Part shown: piece after piece, positions 1-64,000 of the stretch
How the letters are laid out: each line of letters starts with the position of its first letter
Numbering within the stretch: position 1 is the stretch's first letter
Assembly (NCBI GenBank): GCA_030841105.1
Contig: JAVEDE010000125.1
Span: 62,001 to 126,000, forward strand
DNA from: Pyrinomonadaceae bacterium
Lineage (GTDB): Bacteria; Acidobacteriota; Blastocatellia; Pyrinomonadales; Pyrinomonadaceae
Direction of reading: 5' to 3'
DNA: 64,000 nt
The notes under the pieces: generated by a model
Told to the model about the DNA's origin: nothing
Database searches by the model: none
Seen by the model: the letters and a program-made list of their open reading frames with translations, nothing else
Position numbers and translations under genes: made by a program

Positions 1-29
1 GAGTCACGATTGGCACTCACGCCGCTCCC

Positions 30-707
30 TTAAGCGGAATTAATCGTCACTTCTTTTATCAGCCCGCCGCCTTGATTGCGAATGCTGTTCGCCTCTGCAC
101 TGACCCGATGAGCACGCATCTCTTCTGCCGGGTAAGGCTGTAACAACTCTTTGACCAGACCGACCTTCCGCTCGTCCACCTCCAGCCACAACTCGTAATC
201 GTCGGGGTGCAAAATGACGGGCATCCGATCATGGACTGGCCTCAGCACCTCGTTGGCCTCGGTCGTGAGGATCGTGCAGGACTCGATCAACTCCTGACCC
301 GCGCCCTGCCAACGCTCCCACAACCCGGCGAAGCCGAACAGGCGCTCATCTCTCATCTGGAAGAAGAAGGGAAGTCGCTTGCCGCCCACCCGCTGCCACT
401 CATAGAAGCCGTCCGCCGGGATGACGCAGCGCCGCTTCTTGAACGCCTCGCGGAAAGACGGCTTCTCCGTCACCGTCTCACTCCGGGCGTTGATCAGACG
501 CGCCCCCATCGCGGCATCCTTCGCCCAAGAGGGAACCAAGCCCCACTTGAGCCACTTGGCCTCGCGCCCGTCCAATCCTTGCTGTACCGCTAAAATCTCC
601 TGCGTCGGCGCAATGTTGTAGCGCGCCTCTACCGCAGGGACTTCTTCGACTTGGAATGCCGCCGCCAGCTTCTTGGCGGGAGTCTTTAACGCAAACCGGC
701 CGCACAT
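30..707 (-). CDS. SRAP-family peptidase / abasic-site crosslinker (YedK/HMCES-like)
   Basis: 225 aa, the usual length for SRAP proteins. After Met removal the protein begins CGRFA; the N-terminal Cys2 is the family's nucleophile that forms a thiazolidine crosslink with abasic sites in single-stranded DNA. Other family landmarks are visible: the conserved N in LINARSE, the ADGFYEW block with its catalytic Glu, and the HDRMPVI block with the catalytic His. It acts in the cytoplasm to shield abasic sites at forks. It lies divergently from umuD-umuC, about 100 bp away, so the two damage-response units share an upstream region. Family assignment is firm; induction by DNA damage is inferred from the neighbours. 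Confidence 0.95.
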   Translation of the reverse strand: MCGRFALKTPAKKLAAAFQVEEVPAVEARYNIAPTQEILAVQQGLDGREAKWLKWGLVPSWAKDAAMGARLINARSETVTEKPSFREAFKKRRCVIPADGFYEWQRVGGKRLPFFFQMRDERLFGFAGLWERWQGAGQELIESCTILTTEANEVLRPVHDRMPVILHPDDYELWLEVDERKVGLVKELLQPYPAEEMRAHRVSAEANSIRNQGGGLIKEVTINSA

Positions 708-760
708 ATCATCACCCCCGTAGCATGGTCTCTCGAACTTAATTATAGCTCAAATCCGTC

Positions 761-775
761 TTGTGTGTTATACAA
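761..775. promoter_or_regulatory. Imperfect palindrome in the SRAP/umuD divergent promoter region
   Basis: TTGT-N7-ACAA, overlapping a -10-like TACAAT, lies 36 bp before the umuD start. It loosely resembles an SOS-type operator (E. coli CTGT-N8-ACAG), but the spacing differs and no second copy was seen. A nearby GAAC at 735 has no clear partner. Being an operator is inference from position. Confidence 0.25.
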
Positions 776-810
776 TGTTGCATCATTGATACTTCGAGGG
801 AGATTAAACG

Positions 811-1242
811 ATGGACGGCTCAGTCGCCGGGGTCTATCTGCCGAGTCGCGCGACCAGATTATCACGGCCTTTGCTGATGTGGCGCGTTCCCGCCGGTTTC
901 CCGTCACCGGCGGAGGATTACGTCGAAGGCCGGATTGATCTGAATCGTGATCTGGTCAAGCACCCGCTCGCCACCTTCTACATCAAGGTCGAGGGCGATT
1001 CGATGATCAACGCCGGTATTCATCCGGGGTCGCTGCTGGTGGTGGACAGGGCAGTGGAGGTGCATGAGGGGCACATCGTCGTGGCGCGCATCAACGACGA
1101 GTTGTGCGTGAAGCGGTACTGCGTCGAGGGCGGCCTGATCTACCTCATGCCGGAGAACGAACAATTTCAGCCCATCCTCATTACCGAAGAAATGGACTTC
1201 GAGATATGGGGGCGCGTCATGTACTCCATCCAGCCGCATTGA
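811..1242 (+). CDS. umuD: UmuD-like translesion polymerase accessory protein (S24 peptidase)
   Basis: 143 aa, matching UmuD (139 aa in E. coli). The serine-lysine dyad is visible: S64 in GDSMI and K101 in CVKRY, 37 residues apart exactly as S60/K97 in E. coli UmuD. The self-cleavage site appears to be Ala28-Gly29 (VPAGFPSP) where E. coli has Cys-Gly. RecA-stimulated trimming would yield UmuD', which forms Pol V with UmuC. The start is supported by GAGGGAG 8 bp upstream. It is followed 17 bp later by umuC in the same operon. Confidence 0.93.
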
Positions 1243-1259
1243 CTAATCAGGGTGTGAAC

Positions 1260-2525
1260 ATGACCTCGGCCATCGCGTTAGTGGATTGCAACAACTTTTA
1301 CGTCTCCTGCGAGCGGGTTTTCAACGCGAAGTTAATTGCTCGCCCCGTCGTCGTGCTCTCGAACAACGACGGGTGTGTGATCGCCCGCTCCAACGAGGCG
1401 AAGGCGCTCGGTATCAAGATGGGGACGCCGCTCTTTCAGACGCAACACTTGGTGGAGGAATATGACGTGGCGGTCTATTCGTCCAACTACGCGCTCTACG
1501 GCGACATGAGCCACCGCGTGATGGGCGCGTTGCAGGAGTTCACGCCCGAAGTTGAGGTCTATTCGATTGACGAGGCGTTCATGCGTCTCGACCACGATCC
1601 GGCATCATCTCTCTTTAGCTACGGTCTAAGGATCAAAGAGAAGGTGCGGCAGTGGACGGGCATACCCGTCTCTGTGGGCATCGCGCCGACGAAGACGCTC
1701 GCCAAGATCGCGAATCACCTCGCCAAGAAATCATCCGGTGTTGAGGGAGTGCTCGATCTGACGGGCATGTCGGAGCAGGCGGAGGCGTTAGAGCGAACGC
1801 CGGTAGGGGAGGTGTGGGGCGTCGGCGCGGCTTACGCGAAGTTGCTGCGAGCGCGTGGCATCACCACCGCGCTCAAGTTGAGAGATGCGGATCGGCTGTG
1901 GGTGCGCAAGCGGATGACGGTGGTCGGGGCGCGGATCGTGGAAGAGTTGCGGGGGATTAGTTGTCTCCCGATGGAACAGTGCCCGCCGCAAAAGAAGTCT
2001 ATCACCTGCTCGCGCTCGTTCGGCACGTCGGTTGAATCGTTGGGGGAGATGCGGGAAGCCGTCGCCACGTATATGAGGAGGGCGGCAGAGAAACTGCGAC
2101 GTCAAAAGCTGGCCGCCGGAGTCGTCACCATCTTTATCAACACCAATCGCTTCAGCAAAGAGCCTCAGTACAGCAATGCGATTACTTACGAACTGGCCTA
2201 CCCGACTGATGTGACAGATGAATTGCTGGAGTGGGCATACAAAGGGCTAGGGCAGATATTCAGGGAAGGGTACAGGTACAAGAAGGCGGGGGTCATGCTC
2301 AATCACCTTGTCCCCTCCGATCAGCTTACGGTGCGCTTATTTCACAACTCTGATTTTGAGCGCTCGCGCAGGCTGGCTAAGGTCATAGATGCGATCAACG
2401 CGAGACACGGGCGGGATACCGTGCGCTACGGGATGGCACAGTCTAACTGCGGTTGGAAGACGAAATTTAACTGGCGGTCTTCACGCTATACAACCTGTCT
2501 TCAGGAAGTGTTAAGCATTATGTGA
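1260..2525 (+). CDS. umuC: UmuC-like Y-family DNA polymerase (Pol V catalytic subunit)
   Basis: 421 aa, the same size as E. coli UmuC (422 aa). The open frame extends upstream into umuD, but the ATG at 1260 behind AGGGTG gives the family N-terminus [16 protein letters not shown]. Catalytic acidic residues are visible in LVDCNNFY and in VYSIDEAF (palm). Later come the helix-hairpin-helix/little-finger region ([21 protein letters not shown]) and the DUF4113-like C-terminus ending CLQEVLSIM. It performs error-prone bypass with UmuD'. Its stop lies about 40 bp before the left edge of the cassette array. Confidence 0.95.
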
Positions 2526-2566
2526 TGTGTAAGAGTTAGAGCTTGACCTGGCAGAGTCTTCGCTCT

Positions 2567-2661
2567 CCATAAACGGCACGCGCAGAACATCGACGATAAA
2601 AGGGTAAATCAACGATGAAAGAATTGCTATTGAGGCGTCGGGTTGAATGTCGTTGTTATGC
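2567..2661 (-). other. attC site (degenerate), left end of array
   Basis: The right arm, GGCGTCGGGTTGAATGTCG then GTTATGC (2655-2661), matches the family R''/L'' side closely. The other arm (CCATAAACGGCACGCGC near 2567-2583) is degenerate and carries an extra A. It lies downstream of the minus-strand gene ending at 2773, as expected for that cassette's own attC. Confidence 0.5.
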
Positions 2662-2772
2662 TGCGCCCCTTGATGTATCGCCTCGACCTATTTCGTCAGC
2701 ACTTCACCTACAATTCTATTCACTTCCCTATTTGATCTCCCACAACGATCTCAGTTCGTTCTCTGCCCAACT

Positions 2773-3834
2773 TTACTGACTCATAGCCCGGAGTACCGCG
2801 TCACTTACCCCAGCCGTCTTCAATTTGATCAAGGCGTCTGGATTGAGATCGAACTTTGAACCCGATTTTCGTATGGTTGTAATGATTATATCGTCCGGCA
2901 ATTTCGCCGCGACCATCTGAATTATTTGATCAATCGTCAATTGGGTAGCGGTCTTTTGCTGCTCGGCCTCCTTCTCGTATGCATTCCCGTCGGAAAAAGT
3001 CACGGCATTGCCGCTTAGCCGTGCCGTACTCGCACGACGACTCGATATGTGGATGGTGAGAGCATTGGCCTGAACACCGTAGTTGCCCGTGTAGCCCCTC
3101 CCGTTCAGCTGAAGAGAAAATGTTCCGTCAGGCTTAAGCTCGATGTAGTCGCTGGTCTTGTCTTTTCTGATGTACTTGCCTGATATGGAAGCGTCGCTTG
3201 GGGGTACAGGTGGAGGGCCAACAGCGGAAAGATCAATTCCTTTCTCATCCAGGGATTGGTAGAAACATAGAAACTTTTCCATCATCTTGTTACCGGTTTT
3301 GTCGTCTACGGGTTTATCAATCCGAACATTGTCTGCCAGCAAAATTCGAACTGCATCAATCGGCTTTCGGGTTAACGCTTCTCTTAGCGTCGCCAGGTCT
3401 TTGTCCTGAACATCGGCTACCAACACTACGCTGGTGTACAGATTCTTGCCAGAGAGGCCCGCCATGAAAGATCCCGAAACCTTTGCATTATTGCTAACGC
3501 TGGTCGCCACGAAGGCCAAAGGTTCACCATTCTTAAGTCCAAAATAGAATTGATTTCCTTTTTCGGCATGAAGTGGAGATTGAAATTGTGTATTTGACGT
3601 TGCCGCCGCTTCTTGTTTATCGATTTGCACAGAAATTGAACTACTAGTTGCGCCATTCCGAAGGCTTATGGTAATAGCAACCTCAGACGTACTTAAGGTT
3701 TGAAGCCAATAGTCCTGTTGCTGTTTCGATATCTTATCTACCTGCGAAACATCTGGCTTACAGTTCTGCGCCCATGCATGAGAAGACGAGAAACATAACA
3801 TCAGCACGCAAGTCGCGACCATTAGTATCTTCAT
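2773..3834 (-). CDS. Secreted protein with acidobacterial-type C-terminal 'LKxAGVSDxVxxAM' domain
   Basis: 353 aa from the ATG at 3834, chosen because AGGG sits 8 bp upstream and a signal peptide (MKILMVATCVLMLCFSSSHA) follows; an extra 32 residues could be read further upstream but run towards the attC. The middle part has beta-rich, lipocalin-like strands (SGKYIRKDKTSDYIELKPDG). The last ~55 residues (LTIDQIIQMVAAKLPDDIII through VSDAVLRAMSQ) match a short domain widespread in secreted acidobacterial proteins. The function is unknown. It lies between two attC sites and so appears to be a cassette gene, possibly recruited from the host lineage. Confidence 0.75.
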   Translation of the reverse strand: MKILMVATCVLMLCFSSSHAWAQNCKPDVSQVDKISKQQQDYWLQTLSTSEVAITISLRNGATSSSISVQIDKQEAAATSNTQFQSPLHAEKGNQFYFGLKNGEPLAFVATSVSNNAKVSGSFMAGLSGKNLYTSVVLVADVQDKDLATLREALTRKPIDAVRILLADNVRIDKPVDDKTGNKMMEKFLCFYQSLDEKGIDLSAVGPPPVPPSDASISGKYIRKDKTSDYIELKPDGTFSLQLNGRGYTGNYGVQANALTIHISSRRASTARLSGNAVTFSDGNAYEKEAEQQKTATQLTIDQIIQMVAAKLPDDIIITTIRKSGSKFDLNPDALIKLKTAGVSDAVLRAMSQ

Positions 3835-3878
3835 TGTGAAATCCCTCCACTGATAGTCTGTTGTTCTTAACACGAAGC

Positions 3879-3968
3879 GCCTAACGCCCGGCATCACCCA
3901 TCGCCCCAAAAGATTGCGGGAAGATGACAAGCAGCGTATCGGCGGTCAGGTGCATGCCGTTGTTAGAT
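3879..3968 (-). other. attC recombination site
   Basis: 90 bp. Read on the minus strand it starts ATCTAAC (R'') followed by AACGGCATGCACC and ends GGGTGATGCCGGGC plus GTTAGGC (R'), which fits GTTRRRY. The stop codon of the gene at 3968-4489 overlaps its first base, the usual tight packing of a cassette. Confidence 0.88.
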
Positions 3969-4489
3969 CACTCGTCGGATTCACCCAAGCCAAAAGGCTT
4001 CCACATTTTACGTGCAGATTCGGAGTCATGATCTTCTTCGAAAGGGGTGAGGTCATGAAGGACCTCGTAAACCTTACCTTGGGAAGAAATCAGTGTGAAT
4101 GAAATAATACAGAGCACATCATCTTTTTTTGCCTTTTTAATTTCTTTATCCATGAAACTCGTCCGCACTAGTTTTACATGACTGGGTTCGATTATTAACG
4201 GTAAATCTGTACTTTCTGACTTAGCTACAGAGTAAGCTGAATGTTTCTTTCCAGACATCGAATGACCTATTAGCAGTTCGATCTCTTTAAGAATAAGCTG
4301 CACATTACCTGTATTGCTCAATGCATACTCCACTTCAGTATCATACTCCCCCTCGACCTTATAACTACGTTGCAATAGGACAGCGACAAGGGCTGCTCTC
4401 TTGTAAAAGTAGGTTAAGTAAAGTGTGATCAGAGAGACGACTAATGCGCCTGTGGAAATTACAATTGTTATGATTTCGTTCTGTGTCAT
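3968..4489 (-). CDS. Cassette-encoded single-span membrane protein, unknown function
   Basis: 173 aa. An N-terminal membrane helix (about residues 7-28, IITIVISTGALVVSLITLYL) is followed by a basic YKR stop and a soluble, mostly beta domain of about 140 residues, probably cytoplasmic. There are no recognisable catalytic motifs. The ATG lies only about 10 bp from the attC recombination point and has no Shine-Dalgarno sequence, so translation may rely on read-in or a leaderless start. The gene fills the whole space between two attC sites. No family is recognised. Confidence 0.75.
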   Translation of the reverse strand: MTQNEIITIVISTGALVVSLITLYLTYFYKRAALVAVLLQRSYKVEGEYDTEVEYALSNTGNVQLILKEIELLIGHSMSGKKHSAYSVAKSESTDLPLIIEPSHVKLVRTSFMDKEIKKAKKDDVLCIISFTLISSQGKVYEVLHDLTPFEEDHDSESARKMWKPFGLGESDE

Positions 4490-4499
4490 CTATAAAGTG

Positions 4500-4586
4500 A
4501 TCTACCGCCCGGCATCACCCGCGCCCCTATTCAACTATCATGAGAGCCGTGCTGATGGGGCGTCGGGTGTATGCCGGGCATTAGGC
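4500..4586 (-). other. attC recombination site
   Basis: 87 bp. Minus-strand ends are GCCTAAT (R'') and GGTAGAT (R', one mismatch to GTTRRRY). The internal blocks ACACCCGACGCCC and GCGCGGGTGATGCCGGGC match the other sites, so it is clearly the same family although both cores have drifted. Confidence 0.82.
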
Positions 4587-4602
4587 TTCACGGCTCATTT
4601 GA

Positions 4603-5139
4603 TTAAGGGCGATTGATTAGACGGCCTTCCACATCCTCTATGTAATCCGCTAACAGATGATTGACAACATGGAATAATTCCGTCTGGGTATGTAATGACT
4701 GAATACTCTTGTTGCCATGAAATAAATTATTCCTGATACGATGAGCAATCAGGAGCAACGCATAGACGGTATTGTTAAGATCATGTGCTTCATCATTCAA
4801 GGCTCTTCTAACAGCAACTTGACTCTGGCGATTTGTCATCAGCAAGCCATCAAACGCATGTTCAATAGTGCCTGCTCTCAAGTAGCGGTTTCGAAAGTAA
4901 TCGAGGTAACGCAAATATTTTACAGCTTGTAAGCGTCCAGCTTGGTCGGTACGATCAACGCTACGACGAATACTGTCAGGAGTAGCATTTCTGCCGCAGG
5001 CGACCGTCTCAAATAGATTCCAAATTAACGAGAAGCATAATATTGGGCGAAGCTCCTCATAATCAATTTGAACTCCTCCTGCAAAATAACGGTCTATCCA
5101 ATCAAGTGCATTAAAGTTTAGGAGTTCTTGTGTAACCAT
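4603..5139 (-). CDS. HEPN-like protein (putative RNase) in a gene cassette
   Basis: 178 aa from the ATG at 5139, chosen because GAGG lies 5 bp upstream; a TTG at 5160 falls inside the attC. The protein is all-helical by appearance and carries RNNLFHGNK near residues 136-144: R136-x4-H141, the Rx4-6H signature of HEPN ribonucleases found in toxins, ApeA-like and other defence proteins. The rest (CFSLIWNLFETVACG, YFRNRYL) fits a HEPN-type bundle. No partner antitoxin gene is fused or overlapping. The RNase role is inferred from the motif only. Confidence 0.7.
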   Translation of the reverse strand: MVTQELLNFNALDWIDRYFAGGVQIDYEELRPILCFSLIWNLFETVACGRNATPDSIRRSVDRTDQAGRLQAVKYLRYLDYFRNRYLRAGTIEHAFDGLLMTNRQSQVAVRRALNDEAHDLNNTVYALLLIAHRIRNNLFHGNKSIQSLHTQTELFHVVNHLLADYIEDVEGRLINRP

Positions 5140-5154
5140 GTTCACCTCATAGAA

Positions 5155-5240
5155 GCCCAACGCCCGGTATCACCCGCGCCCCTGCGCGATATGCATGAGA
5201 GGCGCGCTAATAGAGTGTCGGGTGCATGCCGTTGTTAGAT
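5155..5240 (-). other. attC recombination site
   Basis: 86 bp. Minus-strand ends are ATCTAAC (R'') and GTTGGGC (R', perfect GTTRRRY). The internal blocks AACGGCATGCACCCGACAC and GGCGCGGGTGATACCGGGC place it with its neighbours. It marks the upstream boundary of the HEPN cassette. The 230 bp to the right (5241-5472) hold no gene. Confidence 0.88.
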
Positions 5241-5472
5241 TGCTGCCTGCCAAACTATAGCGGATGTTTATTTATGATTCTTAAAACTGTTGATGACAAA
5301 TGATTCTAAAGAGAGACTTCAAGGGGGGATGTCAATAGAGCCGAAGGAGTTTTAGCAAGATTCGTGCGAACAAACGCGAAAATCATTCGAGGAGCGAATG
5401 CAGTTATGGAATGGAATCAAACAAGGTGACAGTAAGTTCAAAGGCGCAGATAAAGAATTAGTGCAGAGACCT

Positions 5473-6123
5473 TCACCGTTTATTTATTATGATTGATAAT
5501 CTATTAGTTGATTCCGAATGAGTATAATTTGAACTTTTAGGGATAGTATCGAAAGTCACTCCCGCTTTTACTATAAAAGTTTGCGGCAGTCTTGGCAGCA
5601 TCCGACTATAAAAGTTTGCGTCGATTAAATTGATTTTACCGGCTGCAAGTATTTTGACTCTCTCTCCGGGCTGAAGCTTCTTTAGACTACCGGGTACGAG
5701 GTTCGACCCGTAGAGGGATTGTACGTCGAGAAATTGATCGCCTGAGCTTTTATCACTGATGAAAAGAGTGATATTTCCTTCCATATATCCTGGCGGATAT
5801 TCCTTCAACGAAGGTTTAACGCTTAATTGATCTGGCGTCCAAGGGATTATGACAGTATGAGTTGTTATATTCTGGAGCATGATTTCATAAGATACCGGTT
5901 CCCCTAGATAGTAGTTTGTTTTATTCAGGCTTTTAAGAGTAACTTTTAAAGAAGCGGTCTTCGGGGTGCTCATAGACGGCCCTAAGCCCCCACCGCTACC
6001 CGTCATAGTTTGCTCACTGCTTGCCCTGAGCTTGGTTAAGTCGAGAACCTTGCTGTCTTGTGCAGGTGCTGACGTAACCAGGCATAAAATTAAGCAACAG
6101 ATCGTTGTAAATGCCCTTGCCAT
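5473..6123 (-). CDS. Secreted protein with Ig-like/BsuPI-like beta domain, unknown
   Basis: 216 aa with a clear signal peptide (residues 1-21, cleavage near APAQ-DSK). The body (about residues 55-210) has the strand pattern of an immunoglobulin-like or proteinase-inhibitor-type beta sandwich: VTLKSLNKTNYYLGEPVSYE followed by IMLQNITTHTVIIPW and a late ERVKILAAG. No catalytic residues are evident. It starts 20 bp after the stop of the 738-aa secreted protein gene, so it is probably the third gene of a three-gene secreted-protein operon. Confidence 0.7.
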   Translation of the reverse strand: MARAFTTICCLILCLVTSAPAQDSKVLDLTKLRASSEQTMTGSGGGLGPSMSTPKTASLKVTLKSLNKTNYYLGEPVSYEIMLQNITTHTVIIPWTPDQLSVKPSLKEYPPGYMEGNITLFISDKSSGDQFLDVQSLYGSNLVPGSLKKLQPGERVKILAAGKINLIDANFYSRMLPRLPQTFIVKAGVTFDTIPKSSNYTHSESTNRLSIIINKR

Positions 6124-6142
6124 AGTTATTCATTCTCCCCTC

Positions 6143-8359
6143 TCAATTCTCGCTTTGACAGATACCGGTACTTGAGTTGGCGCACGTAGAACCCGGCGGA
6201 CATTCCGGCGCAGAAGCGGTTGGTGAGCAGGGAGCATACACTCCTGTTTGTGGGTTTAAGTAATTGACGAGCCCCTGAAAATTACAGTTATTGTCGTTGG
6301 ATACAATACCGCCGCAATGTTCATAACTCATGGCACTGGTTATGGACGTCCTGCTGCTCCTTAAACGCGTAGTTACTGAAGCTCTAAAAGAATCAAAACT
6401 TATCGAGGGCCGGCCGACGCTGCTTTCAGCAGTTACGCCCAGGTTATTGCGTGGGTTGTTGTTAGCAACGACATAATTATTGTAGTGGCTTTTTACTTCC
6501 GGCCCATATTCGGCAACGCTTCCTGCTTCGTGTCGTTTCGTATTGTCCAGCAAGGCAGCCCCGCTAATAAACCCTCGCGGATTTGTTGTGGCTGAGTAGT
6601 TCCCGCATTGAGCCTTGTAGAAGGCGCTACTGGTGTTTTTCAAGTCTGGACTTATCAGGTAGAAAAACATGGTTACTAGATTATTTTCGGTGTCGATGAT
6701 AGAGGTAATATATTTATACCCGTTGTTCGGTCCGTCGTCCTGAATGGTCTCCGCGTGATAAGTAAAAGGCATATGTATAACCGCACGGCCTAACGGTTTG
6801 CCGTCGGCTGGCGGACTACTTACACTCAACACCACGCCGGTCTGGTCTACATAGCCATTGTTGACCTCGATTTTAGATTTTGTCGGCAGCGCAAAATTGG
6901 TGCGTCCGTTAACCATAACATTTTTATAAAGGCTGAAAGTCCTCCCGCCCTGAACAACAGTTGCAGTGACTGACCCGCTCGCAACCATTCTTCCTGCCCA
7001 GGTCGGAAACGCAGCGGTGGTGGCTTTGCTTATAGTCTCGGTTCCGTCACTAAATCTCCATGTGATGCGGGCGTTGGCGAGCAGGTTTCTCACAGTGTAG
7101 GAGGCCATATCGCCTCTTGTCACGCTTATCGGGCCTTCTAAAATCGGCACGGGAACGGCTGCAAGTGTGATATTTGTTGTTCCCAAAACAATAGGACCGA
7201 TCCAACACTGGTAGCCCTTGTTCCTGTCCGGGAAGATGGTTTTTGAGGGGCCGTAAGTGCCAGGAATATCAAAAAACTGGTACCGGGCAAAATCATAATA
7301 ACAACCGTTAGAACACGTATATCCCAAAAAATCCACGCCAACGTTGGAGGCGCATACCAGCGGGCCGGGACGAGGAGGAAAAGGTTGGAGCCAGTGTTTA
7401 GTGACTAAATTATACTGCACCTCCGGCGAGCCGCTCGCAGTTGTGCGTGCGACGGCGGCGAAATCATAGCCGATAGTGTTGGTATCCTGAGCCACGGCGA
7501 TAGGATTGCCGTTACCTTGACGGTAGAGGTTATTCTCGACGATTGCTTGGTAATACGGCTGGGTGTAATAGCTCATCTCCGTGGTAGAGCTAGCGACTAT
7601 CACATTGTTGTATGGGTTGACCGTAATTGACGATATTAAATTAACGTACTCACTTGCAGTAGTCACTACAGTGGGCGGTGTATATCCCGCGCCTGACTCA
7701 ATCACATTAATCAAAATGCTCGGCGTAAGTTCACCGAACCAAGCTTCGCCATCCTTAACCATTTGCCACTGGAAATTATAGGAGCCGGGAGTCGACGGCG
7801 CGAACACGGTGAAATTGAAGGTCACTTCTGCTCCCGAAGCGATTGCCGACGTTAAATACAAGCGCCCGATATTCCAATTATTGTTATCTCTCGGATTCTG
7901 GGTCCCTAACCGATAAGGGCTGTCGGCATCCCACGTGTTGGTGCCGGTATTCATCATCGTCACGGAGACGTTGTAGCTTTCACCCGCAACCATCGTTGTG
8001 GGCACTTCCTGATATACGTATGAGGCGTCGTTAGCCGGGGCGACCCCACAACCGGATACTGACGTGCTTCCCACCTCTTGAAACTCGCCGTAGTAGTTAA
8101 AATACCTTGCGTAAACGACGTGAGGCTGTCCGTCGCTGACGTAAGGCGCAATATCATAGGCGAAAACACCGGAGGTCTCGACGCCTCCGATATTCTCCCA
8201 GTCGACATAAATATTTACGTATGATGAACCAGATATAGAATCGGCAGAACCCCAAACCGAATGACAGTCAGCGGCTAGGCTGTCAGCGTATGCGTTTGAG
8301 GTAAACAGCCCTCCAAAAAACACTGCAAAAGTTAATGTGCGCAAAATTGAAGTTCGCAT
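6143..8359 (-). CDS. Large secreted multi-domain Ig-like protein
   Basis: 738 aa with an N-terminal signal peptide (cleavage after SNAYA). Residues ~115-215 resemble the NBR1-type Ig-like domain common in bacterial surface proteins (AGESYNVSVTMMNTGTNTW, then PGSYNFQWQMVKDGEAWFGE). Residues ~410-480 resemble a PKD/Ig-like domain (ITWRFSDGTE, VTATVVQGGR). The C-terminus is cysteine-rich (CPPGSTCANSSTGIC). No protease, glycosidase or anchoring motif is seen. It is probably secreted or cell-surface and adhesive or structural. It lies between two other exported-protein genes in the same direction. Confidence 0.75.
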   Translation of the reverse strand: MRTSILRTLTFAVFFGGLFTSNAYADSLAADCHSVWGSADSISGSSYVNIYVDWENIGGVETSGVFAYDIAPYVSDGQPHVVYARYFNYYGEFQEVGSTSVSGCGVAPANDASYVYQEVPTTMVAGESYNVSVTMMNTGTNTWDADSPYRLGTQNPRDNNNWNIGRLYLTSAIASGAEVTFNFTVFAPSTPGSYNFQWQMVKDGEAWFGELTPSILINVIESGAGYTPPTVVTTASEYVNLISSITVNPYNNVIVASSTTEMSYYTQPYYQAIVENNLYRQGNGNPIAVAQDTNTIGYDFAAVARTTASGSPEVQYNLVTKHWLQPFPPRPGPLVCASNVGVDFLGYTCSNGCYYDFARYQFFDIPGTYGPSKTIFPDRNKGYQCWIGPIVLGTTNITLAAVPVPILEGPISVTRGDMASYTVRNLLANARITWRFSDGTETISKATTAAFPTWAGRMVASGSVTATVVQGGRTFSLYKNVMVNGRTNFALPTKSKIEVNNGYVDQTGVVLSVSSPPADGKPLGRAVIHMPFTYHAETIQDDGPNNGYKYITSIIDTENNLVTMFFYLISPDLKNTSSAFYKAQCGNYSATTNPRGFISGAALLDNTKRHEAGSVAEYGPEVKSHYNNYVVANNNPRNNLGVTAESSVGRPSISFDSFRASVTTRLRSSRTSITSAMSYEHCGGIVSNDNNCNFQGLVNYLNPQTGVYAPCSPTASAPECPPGSTCANSSTGICQSEN

Positions 8360-8431
8360 ATCGTTCCGGTTTGCCGTTGAGGAGGCATCTTTAAAGGTGA
8401 AGAACGGTCGTATAGAAGCAACCGCGTTTAG

Positions 8432-9019
8432 CTATTCTCGACTCTGGGGGCTGCCACTAATACTTTGCCTTACAAATTCGTCGAACCGTTTGAACTCTGC
8501 TTCGCCGAACTCGACGCGGAGATTGACACGCGCCCTCAAAATAATAGCGTTGCGGTCCTTTTGTAATACTCCTAATTCAGATGGGAGAGGTGGGATAGGC
8601 TCGCCGGGTGATAATCTCGCAACAAGAGCTTGATGCTGTGCGATGATTTTATTGGCCTTAGCATCTTGCTTTTTAATCTCCATCTCACATTTATCAGCAA
8701 TCCTGTCCAAAGCAGCTTCTTGTTTGTCGTTCAGCTTAGCCACTATTTTGTACCAGTGCCTTGCTGATGATCCATCACCCCCTTTACGCTCGATATCCGC
8801 CGCGTCCTTCTTAAGAGCAACTACATGGCGGAATATATGACGATATATTGCATAACGCGGAGCATCTTGGCCCTCCACCGATAGAGGTGAATCTTGGTTC
8901 CCGCCTAATAAATACTGATTTAATGGTTGTAGAGTATTCTTACCCATTCCAGGCTCGACAATGAATGCCAGCGTAATAAGCAAGGAGATACAAAGTATTC
9001 CTGCTATTGATTTGCTCAT
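8432..9019 (-). CDS. Exported small helical protein, unknown
   Basis: 195 aa from the ATG at 9019, preferred because GGAGG lies 5 bp upstream (an ATG at 9031 is also possible). N-terminal hydrophobic signal (SIAGILCISLLITLAFIV), then a charged alpha-helical region (residues ~70-190) with coiled-coil character (KLNDKQEAALDRIADKCEME). It is the first gene of the run 9019 to 5473; the next gene begins 73 bp downstream. No family is recognised; the layout recalls periplasmic sensor or adaptor proteins, but nothing proves that. Confidence 0.65.
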   Translation of the reverse strand: MSKSIAGILCISLLITLAFIVEPGMGKNTLQPLNQYLLGGNQDSPLSVEGQDAPRYAIYRHIFRHVVALKKDAADIERKGGDGSSARHWYKIVAKLNDKQEAALDRIADKCEMEIKKQDAKANKIIAQHQALVARLSPGEPIPPLPSELGVLQKDRNAIILRARVNLRVEFGEAEFKRFDEFVRQSISGSPQSRE

Positions 9020-9137
9020 ATAGCCCTCCATCGAATGTTAAGTTGCTTTAAGAGATTGGATTACAATCTTGGCAAAAGGATGCAGTAAGATCCACAGAGG
9101 TACTTACGTCAATTCAAGATGTTATTGTTGACATGAG

Positions 9138-9163
9138 GCTAACAAACGTAAGGTTTTGTTAGC
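9138..9163. promoter_or_regulatory. 9-bp perfect inverted repeat upstream of the exported-protein operon
   Basis: GCTAACAAA and TTTGTTAGC are separated by 8 bp, about 120 bp upstream of the first operon gene. It has no T-tract on either side, so an operator is more likely than a terminator. The GCTAAC/GTTAGC ends recall attC cores, but the element is far too short to be an attC. Confidence 0.35.
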
Positions 9164-9310
9164 AAAAACAGACTGTAGATCAAGTGGTGATTTATCCTAT
9201 AAATAGGTATTTGTCAACGTTTGGTATTGGTATAGATTACAAACCCAAGTATGTTATTGCCCTAATTTGGATTCTGAGTTCTGCATTTTATGGCATCTAA
9301 AAAGCTCAGG

Positions 9311-9423
9311 TCAGAAATAGTTTGGAATGTTCAGTTCCGCGTTGAAGGGTTGCCCTGCGTTCTGTAACAAGTTGCGATTGACTGGCACCCCCTGCATGAG
9401 TGTCGTCACCGCATCCAGCGCAT
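9311..9423 (-). pseudogene. Out-of-frame continuation of the IucA/IucC-like gene C-terminus
   Basis: Directly beyond the stop at 9424-9426, the minus strand encodes a protein-like tail in the -1 frame (reading LNALDAVTTLMQGVPVNRNL, continuing to IPNYF and a stop at 9311-9313). The shifted frame joins smoothly to the preceding NP near the end of the 417-aa protein. One missing base around 9430-9445 would explain it. The present gene may thus be about 40 residues short, through a real frameshift or a sequence error. The remaining bases to 9019 show nothing else certain. Confidence 0.4.
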
Positions 9424-10677
9424 TCAACTTCTGAATTTCGGATTCGTATGTTCCACATATGGCCGAGCTTTGTCGTCTATGTCGTACACAACGTTATCAA
9501 GTGAATACCATTTATCCTTTGGGAAATAGTTGGCAGGCAACTTGCCAGATACTTCTCGCACCACTTCGCTGACCCTGTGCCGCTCCGCTGCCATATCAAC
9601 ATCATAGTATTCATGCAAAAGCGTTAGTAATGGCTCTAATATGCATTCACCTAACTTAAAATCGAACATGAAACTGTGTTTTATGGTGTAATGTGGCTGC
9701 GTTTCATCTATGCATTTATATGGGTGACATTCACAGTCGTACGGCAGGCGTAGCATTGACATTAGCGTCAAGTCTCTATCGCACGACTCCAAATCCCTCA
9801 TCACGAATGACGCATCGCTGAAGTCGTTGTTGAATGCAACGAGCACGTTCTGGGAGTTCCATTCGGGGAGTATGCCCAACATGCCAATGAGATCGAAATA
9901 GCACCGGATCAACGGTGCAATTAGAACCTCATGAACATAGTCGACCGGGTCTGATCGTCGTTCATCGAGTATCTGCTTCAATAAGGGTGGGTGGTGTATG
10001 GACAAGCGATCGTATGAGAATAAGGAGAACATCGGTATCACATACTTGGCCCTAGCGATATCAAGTCCGTAAGGTCTATTGTCACGCCAAATCATGCCGC
10101 ACTCTGTCATCTCCGAACTTGACGAAAGGACCACTGTTCGCGCACCGGACTCTGGAAGCAGCGTAAGTTTGTTGTTGAGCACACCATTGTCAATGGCCGT
10201 AATGATGATTCGTGCCAATTCCGGTCCTGCGATCGCCTTTTTGTATGGCAAATCCCTTCTTATGCGCCCGAGAAGGCCATCATAATGCAATTTCACGTAG
10301 TCCTGTCCGGGGTAATTGATAATTTGGACGGTTCTCCCGCTAGCAGTAGGCATTACCTTGAGTCGATCGCATCTGAAGATAGTGTAGGGACCCGACAACT
10401 TGGAAAGTCGGCTCACCATATCCGGATGAACGAAAATCCAATTGTCATGATCACACAAGCCATCTACAGGATAGACGGGAATCTGCCCAAAGGTCTTGAC
10501 ACGTTCGATTGGTGCAGTACAGATGTAGAGGTTGAACCACGGGTTTAGCCCGAACGGACTTGTCAGGGGAGATGTCGTATTGACGGCTGTGAAGCCACTG
10601 GGAGAACCGTCATTGACGTACCGTTCGAGGTATTGGGTCGCAGGGCCCGAGTTGGCATATAAGTCTCGCAACAACAT
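9424..10677 (-). CDS. Divergent IucA/IucC-like (NIS siderophore synthetase fold) protein
   Basis: 417 aa, shorter than typical NIS synthetases (~580-600 aa). Similarity is at motif level: IPVYPVDGL (residues 66-74) in place of the usual IPVHPWQ; YVKLHYDGLLGRIRRDLPYK (127-146) in place of the conserved VKLSLxxRITxxxR; and near 266-297 a GILPEWNSQNVLV...RDLE stretch in place of the family's LExHxQN and RD motifs, with the His replaced by Asn274. NIS enzymes adenylate a carboxylate and condense it with an amine or alcohol. The start overlaps the upstream TPR gene's end (TGATCATG) with AAGGAG in place, so the two are translationally coupled. Substrate unknown; homology moderate. Confidence 0.5.
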   Translation of the reverse strand: MLLRDLYANSGPATQYLERYVNDGSPSGFTAVNTTSPLTSPFGLNPWFNLYICTAPIERVKTFGQIPVYPVDGLCDHDNWIFVHPDMVSRLSKLSGPYTIFRCDRLKVMPTASGRTVQIINYPGQDYVKLHYDGLLGRIRRDLPYKKAIAGPELARIIITAIDNGVLNNKLTLLPESGARTVVLSSSSEMTECGMIWRDNRPYGLDIARAKYVIPMFSLFSYDRLSIHHPPLLKQILDERRSDPVDYVHEVLIAPLIRCYFDLIGMLGILPEWNSQNVLVAFNNDFSDASFVMRDLESCDRDLTLMSMLRLPYDCECHPYKCIDETQPHYTIKHSFMFDFKLGECILEPLLTLLHEYYDVDMAAERHRVSEVVREVSGKLPANYFPKDKWYSLDNVVYDIDDKARPYVEHTNPKFRS

Positions 10678-10679
10678 GA

Positions 10680-11726
10680 TCAGGCTCCTTTGACACTATC
10701 TATGTATTTCTGCAATCGCTCGAACGCAGTTTGTATGATCTTCTTTTCATGGTACATGCCGACTTCTTCAGCGATGGCCGCAGCGCGGGAAAGGAAAGTG
10801 CGAGCCTCGACTACGTTGTGATCCATAGAACAATTCGCCAGACCAATTAGGTTCTTAACAATTTGCTTGTTGTAGTGATAACTTTCGGCTTGCGCTAAGC
10901 CTTCAATGAAGCATTCCTTGGCAGCCGGCCGATTGCCCTGATGAAACAGTATTTCTCCCTTTCTGGCCAGTGCCTTGAGAGTCCATACTCTGTTGTCCGC
11001 TCTCTCGTAGCTGGCAAGCTCCGCTCTTATCTCGTTCAAGGCTGCATCGTAGTCTTTCTTGATGAGGGCCAAGGAACTCCTGCTAAAGTGTATCTCCGAG
11101 AGCAGTACGTTCTTCTGTGGGCCGTCGGGTACGTTTGCGGTAGCGTCGAAAGCTTTTTTGAGATAGTGCTGAGCTTCATCAGTTCTCCCTTGCCTTGCAT
11201 AGAGACCGCAGAGGTGCCTGTATCCCTTAGAGACAAATGCGTGGTTAGGCATGCGCTCGGCGGCCACTTCAATTCCGCGCGTGATGCTGTTCTCGCCATC
11301 TTCATACAGGCCAAGCTCAACGCTGGTCCAGCCAATGTCATCGATTAGAACCCTTATTCGCGCCTCATAATTCTTCATGATTATGGCCGAGTTGTTGATG
11401 CACTGCCCCACGGCGATCCGTGTACTATATTTGAGACTGAGCCATACCGGGGTACTCAGGGCATCTCCAAGTCTGAGGATCTCTTGATATTGTTGCTGTT
11501 TCTCCAGTCTCCGAAAGAACTCTATCAGACTGTCGTCAAAGGACCTACTGGGTGCCGCCGTCTTCCTGCCCAAGTAAAATGCAAGCCATGCTATCGCTAT
11601 CATCGCCGCTATGGAGTAGCTGAGCGATCTGTATTGTTCGGGAACAAAGCCGGTTACAATGAACGCCAGTATCGTTACGGTGGTTCCCACGTGACTGTAG
11701 TACTTGTCGATCATTGTCTTTGCCAT
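10680..11726 (-). CDS. Membrane-anchored tetratricopeptide-repeat protein
   Basis: 348 aa from the ATG at 11726; an upstream ATG at 11789 lies within attC sequence and is rejected. Two adjacent membrane helices (about residues 10-50, TVTILAFIVTGFV and SYSIAAMIAIAWLAFYLG) are followed by a cytoplasmic array of TPR-like helices (GLYARQGRTDEAQHYLKKAF; ALIKKDYDAALNEIRAEL; GEILFHQGNRPAAKECFIEG). Such domains hold partner proteins. Translation is coupled to the downstream IucA/IucC-like gene, which suggests the pair works together, perhaps tethering the enzyme at the membrane. AGGGAGG abuts the chosen ATG, so ATG 11714 is a possible alternative. Confidence 0.7.
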   Translation of the reverse strand: MAKTMIDKYYSHVGTTVTILAFIVTGFVPEQYRSLSYSIAAMIAIAWLAFYLGRKTAAPSRSFDDSLIEFFRRLEKQQQYQEILRLGDALSTPVWLSLKYSTRIAVGQCINNSAIIMKNYEARIRVLIDDIGWTSVELGLYEDGENSITRGIEVAAERMPNHAFVSKGYRHLCGLYARQGRTDEAQHYLKKAFDATANVPDGPQKNVLLSEIHFSRSSLALIKKDYDAALNEIRAELASYERADNRVWTLKALARKGEILFHQGNRPAAKECFIEGLAQAESYHYNKQIVKNLIGLANCSMDHNVVEARTFLSRAAAIAEEVGMYHEKKIIQTAFERLQKYIDSVKGA

Positions 11727-11738
11727 CCTCCCTGTTCT

Positions 11739-11825
11739 GCCCAACGCCGCGATTGACCAGCACCCCCGTTCAACGTTGATGAGAGGCACGCCACACGGGC
11801 GTCGGGTGCATTGGTTTGTTCGGGC
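11739..11825 (-). other. attC recombination site (variant subfamily)
   Basis: 87 bp. Minus strand reads GAACAAACCAATGCACCCGA at the R'' side and ends GGGGGTGCTGGTCAATCGCG then GTTGGGC (R', perfect GTTRRRY). The R'' core has one inserted base (GCCCGAAC). The arms differ from the AACGGCATG sites, so this site belongs to a second, related subtype. Confidence 0.72.
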
Positions 11826-12159
11826 GCGACGCCGCGTTGGGAAGACGCGTAGCGCGTGACGCCCGCAGCGCGCTAACGGCGTTGCGACACGAGGAATTAA
11901 TCACGCCCTGCTCATCAGATGCAACGGTGTTCTCCGTGAGGACATAAGCCACAAACCTTGAGCCTTGAGTTGCGCGGGTAGCGCCCGAACGCTGTCTTTT
12001 TTGCCGTCCTAAAGTTCTATGATAGCTGGCGAACCCATAGCGAACGTTAGACCGATAGCAGAGAGGAGGGCATTGCTTAGAAAGATGCCAGCCATTTCGT
12101 TTCAACCATTCTTCCTTTTAATGGGTAGCAATAAGATCGGAAATCTTCAACGATCTAGT
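11826..12159 (-). pseudogene. Probably decayed cassette gene with hydrophobic start
   Basis: This span lies between two attC sites and is cassette-sized, yet no frame is open throughout. On the minus strand an ATG at 12109 behind AAGGA encodes only MVETKWLASF. In another frame 12095-12009 encodes a 28-residue hydrophobic peptide beginning MAGIFLSNALLSAIGLTFAM. Third-frame coding-like sequence follows (GSRFVAYVLTENTVASDEQG). Frameshifts in a small exported protein are the simplest reading. Confidence 0.35.
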
Positions 12160-12255
12160 GCCCGACGCCCGCACCCGCGCATTCAATGAGGTTAGTAGGG
12201 CATCTCGCGCATGAAGGCAACGCTCTTCGCGATCAGATGCATGGCGTTCTTAAGC
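12160..12255 (-). other. attC site (degenerate)
   Basis: About 96 bp. Minus-strand R' is GTCGGGC (one change from GTTRRRY), preceded by ATGCGCGGGTGCGGGC; the other end is GCTTAAGAAC-GCCATGCAT. Blocks and spacing match the family but both cores are altered. It sits 35 bp beyond the 34-residue ORF, as a cassette end should. Confidence 0.55.
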
Positions 12256-12289
12256 TACCACGATTAGAGCAGCCTCGCTTCCGCGTTCG

Positions 12290-12394
12290 TCACATCCTCT
12301 CCTTCCGCCTGAGCCATTCGTGGAAGGTGCGGCTTCTGTCGTCGCCGTAGCGCGCCGACAGAATTTCGAAGACCACCAAGGCGAAAGCCGCCAC
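12290..12394 (-). CDS. Small coupled ORF (34 aa) at cassette end
   Basis: A GTG at 12394 begins 3 bp after the stop of the 324-aa gene, with AGAGGAG 5 bp upstream, an almost ideal reinitiation arrangement. The product is VAAFALVVFEILSARYGDDR followed by SRTFHEWLRRKERM: a short hydrophobic helix then a basic tail. The ORF ends just before an attC, so it is inside the same cassette. It could be a small membrane peptide or the out-of-frame tail of the larger protein. No family is recognised. Confidence 0.4.
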   Translation of the reverse strand: MAAFALVVFEILSARYGDDRSRTFHEWLRRKERM

Positions 12395-12396
12395 GT

Positions 12397-13371
12397 CTAC
12401 TCCTCTGGCGTGTAGAGGCGGAGGATTTCCTGTCCCTGGCGGGAGCGCGGGTCGATGGTGCGCAGGTGTTTGCGTCCCTGCATCTCCCAGATGGCCGTCA
12501 CCTGCCCGTCCTTTTCGACGGCGTGGTAGGTGATCTCCTCGGGTTGTACGGCGCGGCGGGTCAGTTCCGACTGTAATGAATCGGTTCTCTTGTAATCAGT
12601 CTCCACATTCAACTCGTTAGAAGTGACTCCCAATACGTTCGGCCCCTCTTGAATGTCTTGGTATACGCTTTCGACCGCGCCCTTTATCTTCTTACTTTGG
12701 GTTACGTCAACGAAAGTGAATCGGTGAGAATACCTCGCCTGGAAACTATGAAAGATTTCCGACGAGTCTGCCGGGGACGGAACCTTAACCATCCCGCTGA
12801 TCTCTGCGGGGACTTTGATGGCCAGCATTCTCACCTTCAGCGGGAACGCCGCGGGATTCTCAACTTCTTCGATGATGGCCGGCGTGTGTGTGATCTCGAA
12901 GAACGCAGCCACCTGCTTCTGCTCGAAGTTTCCTTCGTACGTCCCCTCACCGGCATATCGTTGCTTGGCGTACCGCTGACACCAATTGTCGAGTACCAGA
13001 CCTAACGCGGCGAAGAGGAACGCGACGACAAAGCCGACCGGGATGCTCAGCGTAGCTACGGCGACAGGTGCCAAGTTTTTCACCACCTCCGCCTTGTCTA
13101 TGGCTATGCCTGTCACCCGCACTGATTTCTTGACATAGGCGACGCAGTAGAATTGGAGAAGGCTTCTAAGATTCTTCTTAAGCCACCTCTCTGCCGCGCT
13201 GACGTTCTCACTGCTGTTTGGGTCAATGGCCTTGATAATGCTTAGAGGGGTATCCGCTTTAAGAGACAGGAGTCCGAGAAGGGCGAGGTTCTGAAAATAA
13301 GTTAGCTCTTCACAAACCTGAATCCATTGCTCCAACTCGCCCTCGGCGAGATTCATCACCGGCTTGACCAT
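12397..13371 (-). CDS. Cassette membrane protein, unknown function
   Basis: 324 aa from the ATG at 13371, which has GGAG 7 bp upstream (12 more residues are possible upstream). Residues 1-95 are helical; one strong hydrophobic stretch (about residues 100-132, VAVATLSIPVGFVVAFLFAA) is a transmembrane segment; the C-terminal ~190 residues are soluble and mixed (VAAFFEITHTPAIIEEVENP; HRFTFVDVTQSKKIKGAVES). No motif of a known enzyme is seen. It is coupled to a 34-residue ORF and followed by a degenerate attC. Confidence 0.65.
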   Translation of the reverse strand: MVKPVMNLAEGELEQWIQVCEELTYFQNLALLGLLSLKADTPLSIIKAIDPNSSENVSAAERWLKKNLRSLLQFYCVAYVKKSVRVTGIAIDKAEVVKNLAPVAVATLSIPVGFVVAFLFAALGLVLDNWCQRYAKQRYAGEGTYEGNFEQKQVAAFFEITHTPAIIEEVENPAAFPLKVRMLAIKVPAEISGMVKVPSPADSSEIFHSFQARYSHRFTFVDVTQSKKIKGAVESVYQDIQEGPNVLGVTSNELNVETDYKRTDSLQSELTRRAVQPEEITYHAVEKDGQVTAIWEMQGRKHLRTIDPRSRQGQEILRLYTPEE

Positions 13372-13596
13372 ATTGAGTCTCCGCTGAAGTAGGTTGAATC
13401 TCCACACCTTGACTGGGAGTTCTAAGTGTTCTGTGTAATTGAGTTTATGAGCCCGCCCATTGGCACCCTGCCATCGAACAGGATGGCAAACTGATTCATT
13501 GCTCCGCTCCAGTTCGGGGTTTTCTTCCTTCTAAACCAACTGTGAAGTACACAACGGTTGGCATCACACGACACAAGGTCAAGTTTGAGAGCCACA

Positions 13597-14445
13597 CTAT
13601 TTTGCTATCAAATGCCTGTCGTTGTTGTGCGGTTGTTTCTCCAGTTTAGGAACAAATGGCGAGACCTCGTCTTCAAAGTTCGCCATGACCGCGCGTGTGC
13701 TTCTATCGAAGATGGTCGCATTCCGACATTGATACCAGCAAAACAGTATCCCTAGAATAGCTATAACCATTCTAATAGCGGCCTCAATTTGTTCTCCCCT
13801 GCTTAACTTAACCCAGAGCATGGTATGAGCAGCTGCCTCATTTAGCTGGTAAAGATATCTCGGGACGAAAAGTGTCCCCAAATCTACCAATACAACGATC
13901 GCTGGAACCCATACAGGCATGTGTTCCAGTATTACCACTGCCCTCCGGGCTACGGCTTGTGGTTTTTGATTGGCAGGAGTCAGTTGTTGAGTTGTTGTCG
14001 TGTAAACAAAATAATGAGCAATACCATAATAAAGATAAACGGCCCGATCCGTGTCCTTTTGTTCAATAGCCTCATCCGCTTCTGCTTTGATCGTAGCTAC
14101 CACATAATGCTCACGCCGTACGGCATAGAAAAACCAGACTGAAAGGACAGCCATCGCTGCGGTACCAACTACTGATAGATCGTAGACCGAGAATTTGACC
14201 CCCAAGAGGGGAACTTGCACAACGCTAAGTTCCTTAAAGCTAATATCTCTCGCAAGGCCTTTCACATCGGATTTAACATTTTCACGATGTAACATATTGC
14301 GAATCCAAGGGAGGGTAGCGTTGAACTGGGCAGTAAGAAGAAGTGTCCCCGCTATGATGATGGTAATGAAAACGTATCTAGCTCGTTGAACCGCGGTTTT
14401 CCCGGCGTCTAATAGAATGCTTAGTTTTTTTTCCTGCCAATCCAT
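13597..14445 (-). CDS. Multi-span membrane protein, unknown function
   Basis: 282 aa. Four hydrophobic segments are visible: YVFITIIIAGTLLLTAQF (~24-41), VGTAAMAVLSVWFFYAV (~91-107), VPAIVVLVDLGTLFV (~180-195) and AIRMVIAILGILFCWYQC (~221-239). The loop between TM2 and TM3 is charged and helical (IKAEADEAIEQKDTDRAVYL) and TPR-like. GGAG lies 9 bp before the ATG. It is the rightmost minus-strand gene of the array, 226 bp upstream of the 324-aa gene; no clear attC separates them. No family is recognised. Confidence 0.65.
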   Translation of the reverse strand: MDWQEKKLSILLDAGKTAVQRARYVFITIIIAGTLLLTAQFNATLPWIRNMLHRENVKSDVKGLARDISFKELSVVQVPLLGVKFSVYDLSVVGTAAMAVLSVWFFYAVRREHYVVATIKAEADEAIEQKDTDRAVYLYYGIAHYFVYTTTTQQLTPANQKPQAVARRAVVILEHMPVWVPAIVVLVDLGTLFVPRYLYQLNEAAAHTMLWVKLSRGEQIEAAIRMVIAILGILFCWYQCRNATIFDRSTRAVMANFEDEVSPFVPKLEKQPHNNDRHLIAK

Positions 14446-14795
14446 CAGTAATTTCTCCGCAAAGAGTAAGGTTTACGGAATCGAATCTTAGCGACACAAT
14501 CGTACTGATAATTCGAGGTATCCGAACTTCGTCTGATTTAGGGCGGCGGGAATAATCGAAGGTCGGATTGGTTAGTTCTGTAGCGTAAATATTCTCTCAC
14601 AGGTTTTCAGTCTCTCCAATAAATAATGCAGGGCGGCGTGGCGGAGACGCTTATTTTCTGGAATGAAGTTAAGACGGATTCTTCGATGGTGCTTCTCCAC
14701 CTGGTATAAGTCGCGCTAGCCTACCTATACCAACTAGCGTCGAGAGTAGATGAAGCCAAATATCCTTATGTCATTGTTGTAGCGCGTCTAGGTAA
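14446..14795. other. Intergenic pivot between oppositely oriented halves of the array
   Basis: 350 bp with no supported gene. It contains one perfect 7-bp inverted repeat, TGGTATA (14702-14708) and TATACCA (14726-14732), with a 17-bp spacer. Genes and attC sites to the left are on the minus strand and those to the right on the plus strand. An integrase/attI platform would be expected at such a divergence point but none is present. Confidence 0.5.
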
Positions 14796-15002
14796 AGGGA
14801 AAAATCTGAAAGGATTAATTGGGCTCGCCTTTACGCGGTTAAGGTTTTCTTGAAGCATCAATTGCAGAACACAACGATTGTGCCTGCGGTCGGCGAGCGC
14901 GTGAAAGGACTCGGGCAGCTTGAATTTTATGTGGGCGGGAAATTGCTCTATGCCTTGCCCTATCGGCGGAACGCGAATGTGGATTGCAGCGGTGTTGGTT
15001 AA
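14796..15002 (+). pseudogene. 3' fragment of a cassette gene
   Basis: A 68-codon open frame without an ATG ends at TAA 15000-15002, 10 bp before an attC. The translation looks like real protein (WARLYAVKVFLKHQLQNTTI, then VKGLGQLEFYVGGKLLYALP and a final NVDCSGVG). A stop immediately precedes it in frame, so the 5' part is missing or frameshifted. Best read as the end of a truncated cassette gene; the family is not recognised. Confidence 0.4.
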
Positions 15003-15012
15003 TCCCAACAAT

Positions 15013-15099
15013 GCCTAACAACAGCATGCACCCGACGCCCAATTAGCATGCCTGTTGTCATCGATCATCTCAGGGCGCGGGTGATGCCTGGCGTTATGC
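15013..15099 (+). other. attC recombination site
   Basis: 87 bp, plus orientation. R'' GCCTAAC, then AACAGCATGCACCCGACGCC, a variable middle, GGCGCGGGTGATGCCTGGC and R' GTTATGC. The same arm sequences occur, reverse-complemented, in the 3.9-5.2 kb sites. Confidence 0.85.
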
Positions 15100-15133
15100 T
15101 GCTTACGTTCGTGTATCAGAAAATGATTGAGCT

Positions 15134-15472
15134 ATGAAACTAAGTTTCATAAAAGCCTCACCGTTCGGCAGCACCTCTTTCCTCATCCCACTTGGCATTA
15201 TCGTAGCGTCAGTAATCGTGCTGTCTTTCAGCCTGGCTGGCGTCGAGGATTCTGCTCACGACGAACATTTTGCATCTGCTATGTTGATTCTCGCTGTGTT
15301 TGGGGCGGTCGCGTTGTTCGCTGCTTGTGGCGCTCTCGTGGGATTCGTTTTATCAATTATCGGCCTTGTCCGAAAAGAGGAAAGACGTGTATTTTCAATC
15401 CTCGGATTTGTACTGAACGGAGCAATTCTCCTTATGGGGAGCTTCATTCTGTTTCGTAATTTTGAATTTTGA
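15134..15472 (+). CDS. Small cassette membrane protein (three spans)
   Basis: 112 aa. Three hydrophobic segments: IPLGIIVASVIVLSFSLAGV (~18-37), ASAMLILAVFGAVALFAACG (~47-66) continuing to a third around VFSILGFVLNGAILLMGSFI (~85-104). The small size and helix arrangement resemble DUF4190-like proteins, but the match is not specific. It starts 35 bp after the attC recombination point and ends 28 bp before the next attC, a textbook single-gene cassette. Function unknown. Confidence 0.75.
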   Translation: MKLSFIKASPFGSTSFLIPLGIIVASVIVLSFSLAGVEDSAHDEHFASAMLILAVFGAVALFAACGALVGFVLSIIGLVRKEERRVFSILGFVLNGAILLMGSFILFRNFEF

Positions 15473-15499
15473 AGAGGTGACGCTTGCCTCCGCCGCGCA

Positions 15500-15584
15500 G
15501 CCTAACAACGGCATGCACCCTACACCCATCACGAAGCCTCTCATGCACGATAAATTGGGGCGCGGGCGATGCCGGGCGTTAGAT
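15500..15584 (+). other. attC recombination site
   Basis: 85 bp. R'' GCCTAAC, AACGGCATGCACCCTACACC, then GGCGCGGGCGATGCCGGGC and R' GTTAGAT (perfect GTTRRRY). The following gene's first possible ATG overlaps the R' core (GTTAGATG). Confidence 0.88.
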
Positions 15585-15957
15585 GCTTTCTCGATTTATG
15601 AAATACGAAGCTATCGAACCACGAAGCAAAGATCAGGTTGAATCTGCAATCTCGCGGAATGAGACAAACGAGCTTCTGAACGCTATTGTTTCGGCGGCAC
15701 TCTATGCTGACGATCCGCGCTGGGCTGAAGATATTTGCTTGCGTTTGGCCAAGCATAGGAATTTTAATGTCAGAGGCAATGCTATTCTCGGATTCGGTCA
15801 TATTGCGCGCGTCCATCGGCAGCTTAATGAGAGCAGAGTCAAGCCGTTGATTGAAGCCGCGTTGAGAGATGAAAGTGATTATGTTAGGGAGCAAGCTGAT
15901 GTGACCACGGATGATGTAGAGTTCTTTCTAAAGTGGAGAGTTCGTCGTCCCGGTTGA
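15583..15957 (+). CDS. Small HEAT-repeat-like cassette protein
   Basis: 124 aa (119 aa if the ATG at 15598 is used; neither has a strong Shine-Dalgarno). Two to three helical repeats are visible, with ILGFGHIARVHRQL following NVRGNA and VKPLIEAALRDESDYVREQA, the pattern of HEAT repeats; the protein ends DDVEFFLKW. Short HEAT proteins of this sort are scaffold or immunity-like, with no catalytic function. It is bounded by attC sites at 15500-15584 and 15978-16080. Confidence 0.72.
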   Translation: MLSRFMKYEAIEPRSKDQVESAISRNETNELLNAIVSAALYADDPRWAEDICLRLAKHRNFNVRGNAILGFGHIARVHRQLNESRVKPLIEAALRDESDYVREQADVTTDDVEFFLKWRVRRPG

Positions 15958-15977
15958 GTTGTCCGTAGCCACGCCGC

Positions 15978-16080
15978 ATCTAGTAACGGCATGCACCCGA
16001 CCGCGAATAGCGCGATTCTCATCCGCGAGACTTATCCGTGTCGGGGTTGAATGCGCGGCGGGTGATGCCGGGCGTTAGAT
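15978..16080 (+). other. attC recombination site, right end of array
   Basis: 103 bp, the longest of the set. R'' is ATCTAGT (two changes), followed by AACGGCATGCACCCGACC; the right arm is GGCGGGTGATGCCGGGC and R' GTTAGAT. The variable middle forms its own stem (GCGCGATTCTC, then CCGCGAGAC). No attC was found to its right. Confidence 0.83.
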
Positions 16081-16103
16081 TTCTTCTACATCAAGAGTGA
16101 GGC

Positions 16104-16190
16104 ATGGCGCCCTACTCCCCAGGCAAAGTTCTTGCTATTGCGCTGCTATTGTTGCGCGGAGCTTTCCACGCACGTGCACAAGAAGAGTAA
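16104..16190 (+). pseudogene. Possible truncated secreted-protein gene (28 aa)
   Basis: ATG 24 bp after the last attC core opens MAPYSPGKVLAIALLLLRGA, continuing FHARAQEE and a stop. The sequence is a near-complete signal peptide ending in an AQ-type cleavage site, then nothing. This fits a cassette gene cut off after its signal peptide, marking where array sequence meets the chromosome. It could also be a genuine small peptide. Confidence 0.35.
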
Positions 16191-16339
16191 AGCACTTCCC
16201 CGCCTGAAATGCTTGTTCTTAACTCCCCGCACGCTTATCCGGCGCGACGTTGGTGTCGTATGCTCTGAGCTGCAAGCTCTATCGGCTGTCTGATTCTTAA
16301 AGGAAATGTCATCGACACTCTCTCGAAGGAGGATTCAGG

Positions 16340-18607
16340 GTGAAAAGGCTGGATCGATTTTTCTCTCTCTTCTTCATTGCACTCTTCCTGCTCGCGCCGC
16401 AGCATGCTTACGGGCGGGAGGCTACCCCGCTTGTACGGGCATCTAAGGTAGGCGTTGCGACAGGCGCGGACAGCACAGCTGCCGGTGTCTCTGGCTCGCA
16501 GCGGCGTCGGCCTCAAAAGTCCCGCGTCCTCGGCGAACTCACGCGCTGGGATAGGCAAGCGCGCAACGTCACTATCATCCGCGACGACTGGGGCATCCCG
16601 CACATCCACGGGCGGACTGACGCCGACGCCGTCTTCGGGTTGCTCTACGCGCAGGCCGAGGACGATTTCAACCGCGTGGAGATGAACTACCTCAACGCGC
16701 TCGGGCGCGTGGCCGAGGCCGAGGGCGAGCGCGCCGTCTACCAAGACCTTCGCATGAGGCTCTTCACCGACGAAGAGAGCCTCAGGGCTCAGTACGCGGC
16801 GAGCCCGCAGTGGCTCAAGGCGCTCATGAACGCCATGGCCGACGGGCTCAACTACTACCTTCACAAGCACCCGAAGGTGAAACCCAAAGTCATCACGCAC
16901 TTCGAACCCTGGATGGAGCTCAGCTTCACGGAGGGGAGCATCGGCTGGGATCTCGAAACTATCGATCTCAAGCAACTCGAAGCGTTCTACGGGAGCGACC
17001 GCAGGTGGCAGGTCTCCGCCGTGGACGCAGGCACGGCCGGGGCACACGAACTCGCCGGCGAGCCCGGCGGGTCGAACGGTTTCGCTATCGCGCCGTCGAA
17101 CACAGCGGGACGCCGCGCCCTCCTGCTCATCAACCCGCACACCTCTTTCTTCTTTCGCGCGGAGGTGCAGGCGGCGAGTGACGAAGGGCTGAACGTGTAC
17201 GGGGCGGTGACGTGGGGACAGTTCTTCGTCTACCAAGGGTTCAACGAACGCGCGGGGTGGATGCACACGTCGAGCACCGCCGATGCTATGGACGAGTATC
17301 TGGAGACGATCAACAGGAAAGGCGCCCGACTCTACTACCGCTACGGGGCGGGGGAGCGGCCCGTGACCGTCTCTCACGTCAACGTCGCATACCGGACTGA
17401 GAGAGGCACGGCAAACAAGGAGTTCACCATCTACCGCACGCACCACGGCCCCGTCGTCCGCGAAGCGGGCGGAAAGTGGGTGAGCGTGCGGCTGATGCAC
17501 GACCCTGTGAAGGCACTCATGCAGTCATACCTGCGGACGAAGGCCAGAAACTACAAGGCATTTCGTCAGGTCATGGAACTCCACACCAACTCTTCGAACA
17601 ACACCATCTATGCCGACGCCGACGGCCAAATCGCATACCTGCACGCCAACTTCATTCCGCGGCGCGACCCGCGCTTCGACTGGACCAAGCCGGTCGACGG
17701 CAGCGATCCGGCGACGGAATGGCGCGGGCTGCTGTCGGTCGAGGAGTCGCCGCACCTCCTCAACCCGCAAAGCGGCTGGCTCTACAACTCGAACGATTCG
17801 CCCTGGGAGGCGGCCGGGCCTTCGAGCCCGAGGCGGGAGGACTACCCGCGCTATGTCGATAACGGCTCCCCGTCTCCGCGCGGCCGCCACGCCGTGCGTG
17901 TGCTCAAGGACAAGAAGGACTTCACGATCGAGTCGCTTCGGGATGCGGCGTACGACAGCTATCTCACGGCTTTCGACGAGCTGCTCCCACCGCTCTTCAA
18001 GGCATACGCTGAGGCTTCGGCTACACACCCGCTGAAGGTGAGGCTGGCCGAGCAGATCGAGCTGCTGCGCGGATGGGACCGCCGCTGGTCAACCACGTCG
18101 GTGCCGACGGCGCTGGCGATCTTCTGGGGCACCGAGCTGGGCAGGCGCAGCGCCAATCCTACCGCGGAAAACCGGCTTCAGGCGCTCGCTGCCGCTTCAG
18201 ACCGTCTGGCTCGGGACTTCGGCAGCTGGCGGACGCCTTGGGGTGAGATCAACCGTTTCCAGCGCTTCACCGGAGACATCGCGCATCCGTTCAACGATGC
18301 CGCGCCGAGCATCCCCGTGGGGTTTACGGCGGGTCGCTGGGGTTCACTGGCATCCTTTAGTACGCCGCTCTTCCCGGGTGCCAAGCGCTGGTACGGCACT
18401 AGCGGGAACAGCTTCGTGGCCGTGGTGGAGTTCGGTGACAGAGTGCGCGCCAGCGCCGTCACCGCTGGGGGTGAGAGCGGCCACCCCGCCTCGCCGCACT
18501 TCAATGATCAGGCGGAGCGTTACGCGACGGGCAACCTCAGGGAGGTGTACTTCTATCCGGAGCAGTTGAAAGGACACACCGAGCGCACATACCACCCGGG
18601 GCAGTAA
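16340..18607 (+). CDS. Penicillin acylase family N-terminal-nucleophile hydrolase
   Basis: 755 aa. GTG start with GAAGGAGG 7 bp upstream. Signal peptide at residues 1-25. The family hallmarks are present: WGIPHIHGRTDADAVFGLLY with AQAEDDFNR (alpha chain), the autocatalytic junction with nucleophile S245 in GGSNGFAIAPS and the downstream LLINPHTSF, then HGPVVREAG and the NSSNNTIYADADGQIAYLHA beta-chain block. The mature enzyme is a periplasmic alpha/beta heterodimer cleaving amide bonds (beta-lactam side chains, acyl-homoserine lactones or other N-acyl compounds); substrate cannot be told from sequence. It is monocistronic, just right of the cassette array. Confidence 0.93.
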   Translation: MKRLDRFFSLFFIALFLLAPQHAYGREATPLVRASKVGVATGADSTAAGVSGSQRRRPQKSRVLGELTRWDRQARNVTIIRDDWGIPHIHGRTDADAVFGLLYAQAEDDFNRVEMNYLNALGRVAEAEGERAVYQDLRMRLFTDEESLRAQYAASPQWLKALMNAMADGLNYYLHKHPKVKPKVITHFEPWMELSFTEGSIGWDLETIDLKQLEAFYGSDRRWQVSAVDAGTAGAHELAGEPGGSNGFAIAPSNTAGRRALLLINPHTSFFFRAEVQAASDEGLNVYGAVTWGQFFVYQGFNERAGWMHTSSTADAMDEYLETINRKGARLYYRYGAGERPVTVSHVNVAYRTERGTANKEFTIYRTHHGPVVREAGGKWVSVRLMHDPVKALMQSYLRTKARNYKAFRQVMELHTNSSNNTIYADADGQIAYLHANFIPRRDPRFDWTKPVDGSDPATEWRGLLSVEESPHLLNPQSGWLYNSNDSPWEAAGPSSPRREDYPRYVDNGSPSPRGRHAVRVLKDKKDFTIESLRDAAYDSYLTAFDELLPPLFKAYAEASATHPLKVRLAEQIELLRGWDRRWSTTSVPTALAIFWGTELGRRSANPTAENRLQALAAASDRLARDFGSWRTPWGEINRFQRFTGDIAHPFNDAAPSIPVGFTAGRWGSLASFSTPLFPGAKRWYGTSGNSFVAVVEFGDRVRASAVTAGGESGHPASPHFNDQAERYATGNLREVYFYPEQLKGHTERTYHPGQ

Positions 18608-18958
18608 GCCGTATGAGTCATGGCAAGCCCGGTTGAGGTCCTGATCCCGATATTCACGCATCGAGCTCTTAAGCTCGGGGGCTTGGCTGCGGTTCATTAC
18701 ATGGTTCGCCTCTTCAAGGGGAAGGTCTCGACAGGCTGCATGACTTTAAACATTAGCCACTAGTCGCAGAGCTTGAACTCCCTCATTGATTTAAAAAAGT
18801 CTTGCGCCCCGCAGATAATATGGTATCTTGCCGCTGATCGGACGCGCCCACGCCGCGCGCCGCCTGCAAGCTAGGGACACACCCCTCATATCCCGAAGGT
18901 GTTTCTCTCCAACTACACAACTTAAATTTCACACTTACTTGCTAAGGAGTATGCCCCC
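18608..18958. other. Intergenic region upstream of the HTH gene
   Basis: 350 bp without a gene. It ends in AAGGAG 9 bp before the ATG at 18959. An AT-rich patch (TTTAAAAAAGTCTTGCG, then TAATATGGTATCTT, 18789-18832) is a plausible promoter area, but no clean -35/-10 pair can be assigned. Confidence 0.5.
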
Positions 18959-19456
18959 ATGTCCGCGCTTAAGGATCTAGAGGATGAAGAACTATTAACC
19001 GATGTTGGTGACCACGAGGAGCCCGACAGCGGGGAGGAGATCGCTCCCCTCCCGCCGCGCCAAGAACGAGCCCTCGAAGCTGTTCTCAGTGCGCCCACTC
19101 TGAAGGAAGCAGCCCGTGCTGCCGGCATTGGCGAAACCACCCTCTGGCGCTACATGCGTGAGCCGGCGTTCAAGCGTCGCCTGCGCGAGGCTCAGCAACA
19201 CCACTTCACCCAAACTGCCATCCGTGTCCAGCGGAACGCTGATGACGCTATTACAGTCCTCCATGAGATTATGACTAACGGCACTGCATCCGACTCTGCG
19301 CGGATCGCCGCGGCGCGCTTCTTCTTTGACAACTCCGTCCGCATGGGCGAGATAGAGAAGTTGAAGGCTGACATGGAGGAACTTCAAGAACTCTACAGGT
19401 CACAGCGGGAACAGGAGGAGATCGAAGCTCGATCCAAAGAAAAGGAGGAAGAATGA
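18959..19456 (+). CDS. Helix-turn-helix protein, phage terminase-small-subunit-like
   Basis: 165 aa. An acidic N-terminus is followed by a helix-turn-helix at residues ~37-75 (ALEAVLSAPTLKEAARAAGI, then GETTLWRYMREPAFKRRLRE), the pattern of phage terminase small subunits and related DNA-binding proteins. The rest is a long helix ending in a charged coiled coil (EIEKLKADMEELQELYRSQR). The stop overlaps the start of the next gene by 4 bp. No large terminase, portal or capsid gene lies nearby, so a phage role is not supported; a domesticated regulator is possible. Confidence 0.6.
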   Translation: MSALKDLEDEELLTDVGDHEEPDSGEEIAPLPPRQERALEAVLSAPTLKEAARAAGIGETTLWRYMREPAFKRRLREAQQHHFTQTAIRVQRNADDAITVLHEIMTNGTASDSARIAAARFFFDNSVRMGEIEKLKADMEELQELYRSQREQEEIEARSKEKEEE

Positions 19457-20265
19457 GCCTCCACCTCTCGGTCAAAAGTTTAACCGTTGGCATAAAAAGG
19501 CTTCAAGCAACTGCCCGCAAGGGATCACGCCATTGCCCTCACTGCCGCGAAGAAAGATACCATTCGTCGTGGCTTGATCCTCTGAAGCCGTCCCCACGGC
19601 CGGAAGACTTGATTACGGTGAAGTGTGAGTTCTGCCACACCGAGTACGTCAGCAATATGGCCGGTATGCCAGAGTATGAGCGTGAAATATACCGGCTATT
19701 GTATTCCATCACTTTAGAAGATCTCTATCGGGATCCGAAGGCGCATGCGACCTTCTTATGGATCAGGCACTGGGCGTCCGCGAAACGAAAACGAGCAGCG
19801 CGGCGCGCACCGCCCGGTGACACCGCAAACGAAAGAATCAAACTCGACTCGGGCACACGGCGGCGGATTGATAAATTGAGTGTCGAGTCGGCAAATCTTT
19901 TTACCAAAAAGCATCGGATGCTCAAGTCGAAGTACGGGGGAATACCTTTCCCTGAGCACCAAGATTTAGTCAATGAGGTGCGGTCTCAGGCGAAGGGCAA
20001 ATGGGGATCGCCTTCTCCAGCGGGTGTTGAGGAACTTGAGGATGAGCGGATCGCGCACCTCATTTGCGCCGCCCTTGAGAAGATCATTTGGGGCGAGATG
20101 CGCTCCGACACACAATCGGCCATTGAGAGGATAGAAAGAGAGATTGAAGAGTTGATAAAGGAGGTCAAGGTAAGAAAATCAGCTAGTGCCGAGCATCTTC
20201 AGAATTTGACCTACTATAACCAACATGGGGAACCCGTTGATTTGTCCTCTTTGCCCATTTTTTGA
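19453..20265 (+). CDS. Zinc-ribbon protein of unknown function, coupled to HTH gene
   Basis: 270 aa. The start codon overlaps the upstream stop (ATGA). Residues 28-58 hold a CPHC...CEFC pair typical of a zinc ribbon. Next comes a basic segment (SAKRKRAARRAP), then a helical region (RIDKLSVESANLFTKKHRML) and a coiled coil (SAIERIEREIEELIKEVKVR). It probably binds nucleic acid or protein. No family is recognised. The tight overlap with the HTH gene suggests one complex. Confidence 0.6.
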   Translation: MSLHLSVKSLTVGIKRLQATARKGSRHCPHCREERYHSSWLDPLKPSPRPEDLITVKCEFCHTEYVSNMAGMPEYEREIYRLLYSITLEDLYRDPKAHATFLWIRHWASAKRKRAARRAPPGDTANERIKLDSGTRRRIDKLSVESANLFTKKHRMLKSKYGGIPFPEHQDLVNEVRSQAKGKWGSPSPAGVEELEDERIAHLICAALEKIIWGEMRSDTQSAIERIEREIEELIKEVKVRKSASAEHLQNLTYYNQHGEPVDLSSLPIF

Positions 20266-20340
20266 GTAGTCGTGACAACTGTAGCGGTCGGTCTCAGATT
20301 CTGAGAGTGAGTTGGTTGTTCAAATGAAAGCTATCAAATA

Positions 20341-20370
20341 AACCTTTCAAAACCTTTCAAAACCTTTCAC
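20341..20370. repeat. Three tandem 10-bp repeats
   Basis: AACCTTTCAA is repeated three times, the last copy ending in C. It lies between the zinc-ribbon gene and the TonB-receptor remnant and could mark an insertion boundary. No gene runs through it. Confidence 0.7.
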
Positions 20371-20402
20371 GCTAGAGATCTCGGCTGACGTGGACTGTAT
20401 CT

Positions 20403-20608
20403 CTATCCATTTCCCCGCTTCCCAACATCGAGATCGGCAACCTGCTCAACAAAACCGTCTACACCTTCGGCGCGGAGTTTATTAGCTTCAACGCGCTGCG
20501 CCCTGCGGCGACCGCCGAGCAGCGTCAAGCGTTCCTCGACTCGTTCCTCGTCCCCCCCACACACTGCGCCCGCGCACCGTGCGGGTCGGGCTGAGGTTCG
20601 ATTTTTAA
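20403..20608 (+). pseudogene. 3' remnant of an Oar-like TonB-dependent receptor
   Basis: The plus strand reads SISPLPNIEIGNLLNKTVYT, then FGAEFISFNALRPAATAEQR and QAFLDSFLVP, and after a one-base shift at a run of seven C (20552-20558) continues HTLRPRTVRVGLRFDF and stop at 20606-20608. The GNLLN and terminal RVGLRFDF are the last beta-strands of acidobacterial Oar-like outer-membrane transporters. The ~1000 upstream codons are absent, replaced by the HTH/zinc-ribbon pair, so this is a truncated, frameshifted relic. Confidence 0.7.
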
Positions 20609-20694
20609 ATGGCCGCCAATCCCGCAATCGCCGCTCGAAAAGAGGTGACCATCAGACGAAGAAACAAACGTTCAGCGCGCCGCCTGCAATGCTT

Positions 20695-21363
20695 TTAATT
20701 GGGATTGATTTTCTCGATCTCTTTTTCGATCAACGGGAGTACCCGCTGGCGGAGTTTTAGAACCAGCGCGTCGGCCTGTTTCACGTCGTCTTCGAGGCGG
20801 GCGCGGCTTTGAGAAGTTTGGTTCAGCAGGCTTTCGGCTCCCTTCCGCTCATTTTCCAGCACCCGGCGGCGCACGTCCCGCAGTTCTGAAGTGCGGGTTG
20901 AGCCGATCAGGCTGATGGCGCGCTCGACGCTGTCGGGACGCATGTCTTCTTCAATCTGCACCAGACGGGTTTTGAACGAAGTCTCCTTTTCGATCAATTC
21001 GAGCAGCTGTTTCCGCATGACTTCGGCGCGCTGCTCGGCTCGACTTAAAAGTTCTAAATTGAGCGCAATGCGGTTTTGTTGGTCGTTCGACTGGGCGCTC
21101 TGTTTTGCATCGGGCGCGGAGAACTTGTCGCTGATCTCGCGCAACCTGGTATTCAAAGTTTGCAGCGATTTACGCAGGAGCCCGATCTCATTCGCCACCG
21201 GGTCGTTCGGATTGGCGTTCGGCGGGATGCTCGGCGCTCGTTCTTGAGCCTGAGACACCGGGTTCGGCGTGTGACGGGGTTCGGGGGTCTGGGCAAACGA
21301 ACTGAGGCTTAAAAGTGTCACGACGCAAATCACGGCCGGGAAAAGTTTTGCACGCGTAGTCAT
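20695..21363 (-). CDS. Secreted coiled-coil protein, unknown
   Basis: 222 aa with a signal peptide (residues 1-24, cleavage after SSFA). A proline-rich linker (PEPRHTPNPVSQ) leads to a long helical region (residues ~55-215) with coiled-coil heptads (LLRKSLQTLNTRLREISDKF; LEDDVKQADALVLKLRQRVL). It is likely periplasmic and structural or adaptor-like. It stands alone between the TonB relic and tag. No family is recognised. Confidence 0.7.
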   Translation of the reverse strand: MTTRAKLFPAVICVVTLLSLSSFAQTPEPRHTPNPVSQAQERAPSIPPNANPNDPVANEIGLLRKSLQTLNTRLREISDKFSAPDAKQSAQSNDQQNRIALNLELLSRAEQRAEVMRKQLLELIEKETSFKTRLVQIEEDMRPDSVERAISLIGSTRTSELRDVRRRVLENERKGAESLLNQTSQSRARLEDDVKQADALVLKLRQRVLPLIEKEIEKINPN

Positions 21364-21609
21364 TTGCGGATTCCTTCTTGTTTGAGAGTTTCGGGACAGT
21401 CATTGTCACGCTTTAACGCGACGGCAGTTCGTTTATTATCACTGCGTGAGGTTCAAGTTCAAAGCTTATTTCGCCGCGAATTGTATGTGCGTGTCGAGCG
21501 GAAGAATCTCTGGATGTATCAGGAAGAGTTTAAGCCCCAAGCCGCCGTCAATCCGCCCTCGCTATCGTGATAGGCCGCCGGGCGGCGGGTGGGATAAACT
21601 CTCTAAATC

Positions 21610-22161
21610 ATGACTTCCTATTGCGAGTTTGCCGTCACGGATTCTTTACACAAACCGTATCACGACTACGAGTACGGTTTTCCCCTGCGCGACGATTCCG
21701 CGTTGTTCGAGCGGCTGATTCTGGAAATCAATCAGGCGGGACTTTCCTGGTCAACCATCCTGAGAAAGCGTCCGGCCTTTCGACGAGCCTATAGCGAATT
21801 CGATCTCGACGCGGTGGCCGCCTACGACGATGCCGATAGGAAGCGCCTGCTCGGCGACGCGGGCATCATACGCAACCGTCTGAAGGTGAATGCGGCCATT
21901 GAGAATGCGCGTCGGCTGGTCGAACTGCGTCACGAACACGGCTCGTTCGCGGAGTGGTTGAACCGACACCACCCGGCGTCTAAAGAAGCGTGGGTGAAGT
22001 TGTTTAAGCAGCGCTTCTTATTCACAGGCCCGGAGATCGTCAACGAGTTTTTGATGAGCACGGGATACCTACCGGGGGCGCACAGGCGGGAGTGTCCGAT
22101 TTACGAGAAGGTGTTGGCGTCGAATCCGCATTGGGTAAATGTGCCGGGGCAGCAAGCCTGA
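21610..22161 (+). CDS. tag: DNA-3-methyladenine glycosylase I
   Basis: 183 aa, the normal Tag length. Diagnostic blocks are present in order: YHDYEYGFPLRDDSALFERL, NQAGLSWSTILRKRPAFRRA, the GIIRNRLKVNAAIENARRL helix-hairpin-helix region and a C-terminal FLMSTGYLPGAHRRECPIY. It excises 3-methyladenine from alkylated DNA to start base-excision repair. Standalone gene; a long inverted repeat follows its stop. Confidence 0.95.
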   Translation: MTSYCEFAVTDSLHKPYHDYEYGFPLRDDSALFERLILEINQAGLSWSTILRKRPAFRRAYSEFDLDAVAAYDDADRKRLLGDAGIIRNRLKVNAAIENARRLVELRHEHGSFAEWLNRHHPASKEAWVKLFKQRFLFTGPEIVNEFLMSTGYLPGAHRRECPIYEKVLASNPHWVNVPGQQA

Positions 22162-22207
22162 CAGGTCTTCAACTCGTTCCCTCAATAGCATATTTTCCAC
22201 ACCCGGA

Positions 22208-22257
22208 CGCGACGAGGTGGCGGCGAGCTTTTAGAAACCCGCCGCCACCTCGTCGCG
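22208..22257. terminator. 17-bp perfect stem between convergent genes
   Basis: CGCGACGAGGTGGCGGC (22208-22224) pairs perfectly with 22241-22257 across a 16-base loop. It lies between the ends of tag (plus) and the repeat protein (minus). No T-tract follows on the plus strand, so it is a bidirectional stem-type terminator or transcript stabiliser rather than a classic intrinsic terminator. Confidence 0.65.
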
Positions 22258-22303
22258 AAAAAAGTTAATCCCTTTGAGTCTCTCCGAGCCGGGGCAGAAG
22301 AGC

Positions 22304-23218
22304 TTACCTGCTTCTAACGCCGATGCGTTTCTGCACGAGCGTTTCGATGTCAATGGAGACGCCTTCGGCTTTCGCCTGCCGAATAAAGTCGCCGTCAATG
22401 TTGAAGATGCGCATCTTCACGAGGTCTTCGACCGAAAGGTTCGTGAGTCCTTCGCCGCGAGCCTGCGCGACCAGTTCCGGCGTGACTTTAAAAATCTGCA
22501 TCTTGACGAGACTCTCGAACGGCTCTTTGTTGAAGCCCATCTGAGCCACCTTGGCTACGAAGTCGGCGTCTATGTTGAAAATCCGCGCCTTGACCAGTTC
22601 CTCCATGCCGAGGTTCGGGAAGCCGCTCGCCTTCATCTCGCGCATGAACTTCGAGTCCACTTTGAAGATCGCCGCTTTGAACAGATCGTCAACGTCGAGT
22701 TTGCCGAAGTCCGCCGAGAGCAAGTCGTCGGCTAACACGGTCGTCACGTTCAAGGTCGTCGCCGCGAACAGCCTGTCCTCGGAATCGTGACCGTCCTTAT
22801 GCTTGGAAGAACTCTTTTCAAAGTCGAAGCCCCGGCTCTTCATCGCCGACAGGAAACTCTGATTTCCCGTGAAGCGGAAAGTGCCTGAGCCTTTGCCGTT
22901 TTGGAACGTGCCCTCGCAGTCAATCGTGCCCGCCTCGCGCACGAGGCTGAACCTGGCTGCGCCGCCGTTGACGACTTGTTCGCGGCGCAAGCCTTGCAAA
23001 TCGGCAAAATCGTAGTTTGATCCCATCTGATTCCGGCCGCCGTTTTCGTGGCGACGCTCGAAAGACAGGTAAATTTTGCTAGGCTCTTCGGCCTTGGCCG
23101 AGGCCGTCCACGTGCCCGTCACCGCCGCGCCCTGTGCGAAGGCGTTCGAACCGGCGATCAAGACGAAGAGGGCGAGACTGAAAGCGGTGCGCGTTAACAT
23201 CTGCACGTGTTTGTTCAT
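22304..23218 (-). CDS. Secreted protein with tandem ~30-residue 'LVKxRIFNID' repeats
   Basis: 304 aa from the ATG at 23218 (GGAG 8 bp upstream; signal peptide ends NAFA-QG). After a lipocalin-like N-terminal part (GTWTASAKAEEPSKIYLSFE), residues ~175-300 contain about five repeats of the form L-V-K-x-x-I-F-x-(I/V)-D-x-x-F-(9-12)-G-(F/L/V), e.g. LVKARIFNIDADFVAKVAQM and LVKMRIFNIDGDFIRQAKAE. Such repeats occur at the C-terminus of acidobacterial M56/BlaR1-type and other exported proteins. Function unknown; probably a periplasmic protein-binding array. Confidence 0.75.
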   Translation of the reverse strand: MNKHVQMLTRTAFSLALFVLIAGSNAFAQGAAVTGTWTASAKAEEPSKIYLSFERRHENGGRNQMGSNYDFADLQGLRREQVVNGGAARFSLVREAGTIDCEGTFQNGKGSGTFRFTGNQSFLSAMKSRGFDFEKSSSKHKDGHDSEDRLFAATTLNVTTVLADDLLSADFGKLDVDDLFKAAIFKVDSKFMREMKASGFPNLGMEELVKARIFNIDADFVAKVAQMGFNKEPFESLVKMQIFKVTPELVAQARGEGLTNLSVEDLVKMRIFNIDGDFIRQAKAEGVSIDIETLVQKRIGVRSR

Positions 23219-23558
23219 GGCAACATCTCCTGACTTAAATTGCATTACAAAAGGTAGACACCGCGGGGCGTGGATTTGTGGCAAAAATTTTCCCGGCACA
23301 TTCTCCGGCGGGATGACGGCAAGGCTAAAAATGAATGTTGTTGCCGCGCGGCCACAGAGTAGTTTAGTGTTGAGTTTGGAAGTGACAACGAAAATGTGAC
23401 GAAGCGCGGGATTGAGTTGACGAATGTGCGAACCGGCGTGACGAGCGAACGAACCCGTTCACCCGGCAGCTTTTTTAGAACGCGGCGGTTCTGCCCGACA
23501 GCGGCGCGGACGTGCCCGTTTACTGTCGAGACGAGACTTTTGAGAGTCGGCATTTAGC
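23219..23558. other. Divergent intergenic region
   Basis: 340 bp between the repeat-protein gene (minus) and the modified-DNA reader-like gene (plus). Nothing beyond the shared upstream role is seen; the plus-strand start at 23559 has no obvious Shine-Dalgarno. Confidence 0.5.
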
Positions 23559-24050
23559 ATGAACACGTACCTCCTGACATGGAGTCCGAAGAAGTGGCGT
23601 TGGACAGACCTCTCGAAACGCATCGGCGAAATTAAGAAGAACGGCTTCTGCCTCAGCGATTGGAGTTGCGGGAATAACAAATCAATCGCGAGAGGCGACA
23701 GGCTGTTTCTGTTACGTCAGGGCGAAGAGCCGAGGGGCATCGTCGGCGCTGGTTGGGCCGAGTCCGAGCCGTTTGAAGAGATTCATTGGCGGGCAGAGAA
23801 GGCGCGTGCCGGGAGGACGACCATGTACCTCAACGTTCGTTGGGAGACGCTGCTGAACCCTGAGAGCGAATCCATCTTCCCGCGCGAGTGGTTGAATGAA
23901 GGCGCGCTGTCGAAGGTGAACTGGAACACACAAATCTCAGGCATCAGCATCCGCAGTGAAGCGGCGGACAGGCTTGAGGAACGGTGGGAGTCTTTCCTTG
24001 AAAACAGGGAGAATGAGTTCTCCCTGTTCAGCAACACTTCAACGGATTAG
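23559..24050 (+). CDS. Standalone EVE/ScoMcrA-N-like domain protein (putative modified-DNA reader)
   Basis: 163 aa. The order MNTYLLTWSPKKWRW, DWSCGNNKSIARGDRLFLLR, GEEPRGIVGAGWAESEPFEE and IHW matches the N-terminal head domain of ScoMcrA-type restriction enzymes, a PUA/EVE-related fold that senses modified bases. In McrA-type enzymes it is usually fused to an HNH nuclease; here the protein ends after ~25 helical residues with no nuclease motif, and no nuclease gene is adjacent. So it may be a reader that recruits a partner, or a remnant. The domain call rests on motif pattern. Confidence 0.65.
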   Translation: MNTYLLTWSPKKWRWTDLSKRIGEIKKNGFCLSDWSCGNNKSIARGDRLFLLRQGEEPRGIVGAGWAESEPFEEIHWRAEKARAGRTTMYLNVRWETLLNPESESIFPREWLNEGALSKVNWNTQISGISIRSEAADRLEERWESFLENRENEFSLFSNTSTD

Positions 24051-24089
24051 ATAGCAAAGAGTTTTCGTTTACTAACTCTTACCCGTCCA

Positions 24090-24890
24090 TCAGGTCATAC
24101 AGTGTTCATCGAGTTCTCTGCTCAGCCACGTCGAGACATCCCTCAGACTTTCTAAAGTGACCTCGTGCCCCATCGGGTATTCGCGGTAAGTGAGTTTCAC
24201 CGGGAGCGTCTGTAGCTGCTTCTGAATACCGCGGCCTTCTTCGATCGGCAGCACAGGATCGTACAGGCCGTGGGTGACGAGCACCGGCATGCCTCCGAGC
24301 GCGTGTTGATCCAGTTCGTGCGGGAGCACCGACGCAGGGAAGCGCCCGCTCATCGCGACCACCCCGGCGATCTTCTCAGGCCGGGTGAGCGCGAGCGCAA
24401 GACTCATCATCGCTCCCTGACTGAACCCCGCCACATAGACGCATTTATCGTCAGCGCCGTAGGTGTGGACGAGCGCGTCTAAAAAGCCGGGTATCAATTC
24501 GAGACTTCGCTTCGCCTGCTCTATGTCCGCCGTCATTCCCCGCGGAGTGAATTCGATGTTGAACCAGCCGTATGCGCCCGCGCCCATCACGACCGGAGCG
24601 CGTGCGCTGACGATCAGAAACCGCTCGTCCAGATAAGGCGCGAGGCCGAACAGGTCTTCCTCGTTGCTGCCGATGCCGTGCAACAGCAGCAGGAGCGGAG
24701 CGGGCGATTGCCCCTTGCGTCCCGGCTCGCGAACCAGATGCGTTAACGAGTTTTTGTTTGTGCTCAAGCCCCTTTGATTCCTTTCACAACTGATCGCGCG
24801 TGTGCGCGGAGTCTTCACCGGGTTTCTGTTTGACGGATGTTCGTCCACTTTAACATTATCAGAGTTCAGGCCGCCGGTTATCGAGGCCAC
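24090..24890 (-). CDS. Phospholipase/carboxylesterase family hydrolase
   Basis: 266 aa as read, but conserved sequence begins near residue 50, so the true start may be later (e.g. TTG 24767). Alpha/beta hydrolase: oxyanion region LLLLLHGIGSNEEDL, nucleophile GFSQGAMMSLALAL, Asp in THGLYDPVLP, His in YPMGHEV. This is the short serine-esterase (YpfH/lysophospholipase) type. It overlaps the end of the YcaQ-like gene by 13 bp and is likely co-transcribed with it. Confidence 0.88.
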   Translation of the reverse strand: MASITGGLNSDNVKVDEHPSNRNPVKTPRTRAISCERNQRGLSTNKNSLTHLVREPGRKGQSPAPLLLLLHGIGSNEEDLFGLAPYLDERFLIVSARAPVVMGAGAYGWFNIEFTPRGMTADIEQAKRSLELIPGFLDALVHTYGADDKCVYVAGFSQGAMMSLALALTRPEKIAGVVAMSGRFPASVLPHELDQHALGGMPVLVTHGLYDPVLPIEEGRGIQKQLQTLPVKLTYREYPMGHEVTLESLRDVSTWLSRELDEHCMT

Positions 24891-26080
24891 TTGATTCCAC
24901 TTGCCCCTATCAGTCCGGCTAATTTCGCGGCTGCCTTTTCCAAGCCACGCTGCCGCGCTTGTGTGACGCGAATCCCCGTCTCCCAGTAGATTTGGCGAAT
25001 GTTTAGGAGTCCGTCACTCCTCTCGAATTTCGGGTCGAGCCTTCCCACCAAACGATCGCCTTCCAGGATGGGCAACACGTAGTAACCGTATTGCCGCAGC
25101 GCGCCGGGGACGAAAGCCTCGAAGCGGTAATCGAAATTGAACAGCCTGAGTGCGCGTGCCCGATCACGCAGCACCGGATCGAACGGGCTGAGCAGTCGCG
25201 TTCTCGCGGGCGGTTCGGGGAGACTACCGAGTCTGCGCTCCCAGTCGCACACGGCAAAGCTGACTCTCCCTTTCGCGCCGTCGCTTGATTCCAACAGCAC
25301 CGGGATAATGCGCCCGGCCTGCGCCGCCTCCGTGCACCATGCCTTCGCTTCGGCAATCCCGATAGTATGCCAGAACTCGGCGATCTCTTTCGGGGTTGCA
25401 ACCACCAGACGCTCAAGCGCCGTGTGACATGCCCACTCGACGTGCTCCCGCTCAGTCGGCTGCGGCTGTCGGCTGTGACCGGGCAAGACCCTTTCGGTCA
25501 GGTCATACACTTTCTGAAATTTCTCGCGGCGAGCAATCATCAACTCGCCCGTAGACCAGAGGTATTCGAGCGCGGCCTTCTGCGGCTTCCATCCCCACCA
25601 AGCCGTGGGGACGCCCCGGTGCTTGTGCTCGAAGTCGAGCGAGCGGAGCGCGCCTTCGCGAACGATGCGTTCGCGCACCTGAGCTATGATCTTGTCCGGC
25701 TCTTCGCCCATGCGTTCCCGCCACCAGGATTTTTTCCAGATGCGCTCGCGCTCCCGGTCGAAGCGCGGTTTCCAGTGGGCGAACCACTTGGTCGGGACGG
25801 CGGAAGCGTCGTGCGTCCAGTGCTCGAAGAGGCTGCGGTCTTGCTCCAACAACCGCGAGAGGTGCTGAGGCCGGTAGGCGTCGAGGCGGCTGGCGAGCGT
25901 GAGGTGCTGCGCCCGCTCGACCACATTGATCGAGTCGAGTTGGACGAAGCCCATCTGTTCGATCAGTTTTTGCAGCGCGGCCGGTGTGACCCGGCGGCCG
26001 GGGTCTGCGAGCAACCCCTGTGCGCCCATCAAGAGCCGACGTGCCGCCTCTGCTGTGACAACGGGTAGATTCATATCCAT
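24878..26080 (-). CDS. YcaQ-like winged-helix DNA glycosylase
   Basis: 400 aa, the usual length for the AlkX/YcaQ (HTH_42) family. Conserved features: VQLDSINVVERAQHLTLASR near residue 50 including the QLD catalytic block, FEHWTHDASAVP, and the C-terminal LLSPFDPVLRDRARALRLFN, with DYRFEAFVP. Family members unhook interstrand crosslinks or excise alkylated bases. It lies 3 kb from tag and SRAP-type repair genes are also in the window. The esterase gene overlaps its 3' end. Confidence 0.88.
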   Translation of the reverse strand: MDMNLPVVTAEAARRLLMGAQGLLADPGRRVTPAALQKLIEQMGFVQLDSINVVERAQHLTLASRLDAYRPQHLSRLLEQDRSLFEHWTHDASAVPTKWFAHWKPRFDRERERIWKKSWWRERMGEEPDKIIAQVRERIVREGALRSLDFEHKHRGVPTAWWGWKPQKAALEYLWSTGELMIARREKFQKVYDLTERVLPGHSRQPQPTEREHVEWACHTALERLVVATPKEIAEFWHTIGIAEAKAWCTEAAQAGRIIPVLLESSDGAKGRVSFAVCDWERRLGSLPEPPARTRLLSPFDPVLRDRARALRLFNFDYRFEAFVPGALRQYGYYVLPILEGDRLVGRLDPKFERSDGLLNIRQIYWETGIRVTQARQRGLEKAAAKLAGLIGASGIKWPR

Positions 26081-26171
26081 CTTTGCGCGCTTTACCGGCG
26101 GAGCTTCTTACACTTTAATAGCACCGTCGGCGTAGAGCCAGTGCATAACAAAGGGTGGGCAAAAATCGAGC

Positions 26172-26912
26172 ATGCGTAACGGGCTGTGGTCAATGTTGGG
26201 CGGGTTACTTTCAACCATCGCACCCGCGCGGGGCGGCGACTCGCAGGGAAGCGTGCACAAACGCGCGGTCGAGGTCGGAGCAGAAAACTACACTTATCAG
26301 GTTTACGTTCCCGGCGATCTTCAAGACAACCTGCCCGTGATTGTTTTTCTACACGGCATCGGCCAGCGCGGCGCGGGCGGGTTCGTGCCGACGGAAGGCA
26401 CAGCCGGTGCGCTCGTCCGTCATTACCTCGGACAAGTTCCCGCCATCGTCTTACTGCCGCAGTGTCGCCCGGACAAGTTCTGGGCAGACCCGACGATGGA
26501 TCGAATGGTCATGGATGCTCTGGAGCGGGCGGTGAAGGAGTTCGGCGCAGACCCCAACCGCGTGTACCTGACGGGTGTTTCGATGGGCGGCTACGGCGTC
26601 TGGCATCTGGCGTCGCACCACCCCGAAAAGTTCGCGGCGCTCGTCTCGATTTGCGGCGGGAGTCCGCTGCAAAACGGCGACCGCTTCTCTCCGATAGCCC
26701 GCAAGATAGGCGGGACTCCGGCGTGGCTCTTCCACGGCTCGGACGATCCGGTCGTGTCCGCGAACGAGTCTCGCCAGATGGTCGAGGCGATCAAGGTCAA
26801 TCACGGGAACGTTAAATATAATGAGTACCCCGGCGTCGGGCACAACGTCTGGTTGCAGGTGATTGCGGAGCAGGACTTGATGCCGTGGCTGTTGGCGCAA
26901 AGCCTCGGATGA
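26172..26912 (+). CDS. PHB-depolymerase/feruloyl-esterase-like alpha/beta hydrolase
   Basis: 246 aa. VIVFLHGIGQRGAGG, nucleophile Ser in LTGVSMGGYGVWHLA, Asp in HGSDDPVVSA and His in YPGVGHNVW form a complete triad. It belongs to the esterase-D/PHB-depolymerase-like group acting on acyl esters. The N-terminus (MLGGLLSTIAPARGGD) could be a weak signal peptide. No Shine-Dalgarno precedes the ATG. It is a different subfamily from the esterase at 24090. Confidence 0.85.
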   Translation: MRNGLWSMLGGLLSTIAPARGGDSQGSVHKRAVEVGAENYTYQVYVPGDLQDNLPVIVFLHGIGQRGAGGFVPTEGTAGALVRHYLGQVPAIVLLPQCRPDKFWADPTMDRMVMDALERAVKEFGADPNRVYLTGVSMGGYGVWHLASHHPEKFAALVSICGGSPLQNGDRFSPIARKIGGTPAWLFHGSDDPVVSANESRQMVEAIKVNHGNVKYNEYPGVGHNVWLQVIAEQDLMPWLLAQSLG

Positions 26913-27018
26913 AGTCCTGTGCAAAAGTTTCGACGCGTTGATCAGCCGCGCCGTCGTCCGACACTTCGCCGGAGACGAGCGGCACTTCAACCGAAGGCTC
27001 GACGAGATGCGGCGGGCG

Positions 27019-28680
27019 TTAAGTCCGCGGTGACGACGCGACCGGCTCGTGCTCCGGGTCAATGGTGGTGAACTCCGCCATCACCATCCGCTCGCCGGTT
27101 TCAGCGCAGCACTCGGCTTCGGTCGGGGGCGACCCGTCGCCCGCGCGTGGCAGGTAGAGCGAGACCAGCAGCGCGAGCGCCGCGAGCACGCCTCCAACCC
27201 AGAAGACGCTATGGATGGCCGAGGCCATCGCTCCGCGCAGCGCGTCGAGTGTGGCGGGGGGCAGAGAGGCGCGCGCCGCCGGGTCAATCAGCGCGTTGGG
27301 ATTGGCGGCCAACTCCGTCGCCCGTTCGACGGTGAGCGCGCCTTGACCGCTGCGCGCAACTTCGCCGAGCCGCGCCGTGAGACCCGCCGACAGCACCGCG
27401 CCCATCACGGCGACTCCGACCGCGCCGCCGATGGAACGGGAAAACTGGTTGAGCGAAGTTGCGATTCCGAGTTGAGCGCGCGCGACGGATTGCTGCACCG
27501 CGATGAGCAGGGTGAGCATCGTCAGTCCGAGTCCCGCCCCGATCAGAATCAAATCCAGATAGAGCCAGAGCCGTGTCGTTTCTCTTTGGTACATGGCAAG
27601 GAGGATGAAGCCGAACGTCATCAGGGCGAAGCCCGTGATGCACGTCGGGCGAAACCCCACCCTCAGCAGCAGTCGCCCGCCGATGATTGACATCCCGACC
27701 CAACTCAGCAACAGCGGCGTCAGCAGCGACCCCGCCTGCGTCGCCGTCGCACCGAGCGCGCCCTGCGCGAAAAGTGGGACAAAGGAGATCGCGCCGAACA
27801 TCCCGACTCCGGCGAGAAAGCCCGCGACGACTGACACCGTGACGACCCGGTTGCGAAACAGTTGGAAAGGGATCAGAGGATCGGCGGCGCGTCGTTCGAC
27901 CCAGACGAAGCACAGGAAAAGCACCGTCGCCCCGGCGACGAGCGCGAGGTTGCGTGTGGCTAACAGCGTCGAGATGCTCGCCCCGCCTTCCACGAGCGCC
28001 AGCATCAACATCGTGATGGCGGCCATGAGCAAGGCGGCTCCCGTGTAATCAATCGAGGGGCGTTCGGTTCGCGCCGGCTCTTTCAAAGCGAGCCCAATGA
28101 TGAAGGCCGCCGCCAGCCCGACCGGCAGATTGATGTAGAAGACCCACGGCCAAGACCATTGGTCGGTGATGAAGCCGCCGAGGATCGGCCCGATGACACT
28201 GGCAAACCCCCACACGCCGCTGAAGTAGGCTTGCATGCGCGCCCGCTCCGCGACCGTAAAGATGTCGCCGATGATGGTCATGCCGAGCGGCACGAGCGCG
28301 CCCGCGCCTAACCCTTGAATCGCGCGAAACGCGATCAACTGCGTCATCGAGCCGGACGTGCCGGACAGGACGGAGCCGAGCAGGAAGATGGCGATGCCGA
28401 TTTGATAAAACAGGCGACGCCCGTACAGGTCGGAGAGCTTGCCCCAGACGGGCACTGTCACCGTCGAAGTGATCAAGTAGGCCGAGAAGACCCAACTGTA
28501 ATGGTTCAACCCGCCGAGCGTGGCGATCACGGTGGGCATCGCCGTGCCGACCACGGTCGCTTCAAGCGCGGCGAGAAACATCCCGGTCATCACACCCGCC
28601 GTCACAGCCCAGCGTCGCCGCGTGGACATGCTGAGAGTCGGCCTATTGACGTCGGCGACACTGCCCCCTGGTTCTTTCAT
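27019..28680 (-). CDS. DHA2-family (EmrB/QacA) drug efflux MFS transporter
   Basis: 553 aa with about 14 hydrophobic segments. Motif A is GKLSDLYGRR after TM2; motif C-like GPILGGFITDQWSWPWVFYI marks TM5, the antiporter signature. This size and 14-TM plan define DHA2 proton antiporters exporting drugs or lipophilic compounds. The C-terminal ~40 residues are cytoplasmic and charged. An ATG at residue 17 is an alternative start. No TetR/MarR regulator is next to it; the downstream gene on the same strand begins 338 bp away. Confidence 0.93.
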   Translation of the reverse strand: MKEPGGSVADVNRPTLSMSTRRRWAVTAGVMTGMFLAALEATVVGTAMPTVIATLGGLNHYSWVFSAYLITSTVTVPVWGKLSDLYGRRLFYQIGIAIFLLGSVLSGTSGSMTQLIAFRAIQGLGAGALVPLGMTIIGDIFTVAERARMQAYFSGVWGFASVIGPILGGFITDQWSWPWVFYINLPVGLAAAFIIGLALKEPARTERPSIDYTGAALLMAAITMLMLALVEGGASISTLLATRNLALVAGATVLFLCFVWVERRAADPLIPFQLFRNRVVTVSVVAGFLAGVGMFGAISFVPLFAQGALGATATQAGSLLTPLLLSWVGMSIIGGRLLLRVGFRPTCITGFALMTFGFILLAMYQRETTRLWLYLDLILIGAGLGLTMLTLLIAVQQSVARAQLGIATSLNQFSRSIGGAVGVAVMGAVLSAGLTARLGEVARSGQGALTVERATELAANPNALIDPAARASLPPATLDALRGAMASAIHSVFWVGGVLAALALLVSLYLPRAGDGSPPTEAECCAETGERMVMAEFTTIDPEHEPVASSPRT

Positions 28681-28799
28681 TCTGCACCTGCCTCACAGTT
28701 TTTGATGTCGTACCTGTTTTACCTTAAGGCAGGAATAAACGCGAGGCAACGCGCAGGACTCTGAAGGCAGAGTGGTTTGAACTGCGACGCCGCAATTCG

Positions 28800-29861
28800 T
28801 TAAGGCTTCGCCTCGAAAATAAGATTGAAGGGTGTCTCGGTGGCGCGCCGGAAATGTTTGAATCCCCCGGCCGACACCACCTCGCGCAGTCTGGCTTCGC
28901 CCGCTTGCGCTCCGAGCGCAAGCCCTACTTCCTGTGACAGGGAAGCCGGGGTGCAAAGCAATGTCGAAGCGGAATAGTAGATGCGCCCGACCGGGTTCAG
29001 ATTGTCTTCCACGCGATCCCCGGCGAACGGCTCGACGATCATCCAAGTCCCTTCGGGCGCGAGCGATTCTCTGACGTGGGTGGCCGCGCCCACCGGGTCG
29101 CCCATGTCATGCAAGCAATCGAAGAAGGTCACGAAGTCGTAGTTGCCGCCCGGATAATCTTTAGCTTTAGCCACCGCGAACTCCACCCGCTCAGCCACCC
29201 CCGCCTCAGACGCTTTCTGCCGCGCCATTTCGATAGACTTATCGTGATAATCGAAACCGACGAAAGTAGAATTGGGGAAGGCGTGCGCCATCAGAATTGT
29301 CGAAGCGCCAAGCCCGCACCCCACGTCCGCCACTTTCGCCCCGGCCTTGAGCTTGGCCTCGACTCCTTCAAAAGCGGGAATCCAAGTGCTGACCAGATTG
29401 GCGGCATAACCGGGGCGGAAAAACATTTCCGTCCCGCGAAACAATCCGTGATCGTGTTGATGCCAACCGAAACCCTCTCCGGTGCGAAATGCTTCCGTAA
29501 TTTTCGGCACGGCTTTCAGCGCAGAGACGGCCAGCAAGAAAGCGCCGGGTAAATATGCCGGACTCTGTTCGTCGGCTAGAGCGAAGGCTTGCTCCGGGGT
29601 CAGAAAGTAACGCTCAGTCCCGGCATCATATTCGACGTAACCGCCCGCCGCCTGCGAGTTGAGCCACTCGCGCACGTAACGCTCGGCCGTGTTGGTGCGC
29701 GCGGCTAATTCGGCGGAAGTGAGCGGTTGCTCTGCCTGCGCCAGCGCCTTGTAGAGGCCGAGGCTTTCGCCGATGACAACCAGACCGGCATGGAAGGCGG
29801 CGCCGAAATCTGCGACGAACTTTCCCAACAATTGATTCAACTTTTCTTCATTGATAGACAT
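28800..29861 (-). CDS. Class I SAM-dependent methyltransferase with N-terminal winged helix
   Basis: 353 aa, GGAG 8 bp before the ATG. Residues 1-90 form a winged-helix dimerisation region (AELAARTNTAERYVREWLNS). The Rossmann part has motif I VADVGCGLGASTILMAHAFP, acidic VGFDYHDKS, motif III-like YDFVTFFDCLHDMGDP. The family (Rv2258c-like) methylates small molecules; substrate unknown. It is transcribed towards the MFS gene, with 119 bp between them. Confidence 0.88.
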   Translation of the reverse strand: MSINEEKLNQLLGKFVADFGAAFHAGLVVIGESLGLYKALAQAEQPLTSAELAARTNTAERYVREWLNSQAAGGYVEYDAGTERYFLTPEQAFALADEQSPAYLPGAFLLAVSALKAVPKITEAFRTGEGFGWHQHDHGLFRGTEMFFRPGYAANLVSTWIPAFEGVEAKLKAGAKVADVGCGLGASTILMAHAFPNSTFVGFDYHDKSIEMARQKASEAGVAERVEFAVAKAKDYPGGNYDFVTFFDCLHDMGDPVGAATHVRESLAPEGTWMIVEPFAGDRVEDNLNPVGRIYYSASTLLCTPASLSQEVGLALGAQAGEARLREVVSAGGFKHFRRATETPFNLIFEAKP

Positions 29862-30050
29862 TCAACTCTCTCCTTTGGCGAGGTAGTAATCAGGCGGGAC
29901 GCTTTTACACGAAAGCGGCGCGAGCGTCAACGAGTTCGCCGGTCGCTCCTGCTTTCGTTAAGAGAAGTAACGAACGCTGGTTCTGCCCGATAGAATTGAT
30001 CCGACGCTTGAGGCGATAGTTGAAAAAGAAAGCGGCTGTTGAAAAAGAAA

Positions 30051-30081
30051 GCGGCCGCTTTCTACTTGAGAAAGCGGCCGC
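30051..30081 (-). terminator. Intrinsic terminator of the HD-GYP gene
   Basis: Perfect 13-bp stem GCGGCCGCTTTCT with a 5-base loop; on the minus strand it is followed by TTTCTTTTTC. A 17-bp block (TTGAAAAAGAAAGCGGC) is directly duplicated just beyond (30020-30056), adding a second T-rich run. Confidence 0.85.
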
Positions 30082-30106
30082 CTCTGTTAGAGCGAAATGT
30101 GTGTGG

Positions 30107-30799
30107 CTAGCAGTCGCCGCCGTCGTGCTCGACGGGGTGCATGTCGAGGAAGGCTTCGATGACGCGCGGGTCGAATTGTTTGCCGCCGTGGGCGACGAGT
30201 TCGCGGACGGCTTCGTTGTGGGTGCGCGGGGCGGAGTAGGGGCGGCGCGCCACCATCGCGTCGTAGGTATCAACGACCTGCACGATGCGCGCCATGAGCG
30301 GGATGTCTTCGCCGCCGAGGCGGTGCGGGTAGCCTTTGCCGTCCCATCGTTCGTGGTGGTGCTGGGTGCGGATGCGCAGTTCCGGCGAGAGGTTGAAGTA
30401 GGTGGCTAAGAGCGCGCCGAGACTCGGATGCAGGTGCAGGACGAACTGCTCCATGCGTGTCGGGCGGCGCGGGCGGTTGAGCACGACTTCGGGCACGAGT
30501 ATCTTGCCGATGTCGTGCAGCATGGCGGTCGAGGATAATTGTTGCAGGCGTGAGTCGTTGAAGTTGAAGGCGCGCCCCGTGACGCGTGCGAGCCGCGCTA
30601 CGCGTACGGAGTGTTCGTAAGTGGAGGGGCGCGTGCGCTTCAGGCGTGAGACGAGGACGTGCGTGCCGTTCTTCCGGTGCGCATGCCCCAGCGACTTGAA
30701 GCGCGCGCAGGCCGTCTGGAGATAGCCCGCCCAGCTCTGGTTGAGCAGCCGGACGGTCGCCGCCGCGCTCGCATCCATCATCGTCAACTCATCTTGCAT
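30107..30799 (-). CDS. HD-GYP domain protein (putative c-di-GMP phosphodiesterase)
   Basis: 230 aa from the ATG at 30799 (AGGAGG 11 bp upstream; the frame also extends to 31006). The HD site is MLHDIGK and the extended HHERWDGKGYP carries the GYP motif; further ligands lie in TYEHSVRVARL, LHPSLGA and QVVDTYDAM. The domain hydrolyses cyclic di-GMP. No receiver or sensor domain is attached; residues 1-60 are helical. Single gene with its own terminator, divergent from the DUF4388 gene. Confidence 0.9.
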   Translation of the reverse strand: MQDELTMMDASAAATVRLLNQSWAGYLQTACARFKSLGHAHRKNGTHVLVSRLKRTRPSTYEHSVRVARLARVTGRAFNFNDSRLQQLSSTAMLHDIGKILVPEVVLNRPRRPTRMEQFVLHLHPSLGALLATYFNLSPELRIRTQHHHERWDGKGYPHRLGGEDIPLMARIVQVVDTYDAMVARRPYSAPRTHNEAVRELVAHGGKQFDPRVIEAFLDMHPVEHDGGDC

Positions 30800-31279
30800 C
30801 CGTTTTGATTCCTCCTGTGGGTCGTAGCGCCGGACTGTGATGTCGTTCAAAGAGGCTTCGCCGGGCGACCGCACACGCGCGGGCAGGAGCATCTTTGAAT
30901 AACCGTATCGGGGGTGATAACCGTCGTGCTTTTGATAGCACACGGCATGCCACGTTTCCTCCGTGCAACAAGAGTCTGGACGCTGCACGGCGTCGCCCCG
31001 CATCACACAAAAGGCGCGGAAAAGTTAAGGATAACAGGACTGAAAGTTGGGAAGAGTGAGTTGAGAAACAACCTCAGCCGGGAATATAACACGGCCGTTC
31101 CGGGGGGCGTGATCGTTAGCGTACATAACGGGCGAAAAATGCGCGGCGGGCTATACGAAAAGGGGTTTAAGGGCGACCGAAATACAGCACCGCCGCCGCG
31201 TCTCGCAGCATGCGACTATCCCGCTGCGCCGTGTGTGCTAAACTTTTCTCCGCGAAAGTTTCGACTGCGGGCGGCAACG
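30800..31279. other. Divergent intergenic region, HD-GYP / DUF4388
   Basis: 480 bp. Frames stay open from both genes into it, but without ribosome sites or conserved sequence, so it is treated as upstream regulatory DNA. No clear promoter can be assigned. Confidence 0.4.
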
Positions 31280-32026
31280 ATGAAGGACGCGCACACGGAC
31301 ACGGATTACAGCGAAGAGGTCGAGACGGCGTTGCTCGACGTTGAGTTGTTTCTGAAATACAGGTCGCACGCGCGCGCGATAGCGCGGCTGCAAGAGGCCA
31401 TCAAGCAGAACCCGCACGCGATCAAATTGCGCGAGCGTCTGCGCGAAGTCGCCGCCGCCAACAGCCAGCCCGAAGAGGCGGCGCGCCAGTGTCTCGCGCT
31501 CGTCAAACTCTACGTCGCGCGCGACAACTTCGACTCCGCGCAGGAACGACTCCTCGCGGCCAAGCAGGCCGACCCGCGCCTCAACATCGCGCCCGGCCTC
31601 GAAGCCATCCGCCGCGCGCGCCGTCCAGACCTCGCGCCGCCACCCGCTGCCGCCACGAACATGACATCCACCGCCGTCGCTGCGGCGCGCGCCGTCACCT
31701 TCGCCGGAGACCTCTCGGTCGTCAGTATTTTCGACGCCGTGCAGGTCATCGAAAACGCGCGGCTCACCGGCACACTCACGCTCACGTCACCGGACGCCAT
31801 AGCGGGCGCGGCCACCGGACGCATCCACTTCAACGAGGGGCGCATCGCCTCGGCCGAAAGCGGCCACGACAAAGACGCCGACGCGCTGCGTCGCCTCGTC
31901 GAGTTGACCGGCGGCCAATTCGACTTCGAGAGATCAAGCGACAGTTATCCCACGACCCTGCAAGCCACCAGCAACACGAGCCTGCTCCTGAACGCACTGC
32001 GCGAACTGGACGAGGAGAATAAATAG
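31280..32026 (+). CDS. TPR plus DUF4388 (PATAN) regulatory protein
   Basis: 248 aa from the ATG at 31280. Residues 10-90 are TPR-like (AIARLQEAIKQNPHAIKLRE; AARQCLALVKLYVARDNFDS). Residues ~140-245 form a DUF4388/PATAN domain (FAGDLSVVSIFDAVQVIENA, RLTGTLTL, GRIHFNEGRIASAESG, LTGGQFDFE). PATAN proteins act in gliding, surface sensing and two-component output in Acidobacteriota, Myxococcota and Cyanobacteria. Opposite strand to the HD-GYP gene. Confidence 0.8.
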   Translation: MKDAHTDTDYSEEVETALLDVELFLKYRSHARAIARLQEAIKQNPHAIKLRERLREVAAANSQPEEAARQCLALVKLYVARDNFDSAQERLLAAKQADPRLNIAPGLEAIRRARRPDLAPPPAAATNMTSTAVAAARAVTFAGDLSVVSIFDAVQVIENARLTGTLTLTSPDAIAGAATGRIHFNEGRIASAESGHDKDADALRRLVELTGGQFDFERSSDSYPTTLQATSNTSLLLNALRELDEENK

Positions 32027-32035
32027 GGGATGGTA

Positions 32036-32157
32036 GAAGGTGAAAGGGTAAGGGGTAAAGGGGAAGGGAAAGACAAAAGCGGGGCGCAGCCATTCGATGC
32101 CGCGTCCCGCTTCCTGTTTTTCCCTTTTACCTTTCCCCTTACCCTTTTCCCTTTCGC
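32036..32157. repeat. Purine/pyrimidine-armed inverted repeat
   Basis: A purine arm made of AAAGGG/GGGG/AAGGG blocks (to ~32090) faces a pyrimidine arm of its complement (CCCTTTTACC, CCCCTTACCC, 32116-32155) around a GC-rich centre. It separates two convergent genes and could act as a bidirectional terminator. The same word family recurs at 34.7 and 54.1 kb. Confidence 0.75.
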
Positions 32158-32919
32158 TTAATCGAGCAGGACGCGCGCGCGGAGGGCTTCGGCGCGTTCG
32201 AGGGCGGCGTGGAGGCGTAGAAACTGTTGATAGTTCTGGCTGCGCTTTTCGATGCGTGCGCGCTCCGAGCCGCTGAGATCGTTTAAGAGGATGAGATCGA
32301 GAAAGTCGTAGTAGTCGGGCGCGGCCTTGGGCGGCAGTTCGCGCGCGTAAGAGGTGCGCGCGTTGTCTTCGGCGGTGAAGCCTGCGAGCGCGTCGAAGAG
32401 GTGATCGGTGGTGACGTGCGAGGCTTCGCGCGCGAGACGGATGGGCAGGCGCAACTCGAAAAAGCGCAAGCCTTCGGGCGTCGTCACGGCGCGCAGAGAC
32501 TTCGCGCCCTCGCCGTCGAAAGGCGAGTCGGGGTCAACCAGTATGCGCAGGAGTCTCGGTTGGTCTTCGACGCTCACGGTGTCGAGCGCGAGTTGCACGC
32601 GGTCGGCCAAGAATTTTTCAAACTGCGCGTCGAACGGGTAAGTGATGCGACCCTGACAGCCGACCGCTTCGCCCTCGCCCGCCGTGTCGTGCGGCAGGCG
32701 CGCGGGGCACGTCGTGCAGATGGTCGTCTCCTCCTGCATCCGCTCGATCTCGATGCTGGAACGCTCGACGAAACGCAGCTTCTCCTCGGACGGCGCGGCC
32801 TGCTCGCCCGTCGTCACGCGCGTGTGGATGTTGCCGAGCCGCCCCCACGCGCGCAGGTGTTCCTCCGTGTAACGCGCGCGCAACTGGCACGGGTATTCAA
32901 TCGCAAACTCTAAGGACAA
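32158..32919 (-). CDS. Conserved-looking protein of unknown function with CxxC
   Basis: 253 aa. One CTTC motif (residues ~67-70) with a further Cys (GCQGRITYPF) near residue 88 suggests a metal-binding ribbon. The rest is helical and charged (VQLALDTVSVEDQPRLLRIL; ARIEKRSQNYQQFLRLHAAL). No enzyme motif. It is convergent with the DUF4388 gene across a repeat. Family not recognised. Confidence 0.65.
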   Translation of the reverse strand: MSLEFAIEYPCQLRARYTEEHLRAWGRLGNIHTRVTTGEQAAPSEEKLRFVERSSIEIERMQEETTICTTCPARLPHDTAGEGEAVGCQGRITYPFDAQFEKFLADRVQLALDTVSVEDQPRLLRILVDPDSPFDGEGAKSLRAVTTPEGLRFFELRLPIRLAREASHVTTDHLFDALAGFTAEDNARTSYARELPPKAAPDYYDFLDLILLNDLSGSERARIEKRSQNYQQFLRLHAALERAEALRARVLLD

Positions 32920-33071
32920 ACTGCCTCCCGCCCCGACAAATTCTCAAGCCCGTTTTGACGGTGACGGACAAATGTCGCGCGCCTTCTTAACGTGCCGTCG
33001 GGGTGCGAGCGTATAATAACAAAGACCCGGCGCGAGCGTTAGGTACGGCAAATGATCGAAGGGCGACGCGG

Positions 33072-33299
33072 ATGAAGGCTGCCAAAGGCGAAGAATATCT
33101 ACAGATGTATCCCGAAGGAACGGGGCGTTGGATGAACCAGTGCGTGGCCTGCCAGCGGAAGGGTTACAAACCCGACATGCCTGACGTTATTTACCCCGGC
33201 TACCTCGCCCGGAATTTGCGGAAATACTTTACGCCGCTCGACGTGGATGAAAGCGGCAGGTGTGATCAATGTCGAGACGCGTCGTTGAAGACCGTGTGA
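33072..33299 (+). CDS. Small four-cysteine zinc-ribbon-like protein
   Basis: 75 aa from the ATG at 33072. CVACQRKGY near residue 25 and CDQCRDAS near the C-terminus give two CxxC pairs suited to one zinc site. Between them DVIYPGYLARNLRKYFTPLD is basic-aromatic. Probably a nucleic-acid- or protein-binding small protein. Shine-Dalgarno is weak (GAAGGG 10 bp upstream). Confidence 0.6.
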   Translation: MKAAKGEEYLQMYPEGTGRWMNQCVACQRKGYKPDMPDVIYPGYLARNLRKYFTPLDVDESGRCDQCRDASLKTV

Positions 33300-33388
33300 G
33301 TGTCGTCGAAATAATGTAGTCGAACTTTCAGCGCGCACGCGTTCACGCCGAGCGTCGTGGCAAATTTGACCGACGGAGTTTCCCCAAG

Positions 33389-34756
33389 ATGGCGACCGCA
33401 CACACAGCCCCGTTAGCGCGCGCGAAACGCGCCGGCTCGCCCCTCTTCGACCTGCTCGCCTTCCGACGCGACCCTCTGGAGTTTCTCACGCGCATCGCGC
33501 GCGAACACGGCGACGTGGTTCACTTCCGCATGGGGCCGCAACACGTCCTCTTGCTCAATCACCCCGATCTGATCCGCGACGCGCTCGTCACGCGCGGCGA
33601 CCACTTCCACAAGGGGCGCGCCCTCCAGCGTTCCAAACGCCTTCTCGGCGAGGGACTCTTGACGAGCGAGGGCGAACACCATCGCCGCCAGCGACGACTA
33701 GCGCAGCCAGCCTTTCACCGCAAGCGCGTCGAGAGTTACGGCGCGGTGATGGTCGAGTACGCCGCACGCAACAGCGCGCGCTGGCACGACGGCGAGACGC
33801 TCGACATCGCGCACGAGATGATGCGGCTCACGCTCTCCATCGTCGGGAAGACTTTGTTCGACTCGGACGTTGAATCCGAGGCCGACGAGATCGGCGGCGC
33901 GCTCACGGAGATGCTCGAACTTTTCCAGATGCTCCTGCTGCCTTATTCGGAGTATCTCGAAAAGTTGCCGCTCCCCGCCAACCGCCGCTTCACGCGTTCG
34001 CGCGCCAAGCTCGACGCGGTCATCTATCGCATCATCAACGAGCGTCGCGCGAACGGCGCGGACAGGGGCGACCTGCTCTCCATGCTCCTGCTCGCGCAGG
34101 ACGAAGAGGGCGCGACCGGCGGCATGAGCGACGAACAACTGCGCGACGAAGCGTTGACGATCTTTCTCGCCGGTCATGAGACGACCGCCAACGCGCTCGC
34201 GTGGACGTGGTATCTGCTCGCGCAGAACCCGGAGGCGGAGGCGCGTCTCCACGCTGAACTCGACGCCGTGCTCGAAGGCGACAGGTTGCCGACCGTGGAA
34301 GACCTCCCGCGCCTGCGTTACACGGAGATGGTCTTTGCCGAATCAATGCGGCTCTTTCCACCGGCGTGGGTCGTCGGTCGGCTCGCCGTCAAGGATTACG
34401 CGGTCGGCGATTTTGTCGCAGAGGTAGGAACGCTCGTCCTCCTCAGTCAATATGTGATGCACCGCGACCCGCGTTTCTTCCCAGACCCCTTGCGCTTCGA
34501 CCCGGAACGCTTCGCGCCGGAAGCGAAAGAGGCGCGCCCGCAATATGCATACTTTCCCTTCGGCGGCGGCGCGCGTCGCTGCATCGGCGAGGGCTTCGCG
34601 TGGATGGAAGGGACGCTCCTCGTCGCCGCCATCGCACGCCGCTGGCGCATGCGACTCGCCCCCGCGCACCCGGTCGTCCCGCTCCCGCGTATGACGCTCC
34701 GCCCGAAGCACGGCCTGCGGATGATTATGGAAGAGAGGGGAAGGGTGACAGGGTAA
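33389..34756 (+). CDS. Cytochrome P450 monooxygenase
   Basis: 455 aa. I-helix [18 protein letters not shown]-helix ExxR in [14 protein letters not shown] region (FDPERFAPE) and heme-binding [16 protein letters not shown] with the axial Cys are all present. The layout resembles soluble bacterial CYP102/CYP110-like enzymes (fatty-acid or terpene hydroxylation), but substrate cannot be set. No ferredoxin or reductase gene is adjacent, so redox partners must come from elsewhere. Confidence 0.95.
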
Positions 34757-34960
34757 AGGGAAAGGAAGCCGCACAGCAACACTCAACCCTTCGCTTCACT
34801 TTGCGTCTTCGCCAGAAATTAAACTCACGCTGGAGGCGCAAAGACGCAAAGGAAGACTCTAGGCAAAAAATCACGAAGCATGCTTCAGACCTTTCCCCTT
34901 TCCCCCTTTCCCCTTTTCCCCTTCTTCTTCTTTACCCTTTCCCCTCCAGTTTTGTTAATC
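34733..34960. repeat. Compound low-complexity inverted repeat
   Basis: Outer arms: purine run GGGTAAAGGGAAAGG (34752-34766) against a pyrimidine run of CCCCTTT blocks (34890-34945). Nested inside is a separate inverted repeat, CTTTGCGTCTTCGCC (34799-34813) against GGCGCAAAGACGCAAAG (34835-34851). Fills the space between P450 and the Trm112-like gene. Confidence 0.75.
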
Positions 34961-34968
34961 TTGCGCGC

Positions 34969-35178
34969 ATGAAGATCACGGAAGAGTTTGTGGAGATGAT
35001 GATCTGTCCGGCTTGCCAGTCGAAGGTGCGTCTGCGTGAGGACGGCAGCGCGATCAAGTGTCTCGGTTGCCGTCGCGTCTACCCGATTGAAGACGACATG
35101 CCGATGATGTTGCCCGACAAGGCGACGATTGAGGACGACGAACCAACCGCCGCCGCTACCACCGAACGCCCCGCTTGA
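34969..35178 (+). CDS. Trm112-like zinc-ribbon protein
   Basis: 69 aa. MICPACQSKVRLREDGSAIK, then CLGCRRVYPIEDDMPMML follows the Trm112/YcaR pattern (CPxC...CxxCxxxYPI-D-IPxML). Such proteins activate methyltransferases or accompany LPS genes. The stop abuts the glycosyltransferase gene start by 1 bp, implying one transcript. Confidence 0.88.
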   Translation: MKITEEFVEMMICPACQSKVRLREDGSAIKCLGCRRVYPIEDDMPMMLPDKATIEDDEPTAAATTERPA

Positions 35179-35179
35179 A

Positions 35180-36328
35180 ATGAACGCTCTGCACACGCCA
35201 GCGGCAACAACGCGTCCCGTGCCCGAACCTGTGGCCTTAACGGGCGCGCGCGCAGTTGAAGCCGCGCCGCAGCCGCTCGCCCCGCCGCGTTGGGACTGGG
35301 GCGGCGTGCGCCGCGTGCTCGTCGTGCGCCTGCGCTCCATCGGCGACACGGTGCTCTCGACGCCCTCGCTCTACGCCCTGCGCCGCTTCCTCCCCGACGC
35401 GCAAATTGATCTCCTGCTCGAAGACTGGGTCGCGCCGCTGCTCGACGGCAACCCCGACGCCTCGCGCGTCCTCACCGTCAAACGCGACAGCACCAGTTCG
35501 CGCCTCGCGCTCGCACGCCAACTTCGCGCCGCGCGCTACGACGTGGCGTTCAACCTGCACGGCGGCAGCACGGCCGCGCTGTTGATCCGCGCGTCGGGCG
35601 CGCCTGAGCGCGTCGGCTACGCGAGTTATCGTTTCAGTAAACTTCACAACCACGCCGCGCCGCCCGCGACCGACTTGTGGCGACAAGAGAAGACGCACTC
35701 GGTCGAACAACAACTCGGCCTGCTCGGCTGGACGGGCGTGCCCGTCACCGACCGACCCGCCACACGCCTCTTCGTCACGGATGATTCGGCCGCGCGCGTC
35801 GCCGACAGGCTCGACGCTGCGGGCATCAACGCGGCGCAGCCCTTCGCGCTCTTTCACCCGGCCGCCGCCTTCGACTCGAAGCGTTGGGACGCGCGCAACT
35901 TCGCACGCATCGCAGACACACTCGACGCGCGGGGCGTCGCCGTTGTCGCCGTCGCCGCCCCCGGCGAGACTGACGTCGTCCGCGCGTTCGCTGAAAGCGC
36001 GAAGGCGCGCGTCGTGTCCTTCAACGATCTGTCTCTGCCGGAAGTCTCCGCGCTCGCCGCGCGTGCGCGCCTATTCGTCGGTAACGACAGCGGCATCGCG
36101 CACATCGCGGCGGCCGTTCGCACGCCCTCGGTCGTCGTCTTCGGCTCATCGAACGTCGCACACTGGCGGCCGTGGACGGACGCGCCCTCGGAGGTCGTGC
36201 GCGAAGAGATGCCGTGCGCGCCGTGCGCGGGCTACACCTGCGGCGAGTTTGCGGAAGCGCAATGCATCCGGCGCGTCACGGTCGAACGCGTCAGCGCGGC
36301 GGTCGAGCGCGTGCTGGCGGCAGGTTGA
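35180..36328 (+). CDS. Glycosyltransferase family 9 (LPS heptosyltransferase-like)
   Basis: 382 aa from the ATG at 35180, next to the previous stop. N-terminal domain begins VLVVRLRSIGDTVLSTPSLY, the GT9 signature; the C-terminal donor-binding domain has LFHPAAAFDSKRW and FVGNDSGIAHIAAAVRTPSV. It transfers an ADP-activated heptose to lipid A-core. The heptose kinase gene 0.7 kb downstream supports an LPS inner-core role. Confidence 0.9.
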   Translation: MNALHTPAATTRPVPEPVALTGARAVEAAPQPLAPPRWDWGGVRRVLVVRLRSIGDTVLSTPSLYALRRFLPDAQIDLLLEDWVAPLLDGNPDASRVLTVKRDSTSSRLALARQLRAARYDVAFNLHGGSTAALLIRASGAPERVGYASYRFSKLHNHAAPPATDLWRQEKTHSVEQQLGLLGWTGVPVTDRPATRLFVTDDSAARVADRLDAAGINAAQPFALFHPAAAFDSKRWDARNFARIADTLDARGVAVVAVAAPGETDVVRAFAESAKARVVSFNDLSLPEVSALAARARLFVGNDSGIAHIAAAVRTPSVVVFGSSNVAHWRPWTDAPSEVVREEMPCAPCAGYTCGEFAEAQCIRRVTVERVSAAVERVLAAG

Positions 36329-36363
36329 CGAGCGTTCCGTGCTTCGATGGGGAACTGTTAGAA

Positions 36364-36669
36364 ATGCGCTACTCCATTCCCGGCAGTTTAAGAAATGTCG
36401 AGCCGCAGAACTTGCCGCCGGAGTTGTTGGCGCAGATCAAGTTGAGCGTGCTGCTCGGCTATGGCTTCGCCTTCTCACTGCTCGGCGTCGGCGGCCTCGC
36501 GCCGCTCGCCGCCCTCATCATCGGTTGGGAGGCGCGCCGCAGAATCAGGCAATCTCAAGGCAAACTCGTCGGCGCGAAATTGGCGTGGTGGTGCATCATC
36601 TTTGGCGGTGCGGGGGCGACCATCTGGCCGCTCGCGCTTGCAGCCGCGATGATGGGTCTGCTCAGGTGA
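36364..36669 (+). CDS. Small DUF4190-like membrane protein
   Basis: 101 aa. Two membrane helices (LSVLLGYGFAFSLLGVGGLA; WWCIIFGGAGATIWPLALAA) flank the basic loop GWEARRRIRQSQGKLVGAKL, the two-span plan of DUF4190 proteins. Lies between LPS genes; function unknown. Confidence 0.7.
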   Translation: MRYSIPGSLRNVEPQNLPPELLAQIKLSVLLGYGFAFSLLGVGGLAPLAALIIGWEARRRIRQSQGKLVGAKLAWWCIIFGGAGATIWPLALAAAMMGLLR

Positions 36670-36698
36670 GCGCGGAATAAGTAAGTGGAGGAAACTTT

Positions 36699-36974
36699 AT
36701 GAGCGCAGGAGCAGTAGCCGCGGCGGCCGTCGCTAACGCGATCAAGGCGAGCGGCGTCCTCGTCAGCGTCACGCCGGAAGACTTCGCGGCTATCTTGCGC
36801 CGCACCGAGCGACCGCTCGTCGTCACCTCTGAGGGCGGGTTCTTCTCCACCAGTTACAAATACCTGACGAGCTACAAGGGACTCGCCTTCTACGCGAAGT
36901 CGCGCGTGCCGCTCGTGCTGCCCGCCGGTACGGAGATCGTGCGGGCGAAGGGCATCTCGATCCCGCAGTTGTAG
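36699..36974 (+). CDS. Small conserved-looking protein, unknown
   Basis: 91 aa. Alanine-rich start (SAGAVAAAAVANAIKASGVL), then a compact beta-rich body (LVVTSEGGFFSTSYKYLTSY, KGLAFYAKSRVPLVLPAGTE). GGAGG precedes the ATG by 8 bp. No family recognised. Confidence 0.65.
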   Translation: MSAGAVAAAAVANAIKASGVLVSVTPEDFAAILRRTERPLVVTSEGGFFSTSYKYLTSYKGLAFYAKSRVPLVLPAGTEIVRAKGISIPQL

Positions 36975-37050
36975 CCGACCCGCAGTTGTCACCTGTGATC
37001 GTGTAGAATCGCTCGCGGCGTCGGCGGCCGGAGTCGCCCCGCCGAAACGT

Positions 37051-38058
37051 ATGGAACTCATCACACCACAACGCGCGTCGGAGTTGGCCGCAAGGATCGA
37101 AGGGCGGCGCGTCGTCGTCTGGGGCGACGTGATGCTCGACGAATTTGTCTGGGGCGATGTGACGCGCATCTCGCCGGAAGCGCCCGTGCCCGTCGTTGAC
37201 ATCCGGCGCGAGTCGGTGCGCCTCGGCGGCGCGGCCAACGTGCTGGCGAACTTGATCGCGCTCGGCGCGCGGGCTTCGGTCGTCGGCGTCGTCGGGCGCG
37301 ACCGCGCGGCCGAACGTCTCTCAGACGCGCTCGACGCAGCGGGCGCGCGCCACGCGTCCGCCGGACTCGTCACGGACGAGAGCCGCCCGACGACGACCAA
37401 GACGCGCATCATCGCGCATAATCAACTCGTCGTGCGCGCCGACCGCGAGCGGCGCACGCCCGTTGACGCGGCGACGGAAACTCGCCTCATCAACGCGCTC
37501 ACGGCCGCCTTGCCGGAGGCCGACGCCTTCGTCGTTTCCGATTACGACAAGGGCGCGGTGACGCCGCGTGTGCTCGCGGAAATTTTGCCGCGCGCCTTCG
37601 AGCGCAACATCCCCGTCCTCGTTGATCCAAAGATTCGCAACTTCGACTCATACCGCCCGGCCACCGTCGTCACGCCGAACCACCACGAAGCCCTGCGCCT
37701 CGCGAACTCCGAAGACGACACCGACGCCGGGATGGCCGACGCCGCCAGACTCTTGCGCGAACGGCTCGGCTGCGAGTCGGTGCTGATCACGCGCGGCGAG
37801 CACGGCATGATGCTCTTGGAACGCGACGCCGCGCCCGTCTATGTCGCCACGGTCGCGCGCGAGGTCTACGACGTGACGGGCGCGGGCGACACCGTCATTG
37901 CGACGCTCGCCGCTGCGCTCGCCGCGGGCGCGTCGCTCACGGAAGCCGCCGCGCTCGCCAACCACGCCGCCGGGATCGTCGTCGGCAAACTCGGCACGGC
38001 GACGGCCAGCGTCGCGGAGTTGCTCAACTCCTTCAAGCCGGAAACCGCTGCCAGTTAG
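37051..38058 (+). CDS. D-glycero-beta-D-manno-heptose-7-phosphate kinase (RfaE domain I)
   Basis: 335 aa, the size of a standalone PfkB-type HldE kinase domain. VVWGDVMLDEFVWGDVTRIS, PEAPVPV and GGAANVLANL mark the sugar site; VYDVTGAGDTVIATLA is the ATP/anion-hole motif with the catalytic Asp. It makes heptose-1,7-bisphosphate for ADP-heptose. The adenylyltransferase half of bifunctional HldE is missing and not seen in the window. Confidence 0.92.
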   Translation: MELITPQRASELAARIEGRRVVVWGDVMLDEFVWGDVTRISPEAPVPVVDIRRESVRLGGAANVLANLIALGARASVVGVVGRDRAAERLSDALDAAGARHASAGLVTDESRPTTTKTRIIAHNQLVVRADRERRTPVDAATETRLINALTAALPEADAFVVSDYDKGAVTPRVLAEILPRAFERNIPVLVDPKIRNFDSYRPATVVTPNHHEALRLANSEDDTDAGMADAARLLRERLGCESVLITRGEHGMMLLERDAAPVYVATVAREVYDVTGAGDTVIATLAAALAAGASLTEAAALANHAAGIVVGKLGTATASVAELLNSFKPETAAS

Positions 38059-38136
38059 AAGTCGGCAACCGTCATCGCCCGTTAGAAGTCGGCAAACGCC
38101 GCCTGTTAGAAGTAGGAAGCCGCCGCCTGTTAGTTT
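38054..38136. repeat. Short tandem repeat (24-27 bp, ~3.5 copies)
   Basis: GTTAGAAGTCGGCAA-type units begin within the heptose kinase stop region and repeat: copies of 27, 24 and 24 bp, then a partial GTTAG. Copies two and three share GCCGCCTGTTAGAAGT. Lies directly before dacB. Confidence 0.8.
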
Positions 38137-38150
38137 GAAAAAATGGTCCG

Positions 38151-39959
38151 ATGCTTATGCCGCTGAAAAAAAGTCTAACCCTTCGTTTCACCTCGACCTT
38201 GTTGCTGCTGGCATTCGTCGCCAACCCGTTTGCCATCGCCGCGCTCGCGCAGGATGCACAGCGCGACCGGCGGGTCGGGCAGTTACCGTCTGCGCCCGCC
38301 GTCACCGTCGCCCCCACGCCCACGCCGCAAACGGCGACGGGAGTGGCGACTGCTGCTGCTGCCGCTCCGGCGTCGCGCTCGCTCGAAGCGTTGCGCGCGG
38401 AGATCACGGAGGTCTTGCGTGAGCCGGAACTCGCGCCCGCCGTCGTCGGCGTCAAGGTCGTGTCGCTCGACACGGGGCGCGTGTTGTTCGAGGAGAACGC
38501 GTCCAAACTGCTCGTGCCCGCGTCGAACATGAAACTCTACACGGTCGCCGCCGCGCTCGACCGCCTCGGCGCGGACTTCCGTTTCATCACCTCCGTCTAC
38601 GCCTCCGAGTTGCCGGACAAGAAGGGCAAACTGCGCGGCGACCTCGTCGTCTACGGGCGCGGCGACCCGACGCTCGCCACGCGCTTCAACAATGGCGACT
38701 ACTACAAGGCGATTGACGAACTGGCGGCCCGCGTCGTCGCGGCGGGCGTCCGGCAGGTCGAGGGCAACATCGTCGGCGACGAGAGTTACTTCACGGGGCC
38801 GCCGCGCTCGCCCGGTTGGGAGTGGGACGACTTGCAGTGGTACTACGGCGCGGACGTCAGCGCGCTGACCGTCAACGACAACGCGCTCGATCTCTCCGTC
38901 AAGCCGGGCGCGCGCGCGGGCGACCCCGCCGCAGTCTCGACCGGCCCCTCGTCGCCCGTCGTCCGCGTCGTCCCGCACAACAAAGATGATTTCATGGACA
39001 CGCCGCTCTTCCTGACTTTCATCAACAACGTCACGACCGTCGCGCGGGGCACGAAGCGCGACATCAGCGTGCATCGCCCGCTCGGTCAAAATTTCGTCGT
39101 CGTGTCGGGTCAGATCGCCGAGGACGATCCGGGCTACACGGGCAGCGTCGCCGCCGCGCGCCCCGCCCTGCTGTTTACCTCGATGCTGCGCGCCGCGCTG
39201 GAAAAGCAGGGCGTCTCGATCAAAGGGCGCACGCGCATCATTGACGCGCCGATGCGCCCGAAGCAGTCCGACTCGCCCGTCGTTGCGAGCCAGCCCGTCA
39301 CGTCTGGAGCGGGACAGACCACGACGACGGAAGCGGCGAAGCCGGTCACGGCGACGGCGGGCAACTCGGTTAAAAATCCTTACCCGGTCGAGATCGCGCG
39401 GCGCGAGTCGCCGCCCCTGTCGGAGATCGCGGCGCAGACTTTGAAGCCGAGCCAGAACCTCTACACCGAACTGATTCTGCGCACGCTCGGCAAACAATTT
39501 CCCCCGGCCGACCCGCGTCTGACGACGGCCGAGGCCGGTCTCTCCGTCGTCCGCGCTTTTCTGAACAACGCGGGCGTCACGATGGCGCACCTCTCCTTCG
39601 TTGACGGTTCGGGGTTGGCGCGGCAGAACCTCATCACGGCCGAGTCAACCGTCCAACTCCTCGTCTACATGAGCAAGCACCGGCACGCGCAAGCGTGGCG
39701 CGACGCGCAGCCCATCGCGGGCGTGGACGGCACGTTGCGCGGGCGCATGCGCAACACCGTGGCCGCCGGGAATCTGCGCGCCAAGACCGGCACGCTCAAC
39801 AACGTCTCCGGCCTCTCCGGCTACGTCACCAGCGCGGCGGGCGAACGCCTCGCCTTCTCGATCATCGTCAACCACTACCCCGACGACAACTCCCCGCGCC
39901 AAAATTACATGGACGCCATCGCCGTCCTGCTGGCCTCCTTCACGGCGCGGAGCGAGTAA
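38151..39959 (+). CDS. dacB: D-Ala-D-Ala carboxypeptidase/endopeptidase (PBP4, S13 family)
   Basis: 602 aa (ATG at 38157 also possible). Signal peptide ends near AALAQ. S13 active-site motifs: SxxK in VPASNMKLYTVAAALD, SxN-equivalent SGLARQN, and KTG in RAKTGTLNNVSG; FVDGSG is present. The periplasmic enzyme trims or opens peptidoglycan crosslinks. A Thr/Ala/Pro-rich insert (SQPVTSGAGQTTTTEAAKPV) of ~45 residues interrupts the domain. The stop is followed 10 bp later by a long tandem repeat. Confidence 0.93.
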   Translation: MLMPLKKSLTLRFTSTLLLLAFVANPFAIAALAQDAQRDRRVGQLPSAPAVTVAPTPTPQTATGVATAAAAAPASRSLEALRAEITEVLREPELAPAVVGVKVVSLDTGRVLFEENASKLLVPASNMKLYTVAAALDRLGADFRFITSVYASELPDKKGKLRGDLVVYGRGDPTLATRFNNGDYYKAIDELAARVVAAGVRQVEGNIVGDESYFTGPPRSPGWEWDDLQWYYGADVSALTVNDNALDLSVKPGARAGDPAAVSTGPSSPVVRVVPHNKDDFMDTPLFLTFINNVTTVARGTKRDISVHRPLGQNFVVVSGQIAEDDPGYTGSVAAARPALLFTSMLRAALEKQGVSIKGRTRIIDAPMRPKQSDSPVVASQPVTSGAGQTTTTEAAKPVTATAGNSVKNPYPVEIARRESPPLSEIAAQTLKPSQNLYTELILRTLGKQFPPADPRLTTAEAGLSVVRAFLNNAGVTMAHLSFVDGSGLARQNLITAESTVQLLVYMSKHRHAQAWRDAQPIAGVDGTLRGRMRNTVAAGNLRAKTGTLNNVSGLSGYVTSAAGERLAFSIIVNHYPDDNSPRQNYMDAIAVLLASFTARSE

Positions 39960-39968
39960 GAGGACGCG

Positions 39969-40304
39969 AAATGACGATTTCACGGTGTTAATTCATACTT
40001 TCACACTGCAAATTGATACTTTCACCATGCAGATCCATAGTTTCGCAGTGTAAATTGATACTTTCGCGCTGCAAATTTGAACTTTCGCGGTGCAGATTCA
40101 TAGTTTCACTCTGCAAATTCATACTTTCGCGGTGTAAATTTGCAGTTTCACTCTGCGGATTTGAACTTTCGCTTTGTAAATTGATACTTTCGCCCTGCGG
40201 ATTTGAACTTTCACACTGCAAAAAGACCCTTCCGCGCTGTGGATTCGTAATTTCGCGCTGCAAGTTCACCCTTTCGCCTTGCTGAAAGACACTCTCGCCC
40301 TCGC
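39969..40304. repeat. 16 tandem 21-bp units (minisatellite) between dacB and dapF
   Basis: Sixteen consecutive 21-bp units without a single insertion or deletion. Each has a fixed core ACTTTC(G/A)C-N2-3-TG(C/T)(A/G) and a variable half around (A/G)ATTnAnA. The 21-bp period keeps frames open on both strands, giving heptapeptide patterns (LILSRCK on plus, ESINLQ on minus). No ribosome site or initiation context supports a protein, so this is listed as DNA/RNA repeat. dapF follows 26 bp later. Confidence 0.92.
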
Positions 40305-40330
40305 GTCATGAGTTTTAACCTGTGCGGCTT

Positions 40331-41224
40331 ATGAATTTCGTCAAGTTTCACGGCTACGGCAACGACTACATCGTGTGCGAGGCGGGCGAGTTGGCGCGCG
40401 TCGTGGACGGGGGCGACGTGCCGGAGTTTGTGCGGCGCGTGTGCGACCGGCATTACGGCGTGGGCGGCGACGGCGTGGCGACGCTCGAACCGGCGTCGGC
40501 GACGGGCGACTCGGCGACGGCGGGCGACTCAGCGACGGCCGATTTCGTCTTACGCATCTTCAACCCGGACGGCAGCGAGGCGGCCATGTCGGGCAACGGC
40601 TCGCGCTCGGCCGCCGCGTTCCTCTACTTTCAAGGCTTGTGGCAGAGAGACGAACTGCGTCTGGCGACGAAGGCCGGAGTCAAACTCTACCGCCTGTTGG
40701 AACAGGACGGGCGCGGCCGTTACCGCTTCGCCGCAGAGATCGGCCGCCCCGCCTTCGACAGCGCGACCATCCCCATGCTGACGGGCGCGGCGCGCGAACA
40801 GGTCTCGGACTTCCCCTTGGAACTTGAGACGGGCGAGACGGTGCGGCTGACGGCCTTGCAGATGTGCAATCCGAACGCCTGCGTCTTCGTGGACGACTTC
40901 GACGCGGCGGACTGGCGGCGCATCGGTCGCGCCATCGAATCGCACGCGCAGTTTCCCCAGCGCACCAACGTCGAGTTCGTGCGCGTCCGCGACCGCGAGA
41001 CGATAGAGGTGCGCGTCTACGAGCGCGGCGTCGGCCCGACGCTCTCTTCGGGGACGGGCGCGTGCGCCGCGGCCGTCGCCTCCTGCCTGAACGGGTTGAC
41101 GGACAGGCGCGTCCGCGTCGAGATGGAGGGTGGCCGCCTCGAAGTCGAGTGGCGCGACGACGGCGAGGTGCTGCTGACGGGCGAGGCCGAAGTGATCTAT
41201 CGCGGTGAGTGGGTGAAGGGATGA
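40331..41224 (+). CDS. DapF-like protein with both catalytic cysteines replaced by serine
   Basis: 297 aa (family ~275). Fold motifs are intact: FVKFHGYGNDYIV, GGDGVATLEP, RIFNPDGSEAA, the MCNPNACVFVDD block, RTNVEFVRV, YERGVGPTL and GTGACAAAV. The first catalytic block reads MSGNGSRS instead of MCGNGxRC (Ser87 for Cys) and the second LSSGTGACAA instead of ACGTGA (Ser240 for Cys). In DapF these cysteines are the two proton-transfer bases that interconvert LL- and meso-diaminopimelate. A repetitive insert (GDSATAGDSATA, residues 59-70) is also present. It may use another mechanism or have another role. Confidence 0.88.
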   Translation: MNFVKFHGYGNDYIVCEAGELARVVDGGDVPEFVRRVCDRHYGVGGDGVATLEPASATGDSATAGDSATADFVLRIFNPDGSEAAMSGNGSRSAAAFLYFQGLWQRDELRLATKAGVKLYRLLEQDGRGRYRFAAEIGRPAFDSATIPMLTGAAREQVSDFPLELETGETVRLTALQMCNPNACVFVDDFDAADWRRIGRAIESHAQFPQRTNVEFVRVRDRETIEVRVYERGVGPTLSSGTGACAAAVASCLNGLTDRRVRVEMEGGRLEVEWRDDGEVLLTGEAEVIYRGEWVKG

Positions 41225-41248
41225 GGACGAAGGGATGAAGTAAGAGAC

Positions 41249-41340
41249 TGTTCTTTGTCCGGGGTCAGTTGTCCGTTGCATGTGCCTCTCACATGAGTTG
41301 CTAAAGATGGTCTTGAACAACAGACAACTGACTAAGAACA
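41249..41340. repeat. MITE-like inverted repeat, copy A
   Basis: 92 bp bounded by TGTTCTT / AAGAACA; inner perfect 10-bp arms GTCAGTTGTC (41264-41273) and GACAACTGAC (41323-41332). The interior CAGTTGTCCGTTGC and GAGTTGCTAAAGA recur in a second copy at 47.95 kb. No transposase. Confidence 0.8.
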
Positions 41341-41415
41341 GCCTTCGTCTCTATCACGAATTTGTGTTTTCGTGGCTGGACAGCCTTTAGGGGCTTGTGT
41401 TAGCCTCATTTACAT

Positions 41416-41452
41416 AACAAGCGGACAGTGATGTTCGCTTGTTTTTGTTTTT
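41416..41452 (+). terminator. Intrinsic terminator after dapF / before 3D-gene leader
   Basis: 12-bp stem (AACAAGCGGACA, one G-T pair) closed by a GTGA tetraloop, followed by TTTTTGTTTTT. It ends dapF transcription on the plus strand. Confidence 0.88.
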
Positions 41453-41462
41453 AATCAACGCT

Positions 41463-41583
41463 CTTTCCGGCGTCAGTGCATCAAGGATGCAATCCCCACT
41501 CGGGCTGACGTTAGTGTTAAGACCTCCTAGAGCCAGAGGTCGAGTCCCTTCAAACCTCGCGGGACTCGCGCGCCGCCGGAAAG
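41463..41583 (+). ncRNA. Candidate structured leader RNA (riboswitch-like) of the 3D-domain gene
   Basis: 121 nt between a terminator and the wall-protein gene. A perfect 10-bp closing stem (CTTTCCGGCG 41463-41472 with 41574-41583) encloses: stem TCAG/CTGA (41473-41476/41505-41508) holding two hairpins (TGCATC-aag-GATGCA; CCC-actc-GGG); hairpin GACCTC/GAGGTC (41521-41541); hairpin GAGTCCC/GGGACTC (41542-41567). The AGGAGA ribosome site lies just 3'. So many nested complementary arms are unlikely by chance. Known wall-hydrolase riboswitch (c-di-AMP) sequence blocks are not recognised. Ligand unknown. Confidence 0.6.
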
Positions 41584-41612
41584 ACTTCATCGGAACAGGA
41601 GAACCGACAACA

Positions 41613-42239
41613 ATGCTGAATTCCCTCTTGAGGGGGGGCGCTGTGCTCACAGCCGCGCTCCTTCTGTGTTCTTTGACTTTTTACTCCCAGACGTTAGTCG
41701 CAGGAAACAGGTTGGCCTCCACGGATTCTACGGAGACGACAGACGGCCGGACGGTCATCCAAGTCACCCACGAAAGCGGCACGCTTTCCGGCGCGCTCGC
41801 GGCGGCCATGCCCGTCATCGCCGTCGCCGGAGTCTCGAAAGCGGCCGAAGCCCTTGCGACCACCGCCGCGCCCGCCTTGTCTGCGAACGCGAAGACTGAG
41901 GCCGACGACGCCGACGCCACCAACTCGCCCGCATCGGTGCAGAGGTTCATGGCAACGGCCTACGCGCTGCCGGGACGCACCGCCAGCGGCCACGCGGTAC
42001 GCCGCGGCCTGATCGCCGCCGACCACTCGCTCCCGCTCGGCACGCGCGTCCGTCTCGACGCCGGAAGCTATAGCGGCGAATATCTGGTGGCCGACCGCGG
42101 CGGAAGAGTTCGCGGCCGACTCATAGACATCTGGGTTCCAAGCAACGGCGAGGCCATCCGCTTCGGACGCCGCCCCGTCAAGCTGACCATCCTCAGTTAC
42201 GGCGCAAAGAAAGCCAAACGCGCCCGCAAACTTGGCTGA
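41613..42239 (+). CDS. Exported 3D-domain (RlpA/MltA-like) cell-wall protein
   Basis: 208 aa from the ATG at 41613 (AGGAGA 11 bp upstream; an upstream frame covers the leader and is rejected). Signal/membrane segment LTAALLLCSLTFYSQTLVAG. The C-terminal ~90 residues form a 3D domain (FMATAYALPGRTASG, HSLPLGTRVRLDAG, YLVADRGGRVRGRLIDIWVP), a double-psi barrel named for its Asp residues and related to lytic transglycosylases. It would act on peptidoglycan glycans in the periplasm. Terminator follows at 42277. Confidence 0.85.
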   Translation: MLNSLLRGGAVLTAALLLCSLTFYSQTLVAGNRLASTDSTETTDGRTVIQVTHESGTLSGALAAAMPVIAVAGVSKAAEALATTAAPALSANAKTEADDADATNSPASVQRFMATAYALPGRTASGHAVRRGLIAADHSLPLGTRVRLDAGSYSGEYLVADRGGRVRGRLIDIWVPSNGEAIRFGRRPVKLTILSYGAKKAKRARKLG

Positions 42240-42276
42240 GCATAGGTCGAATTAACAATCGGGTAACAATCAACAG

Positions 42277-42307
42277 AAGGCCGCCGTCGTAACTGACGGC
42301 GGCCTTT
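42277..42307 (+). terminator. Intrinsic terminator of the 3D-domain gene
   Basis: 12-bp perfect stem AAGGCCGCCGTC with loop GTAACT, then TTTAAACTTT. 38 bp past the stop. Confidence 0.85.
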
Positions 42308-42436
42308 AAACTTTACCGCGCCGCCCAAGCCGGGGCGAGAGGCTTGCGGCGCGCGGCGGGGCGCGGTTAAGATGCGTCGCACCAAACAGCAATCAAAATT
42401 TGAAGGCCGAACGCAGAGGCACACCGCCCAACCGAG

Positions 42437-43519
42437 ATGGAAGACGCCCGGAATACCTTGACACCCACCGCCCCGCCCGTCGAAAAAAAACTGACGCCCG
42501 CGCCGCTCGTCGAAGTTACGCGCGGCTCGATTACCGAATCGCGCCACCACGGCCACGTCGTCGCGGTTGACGGCGACGGGCAGGTCGTCGCCTCGCTCGG
42601 CTCGCCCGAACTCGTCACCTACCTGCGTTCGTCGGCCAAGCCGCTGCAAGCCGTCCCGCTCGTCGCGTCGGGCGCGGCCGACCGTTTCAACTTCACCCCG
42701 CAGGAGATCGCCGTCGCCTGCGGCTCGCACAGCGGCGAACCGCTCCACGAAGAGACGGTGGCCGCGATGCTCGCTAAGACCGGACTCGGCGCGGGCGCGC
42801 TCAAGTGCGGCGTCCACGAACCGTTCAGCCCGGAGGCGACGCGCGAGTTGCGGCGGCGCGGCGAGAAGCCGCGCGTCTTGCAGAACAACTGCTCCGGCAA
42901 GCACACGGGGATGCTCGCCCTCGCCTTGCACCTCGGCGGCGCGACCGCGACTTACGACCAAGCCGACAACCCCGCCCAACTCGCCATCGCACGCACCGTC
43001 TCACAATTTTCCGGCGTGCCCGCCGCAGACGTTGCGGTCGGCATTGACGGTTGCGGCGTGCCGGTCTTCGGCGTCCCGGTGCGCGCGATGGCCTTGATGT
43101 ACGCTCGTCTCGTCGCGCCGCCCGACAATTTCGACGCGGACGCGCGCGCCGCCTCCGCGCGCATCGTCGCGGCGATGCGGGCGCACCCGGAACTCGTCGG
43201 CGGCACGCGCGAGCGACTCGACACGGAGTTGATGCGCGCCGCCGGTGGTGTCATCTCGAAGGTTGGCGCGGAAGGCGTCTACACGGTGGGCGTCGAGCCT
43301 TCGGCGCGCTGGCCGCGCGGCCTCGGCCTCGCGCTCAAGATCGAGGACGGCGAAGACAGGCGCGCCCGCCCGACGGTCGTCATCGAATCGCTCAGACAAC
43401 TCGGCGTGCTCGACGACGACGCGCTCGCACGCCTCGCCCCTTACGCGAAGTTCGTCGTGCGCAATCACCGGGGCGACGAAGTGGGCGAAGTTCGCCCCGC
43501 CTTCGAGTTGGAACGGTAA
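42437..43519 (+). CDS. L-asparaginase II family protein (COG4448 type)
   Basis: 360 aa. The family's signature order is present: VEVTRGSITESRHHGHVVAV, YLRSSAKPLQAVPLVASGAA, VACGSHSGEPLHEETVAAML and QNNCSGKHTGMLALA. This group (PF06089, Rhizobium AsnA-like) hydrolyses L-asparagine and is unrelated to the E. coli enzyme. Cytoplasmic, no signal peptide. Monocistronic. Confidence 0.93.
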   Translation: MEDARNTLTPTAPPVEKKLTPAPLVEVTRGSITESRHHGHVVAVDGDGQVVASLGSPELVTYLRSSAKPLQAVPLVASGAADRFNFTPQEIAVACGSHSGEPLHEETVAAMLAKTGLGAGALKCGVHEPFSPEATRELRRRGEKPRVLQNNCSGKHTGMLALALHLGGATATYDQADNPAQLAIARTVSQFSGVPAADVAVGIDGCGVPVFGVPVRAMALMYARLVAPPDNFDADARAASARIVAAMRAHPELVGGTRERLDTELMRAAGGVISKVGAEGVYTVGVEPSARWPRGLGLALKIEDGEDRRARPTVVIESLRQLGVLDDDALARLAPYAKFVVRNHRGDEVGEVRPAFELER

Positions 43520-43837
43520 AAAAAGTGTGGTCGGGCGAAAGTTTTTCGAGGGATGAGAAAGCCGCTAAGCGGGCATATTTCGCGTGATTGCGAATTGAAA
43601 TAATTCAGGCGTACACAGGGGAAGTATAAAAACCGTGCAGATTTTCGGTTGAGGAATATCGGCGTGGTTTGCGTGCGCGCGGGGCGGGAAACTTCGAGTC
43701 CCCATTTTTACTGACGAAATTTTGGATTTCAAAAGTAGGCCGCAGGCGAGAGGATTTGTGGCATGGCCGTTGCCAAGAGTAAGAACAGTTAATATTGATA
43801 ATTGAGTAAATAGTGTTATCGGGTCAGCTCGGAGACG
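43520..43837. other. Intergenic 5' flank of the G-loop RNA
   Basis: 318 bp. Small hairpins (GAAATTTTGGATTTC at 43716-43730; GGCATGGCCGTTGCC at 43761-43775). An AT-rich TTAATATTGATAATTGAG (43789-43806) is the most promoter-like patch before the RNA. No protein gene. Confidence 0.45.
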
Positions 43838-44090
43838 GCAGTGAGTGATAGCTTTGGGGGAGGCTTTCTCTCACTTCATGTCGGTGGCGGTTCTTTGGGG
43901 GAACGGAACTGTTGCGGGCAAGCGGTCGAAGAGCTTTAGTTGCTGGGTTGCTGGTCACCGTCTGTAGTGCTTTGGGGGAACGCTACAGGCAGTCCAGCAA
44001 CCCGCAAACTTTCGTCAAGGGGATAACACGGCGAAGTGCTTTAAGTAAAAAAGCGCGGTGAGTGTTGGGGGATACTCGCCGCGCTTTTTT
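43838..44090 (+). ncRNA. Candidate small RNA with four G-rich hairpin loops
   Basis: About 250 nt ending in a strong terminator. Four hairpins share the loop word (CTT)TGGGGGA: H1 AGTGAG/CTCACT (43840-43875); H2 GTTC/GAAC (43890-43909); H3, an 8-bp stem CTGTAGTG/CGCTACAG (43962-43988) nested in a perfect 10-bp stem GGGTTGCTGG/CCAGCAACCC (43945-43954/43994-44003); H4 the terminator. No open frame fits. Repeated GGA-containing loops on stems recall CsrA-sponge RNAs such as CsrB, but sequence identity to a known family is not recognised. Confidence 0.6.
44051..44090 (+). terminator. Intrinsic terminator of the G-loop RNA
   Basis: 13-bp stem (AAGCGCGGTGAGT with 3' arm ACTCGCCGCGCTT), loop GTTGGGGGAT, then six T. 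The loop carries the same TTGGGGGA as the upstream hairpins. Confidence 0.88.
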
Positions 44091-44155
44091 ACGTCTACTT
44101 TACGTCTACCGGACACCTGCGGCCTCACGACCGCGCCACAACCTCGCACGCCTGC

Positions 44156-45337
44156 TTACCCGGCTTTATCTCCGTGTCCGATCAAACGCGCAGAGTTGTT
44201 CTGCGCGCTGATCTCGTCAATGTTGAGACGCACCATGCCGCCCGCGTCCGAGAACTTCTCGCTGAACGCGGCCTGCGCGCGGCGGCGCGTGAAAATCCAA
44301 CCGCCGAAGACGCCGCCGATGGCGAGACAGATGAGGATCGCGATGCCCGTCGCCTTCACCGTGTTGACGATAACGCTCGTGGACATGTTCAGCCACGCGC
44401 GATTTGCGCGGCCGACGGCAAAAGGGTCTTCGCCGAGCCAGCGCACGTCCTTCTCATACTTCACCTTATCAATCAACGCGGCGGCCGTCGCTTCGTCCGG
44501 CGCGTCGAAGACGAAGACGGCGTAGTTGCCCACGCGCCGGTAGGCGGAAGGCGCGGGCTTGCCCTCGCCGCGCAACTGAGCGACGCGCGCGTTGATGCGC
44601 GTGTCGGCGTCGGTGGCAAGTTGCGGCGTCGCGTACTCGACGATGACCAGATGCCCGGCCTGTTTGTAGCTTGCCGACACCGCCTCCGTGCCGCCCGCGA
44701 AAGAGACCGCATCGAGCACGGGACGGTTGCCCGCGATCTGCTGCAACTGATCGTAACTGACGGCGTAAGCGGCCTCCGTCTGCGCCGTCTCCCAGTCGGG
44801 CAGGTGCTTGACGAGGACGGGAATCTCGCCCGAACCCGCGTCCAGAGTTTCGGCGATCATGTTGGCGAGTGGAGCAGCCCTGCCTTTCTCCACCCCCAAG
44901 TCGCCGTTGAGGAGCGCAAAAGTTGTTCCTTTATAAAAAGCGACCGTCTGCAACGTGCAAAAAACCGCGCCCCCTATGTTGTTTAACTTAATAACCCGCC
45001 CGCCGCGCTGATCGCCGACGGCTTGAAGACGCCATTTTGTGAGGAGCGCGAAAGCCGCCGAATCCGAGTTGGTCTTCACCAACGTGACGAAAATTTTTTC
45101 ATTGTCAGGCGAGATGTAAAGGCGTGAGGCGGCGGAGAGCACACTCCGGTCTTCAACCAAAGCAGCTTTATCACGCGTCGCTACCGCCTGGCTCGCGCCT
45201 TGCGCGCGAAACTCGCCGAGCCGATTCGGCAAAAACTGCGCGGCCTCTTTGGTCGTTACCTCGGCCAGTGTCGGAGTCAGCAGGAGCAACAGGAGCGAGC
45301 AACCCGCGAAGAGTTTAGAGAAAAGTGAGACACGCAT
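44156..45337 (-). CDS. Exported DUF6599-like protein with C-terminal membrane anchor
   Basis: 393 aa from the ATG at 45337 (AAGGA 7 bp upstream). Signal peptide MRVSLFSKLFAGCSLLLLLL. Periplasmic body of ~300 residues (FLPNRLGEFRAQGASQAVAT, LPDWETAQTEAAYAVSYDQL) resembles DUF6599 proteins of Acidobacteriota. A membrane helix at ~340-360 (ATGIAILICLAIGGVFGGWI) is followed by a cytoplasmic RRRAQ tail. Function unknown. Confidence 0.72.
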   Translation of the reverse strand: MRVSLFSKLFAGCSLLLLLLTPTLAEVTTKEAAQFLPNRLGEFRAQGASQAVATRDKAALVEDRSVLSAASRLYISPDNEKIFVTLVKTNSDSAAFALLTKWRLQAVGDQRGGRVIKLNNIGGAVFCTLQTVAFYKGTTFALLNGDLGVEKGRAAPLANMIAETLDAGSGEIPVLVKHLPDWETAQTEAAYAVSYDQLQQIAGNRPVLDAVSFAGGTEAVSASYKQAGHLVIVEYATPQLATDADTRINARVAQLRGEGKPAPSAYRRVGNYAVFVFDAPDEATAAALIDKVKYEKDVRWLGEDPFAVGRANRAWLNMSTSVIVNTVKATGIAILICLAIGGVFGGWIFTRRRAQAAFSEKFSDAGGMVRLNIDEISAQNNSARLIGHGDKAG

Positions 45338-45464
45338 TGAAAATTCCTTCAACTGATGAAACGGCGAAATAACACGCGACCGGCGACACCGAGTTTGATG
45401 CCCGCCCTAATGCGCTCGTTGTGTTGAGGTTAATAGTAACCGCCGGGGCTGTTTTAGTTCCAGT

Positions 45465-46175
45465 TTAGTTCCAGCGGCGCAGTTCGCGCAGGAGCAGTTC
45501 GGCGTGGCGGCGCGGCTGCGGGATGTTGTCGAGGAGCGTCTGGCCGCCGACCTCGTTGGCGTTTTCGATGACGAGATCGCCGAAGCCGAAGATGCGTTGC
45601 GGGATGGTGGTGGAGACGGTCACGTCCTGAATGTTGCGCAAGGGGATGTTGCGCGTCTTGCGCGCGATGAGTCCCTGATCAATCTCGATCTTTGAGTCGG
45701 TCAGCGTGTACTTGATGGTGTTGCGCTTGAGGTGCTTGGAGGCCGGGATCAAGAGGAGCGGGAGCGTGATGAGCACGGCGACGGGCGCAGAGACGTATTG
45801 CCCGGCGAACATGGCGAGCAGGATGCTCAGGCCGACGGCCGCCGCGGCGGCCAGAACGTAGCCGATGCCGATGAAGAGAAACGTCGGGCGCACGCTGAAG
45901 ATGACGCGCTCGGCTTCTTCGACTTCGCGCGGCGGGCGTCCCGCAGCGGCGGGCGGCTGCGGCTCGCGCCGGAAACTCGCGGGCGGTTCGGGCTGCCGGA
46001 CAGCGGTCAACTCCTGATCGAGTGAGGTGCGGACGCGCATGTCGTCTGCCGCGGGCGACGACTCACGGCCGCCGCGCGAGGCCACTTGCGTCGCTTCCGT
46101 GTCGGAGGGCGCGCCGCAGGACGAGCAGAAGCGCACATTCGCCGGAATGTCCGCGCCGCAGTTCATACAGTACAT
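45465..46175 (-). CDS. Zinc-ribbon plus bacterial PH-domain membrane protein
   Basis: 236 aa from the ATG at 46175 (AAGGAG 8 bp upstream). N-terminal double CxxC ribbon (YCMNCGADIPANVRFCSSCG), a low-complexity linker, two membrane helices (~110-155, LFIGIGYVLAAAAAVGLSIL) and a C-terminal bPH2/DUF304 domain (NTIKYTLTDSKIEIDQGLIA, RNIPLRNIQDVTV, FGFGDLVIENANEVGG). Begins 13 bp after the receiver-domain gene, so probably one operon. Confidence 0.85.
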   Translation of the reverse strand: MYCMNCGADIPANVRFCSSCGAPSDTEATQVASRGGRESSPAADDMRVRTSLDQELTAVRQPEPPASFRREPQPPAAAGRPPREVEEAERVIFSVRPTFLFIGIGYVLAAAAAVGLSILLAMFAGQYVSAPVAVLITLPLLLIPASKHLKRNTIKYTLTDSKIEIDQGLIARKTRNIPLRNIQDVTVSTTIPQRIFGFGDLVIENANEVGGQTLLDNIPQPRRHAELLLRELRRWN

Positions 46176-46188
46176 AAGTTTCACTCCT

Positions 46189-47805
46189 TCAATCGGTGAT
46201 CCCGACCGTCCGCACGCAGTCCAACAACTCCTCCGGGTCATACGGCACGACGACGAAACCGCGCGCGCCGAGTTGTCTGGCTTCGGCGCGCACGCGCTCG
46301 CGTTCCGGCGTGTTCGAGAGCAGCAGCACGACTGGCAGCGGCAGTCGTTCGTGGTGCTGTCGGTGGAGGCGACGCAGGGCTTCCAACCCGTCTATGCCGT
46401 AGAGAGCATCTTCGATCACGAGCAGGTCCGGGCGTTCGATGCGCAGCAGGTTGATGGCCTGCAAACCGTCGAAGGCCGCGCGCACTTCGTAGCCCGCGCT
46501 CCTGAGCAGCAGGTTGATCTGCGCCATGCGCGCCGGGTCGGAGATGGTGAGCAAGAGGCGTCGCGGCATGAGCGCGCCGCGCGTGCGCCGTTCGCGTTCG
46601 CGCGCCGCAGCGTCGGCGGCCGCCTGCGCGAGCGTCCCCTGCCCGGCAGTCGCGCCCGCGCCGCCGCCCGCAGGCATCATCGAAGTCTCCATGTCCGTCT
46701 GTTTCGACTCGCGCACCGCGCGCGACGGCGAGAAATCCACGCGCGCGTTTCGTTCGGCGGCAGACTCCGGCCTCGGCGCGTCCGAACCGTGCGAAGCTAA
46801 CGGCGCGGTCGCGCCACTATCATCAACCGCCGTCTTGACCGCCGGACGACGAGGCGGGGAAGTCTCTACTTGCGACTCTTCCGCGCGCACTTGTGCGTCC
46901 GTCGGGCGCGTCTGTTGGAGCGCGGCTTCGGCCTGTTCGATCAGGCTCTCGATCTCCGTTCCGTCCGCAGGGAAAGAGGCGAGGCCGATGTCGAGCGAAC
47001 CGCCGACTGTCGCTTGCGTCGTTTGAAACTCTTGGCTCAAACGCGCGAGGTCGGCGTGCGCCGCGCGCGCGGTCTTTTGCGGAAGATAGACGAGCAACAG
47101 CGTCGGGCCGTAAAAGGCGACCGCATCAACGCGCCGCAAGTTGACGCGGAAAAAATCGTGTGCGGCGGCGAGCGTGTGCGTCTCCGCGTTCGCGCCCGTC
47201 GCGCCGACGCCTGCGTCGGCGATAAGCGCGAGCGTGCCCGTCGCGCCTTCGCTCGCGTCGGCGCGGACGCCTTCGAGCAGTTGCAGGAAGTCGTCAATCT
47301 CGGCGCGACGTTCGAGCGCGGCGAGCGCGGCGGTGCGTCGCCCCGCCTCTGCGCGCCAGAAGAGGGCGTCGAGGCGCGCGGCGATTTCGGCGGGCGGAGT
47401 GGCGAGCGCGAAGTAATCGTCCGCGCCGAGACGCACGGCCTGCGCGCGCAAATCCGCGTCCGCGCGTTCGAACAAGAGGACGAGCGGAAGCGCGGCGGTC
47501 GCGCGCTCGGCACGCAAGCGCGCCGCCGCTTCCAACCCCTCCGCGCCACCGCCGCCTCGCCCGCCGCCCGCCTCGACGAGCGCGACGTGCGGCGCGAACT
47601 CGGCGACGGCCGCGGCCGCCTGCCCGGCTCGCGCGGCGCGCACTTCGTAGCCAGCCGCGGAGAGACGTGCGGGCAGTAATTCACCTGCGGGACTGTGGGC
47701 GATGACGAGGACGCGTCGCGCCGTCGTGCGCGCGTCTCTGCGTGGCTGCTGCGGGGCGGCGTTGCTGCTCTGTGCGGCGTTCGACACGTTCGGTGACGAC
47801 TCCAA
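46189..47805 (-). CDS. Two-receiver protein with degenerate GGDEF domain
   Basis: 538 aa. N-terminal pseudo-receiver (RRVLVIAHSPAGELLPARLS) has HVALVEAGGG where the phospho-Asp should lie. The middle (~180-320) has a GGDEF-like fold, but RVDAVAFYGPTLLLVYLP replaces R-x-GGDEF, so no cyclase activity is expected. The C-terminal receiver (RRLLLTISDPARMAQINLLL; LLVIEDALYGIDG) keeps an acidic phosphoacceptor and a late VVLLLSNTPE. Likely a signalling scaffold in the operon with the PH-domain protein. Confidence 0.75.
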   Translation of the reverse strand: MESSPNVSNAAQSSNAAPQQPRRDARTTARRVLVIAHSPAGELLPARLSAAGYEVRAARAGQAAAAVAEFAPHVALVEAGGGRGGGGAEGLEAAARLRAERATAALPLVLLFERADADLRAQAVRLGADDYFALATPPAEIAARLDALFWRAEAGRRTAALAALERRAEIDDFLQLLEGVRADASEGATGTLALIADAGVGATGANAETHTLAAAHDFFRVNLRRVDAVAFYGPTLLLVYLPQKTARAAHADLARLSQEFQTTQATVGGSLDIGLASFPADGTEIESLIEQAEAALQQTRPTDAQVRAEESQVETSPPRRPAVKTAVDDSGATAPLASHGSDAPRPESAAERNARVDFSPSRAVRESKQTDMETSMMPAGGGAGATAGQGTLAQAAADAAARERERRTRGALMPRRLLLTISDPARMAQINLLLRSAGYEVRAAFDGLQAINLLRIERPDLLVIEDALYGIDGLEALRRLHRQHHERLPLPVVLLLSNTPERERVRAEARQLGARGFVVVPYDPEELLDCVRTVGITD

Positions 47806-47892
47806 AAATCTGCGGTTCGCTCGCGTGCGCCGAGAGAGATTCCCGGCGCGCGTTTATCATACCTAAGAGCGTCGTTTAAGACCATACAGGCG

Positions 47893-48050
47893 AATCGAAC
47901 GATGAACGCGGAATGATGAACGATGATAAGAGTTGGGTCTTTGTCCATCGTCAGTTGCCCTTGATCAGTTGTCCGTTGCCTGTAGCGATCACGCGAGTTG
48001 CTAAAGACAGACTCGAACCACTGACAACTGACCACGGACAACTGGCAGCC
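47893..48050. repeat. MITE-like inverted repeat, copy B, with a GATGAAC tandem
   Basis: Left part: short tandem GAACGATGAAC/GAATGATGAACGATGA (47898-47927). Right part (47941-48050): arms CAGTTGTCCG (47966-47975) and CGGACAACTG (48035-48044), interior GAGTTGCTAAAGA as in copy A at 41.25 kb; the two copies match roughly three bases in four over ~70 bp. Confidence 0.78.
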
Positions 48051-48062
48051 TTAAAAACTGAA

Positions 48063-48095
48063 GCGGGGCGGGTGTGGCTTACACACACGCCCCGC
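48063..48095 (-). terminator. Intrinsic terminator of the lytic transglycosylase gene
   Basis: Minus strand GCGGGGCGTGTG pairs with CACACCCGCCCCGC across a short loop, followed by TTCAGTTTTTAAGG. Lies 32 bp beyond the stop. Confidence 0.75.
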
Positions 48096-48126
48096 TCGCT
48101 CAATTCGTGTTTCTCTCGCGCTCGCC

Positions 48127-48966
48127 TTACTGCGTGACGAGCATCAGCTTCCCGTCCGGCAGGCGCACGGCGTAGACGTTTCGTTCGTAGAGTTGCGCGG
48201 CGGGCGTCTCGTTGGCCGCGCTGGCGAGCGTGTCCGGCGTCTTCGACACGACGGGCGCGCGCCGCGCCGTCTGCGGGTCGCGCATCAACGCGTAACGCTC
48301 CGAGATGCGCTTCACGTATTCCTGCGTCTCGCGGTAGGGAGGCACGCCCCTGTACTTATCAACCGCGCCTTCGCCCGCGTTGTAACCGGCGAGCGCGAGG
48401 CCGACGTCGCCGTTGAAACGATTCAACAGGAAGCGTATGTAACGCGTGCCGGCTTCGATGTTCTGCGCCGGGTCGAAGATGTTGCGCACACCGAAACGCG
48501 CGGCGGTCGCGGGCATCAACTGCATCAGCCCGCGCGCCCCTTTGTAAGAGACGGCCATCTTCTTGAACGCCGACTCGCGGTGCATAATCGAGTAGATCAA
48601 CACCGGGTCAACGCCGTGACGCGTGCTCGCATCCACGATGTAAGAATCAACTTTCGTGTCGCCCGTCGTGAAGCCGTCGAGCGCCGCGCCCGCGTACATC
48701 GCCCGACTTGCCGTCGGCCGCATGCTGTAGACGGTCGGCTTAACCGACACGTTCGCCAACTCGAAAGTCGTCAGAGCGCGCGCGCTTTTGCCGGTTTTGC
48801 TCCCGGCGGGAGCGAGCGGTGCGGGCGTGGGTGCGACGGCGATCTGCACGCCGCCCGCGATGTCGAAATTATCGTGATGATAACGTGCGCCCGTCTGCGC
48901 CGTCGCGAGGGTGGCGCAGAGCGCGACGAACGCGAGCGCGACGAACGGGAGGGGAAACTTTTTCAT
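48127..48966 (-). CDS. Lytic transglycosylase (SLT domain)
   Basis: 279 aa from the ATG at 48966 (signal peptide [20 protein letters not shown]; a longer upstream frame lacks support). SLT landmarks: catalytic Glu in [47 protein letters not shown] and [14 protein letters not shown]. Cleaves peptidoglycan glycan strands in the periplasm, forming anhydromuropeptides. The ~90-residue N-terminal linker after the signal is Pro/Ala-rich. Confidence 0.93.
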
Positions 48967-49179
48967 ACCGCCTGCCAGTCTGGAAATTACTCGCGGGAGT
49001 CGAAAGGGCGACGCGACGCGTCTTGCCGTCTCACGCGACTCCTGCAAAAATCCGGTGCTGAGAAAATTGAGAGGAAGGGTGAAAACTCTCTTGGGAGCGT
49101 CTTCGTTTTGGGGCGCGTCCCTCTTGAATGAGGACGCATTTTGAGAGTAGCACACGGGCGGAAAGCGCGGCAACAACAA

Positions 49180-49635
49180 AGTTAAAACACGTCTTTAATG
49201 GGAAGGTTTGCGGCTTTTATTGCGAATCGCAATCGGCTGACTCTCTCTGTTCCCCCTTTGTGACCTCTCCGCCTCTGCGTTGAACGCTTGATGAACCGGT
49301 ACTCACCTCATCAACACAGAGGACACGGAGGGGCACAAAAAAATAATGGCTTGTGTAAAGAGATAAGGCGGCGAATTGAGTGGCCTTGCAACTTTTTATG
49401 CAAGTTTTTGCTGTCCGGGTCGCCGCGTCGGGCGCTTGAAAATTGGTCGCGCAAAATTTGCAAGCAGAGATAAGGTCACAGAGTTCATGCGGTTAACCCT
49501 TCGTTACGGGTCGCGGCGCGTGCTTTTCGCGTTCTCTCTAGGGGCTTGACAGCGTGTATATGATGAGCGCGCTTTACCTCAAGACACGTATCCAGCGCCT
49601 CACGCGCCAAGACTTTTAGTAGAAGGAGTTATTCC
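49180..49635. other. Intergenic region upstream of the PG-binding protein
   Basis: 455 bp. Contains a repeat (49257-49338), a 6-bp hairpin with T-run CTTGCA/TGCAAG-TTTTT (49385-49409), and TTGACA (49544-49549) with TATGAT shortly after, whose spacing is too short for one promoter. AGAAGGAG precedes the ATG at 49636. Confidence 0.45.
49257..49338. repeat. Low-complexity inverted repeat (GAGGACACGGAGG type)
   Basis: Arms TTTGTGACCTCTCCGCCTC-TGCGTTG (49257-49282) and its imperfect complement ACACAGAGGACACGGAGG to CACAAA (49312-49338), with inner TTGATGA/TCATCAA. This word family is widely dispersed between genes in many bacteria and causes spurious ORFs. Confidence 0.75.
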
Positions 49636-50004
49636 ATGAGAAGACTGCTCGTCGCTTTCCTCACGTTGATCTACTGCGCCGCGTCCGTCCCGTTGGCGGC
49701 GCAGAACGCCGTCAGGCCGTCAACCGCTCCACAGGGCGACGCGAACTCGAAGCCCGCCGTCAAACGCGCGCCCGTCTTTCGCTCGACCAAAGAACAGATC
49801 AAGCAGGCGCAAGCCCTCCTCAAAACGCGCGGCTTTTATGACGGGCAAGGGGACGGCAAACTCAACGACGACACGCGCGCCGCGCTTAGAAAATATCAGG
49901 AGGCCGAAGGTCTCAAAATCACCGGCACGCTCAACAAGGTCACGCTCGAACGGATGGGCATCGTCCTCACCGACCGGCAGAAGGAATGGAAGCCCGCGAC
50001 TTAA
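49636..50004 (+). CDS. Exported peptidoglycan-binding domain protein
   Basis: 122 aa. Signal peptide (residues 1-22, cleavage PLAAQ). Residues ~52-112 form a PG_binding_1 domain: QIKQAQALLKTRGFYDGQGD, GKLNDDTRAALRKYQEAEGL and KITGTLNKVTLERMGI. Binds peptidoglycan in the periplasm; no catalytic domain. The SLT gene next door acts on the same polymer. Confidence 0.9.
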   Translation: MRRLLVAFLTLIYCAASVPLAAQNAVRPSTAPQGDANSKPAVKRAPVFRSTKEQIKQAQALLKTRGFYDGQGDGKLNDDTRAALRKYQEAEGLKITGTLNKVTLERMGIVLTDRQKEWKPAT

Positions 50005-50130
50005 CCGGCGCGGGACAGGCTGAAACAGGGCAGGCCAAAAACTGAACGGGGCGGCCGGAATCAAATTGAGCGAACTCGCCCGTGTGACTCCTGACCGCCC
50101 CCGTCGGCGTTATCCAAACGCGTTAGCCGC

Positions 50131-52920
<2,790 letters not shown>

Positions 52921-53084
52921 AAAAATTACACTCACCCCACAGCGTCCAGCCGTGGTTTTTCCGTCCTCAAGTTTGACCTATGAGTCTAGCACGCGGCGCG
53001 CGGGCGGGTGAAATTGCCGGATCGGACGGCGTTCGCCATGTCGGGAGGCGACGGTGCGGGGCGTCGAGTGGTGGCGGGTTGTGG

Positions 53085-53378
53085 TCAGTCGTCGCCGAAG
53101 CGTTCTTGAAACTGGTCGTGCCACGCATCCATGCTGTCGGCCATGCGCTGCTCGCATTCGTAGCTGCAATACTGATTATTGTATTCGGGCTTCACCGACG
53201 ACAATCCGCAGACGCGGCAGTCGGTAGCCGGGTTGATGGGATAACCATTGAAGGCGTATTGCTGCCCGGCATCCAGCGGCGGCCGCGCGTCGGCTTTTGG
53301 CGGCTGCGGCGGCTTGTCGTAACCGCCGCCGAGCGCGGCGATGATCGAGTCGAACAAGTTTCTAAAAGCTGATGCCAT
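53085..53378 (-). CDS. Small four-cysteine protein, unknown
   Basis: 97 aa from the ATG at 53378 (four more residues possible). N-terminal amphipathic helix (ASAFRNLFDSIIAALGGGYD), proline-rich linker, then DCRVCGLSSVKPEYNNQYCS with YECE, a C2C2 zinc-finger-like cluster. Between alaS and recX on the same strand. Family not recognised. Confidence 0.6.
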   Translation of the reverse strand: MASAFRNLFDSIIAALGGGYDKPPQPPKADARPPLDAGQQYAFNGYPINPATDCRVCGLSSVKPEYNNQYCSYECEQRMADSMDAWHDQFQERFGDD

Positions 53379-53444
53379 GTGCGTCTCCACGGAGAGGTTT
53401 GCGCCGCGTCGGGATGGCGGCGAGAGCGTTCGCCCCGGCGCTCT

Positions 53445-54035
53445 TTAATCGTCCGTGCCGCCTGCGGCGGCCTCTTCGTCTTCGTCCAGTTCGGCGGACG
53501 CGAGCGCGCGGACTTTGTTGATGATGAGGTCGTAGCTGAAGCCGCGACGCAGGAGATGATCGAAGAGGCTCTTGGTCTCCTGCCGAGTCGTGGGGCGACC
53601 GCGCAGGCGGACGCGCTTTTCGATGGCCTGATCAATGAGTTCGGATTCGGGCATGGCCTCGAAAACTTTTTCGAGCGTCTGTGCGGCGAGTTCGTGGTCA
53701 ATCTGTTTGGTTTGCAGGTCGCGCGCCAGTTGCCGCTTCCCGACGGGCTTCTGCCGGACGCGCGCCGAAGCGTAGCCGAGCGCGAACTGCTCGTCGTCGA
53801 GATAGCCGTACTCGCTGAGTTTGGCGACGGCGTAATCGGCGGCCTCCTCGGTCGTCCACTCTTTTTCGAGCAGCCGCTCGCGTAGTTCGGCGACGGAGCG
53901 CGGCTTGGCGGCGAGGAGTTTGACGGCGCGTTGCAGCGTGCGCGTGCGCGAGCGTTCGGGGTCAACGGGGCGTTTCGGCTTGGCCTCCGTCTCGTTGATG
54001 TCTCTCACATTGGCTCTGCGTTTTGGCCTGCGCAT
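53445..54035 (-). CDS. recX: Regulatory protein RecX
   Basis: 196 aa. Three-helix RecX repeats are visible: SVAELRERLLEKEWTTEEAA, YLDDEQFALGYASARVRQKP, GKRQLARDLQTKQID, and SLFDHLLRRGFSYDLIINKV. RecX caps RecA filaments and limits recombination and SOS signalling. Located next to alaS as in many bacteria, though recA itself is not in the window. Confidence 0.92.
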   Translation of the reverse strand: MRRPKRRANVRDINETEAKPKRPVDPERSRTRTLQRAVKLLAAKPRSVAELRERLLEKEWTTEEAADYAVAKLSEYGYLDDEQFALGYASARVRQKPVGKRQLARDLQTKQIDHELAAQTLEKVFEAMPESELIDQAIEKRVRLRGRPTTRQETKSLFDHLLRRGFSYDLIINKVRALASAELDEDEEAAAGGTDD

Positions 54036-54051
54036 GAGGCTATTAAAACAT

Positions 54052-54216
54052 AGGGTAAAGGGGAAGGGGTAAGGGGGAGGCGGGGCGGGGAAGGGAAAGG
54101 GGGAAAGGGGAAAGGGTAAGGGGAAGAAAACTGCCGCGCGCCTCGACCCGGCGGTCGGCGCGGCGACGCGTCTCGCGTCGCCGCACCTTTCCCCTTTCCC
54201 CCTTTCCCTTTACCCT
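54052..54216. repeat. Long purine tract with opposing pyrimidine tract
   Basis: A ~79-bp run of GGGGAAAGGG-type purines (54052-54130) faces a 31-bp CCTTTCCCC-type run (54186-54216), with a GC-rich 55-bp centre. Sits between divergent recX and truB and directly abuts the truB start region. Third member of the 32.0/34.8 kb family. Confidence 0.8.
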
Positions 54217-54222
54217 AACGTC

Positions 54223-55263
54223 ATGGACGGCGCACTCATCATAGACAAACCGGCGGGGTGGACTTCGCACGACGTGGTGGCGCGCGTGCGGCGCGTGCTG
54301 CGGGAGCGGCGCGTCGGCCACACGGGCACGCTCGACCCGTTCGCGACCGGCGTGCTGGTCGTGCTCGTCGGCCGCGCAACGCGCCTCGCGCAGTTCCTCG
54401 CGGGGGCGGAGAAGGAGTATGACGCCACGGTGCGTTTCGGCTACGCGACCGAGACCGGCGACTTGACGGGCGCGCGTCGCGCGGAGACGAGGGCAGGAGA
54501 TGCAACTGCGACGGGCGAGGCTGCAACGGGAGACGGAGCGACGGAAGGCGGTGCGATGGACGACTCTGCGATGGGCGCGCGGGCGTCGTGCGCGGAGTGG
54601 GGCAGGGCGGAGGTCGAGCGCGCGCTTGAGAGTCTGCGCGGGGAGATCGAGCAAGTGCCGCCGATGTATTCGGCGAAGAAAGTGGCGGGGCGGAAGTTGT
54701 ATGAACTGGCGCGGCGCGGCGTCGAAGTCGAACGCGCGGCGGTGCGCGTGCGCGTGCGCGAGTTGGAAGTATTGGACGAAGAGGGCGGCGCGTGGTTGCG
54801 CGCGAACGTGGACGGGACGTGCGAGATGCGCGTGCGCGTCGCCTGTTCGGCGGGGACGTATGTGCGCGTGCTGGCCGAAGACCTCGGCGCGCGGCTCGGC
54901 GCGGGCGCGCACCTCTCGGCGTTGCGCCGCACGCGCGCGGGCACGTTCCGGATCGCAGAGGCCGTCACGCTTGAGACGCTGGCCGAGCGCGTGGAGGCGG
55001 GCGGACTCGGCGAACTCCTGATCACGCCCGACGCGATGCTGCCCGATTTAGCTTTCCTGCATCTAACGGCCGAGGACGCGCGCCGTGCGCGTCACGGCGC
55101 GGCGATTGGCGTCGCGCGCGACATCGGTTCGCAGTGGCGCGAGGGCGAGCGCGTGCGCCTGCGCGACGGCGAGGCGGGAAACTTGATCGCCGTCGGCGTC
55201 TACGACGAGGCAAACGGCCGTTTGCAGCCGCGCGTGATGCTCGACGCGGGCGGCGAAAAATAA
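54223..55263 (+). CDS. truB: tRNA pseudouridine(55) synthase
   Basis: 346 aa (family ~300). Catalytic Asp lies in HTGTLDPFATGVL; GALIIDKPAGWTSHDVV, YDATVRFGYATETGD, PPMYSAKKVAGRKLYELAR and RVACSAGTYVRVLAEDLG are all family blocks; a PUA-type domain is at the C-terminus. A ~35-residue Gly/Ala/Thr repeat (GDATATGEAATGDGATEGGA) is inserted after the thumb region. Makes pseudouridine 55 in tRNA T-loops. Confidence 0.95.
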   Translation: MDGALIIDKPAGWTSHDVVARVRRVLRERRVGHTGTLDPFATGVLVVLVGRATRLAQFLAGAEKEYDATVRFGYATETGDLTGARRAETRAGDATATGEAATGDGATEGGAMDDSAMGARASCAEWGRAEVERALESLRGEIEQVPPMYSAKKVAGRKLYELARRGVEVERAAVRVRVRELEVLDEEGGAWLRANVDGTCEMRVRVACSAGTYVRVLAEDLGARLGAGAHLSALRRTRAGTFRIAEAVTLETLAERVEAGGLGELLITPDAMLPDLAFLHLTAEDARRARHGAAIGVARDIGSQWREGERVRLRDGEAGNLIAVGVYDEANGRLQPRVMLDAGGEK

Positions 55264-55604
55264 CCGTTGATTCGCCCCCCCCCGGCCTGTGTTATAATCG
55301 CGGCAAGCGGCGAAAGTAGATGTCGCGAAAAGTCGCACGTCCCGCCCGTCGCTCTCGTTTGACAACCAAGTCCTAACAGGATTTTCAAAGACTCGACGGC
55401 GCTAGATCGGGCACGCATCCGCGCACGTCCCCACCGGTCGCATCGAGACTTGTCCTAATATCAACGCGACTCGCGACGCGGGCGACCGATAGCCCGGACG
55501 AAGCGAAGCAGCCCGCCGTTCGAGAGCCGCCCGGAATAAAAAGGAAGGGCGTGACTTCCCCACGCCGTCCACGCGCGCGAAGCCGTTTTAGAGGTATCAA
55601 GGCT
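55264..55604. other. Promoter and long leader of the prkA operon
   Basis: 341 bp without a gene: promoter at 55267-55298 then a ~300-nt GC-rich leader with several short self-complementary segments (e.g. GCGACTCGCGACGC). No defined riboswitch or ORF is recognised. Confidence 0.45.
55267..55298 (+). promoter_or_regulatory. Extended -10 promoter for the prkA operon
   Basis: TGTTATAAT (55290-55298) is a perfect extended -10. TTGATT (55267-55272) lies 20 bp upstream across a run of nine C, longer than the ideal spacer, which fits reliance on the TG extension. Confidence 0.6.
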
Positions 55605-57545
<1,941 letters not shown>

Positions 57546-57659
57546 ACCGGCGCGGCGCGGGCGCGGCTCTAACGAGTGTCGCCGCACGTTTAAACTTGAA
57601 CCGAATGCCCGCGCTTTCCCGTCTGAAAGTCGCGGGCGTTTGGCTTAAACTGAAACTTT

Positions 57660-58634
57660 ATGAAGCTGCGTTACTGGTTAGGTGGGGCGACGGCGGTGGC
57701 GGGCGGCGCGCTGGCGTTGAAGTTGTTGACGCGCCCGCAGGACGTGGACTGGGGCGAGCACCGCGAGCGTCTGCATCATGCGGAGCGTTCGCGCTTCGTC
57801 GAGATCGAGAATGTGCGCGTGCATTATCAGGAGGCGGGCGATGCGGGCGCGCCCGCGATGCTGTTGATCCACGGGTTCTGCGCGTCGAACTTCGTGTGGA
57901 ACGACGCGCTCGTGCCGCTGGCCGAAGGGGGCTTTCGTGTCGTTGCGCCAGACCTCGTGGGCTTCGGTTTTTCGGGTAAGCCGGGGGGCGGCGAGTACAC
58001 GATTGAGGCGCAGGCGCGCATCATCGTCGGGCTGTTGGACGCGCTCGGCATCGAACGCGCGACGCTCGTCGGCAGTTCTTACGGCGGCGCGGTCGCGGCC
58101 GTATGCGCTTTGGATTACGTGGAACGCGTCGAGCGTCTGGTGCTCGTCGGCGCGGTGTCGAACGACGAGATCATACAGAAGCCGCTGCTGCGACTCGCCG
58201 CGACGCCCGTCGTGGGCGAACTGCTCGCGCCCGTTCTTTTGGACGCGCGGCGGTTCGTCAAGAATCGCCTGCGGACGACTTACGCCGCGCAGAACGGTTA
58301 CATGCTCGACAACGCGCGCATCACGGCGCACCAGCGTCCCTTGCGCGCGGCGGCCACGCACCGCGCCATCCTGCGCACGCTGCGCGGCTGGCGCGCGACA
58401 CGCATCGAGCGAGAGGCCGCGCGCATCACACAGCCGACGCTTCTAGTGTGGGGCGCGCACGACCGCGACGTGCCGCTGCGCTACGGCGAGCGCCTGCACG
58501 AGTTGATCGGCCACTCGCGCCTGTTCGTCTTCCCCAACTGCGGACACCTGCCGCAGGAGGAACGCCCGCAGGAATTCGTCTCGGTCGTCGCGGAGTTTTG
58601 TCGCGGCGGCGAGGGGACGACGGCCGCCGCCTGA
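57660..58634 (+). CDS. Alpha/beta hydrolase inserted in the prkA-yeaH-spoVR operon
   Basis: 324 aa. Triad: nucleophile in LVGSSYGGAVAAVCALD, Asp in VWGAHDRDVPLRY and His in NCGHLPQEERP; oxyanion region LLIHGFCASNFVWND. A hydrophobic N-terminus (LRYWLGGATAVAGGALALKL) may be a membrane anchor. Typical of epoxide-hydrolase/haloalkane-like esterases; substrate unknown. It starts 114 bp after prkA and ends 33 bp before the yeaH-type gene, so it is likely co-transcribed. Confidence 0.88.
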   Translation: MKLRYWLGGATAVAGGALALKLLTRPQDVDWGEHRERLHHAERSRFVEIENVRVHYQEAGDAGAPAMLLIHGFCASNFVWNDALVPLAEGGFRVVAPDLVGFGFSGKPGGGEYTIEAQARIIVGLLDALGIERATLVGSSYGGAVAAVCALDYVERVERLVLVGAVSNDEIIQKPLLRLAATPVVGELLAPVLLDARRFVKNRLRTTYAAQNGYMLDNARITAHQRPLRAAATHRAILRTLRGWRATRIEREAARITQPTLLVWGAHDRDVPLRYGERLHELIGHSRLFVFPNCGHLPQEERPQEFVSVVAEFCRGGEGTTAAA

Positions 58635-58667
58635 GCGGCGCGTCATGCGTCCGAGAGGAGTTTTATC

Positions 58668-59831
<1,164 letters not shown>

Positions 59832-59880
59832 AGAGGCGCGACGGCCGCGCCGCCGTCGTCGTAAGGATGTCAAAAGAGTT

Positions 59881-61296
59881 ATGGCAGACGACCGCGAAAT
59901 CAAAGACCTCGAACGCGCGCTCGAACAAATCTGGGAGATCGCCGCGCGCCTCGGCCTCGACCCGTTCCCCACGCGCTTCGAGATCGTGCCCGCCACCGTG
60001 ATGTACGAGATCGGCTCTTACGCGCTGCCCGGCCGCTACTCGCACTGGACGTTCGGCAAGGCTTACCATCGCATGAAGACCATGTACGACTTCGGCCTCT
60101 CGAAGATTTACGAAGTTGTCATCAACACCAACCCGTCCTACGGCTTCCTCCTGGAGACCAACAGCCCCATTCAAAACAAACTCGTGATGGCGCACGTCCT
60201 CGGCCACGTGGACTTCTTCAAGCACAACGCCTACTTCTCGAAGACCAACCGGCGCATGGTCGAGTCGGTCTCGTCGCACGCGGGGCGCATGAGCGAGTAC
60301 GAGTTCAAGTACGGGCGCAAGACCGTCGAAGAGTTTCTAGACGCCGTGCTCTCCATCGAGGAACACATTGACCCGAACTTTTTCATCAAGCAGGAACGCC
60401 CGCCGCAGACGGAGGAACAGCGCGCCGCCGGGCTGCCCAAAGAAGGCCGCTACGACGACCTCTGGAAGATCGGCGAACCCGTCGCGTCGCCCACGCCGCC
60501 CGCGCGCGAACTCCCGCGCGGCGAACGCCTCCCCGAAAAAGACCTCCTCTACTACATCATGCGCAACTCGCCCGCCCTCACCGACTGGCAGCGCGACGCG
60601 ATGGGCATGATCCGCGAAGAGATGGAATACTTCGTCCCGCAGATGCAGACGAAAACGCTAAACGAAGGATGGGCTAGTTACTGGCATTCGCGCATCATGC
60701 GTGAGCTTGAGTTGACGGATACGGAATCCATCGAGTTTGCCGAACTGCATGCGGGCGTCGTGTCGCCGCACAAGGGGCAGTTGAATCCGTATTATCTGGG
60801 GTACAAGATTCTCGAAGACATCGAGCGGCGTTGGGACAATCCGACGGCGGCGGAGCGCGAGCAGTTCGGGCGCAAGGGCGGCGAGGGGCGCGAGAAGATT
60901 TTCGAGGTGCGCGAACTCGACAACGACGTGTCGTTCCTGCGCAACTACCTGACCGAGGAGTTGTGCGAGGAGTTGGACTTGTTCGTGTACGAACTCGTGG
61001 AGGAAGAGGAGTGGACGGTGACGGAGAAGCGTTGGGAACGCGTGCGCGATCAACTCGTCTCGAACCTGACCAACTTCGGCTTTCCCTACATCGTCGTCGC
61101 CGACGGCGACTACAACCGCAACCGCGAACTCTACCTCAAGCACCAGTCGGAAGGCGCGGAACTCGACGCCAACTACGCGCGCAAAGTCCTCGAATACGTC
61201 TTCCGCCTCTGGGGTCGCCCTGTTCACCTCGAAACCACCGCCGACGGCGAACAGGTCGTCATGCGCTACAACGGCGAAGAACACGAAGAAGACTAG
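59881..61296 (+). CDS. SpoVR family protein
   Basis: 471 aa. SpoVR blocks are visible: [80 protein letters not shown] and [20 protein letters not shown] (His/Glu-rich, protease-like). In B. subtilis SpoVR is needed for the spore cortex; in non-spore formers it is YcgB. Third core member of the PrkA module, 50 bp after the yeaH-type gene. Confidence 0.95.
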
Positions 61297-61304
61297 CGGG
61301 AGCG

Positions 61305-61432
61305 GGTTTCAAGTTTCAGGTTTCAAGTTTCAGGACTGATGTTTGAAGTTCTTCAAGTTGAAGTTCTTCAAGTTGAAACTTGAAATTTGAAATCTACGAT
61401 CTGAACCTTGAAGCCTGCGATTTGAAACTATG
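61305..61432. repeat. TTTCAAGTTTCAGG-type low-complexity repeat
   Basis: TTTCAAGTTTCAGG occurs twice in tandem (61308-61335), then GAAGTTCTTCAAGTT twice, then the complementary GAAACTTGAAATTTGAAA (61374-61391). Together they form an imperfect inverted repeat just after the spoVR stop. Confidence 0.78.
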
Positions 61433-61493
61433 TTTTGCCCGTTTCGCCGGAACTGTTAGGATGTGCGCCGCAGGAAAGGAGGGGCGAAAGAGC

Positions 61494-62912
61494 GTGGAAG
61501 AAACACAGAGCGAGGCCGCCGCAAACTCCGGCGGCGCGGGCTTAGGCCAGAGCCGCGGGCTGATCAAGGACGCCGTGCTGGACAGGGTGAGCGAGGCGGC
61601 GAACGTCGCGCAGTTCGTGAGCTTCGACCCGGAAGCGCGGCAGCGTTACGCGCGCATCCACGAGCACGAGCCGAACCACACCTTCGAGAGCGTCGAGCGC
61701 GCGGTCGAGACGTTGCTCGCCGCCTCGCCGGACAGTTCCGTCAACGTCCGCAGTTTCACCCCGGAGAATCCCAAGAGCCGCGAATTCATCTACGGCCTGC
61801 GCACGGTGGACGAGGCCGTGGCGGGAGTCCGGCGTTTGGCGGCGGAAGGCTTGTACACCATCGTCAACGAGACGGTGAACGTGAACGACGGCGGGGTGTC
61901 GGGCGTCGCGCTCGGCGACGTGATCGAAGTCGCGCCGGGCGACACGCCGCGCGCCGTGGAGAAGCCGGGCACGGTCTCGTTCGCGCGCGACATGGGCTTG
62001 CGTCTGCTGGAAAAAGTTTATCACTTCTGCCCCGCGCTCGATTTCGCGCCCGACCTCCGCGTCGAGTTCAGCATCCACCCGATCCGGCGTGGCTTCAGGA
62101 TGCAGCATACTATCGTCTGGGAACTGGAACAGGTCGGCCTCACGCACTCGACGGCCGAGACGCGTTGGCCGAACAAGTTCAGCCGCTTCGTCGGCGACAA
62201 AGCCTTCGGGTTGTTGGTCGCAGACATGCTGGGGCTGCCCGTCCCGCAGACGACCGTCTTCGCGCGCCACCTCGCGCCCTTCACCTTCGGCCGCGCCACC
62301 GGCACGGGCGAAACCTGGATTCGCACCTGCCCCGTCGTGCAAGACCCCGGCCATTACACGACGCAGCGCGGCTGGCTCGACCCCTTCAAACTCATGAACG
62401 AGGAAGACCCCGAAGCGACCAACATCGCCTCCGTCCTCGCACAGGAGGGCGTGGACGCGGCCTTCTCCGGTTCGCTCATCGTGCAGGCCGACGGCGAAGC
62501 CAAGATCGAAGGGACGCGCGGCTACGGCGACAAGTTCATGCTCGGACAAGTTGACCTCGCCGTGCTGCCCGAAGAGACGCTCGCGGAAGTGACGCGGTTG
62601 TACGAGGAGGCGACGCGCCATCTGGGGGCGGTGCGGATGGAGTGGGTCTACGGCAAGGACGGGCGGACGTGGATCGTGCAGCTTCATCGCGGCCAGACTT
62701 CCAGTCAAGGGTCGATCATCCACAAGGGCGAGGCCGCCCTGTACCACCGCTTCGACGTGCGCGAAGGCATAGACGAACTACGCAAGTTGATCGCCGCGGT
62801 CGAGGGGCGAGGCGAGGGCATCATCCTCGTCGGTCAGGTGGGCGTCACCAGCCACCTCGGCGACCTGCTGCGCAAAGCGCAGATTCCTTCGCGGGTCGAA
62901 CAGTCGCTCTGA
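61494..62912 (+). CDS. ATP-grasp / PEP-synthase-like protein, unknown function
   Basis: 472 aa from GTG 61494 (GGAGGGG 10 bp upstream; ATG 61461 also possible). The N-terminus (FESVERAVETLLAASPDSSV) resembles a PEP/pyruvate-binding start; the middle DKAFGLLVADMLGLPVPQTT fits ATP-grasp lid regions; later SGSLIVQADGEAKIEGTRGY and LGAVRMEWVYGKDGRTWIVQ recall nucleotide-binding beta strands with acidic/His residues (QLHRGQTSSQGS). A domain fold is suggested, not proven. The next gene 139 bp downstream may be a partner. Confidence 0.5.
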   Translation: MEETQSEAAANSGGAGLGQSRGLIKDAVLDRVSEAANVAQFVSFDPEARQRYARIHEHEPNHTFESVERAVETLLAASPDSSVNVRSFTPENPKSREFIYGLRTVDEAVAGVRRLAAEGLYTIVNETVNVNDGGVSGVALGDVIEVAPGDTPRAVEKPGTVSFARDMGLRLLEKVYHFCPALDFAPDLRVEFSIHPIRRGFRMQHTIVWELEQVGLTHSTAETRWPNKFSRFVGDKAFGLLVADMLGLPVPQTTVFARHLAPFTFGRATGTGETWIRTCPVVQDPGHYTTQRGWLDPFKLMNEEDPEATNIASVLAQEGVDAAFSGSLIVQADGEAKIEGTRGYGDKFMLGQVDLAVLPEETLAEVTRLYEEATRHLGAVRMEWVYGKDGRTWIVQLHRGQTSSQGSIIHKGEAALYHRFDVREGIDELRKLIAAVEGRGEGIILVGQVGVTSHLGDLLRKAQIPSRVEQSL

Positions 62913-63051
62913 TGCGCGCCGCCGTCATCGTCGTCGCCGTCGCCAAGTTAGGATCAAGTTCGCACGCCAACTCAAGCTCAAGCTCGTAATTAAACTCGGG
63001 GTCGGCGGCCGCCTGCGGCCGCGAGCCTCTCGCTTCGGGGAACATAATTGA

Positions 63052-63702
63052 ATGGACTCGCTCTACTACGGGACGCCGGATTTCGCCGTCGCCGAATTTC
63101 AACACCGCAGCGTGTTGGACGAAATCAAAATGTTGATGACCGCCTTCGACTGCGTGTTCGCAGACAACTCCGCCATCTATTGCAGCGGCGACGTGACGAC
63201 GGGCAAACAGTTTTACCGGATGCTCAGGGAGCACGAGGTGGCGTCCGGCGCGGAGTTGAAAGTTAAACTCGGCGCTGCCGCCTGCAAGGAGTTGATGAGC
63301 GATCTCGTGCGGCGGAACATCGAGCGCGGCATCGCGTTCGCGGAGAACGTGCGGCAGCGCGGGCACACCAACCTCATCAACCCCGGCCCGCTCGTCGCGC
63401 CCGACTTCGATCAGCAGCACTATCTCTACCTGTGGGAATGGGTCATCATCCGCAAGGCTTACGAGGCGCAGTTCAACGAGGATTGGGAGTACAGCAACGG
63501 CTGCACGCTCGAATATGCCATCGCCACCAAAAAGGGCATCTCGCGGCGCGATCATCTGGGGCGCGCATTGGAGTTGCCGGAGGCTGTCGCGAAGGTCGAG
63601 CGCGCGTTGGCCGAGTTGAAGCACGACGGGATGCGTACGGAGACGCTCGAACTCAACCTGTCCCGCCTGAAAGAACTCTCCGCGGCGGGCAAATCGCGCT
63701 GA
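63052..63702 (+). CDS. Nucleoside-deoxyribosyltransferase-like protein, unknown
   Basis: 216 aa. NSAIYCSGDVTTGKQFYRML at ~40, GHTNLINPGPLVAPDFDQQH at ~105 and DWEYSNGCTLEYAIATKKGI at ~145 follow the pattern SG-plus-INP-plus-E(x)xxA seen in nucleoside 2-deoxyribosyltransferase/DUF4406-like proteins, but the match is weak. Paired with the upstream ATP-grasp-like gene, same strand. Confidence 0.5.
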   Translation: MDSLYYGTPDFAVAEFQHRSVLDEIKMLMTAFDCVFADNSAIYCSGDVTTGKQFYRMLREHEVASGAELKVKLGAAACKELMSDLVRRNIERGIAFAENVRQRGHTNLINPGPLVAPDFDQQHYLYLWEWVIIRKAYEAQFNEDWEYSNGCTLEYAIATKKGISRRDHLGRALELPEAVAKVERALAELKHDGMRTETLELNLSRLKELSAAGKSR

Positions 63703-64000
63703 ACGCGGAATCAACCCCGCCATCCCCTCTTGCTGCCATCGCGTCAACGCTGCTCTCGCTTCCGTTGCGCCGACAATGTTCACCCCGGCCATCACCGACG
63801 GCCGGGGCGCTGACCTCCGAACGTAAAAATCCCTCTGGACACGCGCCCGCGAACTAAAGTATAAGCCACGTGCATTTCTCAAGACGTTCGTCGTTTGCCG
63901 ACGCCGCTGTCACGCGTTTGCACTTGGCCGCTGCCCCGTTCAAGCCGCACTACTTTCCGGGGAAGCCTACTACCACAACTCTCTTTTCAGCCCGGTCAGG
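63703..64000. other. Right-end intergenic sequence
   Basis: 298 bp with no complete gene. Contains a stem at 63783-63807. Sequence after 63850 could be the start of a plus-strand gene extending past the window, but no start is certain. Confidence 0.4.
63783..63807. terminator. 8-bp GC stem after the last gene
   Basis: CCCCGGCC (63783-63790) pairs with GGCCGGGG (63800-63807) over a 9-base loop, 80 bp past the stop. No T-run follows, so it is a weak terminator candidate. Confidence 0.45.

Follow-up and report, generated by a model that had tools for sequence, protein, structure and literature searches.

A two-gene unit in the window (the whole 64,000-nucleotide stretch of DNA analysed here) encodes a membrane TPR protein followed by a shortened variant of a well-known enzyme, the NIS synthetase; the pair is real, rare and conserved, and the TPR protein is a new partner for this enzyme. 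NIS synthetases are known as siderophore enzymes. A short form without one domain, which appears to keep the ATP-using core, belongs to a lineage in which no ordinary NIS gene was found and travels with a membrane TPR gene among distant taxa, suggests that evolution has given the fold a different task. The best explanation, to which we give a probability of about one half, is a horizontally moving two-gene accessory module made of a membrane TPR protein and a minimal NIS-type acyl-adenylating ligase whose product is probably not a siderophore. The main idea of an earlier note on this DNA, an IucA/IucC-like enzyme paired with a membrane TPR protein that may tether it, survives: the IucA/IucC relationship holds, and a homologous TPR gene neighbours relatives in two further genomes.

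Table 1. Features of the gene pair and of the surrounding attC-like array
Feature	Position	Strand	Remarks
Short NIS-synthetase-like protein, 417 aa	9424..10677	-	Predicted NIS fingers and palm; lacks about 150 N-terminal residues that full-length enzymes have
Membrane TPR protein, 344 aa	10680..11714	-	About seven TPR-like helix pairs, preceded by two predicted hydrophobic helices at the N-terminus
Junction	10678..10691	-	TPR stop TGA 10682-10680; 2-nt gap 10679-10678; SD AAAGGAG 10691-10685
attC-like, directly upstream of TPR gene	11734..11846	-	78.7 bits with covariance model; leave-one-out nhmmer 3.8e-7
attC-like, same array	5150..5244	-	98.7 bits; leave-one-out 6.9e-21
attC-like, same array	4495..4590	-	90.8 bits; leave-one-out 4.3e-16; hairpin z -5.8
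attC-like, same array	3874..3972	-	78.1 bits; leave-one-out 2.9e-13
Weak attC-like, upstream of pair	12155..12259	-	23.7 bits; left out of model building
Weak attC-like, further upstream	13544..13634	-	21.7 bits; left out of model building
attC-like, opposite orientation	15009-15104	+	92.0 bits; leave-one-out 5e-17
attC-like, opposite orientation	15496-15589	+	88.7 bits; leave-one-out 3.9e-15
attC-like, opposite orientation	15974-16085	+	74.0 bits; leave-one-out 1.2e-12
Candidate degenerate attC remnant, just after NIS stop	9340..9428	-	3.1 bits with model

The NIS-synthetase-like protein

The 417-aa reading frame named in the earlier note is present, and the IucA/IucC relationship proposed there holds by both profile and predicted fold. 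PF04183 (IucA/IucC) matches the protein at 7.6e-8 (32.6 bits, cut-off 25), covering only the second half of the profile, and it matches all seven short relatives in our alignment (A4). PF06276 falls below its cut-off in the window protein (0.029), and five of the seven relatives match it at E <= 0.01. A sequence search of the PDB gave no match with the single protein and, with a profile of four members, only SbnC at 0.079; the relationship was settled by fold comparison. The predicted structure (mean pLDDT 75, pTM 0.81) places NIS synthetases at the top of a Foldseek search (IucA 6.9e-13). With VIA-align, NIS synthetases take all of the first 22 places (Z 30.2 to 21.7), and the next folds, at Z 11, are PsiK, SelO (Z 11.2) and other kinase-like proteins. 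Full-length NIS synthetases have about 550-600 residues with an N-terminal domain, and residues 1-392 of the model superpose on residues 151-561 of AcsD (Z 30.2), residue 1 aligning with AcsD 151. This placement, together with the uniform top 22 entries, identifies the protein, as modelled, as a NIS synthetase core without the N-terminal region.

Catalytic positions were compared in an alignment in which two full-length NIS enzymes, encoded in a Bacteroidia siderophore cluster (L023), served as the yardstick for the short proteins. SxRT (R115, T116), K129, R141, Q276-N277 and R294-D295 are invariant in the seven short relatives. By spacing and alignment, rather than from coordinates, R141 corresponds to AcsD R305, a residue reported as crucial for forming the adenylate, and E272 corresponds to AcsD E442, which has been proposed as the general base (PMC3323832). 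The citrate-side motifs are altered. In the four closest members only GSPSGF or GSPSGY stands in place of the full-length motif GHPxHPxxKxRxGF (also GHxxHPxxKxRxGF), which is thereby shortened, and the HPWQ site of the window protein is H84-P85-D86-M87, with HP kept and WQ lost. The earlier note had read this site as YPVD, which we reject, since YPVD is a different stretch in the alignment with the full-length enzymes. It was correct in reporting an Asn for the His of the LExHxQN motif, which is present as E272-W-N274-S-Q276-N277; this Asn, at the equivalent of AcsD His444, is shared with one other short protein (L003) but is not general, as both other TPR-paired relatives (L006 and L007) have His. 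The motif pattern suggests that ATP binding and carboxylate adenylation would still be possible, with a changed acyl or acceptor pocket. We note that the yardstick locus (L023 5233-10769, genome G806) is a siderophore cluster of the ordinary kind; of its two full-length NIS genes, one encodes 803 aa with an extra C-terminal region.

The TPR partner and the gene junction

The TPR repeats of the partner protein are real (PF13424, 1e-9), as the earlier note had it; the two membrane helices that it also described are predicted in the TPR proteins by model and hydropathy, though for that of the window the confidence is low. The model of this protein has a pLDDT of 81, with residues 1-57 mostly low, and its TPR fold is generic, its structural matches being generic TPRs. 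An alternative ATG at 11726 would give a protein of 348 aa. The earlier note had the two genes overlap, a reading that we reject because the sequence gives a 2-nt gap: the junction, TGATCATG, consists of the TPR stop TGA, the dinucleotide TC and the NIS ATG (10677). A good SD sequence lies 7 nt before this ATG within the 3' end of the TPR gene, and since the ribosome-binding site of the second gene is thus inside the end of the first, translational coupling of the two is likely.

The integron-type cassette array

Between 2570 and 16085 the window contains repeated elements of 90-110 bases whose ends are of the RYYYAAC and GTTRRRY types and which include an imperfect palindrome; by sequence they have the anatomy of integron attC sites. 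A covariance model was built from the array's own elements, and because it was trained on the same elements that it was to find, each was retested after its own removal from the training set. Every one of the seven strong elements was recovered in this way (3.8e-7 to 6.9e-21), and one shuffled sequence gave no match. The site directly upstream of the TPR gene has the ends ...CCCAAC (R'') and GTTGGGC (R') and a DNA hairpin z of -2.4; hairpin stability as DNA is clearly above that of shuffles for some sites only. The orientation of the array flips between about 14 and 15 kb, and one short plus-strand open reading frame follows each of the first two plus-strand sites. Separate attC-like arrays, in which short open reading frames alternate with sites, were found with the same model on other contigs of the genome (C49:3.1-6.2 kb and C109:35.7-40.9 kb), which brings the contigs with such arrays to at least three. 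No match to the integron integrase model TIGR02249 rose above its cut-off in this assembly, which is 89% complete.

The cassette region proposed from the sequence is therefore real, and the pair lies, on these attC-like features, within the array. On its 3' side, the candidate remnant just after the NIS stop shares a 19-nt motif, GCGATTGACYRGCACCCCC, with positions 11749-11767 in the site upstream of the TPR gene (two matches, 0.07 expected; repeat D13), and the next strong site beyond it is that at 5150-5244. The pair is thus probably a two-gene cassette with a candidate 3' edge. The window-trained model found no attC-like sites in four other loci (L006, L007, L008 and L022), so cassette carriage applies to the window. 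We note that a 738-aa protein encoded at 6143-8359 on the minus strand of the window has, by eye, an apparent N-terminal signal peptide and matches the Ig-like domain from next to BRCA1 (PF16158, 3e-8).

Relatives and their neighbours

A pattern-based scan across 84,980 species genomes, able to reach only close relatives, gave two relatives of the NIS-like protein. Whole-genome searches covered the host's class (162 genomes) and phylum (396) and the classes of L006 (395), L007 (391) and G310 (38); they added G157, G310 and the more distant G142. Tblastn of plasmids added relatives from Methylocystis only. None was found in phages and viral contigs, and a weak match in G008 (L005) was judged spurious, the open frames listed there being ordinary metabolic genes. 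Relatives are very rare: the four close members found include the window protein itself, and one of them (G157) has no TPR gene by the TPR profile. The close and intermediate relatives have intact open reading frames of 404-420 aa and keep the adenylation positions at 21-43% identity.

A homologous membrane-TPR gene lies beside the NIS gene or one gene away in three of the four closest members, which come from three unrelated genomes: the window, a Bacteroidales MAG (L006) and an unclassified bacterial MAG (L007). Beyond the window the pairing thus comes from two genomes. Their TPR proteins match that of the window by BLASTP at 1e-13 (L006) and 2e-17 (L007), and plasmid relatives of the TPR protein were searched for and none was found. 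The TPR gene directly follows the NIS gene in L007. L006 has a tight five-gene run (7345-11599) of NUDIX, NIS, histidine phosphatase, membrane TPR and YdjC-like deacetylase genes, the phosphatase gene separating NIS and TPR. With the TPR profile at 1e-8, each of the three genomes yields one gene, which is the profile's own training row; the information in this result is that no second TPR gene reaches the threshold there. In the NIS tree the three TPR-paired proteins fall together in a single clade (97/98), and G157 branches as its sister (93/96). TPR pairing would then be a trait of one clade, and as this clade spans distant taxa, it is consistent with horizontal transfer. The open-access literature yielded no report of a NIS-TPR pair.

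Short NIS-like genes outside this clade have other neighbours. That of G157 (L008 8693-13190) is preceded by RelA/SpoT-domain and ParA-like genes and followed by a gene for a 239-aa membrane protein that belongs to no known family. In G142, a member of the host's family, a more distant short gene (448 aa; L009 7833-11219) lies between PRTase_3 (PF15610) and HAD hydrolase genes, with glycosyltransferases in the same region; this may be a further use of the NIS fold outside siderophore synthesis. Two Methylocystis plasmids (L012 and L013, 5829-11406) have a 407-408-aa NIS-like gene in a conserved chromate-resistance cluster of sulfurtransferase/chromate resistance protein, ChrA, DUF1259, NIS and MFS genes.

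Possible functions

In the module that we favour, which would move horizontally and here lies within an integron-type cassette array, the second gene would encode a minimal NIS-synthetase-type ligase that has the fingers and palm and lacks the N-terminal thumb. By homology this ligase would adenylate a carboxylic acid with ATP and pass the acyl group to a nucleophile, an amine or alcohol, giving an amide or ester. The TPR protein would be anchored in the membrane by its two N-terminal helices and most likely holds the enzyme, or the target of its modification, at the membrane. The YdjC-type deacetylase of L006 could expose an amine, and this enzyme together with the NUDIX and phosphatase genes beside it hints at a sugar- or phosphate-containing substrate. 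Several points count against the module: there are only four close members, one of them without a TPR gene; a phosphatase gene stands between NIS and TPR in L006; Asn replaces the equivalent of AcsD His444; the membrane helices of the window protein are predicted at low confidence; the 3' edge of the cassette is a candidate only; and no integrase was found.

The earlier note had also stated that no other siderophore genes are nearby and suggested a role other than iron. Among the neighbouring proteins scanned (2.8-14.5 kb) no siderophore transporter, receptor, hydroxylase or decarboxylase was recognised, and such a gene set was not seen beside L006 or L007. In the 162 genomes of the host's class no ordinary NIS gene was found, and their three PF04183 matches are all in open frames of 423-465 aa; with only short genes of this family found in the class, a siderophore role for the protein appears unlikely and a role other than iron gains support. 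A reduced metallophore pathway, with a small metal-binding ester or amide as the enzyme's product, would fit the fact that every solved NIS synthetase matched by the model is a siderophore enzyme, and also the position of the Methylocystis relatives between chromate-resistance genes and an MFS transporter; the missing gene set, the lack of ordinary NIS genes in the class and the altered citrate-side motifs make it very unlikely. We find it harder still to believe that the kinase-like fold serves to modify a protein, adenylating or acylating one that the TPR domain presents, much as SelO or SidJ do, instead of producing a small molecule. TPR domains commonly bind proteins or peptides, and kinase-like proteins are the next structural matches after the NIS synthetases, but a Z of 11 reflects a fold that NIS synthetases and kinases have in common anyway, and the retained residues belong to NIS acyl-adenylation. 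Least probable of all is a catalytically dead relative that serves solely as a binding partner of the TPR protein; the Asn substitution, the changed HPWQ and GHPxHP motifs and the missing N-terminal domain speak for it, but intact reading frames with conserved adenylation positions in such divergent relatives are hard to explain without selection for catalysis.

Another explanation, rather unlikely in our estimate, is an anti-phage or stress module: on attack the NIS-like enzyme would produce a small signal or tag, and the TPR protein in the membrane would be its sensor or the effector. The arrangement, in which a binding-domain membrane protein is encoded next to a small-molecule enzyme, recalls the signal-plus-effector layout of CBASS. 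The spread over distant taxa is patchy. L007 has serine recombinases, an AAA ATPase fragment and a Fic protein among its neighbours, and L006 has a dGTPase-like gene. The base rate is also of interest, as about 10% of V. cholerae integron cassettes of unknown function are anti-phage (PMC12409362). Set against this, the NIS protein has no PADLOC match, the TPR partner matches only a generic TPR model (0.0019), and a known toxic domain is absent from the TPR protein. A more specific version, to which we give less credence, is a new kind of bacterial stress or immune module. Its minimal ligase, released from siderophore synthesis, would produce an acyl signal or tag a target while the membrane TPR protein controls it, and the module would have spread between distant taxa and been packaged as an integron cassette. 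The two-gene size of the unit eases expression and testing, including in the phage-challenge panels now applied to integron cassettes.

Comparison with known systems

With the NIS siderophore synthetases (IucA/IucC, AcsD, DesD, AsbB and SbnC; PF04183 with PF06276) the window protein shares the predicted fold of fingers and palm, at Z up to 30, and the SxRT, Lys, Arg, Glu, QN and RD positions. It differs from them in the absence of about 150 N-terminal residues, the shortened GHPxHP motif, HPDM for HPWQ and Asn for His444, as well as in its setting, which has a membrane TPR gene as partner in place of a siderophore gene set. The Methylocystis plasmid proteins (WP_165050719.1 and WP_330085208.1) have the same shortened architecture, with about 408 aa and a full-length alignment at 26% identity; unlike the window gene, theirs lie in a chromate-resistance cluster with DUF1259 and MFS transporter genes adjoining and no TPR gene, and they read QSHAQN where the window protein reads EWNSQN. 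The TPR protein resembles bacterial membrane TPR proteins in its predicted N-terminal membrane helices and cytoplasm-type TPR superhelix, but it belongs to no named family and has a motif, LIDD-GW ... KGYRHL, that is shared with its L006 and L007 homologues. Finally, the array differs from integron gene cassettes and CALIN arrays in that no integrase was found, the unit has two genes, the 3' site is degenerate or absent and the orientation changes; it is like them in its attC-like sites between open reading frames, the conserved ends of these sites, the start of the TPR gene 20-35 nt after a site, and the presence of separate arrays elsewhere in the genome.

Follow-up and report, generated by a model that had tools for sequence, protein, structure and literature searches.

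The dacB-dapF interval of a soil bacterium of the Pyrinomonadaceae holds a row of contiguous 21-bp units, and this row is one of many dispersed intergenic arrays in which the spacing of the units is kept while their bases vary. Three families of such arrays, unrelated in sequence, share the period. We consider the chances about even that these are noncoding arrays of helically phased protein sites on duplex DNA. The phenomenon itself is well supported and unusual as a matter of sequence, and it is from the sequence that we infer its mechanism. An earlier note on this DNA had described the single array; the dispersed copies, the two unrelated families with the same period, and the empty site in a sister species lay beyond its view.

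The array between dacB and dapF

The window analyzed is a 64,000-nucleotide stretch (positions 62001-126000 of contig C79) from the genome of this bacterium, here called G000, whose assembly comprises 5.07 Mb in 128 contigs and is 89% complete. G001 denotes a sister species and G002 a third species of the same genus. The array lies at 39969..40304 on the plus strand of the window and consists of 16 units of 21 bp with the consensus AATTCATACTTTCRCNNTGYA, in which the two edge units are degenerate. The upstream neighbor is dacB, encoding a D-Ala-D-Ala carboxypeptidase (38151..39959, plus strand; Pfam Peptidase_S13). The downstream neighbor is dapF, encoding diaminopimelate epimerase (40331..41224, plus strand; Pfam DAP_epimerase), whose start is most likely the ATG at 40331 rather than the GTG at 40322, going by the sister species.

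Consecutive 21-mers run through the whole of 39969-40304, and the flanking genes are confirmed by Pfam, which bears out the earlier description of 16 phased units without an indel between dacB and dapF. The same note gave the units a fixed core, ACTTTC(G/A)C...TGC. A constrained core is indeed present, but it is not fully fixed, as the units at 40221 and 40284 break the TTTC and the TGC is TGY. The mean pairwise identity of the units is 0.65. Tandem Repeats Finder (TRF) calls the array at periods 21, 42, and 63, and the autocorrelation at 21, 42, and 63 bp reaches a z of 27.6 compared to a maximum of 3.0 in 2000 permutations. A chance origin of the array is thus excluded. Likewise, a two-unit pattern gave 13 matches in the window where 0.02 were expected. 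Two other repeats lie close by: a 24-bp unit repeated four times at 38035-38133, which takes in the 3' end of the gene for a PfkB-family kinase and the interval up to dacB, and a short in-frame repeat (SATGDSATAGDSATAD) within dapF at 40471-40542.

Three dispersed families with one period

The earlier note had proposed looking for the core elsewhere in the genome and in relatives. A search of the bacterium's own genome with the array, which we call class A, found it at three more loci (C15, C49, and C62), making four places with the window array, and it occupies five places in G001 (C15, C84, C165, C229, and C258). None was found in G002, and the other relatives searched yielded just one 34-bp match, in G009. 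A stricter class A pattern occurred in 2 of the 119 genomes of the family. Among 84,980 species genomes it was found only in BP_15, a metagenome-assembled genome (MAG) of the sister species, in a collection from which the window's own genome was possibly left out by design. A loose search for TTTCRC pairs was too unspecific to use. Class A had no match among plasmids or phages, and the patterns of all three classes were absent from viral contigs.

Class B was recognized as 19 units with the consensus CGCTCAGCGGCATCTTTGACG that adjoin the class A array at C49; its loci are C49, C12, C106, and C102 in G000 and C84 and C214 in G001. Class C, with the core GGACGTCC, was picked up by a tandem-repeat scan of sampled stretches and resides at C79:10990-11350, C108, and C76 in G000 and at C59 in G001. 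Searches of G002 and the other relatives turned up neither class. The consensus units of A, B, and C showed no detectable relation (p 0.36, 0.81, and 0.36), and homology among the three families was rejected on these values (p 0.36 to 0.81). Altogether, class A accounts for nine arrays in the two genomes, class B for six, and class C for four, every one of them between predicted genes. In other words, contiguous units in the 10-60 bp range recur at many loci outside genes, which is what describes a dispersed intergenic minisatellite. An autocorrelation scan of G000 outside long open reading frames (ORFs), covering about 1.25 Mb sampled as stretches, revealed strong periods of 21 bp, which are these arrays, a period of 7 or 14 bp in many short elements, and a single case of 25 bp. 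The same scan of 0.8 Mb from three relatives showed no 21-bp array.

Many arrays seem to fall between convergent genes, a placement that may only reflect tolerance there. The end of C27 (94680) and the start of C106 in G000 are contig ends near sites that carry class A arrays in the sister species, so the G000 assembly may miss some arrays. Single-domain response-regulator-like genes were observed within 1.2 kb of all three G000 class C arrays and also next to the class A/B array at C49 (L163:11454-11858, L254:10083-10478, L253:10463-10897, and L003:1539-1937; two are Pfam-confirmed). This association is post hoc, about 7% of the sampled sequence is equally close to such a gene, and the neighborhood may be due to chance or local duplication.

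Constancy of the spacing

Bacterial minisatellites are usually regarded as neutral and length-unstable. The earlier note had instead raised a possible constraint on the spacing itself, and the family-wide data agree with it. Across the 19 arrays, which have between 7 and 24 units each and 309 in total, three steps differ from 21 bp: a step of 20 in G001 C15, a step of 20 in G000 C12, and a step of 22 in G001 C214. The chaining of units tolerated shifts of up to 4 bp. When distances between strong unit matches were taken unchained, the same three off-steps, and no others, appeared inside arrays; eight more off-phase distances came from stray matches 180-330 bp off, outside arrays.

How many indels should have been present? 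An alignment of G000 and G001 over 11.7 kb of intergenic DNA outside the arrays contained 833 mismatches and 111 gap events, or 0.133 gaps per mismatch, a control that comprises those 111 events in a single species pair. Genes, approximated by long ORFs, gave 0.027 gaps per mismatch. Substitution events in the arrays number at least 396, a lower bound taken as half the minimum spanning tree over units. At the local intergenic ratio of indels to substitutions, at least 53 indels are expected (the probability of 3 or fewer is 3e-19), and at the gene ratio 11 are expected (P 0.006). The drift in length by phase-breaking indels that is the usual expectation for a neutral minisatellite was therefore not found (3 versus 53), and the arrays display the fixed spacing of sites that is expected of iteron- or parS-type arrays. 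Random indels and lost phase in related genomes, which the earlier note would have taken as signs of a neutral minisatellite, were not seen.

In orthologous arrays, 177 substitutions (13.6%) and one non-21 step separate the units of 62 closely aligned pairs. Intergenic DNA outside the arrays has 7.1% substitutions, about half that level. Some of the differences between orthologous units may stem from conversion by other arrays, a possibility that the family-wide bound is intended to absorb. Furthermore, edge units carry more mismatches than central units in the three families (6.3 versus 4.8, 7.2 versus 4.9, and 7.7 versus 6.0), and these degenerate edge units are still in phase. One period has thus been kept by three unrelated families through extensive base change, which makes a constraint on spacing separable from a constraint on sequence.

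Constraint is also uneven within the unit. Column entropies in class A range from 0.06 to 1.86 bits, and substitutions between orthologous units concentrate in the variable columns (rho 0.46, 0.69, and 0.52 for A, B, and C). A 10.5-bp component of conservation was detected in class A only (p 0.02; 0.48 in B and 0.11 in C). The class C core GGACGTCC is a palindrome, like sites for dimers, and class C units match their own reverse complement at 12.27 of 21 positions, compared to 12.41 of 21 for matches to each other.

Gain, loss, and homogenization of arrays

The site of the window array is empty in G001, where GAGTAAG joins CGGCTTATG directly and dacB and dapF adjoin. The segment missing from G001 spans 39961..40324, with boundaries drawn from the comparison of the two sequences. 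In G002, the dacB-dapF gap contains an inverted repeat of 7-bp units. Insertion of the array in G000 appears likelier than its precise loss in G001, and likelier is not proven, because no outgroup exactly resembles either state. No target-site duplication was found at this one clean empty site, which has a 1-base ambiguity; other empty sites were too diverged. The C165 site of G001 is without an array in both G000 and G002, the C62 site of G000 is without one in G001, and four array sites are common to G000 and G001. Even closely related species thus differ by gains or losses of arrays, in this case between two genes for the cell wall.

Differences in array length consist of whole units. At column 21 of class A, the long arrays of G000 mostly have A and those of G001 mostly G, which indicates concerted evolution among long arrays. 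The column is unchanged in the short array common to both species (C49/C84). A different short heptad inverted repeat occupies the gap upstream of dapF in many relatives (L048, L050, L052, L054, and L058), and judging by these heptad repeats, the spot seems to collect repeat elements.

What keeps the units in phase?

Our best explanation, the even-chance reading given at the outset, starts from the fact that 21 bp is two turns of B-DNA. With the pitch kept, each unit would be a putative site for a DNA-binding protein, and bound neighbors would pack side by side, touching along one helix face. Some 8 to 24 such sites in a row would then nucleate a cooperative nucleoprotein complex. Each family may have a protein of its own, or related proteins that differ in specificity may serve them all, and their spread and homogenization probably proceed through recombination between copies. 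Candidate roles of the complex are chromosome organization or segregation, insulation between genes, or a benefit to the repeat itself. The common two-turn pitch suggests that the spacing is read along one face of the helix; cooperative binding along one face of the DNA, proposed in the earlier note, would fit such a pitch.

Several observations argue for phased sites: three off-steps against 53 expected despite frequent substitution, one period in three unrelated consensus units, substitutions that sit in variable columns at about twice the intergenic rate, palindromic class C units, and edge units that are decayed yet phased. In addition, coding, a common RNA fold, and a common curvature all fail as explanations. 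Against phased sites stands the confinement of the 10.5-bp clustering of conservation to class A. No binding protein or accompanying cognate gene family was identified for the arrays, and how narrowly they are distributed and how quickly they come and go count against an essential role.

A neutral or selfish minisatellite is possible, though doubtful. Unequal exchange and gene conversion would spread and homogenize the units, and recombination would remove length variants, so that phase is a by-product. The presence/absence differences between species, the whole-unit length changes, the species-specific column 21, the greater degeneracy of edges than centers, and a unit order common to several G001 arrays are all consistent with such a history, and a recombination bias against length variants could yield equal phase without function. 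However, plain homogenization should affect substitutions and indels equally, yet substitutions persist (~35% between units) and indels do not. Phase is also kept in degenerate edge units and in short shared arrays without homogenization, and a by-product would have had to arrive at one period in three unrelated families. A MITE-like nonautonomous transposon with an internal minisatellite and a transposase elsewhere, as with BrickBuilt in Porphyromonas gingivalis, is improbable. Such an element would be dispersed, intergenic, and missing at orthologous sites, as the arrays are; class C loci have ~34 bp in common beside one array end, and two G001 class A arrays share an end sequence. But terminal inverted repeats did not exceed those of shuffled flanks in nearly all arrays, classes A and B had no common leader or tail when flanks were compared within and between loci, and the clean empty site (n=1) lacks a target duplication.

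That the arrays are transcribed, to act as RNA or to encode a heptapeptide-repeat protein, is highly unlikely. The window array does contain ORFs of 93 and 90 amino acids, the longer of which is GTG-initiated, spans the array at 39988..40269 on the minus strand, has no Pfam match, and was judged non-genic. One class A frame has 17 stops compared to 24.9 in column shuffles, but no array is open in that frame, and none of the nine class A arrays is open in any of the six frames, so the minus-strand heptapeptide protein suggested in the earlier note falls away. Nor do class B substitutions favor third positions of open frames. An RNA with repeated sites, also raised there, is unsupported by the fold of the window array: folding of classes A and B is no better than that of shuffles, and there was no Rfam match. 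The class C arrays at L163:11000-11335, L254:9533-9953, and L285:7710-8095, in which units occur in both orientations around the palindromic core, form very long hairpins (z -13.4, -13.6, and -11.4), a strong folding that follows from the palindromic units. Barely credible is an intrinsic curvature in which A/T tracts in helix phase bend the array. The curvature that a wedge model predicts for class A falls between the 84th and 99th percentiles of column permutations. At an equal period, class B is predicted to be unusually straight (0 to 26th percentile), and the prediction for class C is ordinary (59th to 77th).

Phased protein sites may be extended one step further. We tentatively suggest that this genus of soil bacteria may maintain several unrelated families of docking arrays, each with its own protein, whose two-turn pitch is the sole shared property under selection. 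If this is true, docking arrays would be an undescribed, satellite-like layer of bacterial chromosome organization. Should a protein be found, the arrays would represent a dispersed chromosomal element of a new kind, and they occur in a phylum where experimental genetics is scarce.

Relation to known repeats

The literature search found nothing on 21-bp intergenic arrays in Acidobacteria or on helical phasing of intergenic tandem repeats. The arrays resemble CRISPR in being phased intergenic repeats but differ in having no repeat-spacer alternation; the earlier note had set CRISPR aside, and rightly, as the 21-mers are contiguous without a spacer and the variability lies inside each unit. Plasmid iterons are contiguous direct repeats of ~20 bp that are read by a protein and that lie, together with a rep gene, at a replication origin. 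Unlike iterons, the 21-bp arrays are scattered, longer, and far more divergent, and class A is without a plasmid match. Iterons are the subject of a review (PMC4980987).

The closest published relative is BrickBuilt of P. gingivalis, a dispersed intergenic 23-nt unit found at 19 loci in 1 to about 23 contiguous units (PMC4596501). BrickBuilt has a leader and a tail with small inverted-repeat ends and a single unit family, with 0-11% mismatch and 0-6% indels within elements (PMC4596501). The likeness lies in the dispersed contiguous units, the conserved and non-conserved positions within the unit, and the narrow host range. In contrast to BrickBuilt, the present arrays have a 21-bp unit, ~35% mismatch, almost no indels, no inverted ends that were found, and three unrelated families. 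The parS of pSM19035 is a row of short contiguous 7-bp heptad sites for a centromere-binding protein (PMC9499535). Three heptads make 21 bp, but the parS unit is 7 bp, and an excess at lags 7 and 14 is slight in class A and absent from classes B and C. Iterons and heptad parS are thus analogues of a phased row of sites, not relatives.

A 7-bp repeat origin of the arrays was rejected, since lags 7 and 14 show a slight excess in class A (0.31 versus 0.26) and a deficit in B and C. Although 21 equals 3 x 7, heptads are not the building blocks of the 21-bp units. Many intergenic elements do consist of tandem 7-bp repeats (GTGACAA, AATCGTG, GTTTCAA, GGGGAAA, and others), often arranged as facing inverted blocks; they were seen in ~38 regions of the sampled 1.25 Mb of G000. 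They are rare or absent in the samples from G004 and G023 and are also present in G001 and G002. In the window, such elements lie at 61279-61488, 34890-34945, and 54052-54125.

What the first reader, a model, noticed from the sequence alone, without database searches (positions are those of the whole stretch)
40331..41224. DapF homologue lacking both catalytic cysteines
Ser87 and Ser240 replace the Cys pair that performs two-base epimerisation; all other motifs remain. Codons are TCG and TCG, so one-step change is not the explanation of a sequencing slip at both. Established: Cys-to-Ser in DapF abolishes normal epimerisation. So the protein either uses a new mechanism, acts on another substrate, or the cell makes meso-diaminopimelate in another way.
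Basis: partly seen in the sequence, partly recalled or inferred. Interest (0 to 1): 0.72.

Follow-up and report, generated by a model that had tools for sequence, protein, structure and literature searches.

The report
DAP epimerase with serines for cysteines
In most of the Acidobacteriota and a few other bacterial phyla, the only recognisable enzyme for the last step to meso-diaminopimelate (a building block of cell wall and lysine) has serine in both places where the textbook enzyme needs cysteine, while everything that grips the substrate is unchanged, so a supposedly indispensable thiol chemistry seems to have been done without on a very large scale.

Summary
It is no sequencing slip: all 70 family loci fetched are Ser/Ser, as are 50 of 60 other Acidobacteriota loci and homologues from Rokubacteria, Methylomirabilota, Aquificota, Dictyoglomota and some Bacillota. 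On a tree built without the two catalytic columns, Ser/Ser forms one side of a single branch (77 against 57 proteins, moderate support). The residues known to contact DAP are essentially invariant in the clade; the two Cys/Ser columns are the only perfect discriminators. It is the only DapF in the own genome and in complete single-contig relatives. Those genomes have the DAP pathway and MurE with the DAP-type motif; no Ddh was found in 19 genomes tested. Best reading: a working DAP epimerase using seryl hydroxyls, or a Ser-assisted mechanism, in the two-base geometry. Activity is untested. Partial precedent: natural Ser/Cys and Ser/Thr enzymes of the proline racemase superfamily (PMC4113996). 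I found no paper in the held library describing Ser/Ser DapF. New variant of a known kind.

The parts
40331..41224 (+). dapF homologue, 297 aa, Ser/Ser type (alternative GTG start at 40322)
   Evidence: TIGR00652 7.6e-73; PF01678 3.1e-53; AF2 model pLDDT 95, best PDB match 9mro Z 39.1, rmsd 1.6 over 271 residues
40589..40591 (+). Ser87 codon TCG, position of catalytic Cys73 (H. influenzae) / Cys75 (Anabaena); just before helix 88-100
41048..41050 (+). Ser240 codon TCG, position of catalytic Cys217 / Cys224; just before helix 241-253
40559..40603 (+). N-terminal-half catalytic motif FNPDGSEAAMSGNGS (Asn78 distal DAP contact; Gly88, Asn89 amides for the carboxylate)
   Evidence: contacts from PMC12039745
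41018..41071 (+). C-terminal-half catalytic motif YERGVGPTLSSGTGACAA (Glu231, Arg232 distal contacts; Gly241, Thr242 carboxylate contacts)
   Evidence: contacts from PMC12039745

Best explanation
It is a functional LL-DAP to meso-DAP epimerase of an ancient Ser/Ser clade of DapF. DAP is bound as in ordinary DapF, in a closed, water-free pocket with the carboxylate held by the N-termini of two helices. The two residues that flank the alpha-carbon are seryl hydroxyls (Ser87 and Ser240) instead of a thiolate/thiol pair. One serine, made more basic or replaced in that role by a trapped hydroxide, would take the alpha-proton and the other would return one from the opposite face. Shown here: the residues, their universal conservation in the clade, the retained DAP contacts, the sole-copy status and the surrounding pathway. 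Inferred: that it epimerises DAP (about 0.8), and that the serine oxygens themselves are the acid and base (about 0.6).
For: TIGR00652 equivalog far over its cut-off. AF2 model closest to the inhibitor-bound, closed Anabaena DapF 9mro, Z 39.1, rmsd 1.6 A. DAP-contact residues named in PMC12039745 kept in 78/78 Ser/Ser proteins, with N77 N/D (75/3) and T226 T/S (50/28); only the two catalytic columns separate Ser/Ser from Cys/Cys perfectly. One side of one branch, SH-aLRT 79, no reversal (two changes with two very divergent rows kept in). Sole PF01678 protein in the own genome, in 12 well-completed family members and 13 of 14 Ser/Ser carriers outside the family, and in single-contig genomes G244, G326 and G334. 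Purifying selection, dN/dS 0.16. The DAP pathway is present: lysC, dapB and dapD in the own genome and dapB-dapA-dapD-asd in G101; lysA in all 19 tested, with the canonical CESGD/CETGD motif in G120, G122, G132, G119 and G126. MurE has DNPR in all 30 genomes read. No Ddh over the cut-off in 19 genomes. Mutual replacement within the phylum: family f32 has Ser/Ser in G307 and G293 but Cys/Cys in its genus g69. Precedent: active Ser/Cys 4-hydroxyproline epimerase and Ser/Thr dehydratase in the proline racemase superfamily.
Against: No activity has been measured. Single Cys-to-Ser mutants of the related HisR lose most activity. No compensating basic residue is specific to the clade. The Asn at i+3 that positions the catalytic Ser in the proline racemase superfamily is missing here (S-G-N-G). 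One Ser/Ser carrier (G279) shows no dapB or dapD hit yet keeps the gene. A sub-clade with Lys before the first Ser coexists with a Cys/Cys homologue in some genomes.
Confidence: 0.66

Rival explanations
1. It is a DAP epimerase, but the serines are not the bases: a bound water or hydroxide, or another residue, does the proton transfer and Ser only shapes the pocket.
For: A seryl oxygen is a poor base at neutral pH (general chemistry); position i+3 after Ser240 is relaxed from invariant Gly to Gly/Ser/Cys in the Ser/Ser clade.
Against: No residue able to act as a base is conserved only in the Ser/Ser clade; the superfamily has natural catalytic serines.
Confidence: 0.16
2. The protein racemises or eliminates on another substrate, and meso-DAP is made by an unknown enzyme.
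For: Relatives with DapF folds do work on histidine or O-ureidoserine; the Lys-Ser sub-type coexists with Cys/Cys proteins in G131 and genus g61; G279 lacks dapB and dapD hits.
Against: All distal DAP contacts (N78, N180, N213, E231, R232) are invariant in the clade, unlike in the divergent second homologue L301. Ser/Ser and Cys/Cys replace each other within one bacterial family.
Confidence: 0.1
3. The protein is catalytically dead or very slow, and these bacteria build walls with LL-DAP, as Streptomyces does.
For: DNPR in MurE may not tell LL- from meso-DAP (own knowledge, not tested).
Against: LysA needs meso-DAP (own knowledge) and is present in all 19 genomes tested, with a canonical motif in several; strong purifying selection on the whole protein.
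Confidence: 0.06
4. Sequencing or assembly error in the window.
For: None.
Against: Ser/Ser in 70/70 family loci from independent assemblies, and across phyla.
Confidence: 0.001

Closest known systems
Diaminopimelate epimerase DapF (TIGR00652, PF01678; e.g. Anabaena 9MRO, H. influenzae 1GQZ)
   Same: Fold, length, two-domain pseudo-symmetry, all DAP-contact residues, catalytic residues at the N-termini of two helices, genomes that hold the DAP/lysine pathway.
   Different: Both catalytic cysteines are serine, in a whole clade.
Ser/Cys 4-hydroxyproline 2-epimerase and Ser/Thr trans-3-hydroxyproline dehydratase of the proline racemase superfamily (PMC4113996)
   Same: Same fold superfamily; natural replacement of a catalytic Cys by a working Ser.
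   Different: There at most one of the two is Ser in the epimerase; a different substrate; an Asn at i+3 positions that Ser, here it is Gly.
Histidine racemases HisR (F. nucleatum) and CntK (S. aureus)
   Same: DapF fold; Cys-to-Ser mutants crystallised.
   Different: Natural enzymes are Cys/Cys, act on histidine, and are only 12-14% identical in structural alignment.

Membership tests
DapF, diaminopimelate epimerase (TIGR00652 / PF01678) | Profile score over the curated cut-off | tested here: met
   245.2 bits against 114.65; PF01678 179.4 against 34.7
DapF, diaminopimelate epimerase (TIGR00652 / PF01678) | DapF fold over the full length | tested here: met
   AF2 pLDDT 95; 9mro Z 39.1, rmsd 1.6 over 271 residues
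DapF, diaminopimelate epimerase (TIGR00652 / PF01678) | DAP-binding residues (Anabaena N13, N66, G76, N77, N164, N197, E215, R216, G225, T226) | tested here: met
   All ten present in the window protein; near-invariant in 78 Ser/Ser proteins
DapF, diaminopimelate epimerase (TIGR00652 / PF01678) | Catalytic Cys/Cys thiol-thiolate pair | tested here: not met
   Ser87/Ser240; Ser/Ser in the whole clade
DapF, diaminopimelate epimerase (TIGR00652 / PF01678) | Measured LL-/meso-DAP epimerase activity | not testable with these tools
   Needs a bench assay
Catalytic-Ser members of the proline racemase superfamily | Asn three residues after the catalytic Ser, positioning it | tested here: not met
   S87-G-N-G90: the i+3 residue is Gly; motif from PMC4113996
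Histidine racemase HisR/CntK | Cys/Cys pair of the natural enzymes | tested here: not met
   Ser/Ser here, and the distal DAP contacts are retained

The most novel reading that the evidence does not exclude
A phylum-scale lineage of cofactor-independent amino-acid epimerases performs two-base proton transfer at an alpha-carbon of pKa about 29 with two serine hydroxyls and no thiol at all, showing that the thiol-thiolate pair held to define this enzyme class is not required.
Probability: 0.5. Interest if true: 0.8.

Novelty: new variant of a known kind. Interest (0 to 1): 0.62.

Why it matters
Cofactor-free racemases are a model for how enzymes take a very weakly acidic proton, and the answer given has been a thiolate/thiol pair. 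A natural, apparently essential Ser/Ser lineage would make that assumption directly testable. It would also mean that thiol-reactive DapF inhibitors such as aziridino-DAP, which alkylates the catalytic Cys, would not be expected to act the same way on these organisms. The profile families name these proteins DapF without noting the missing cysteines.

Tried and rejected
Assembly error: rejected by 70/70 relatives. Second Cys/Cys DapF in the genome: none (the genome is 89% complete, but complete relatives also lack one). Ddh route: none over the cut-off in 19 genomes. Plant-type DapL: not over the cut-off in Pyrinomonadaceae, present in Rokubacteria; it would not replace DapF anyway. Gene-neighbour evidence: no lysine-operon linkage of the Ser/Ser gene in the flanks scanned by motif. 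Codon recoding of Ser as another residue: rejected, both Ser codon boxes are used. A Cys shifted to a neighbouring position: Cys at i+3 of site 240 occurs only in part of the family and not in the window protein. Plasmid relatives: none at 60% identity or more; the annotated hits are named dapF. Literature on Ser/Ser DapF or on murein of these groups: nothing in the held library; this is not proof of absence, as most subscription journals are missing.

Full report
OBSERVATION. The ORF at 40331-41224 (+) encodes 297 aa. It is a full-length DapF by TIGR00652 (245.2 bits, cut-off 114.65) and by two PF01678 halves. Ser87 and Ser240, both TCG, face the catalytic cysteines of solved DapFs in the alignments.

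HOW WIDE IT IS. Among whole genomes of the same family, 108 of 119 have a match. The 70 loci read are all Ser/Ser. Relatives with names place the family as Pyrinomonadaceae/Blastocatellia, including Pyrinomonas methylaliphatogenes K22. Across the phylum, 60 further loci were read: 50 Ser/Ser and 10 Cys/Cys. Outside the phylum Ser/Ser occurs in Rokubacteria, Methylomirabilota, Aquificota, a Dictyoglomus MAG and two Bacillota MAGs, mostly with the motif AEKSGNGLR ... LASGSSSC. Mixed pairs also exist: Cys/Thr and Cys/Ser in two Spirochaetota MAGs (L029, L031) and Cys/Ser in L043.

ONE ORIGIN. In trees built without the two catalytic columns, Ser/Ser proteins are one side of a single branch once two very divergent Cys/Cys rows are left out (77 against 57 rows, SH-aLRT 79). 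With those two rows in, two changes are needed. There is no reversal to Cys inside the clade. The branch support is moderate, and the trees are unrooted, so which state came first is not settled.

WHAT IS KEPT. The DAP contacts listed for Anabaena DapF (PMC12039745) were read on the tree alignment. N13, N66, N164, N197, E215, R216, G76 and G225 are invariant in 78 Ser/Ser rows; N77 is N in 75 and D in 3; T226 is T in 50 and S in 28. The two columns that separate Ser/Ser from Cys/Cys completely are the catalytic ones; the next best differences are mostly between hydrophobic residues. The AF2 model (pLDDT 95, pTM 0.93) puts both serines directly before helices 88-100 and 241-253. Its best PDB match is the inhibitor-bound, closed Anabaena enzyme 9mro (Z 39.1, rmsd 1.6).

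IS IT THE WORKING EPIMERASE? It is the sole PF01678 protein in the own genome, in 12 well-completed family members and in 13 of 14 Ser/Ser carriers outside the family whose genomes were searched (the exception is G131), and in the single-contig genomes G244, G326 and G334. No Ddh over the cut-off was found in 19 genomes. The DAP pathway is there: in the own genome lysC, dapB and dapD lie together (L336), and in G101 dapB-dapA-dapD-asd (L337), confirmed by NCBIfam. LysA was found in 19 of 19 genomes. MurE carries DNPR in all 30 genomes read. dN/dS for the gene is about 0.16 between close relatives. Within family f32, genus g69 has Cys/Cys while G307 and G293 have Ser/Ser, one match each; such swapping is what one expects of proteins that do the same job.

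MECHANISM. I commit to DAP epimerisation with Ser87 and Ser240 in the two-base positions. Superfamily precedent exists for a single catalytic Ser: Ser/Cys 4-hydroxyproline epimerase and Ser/Thr dehydratase (PMC4113996). The Asn at i+3 that positions that Ser there is absent here. Single Cys-to-Ser mutants of HisR are described as greatly reduced (PMC11602996). A trapped water or hydroxide as the real base cannot be excluded.

LOOSE ENDS. C. thermophilum is a known lysine auxotroph (PMC4376005). In genus g61 and in G131 the Lys-Ser sub-type sits beside a Cys/Cys homologue, so for that sub-type another or redundant role is possible. I searched only the held open-access library, so earlier mention elsewhere is possible.

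Noticed in passing
L207-L217 and L220 (lysA loci of 12 Pyrinomonadaceae genomes, own genome L208:1438-2862): LysA of this family has C-D-(S/G)-G-D in place of the usual C-E-S-G-D substrate motif and scores low for lysA (about 300-347 bits, against 454-524 in five other Ser/Ser carriers). Whether this goes with a change of substrate or stereochemistry is unknown.
   Followed up: partly
window 39978-40263: Degenerate tandem array of 21/42/63-base units directly upstream of dapF, giving repetitive ORFs on both strands.
   Followed up: no
window 40496-40542: Short in-frame tandem repeat (ATGDSATAGDSATA) in DapF residues about 56-70, the least confident part of the model.
   Followed up: no
L029, L031, L043: DapF-like proteins with mixed pairs: Cys/Thr and Cys/Ser in Spirochaetota MAGs, Cys/Ser in a Firmicutes MAG; the Cys/Thr genome (G133) also has a Cys/Cys copy.
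   Followed up: partly
L364, L365, L377 (family f31): Ser/Ser DapFs in which the Gly after the second Ser is also Ser (ASSTG or FSSTG), at a position whose amide binds the substrate carboxylate.
   Followed up: no
L247, L355 (G279): Ser/Ser DapF and DNPR MurE kept in a genome without dapB or dapD hits; how its wall diamino acid is made is unexplained.
   Followed up: partly
L302, L303, L304, L292 (genus g61): Very divergent Cys/Cys DapF-like proteins (SFCSNGSR ... LCCGTG) in genomes that also carry, or in G160 lack, the Lys-Ser type.
   Followed up: partly
L092 and L113 (G023): One family genome carries two full-length, diverged Ser/Ser DapF genes on different contigs.
   Followed up: no

Follow-up and report, generated by a model that had tools for sequence, protein, structure and literature searches.

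The window, the whole 64-kb stretch of Pyrinomonadaceae DNA that was analysed, carries an RNA element between two protein-coding genes. One, on the element's own strand, encodes L-asparaginase II; the other, on the opposite flank, is a convergent gene for an uncharacterised protein, whose product gave no match in a Pfam search. The features of the locus, in window coordinates, are listed here.

42437–43519, same strand as the RNA element: L-asparaginase II gene
43589–43606, + strand: palindromic upstream element, consensus GCGAGCGATTATCGTTC, from an EM motif search
43759–43773, + strand: sigma-54 promoter (−24/−12) TGGCATGGCCGTTGC, pattern GGYAY-N5-TTGC
43785–44095, + strand: predicted transcript of about 310 nt, its start placed 12 nt past the −12 element and its end at the terminator
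43810–43830, + strand: 5′ leader (A)UCGGGUCAGGCUC, conserved in the alignment, and 5′ side of closing helix P1
43834–43839, + strand: 5′ side of closing helix P2, which pairs with 43922–43927 and encloses hairpins 1 and 2
43840–43875, + strand: hairpin 1, loop UUGGGGGA at 43854–43861
43885–43914, + strand: hairpin 2, loop at 43895–43902, UU(C)GGGGGA in relatives
43940–44007, + strand: hairpin 3, a two-part stem with a perfect 10-bp outer helix, loop UUGGGGGA at 43972–43979
44045–44092, + strand: intrinsic terminator, from a terminator scan, loop UUGGGGGA at 44065–44072
44156–45352, convergent: gene for an uncharacterised protein

Elsewhere in the window, positions 39988–40285 hold short tandem-repeat DNA just upstream of a 300-aa ORF; both of its strands read as repetitive ORFs, with units such as SSNPQ/INLQ.

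The RNA element spans 43827–44011 plus the terminator, and its four hairpins carry the UUGGGGGA loop. Word counts, folding and the terminator scan bear out the original prediction of four successive hairpins, terminator included, with nearly the same G-rich loop. The word TTTGGGGGA occurs three times in the window (0.3 expected), every time inside the element. Four of the five occurrences of TTGGGGGA lie within the element (43854, 43895, 43972 and 44065); each is a hairpin loop, the fourth being that of the terminator. The fold of the plus strand reaches −133.4 kcal/mol, compared with −98.2 for shuffles (z = −7.3). In 1.6 Mb from two relatives, a stem of at least 5 bp closes 5 of 25 TTGGGGGA words, as against 23 of 4033 permuted words. 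Repeated G-loop hairpins at this locus exceed chance, and the unit common to them is most accurately given as the octaloop UUGGGGGA. That one loop sits on stems unrelated to each other suggests that it is the loop that is recognized.

The RNA is confined to one bacterial family. All results were computed from sequence, and most of the genomes are metagenome assemblies. A covariance model (R1), built on 34 distinct copies, matches in 45 of 119 Pyrinomonadaceae genomes, representing 17 of 29 genera, and found the RNA in none of 43 other Blastocatellia genomes. A DNA search gave matches in 21 of 60 relatives, all inside the family. A strict two-hairpin pattern, run over 84,980 species, recovered 31 stretches, each with a title naming Pyrinomonadaceae, Blastocatellia or Acidobacteria/Acidobacteriota; it was absent from viral contigs, and a phage origin was rejected. 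Second copies are found in five genomes (G008, G014, G016, G020 and G026). The convergent downstream gene adjoins the RNA in 37 fetched loci, a set that includes duplicates of the same contigs; the upstream gene in this set is the asparaginase gene, and in other genera a different one. An Rfam search gave no match at the gathering cut-off, only chance-level matches at E up to 5, and a search of the accessible literature found no earlier report of such an RNA.

The stems of the RNA turn over while its octaloops stay near-fixed. In the alignment, 39 of 51 pairs show two-sided changes (24 in shuffles, 20–24 when the pairing is slid), and 84% of cells are paired, compared with 36–44% in the slid controls. 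Further occurrences of tandem loops in other genomes and covariation of the stems had been proposed as checks of the original prediction, and an Rfam match as its refutation; the searches and the alignment come out in its favour on each point, as does the literature on its claim of a new RNA element. The possibility that a repeat element, a coding region or hairpins formed by chance pass for a functional RNA is refuted for the main locus: the neighbourhood is conserved in dozens of loci, the stems covary, the promoter is conserved upstream of the copies, and the alignment contains 1-nt indels that break any reading frame. What favours such an origin comes from outside the main locus, where isolated octaloop hairpins occur and one short same-loop hairpin (L164, G002:C40:671678-671720) is present as an intergenic, repeat-like tandem copy. 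The RNA itself is well supported: a conserved, structured and previously undescribed regulatory RNA found among soil bacteria of a single acidobacterial family.

Individual parts of the RNA differ in how strictly they are kept. Helix P1 pairs 43827–43830 with 43931–43934, and 94% of its cells are paired; P2 shows two-sided changes in all six of its pairs. The loop of hairpin 1 with its flanks (CUUUGGGGGAGG) is invariant across the 34 aligned sequences, and its stem covaries. Two-sided changes affect 6 of 9 pairs in hairpin 2, despite misalignment of this helix by MAFFT, and its loop takes UU(C/U/G)GGGGA forms. The outer helix of hairpin 3 has such changes in 11 of 14 pairs; the loop is U(U/A)GGGGGA with one exception, and UAGGGGGA in one genus. 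The perfect 10-bp stem in which one hairpin had been said to nest is indeed present, formed by 43945–43954 with 43994–44003 around hairpin 3. An additional outer helix between the leader and the 3′ side of hairpin 3 was rejected: mismatched pairs do equally well in 606 of 10000 permutations, so that it does not stand out from them. The terminator hairpin scores 24.7 bits with the octaloop model, and its octaloop is kept in some species only (e.g. L001, L002 and L012). Most copies have three octaloops, the copy in the window four; variants lack hairpin 2 (L017) or hairpin 3 (L032). As the terminator is near-symmetrical, it may also serve the convergent gene.

Upstream of the RNA stands a sigma-54 promoter. 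Its GGYAY-N5-TTGC box is exact in 36 of 37 distinct copies and has one mismatch in the remaining copy; the spacing between the box and hairpin 1 downstream of it is near-fixed at about 90 nt. Relatives show an exact match roughly once in every 94 kb of strand, so that 0.015 would be expected by chance. From the positions of promoter and terminator, the transcript probably starts near 43785 and measures about 310 nt. A start at 43838 had been proposed: the structured RNA is real, and its beginning probably lies further upstream. The upstream element is strongly conserved: it attained an EM motif score of 209 across 38 upstream regions (49–55 for shuffles), and in most loci its best site falls at −147 to −175 relative to the −24 box (about 170 bp). 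In a 0.8-Mb sample of genome G011, the best site is the RNA's own copy, and other sigma-54-like promoters there lack the element. The element is likely to be an enhancer site for a sigma-54 activator. A −24/−12 box, a distal activator-like site and RpoN in the genome, the general marks of a sigma-54-dependent regulatory RNA, are all present here. RpoN is found in 35 of 37 family genomes, including those that lack the RNA, so sigma-54 alone does not account for the distribution of the RNA. As a separate observation, a sigma-54 box lies upstream of a pilin-like gene (G011:C15 near 100015), which suggests that sigma-54 also drives pilus genes in Pyrinomonadaceae.

Other RNAs carry the same octaloop. 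Beyond the main RNA, more octaloop hairpins came up with R2, a small hairpin model; background matches of similar score also come from coding sequence and from genomes that lack the RNA, so no single match is proof. The recurring architecture of a set of short 'class II' RNAs (L160, L162, L167, L169, L170 and L173) is the stronger argument. These consist of a conserved promoter region (GCAA-N-TGCAACC), a small hairpin and a terminator with the UUGGGGGA loop; one of them, L162, belongs to the window's own genome, outside the window (G000:C70, about 42170–42360 of the contig). No common neighbouring genes were seen among the six. Two-hairpin octaloop RNAs occur in genus g11 (L166 and L168), and RNAs with one octaloop linked to sigma-54 were found at three loci (L092, L093 and L094). 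L093 (G008:C213) and L094 (G014:C137) are homologous RNAs that combine a sigma-54-like box with a single octaloop, the one of hairpin-3 type. A divergent one-loop homologue (L175, G023:C8 near 720672) has the same promoter and leader, with UAGGGGGA at its terminator hairpin. In two genera, genes for secreted proteins have as their leader a degenerate relative of the RNA, driven by sigma-54 (L092, G014:C200; L234, G002:C76); these proteins form a paralogous family with the motif GTPVLW and no Pfam match. The original prediction had recognized the core element; the sigma-54 promoter and the element upstream of it, the helices closing the multibranch structure and these additional same-loop RNAs had escaped it.

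Repeated hairpin loops suggest an RNA that displays binding sites. The loops end in GGA, as would suit a CsrB/RsmZ-type decoy of CsrA, yet in the alignment the conserved unit is the entire octaloop UUGGGGGA. CsrA (PF02599) is present in 3 of 37 genomes, none of them RNA-bearing by DNA search and covariance model. The DNA search for the main RNA was negative in these three family members; one of them, G023, has the one-loop relative L175 and does carry CsrA. A decoy of CsrA is refuted here, barring an unrecognized CsrA homologue, by the lack of CsrA in every RNA-bearing genome of the set. The analogy drawn earlier with CsrB/RsmZ holds for the general form, repeated binding sites; CsrA as the partner does not, PF02599 being missing from the RNA-bearing genomes tested.

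The preferred reading is a regulatory RNA, induced through sigma-54 and its activator, whose octaloops are presented to a single trans-acting partner (an RNA-binding protein, most likely); the probability of this reading is put at a little under one half. A stand-alone RNA made on demand would act as follows. (i) A sigma-54 activator would bind the upstream element and switch on the −24/−12 promoter. (ii) RNA polymerase would then make the transcript of about 310 nt. (iii) The predicted fold of this transcript comprises a closed domain of two hairpins, a third hairpin that is long, and the terminator. (iv) Three hairpins, here four, would display the same octaloop. (v) One trans-acting partner would bind the octaloops; this is probably an RNA-binding protein, though not CsrA. 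(vi) The RNA would titrate this partner, as CrcZ does Hfq and RsmZ does RsmA. The several copies and kinds of octaloop RNA (second copies, one-loop relatives and short RNAs) count for titration. Protein titration also predicts similar hairpins in mRNAs near start codons. Against it counts that a single such site was seen (L171, in G011), absent from the list that this octaloop search gave for G035, a member of the same genus.

Base pairing is the main competitor, possible and rated below protein titration. The RNA would be a multi-seed antisense sRNA, its UUGGGGGA loops pairing with UCCCCC(A) near translation starts and blocking initiation, a mirror image of sX13, which provides a published precedent (PMC3771888); 36 of the 37 genomes encode Hfq. 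Over 1.6 Mb from G002 and G011, with gene starts from a simple purpose-made gene caller, TCCCCC occurs six times within 14 nt before a start codon, compared with four for five permutations together, and TCCCCCA occurs four times, far above permutations per genomic occurrence; this 14-nt interval was chosen post hoc, with the data already seen. Across 24 RNA-bearing genomes, the pattern GGAG..TCCCCC..ATG gave 80 matches against 16 for a backward control, yet the permuted word CTCCCC gave 78 in the fresh genomes (all counts summed by hand), leaving about a 1.4-fold excess after correction for genomic frequencies (230:310). Striking in the discovery set, the signal for TCCCCC between Shine–Dalgarno sequence and start codon is weak on fresh genomes; such as it is, it counts against titration and favours base pairing. 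The full 8-nt complement TCCCCCAA is not enriched upstream of genes, their starts again taken from the purpose-made caller, and no conserved target emerged that forms a perfect complement of the invariant word in hairpin 1: 20 genomes held only 4 non-self sites, close to the number for the reversed-pattern control; both results count for titration over pairing. Candidate sites are not kept in orthologues, as with L209 and L210 and with hfq. The GTPVLW family was rejected as a conserved target, its site being gone in the closest relative; two members have the sigma-54 octaloop-RNA relative as leader instead. Likewise rejected was hfq, with a site in G011 only. Separately, most RNA-bearing genomes have a longer open frame for Hfq (99 aa or more) than RNA-lacking ones, where it is mostly 77–93 aa, a difference that probably reflects phylogeny, possibly co-evolution, and shows nothing alone.

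An improbable third reading has the RNA act, by neither titration nor pairing, through a fixed tertiary structure, for example contacts between loops, a G-quadruplex formed by the G5 loops, or a fold that binds a ligand or is catalytic. The closed multibranch architecture with covarying helices and the four G5 tracts of the window's copy would suit it. Most copies, however, have three loops, and variants with two (L017 and L032) or one (L093, L094 and L175) keep the sigma-54-type promoter, so a set of four G tracts is not needed.

Little seems to be known of regulatory RNAs in Acidobacteriota, where the literature search gave nothing on such a class. A conserved, covarying RNA with invariant loops and a dedicated sigma-54 promoter offers an entry point: the octaloop could be used as bait for the partner, and the RNA as a readout of the sigma-54 signal. 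A protein partner would be a new CsrA-like global regulator; an RNA partner would make the element a G-rich mirror of the C-rich-loop sRNAs. More speculative, and rather unlikely as it stands, is an undescribed post-transcriptional network built on UUGGGGGA octaloops, in which one global RNA-binding regulator, parallel to CsrA and unrelated to it, would be controlled by a number of decoy RNAs: one driven by sigma-54 and equipped with its own enhancer, and the short terminator-hairpin RNAs driven by sigma-70-like promoters.

Known systems share single aspects of this design. CrcZ and CrcY of Pseudomonas are RpoN-dependent RNAs of several hundred nucleotides with repeated binding motifs, functionally redundant paralogues that titrate a global regulator (PMC8395346). 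The octaloop RNA resembles them in its sigma-54 promoter; it differs in displaying G-rich octaloops rather than A-rich Hfq-binding motifs, in its taxa and in having no Rfam match. Multiple A-rich Hfq distal-face motifs were not found, the sole A-run in the window's copy being the terminator stem. RsmY, RsmZ and CsrB likewise present one motif on several hairpins, common to several RNAs (PMC8395346); here the loop is UUGGGGGA, the RNA-bearing genomes are without CsrA, and Rfam gives no match. In sX13 of Xanthomonas, three C-rich loops repress mRNAs with G-rich motifs (PMC3771888). Three stems with near-identical homopolymer-type apical loops are shared with sX13 and similar C-rich-loop sRNAs, whereas the base is the complementary one (G5 here, C4–C5 there) and targets here are only candidates. 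For Pxr of Myxococcus, the accessible text gives a predicted sigma-54 promoter with an upstream enhancer region, three stem-loops and restriction to one lineage (PMC5684412), in all of which it is similar; a repeated loop is not part of that text, and Pxr is set apart by description, not by sequence. The octaloop RNA is a member of none of the CrcZ, sX13, Pxr and CsrB/RsmZ classes, as loop word, partner genes and Rfam all differ. By analogy, it would work most like CrcZ, as an RpoN-driven decoy, or as a mirror of sX13, with repeated loop seeds.
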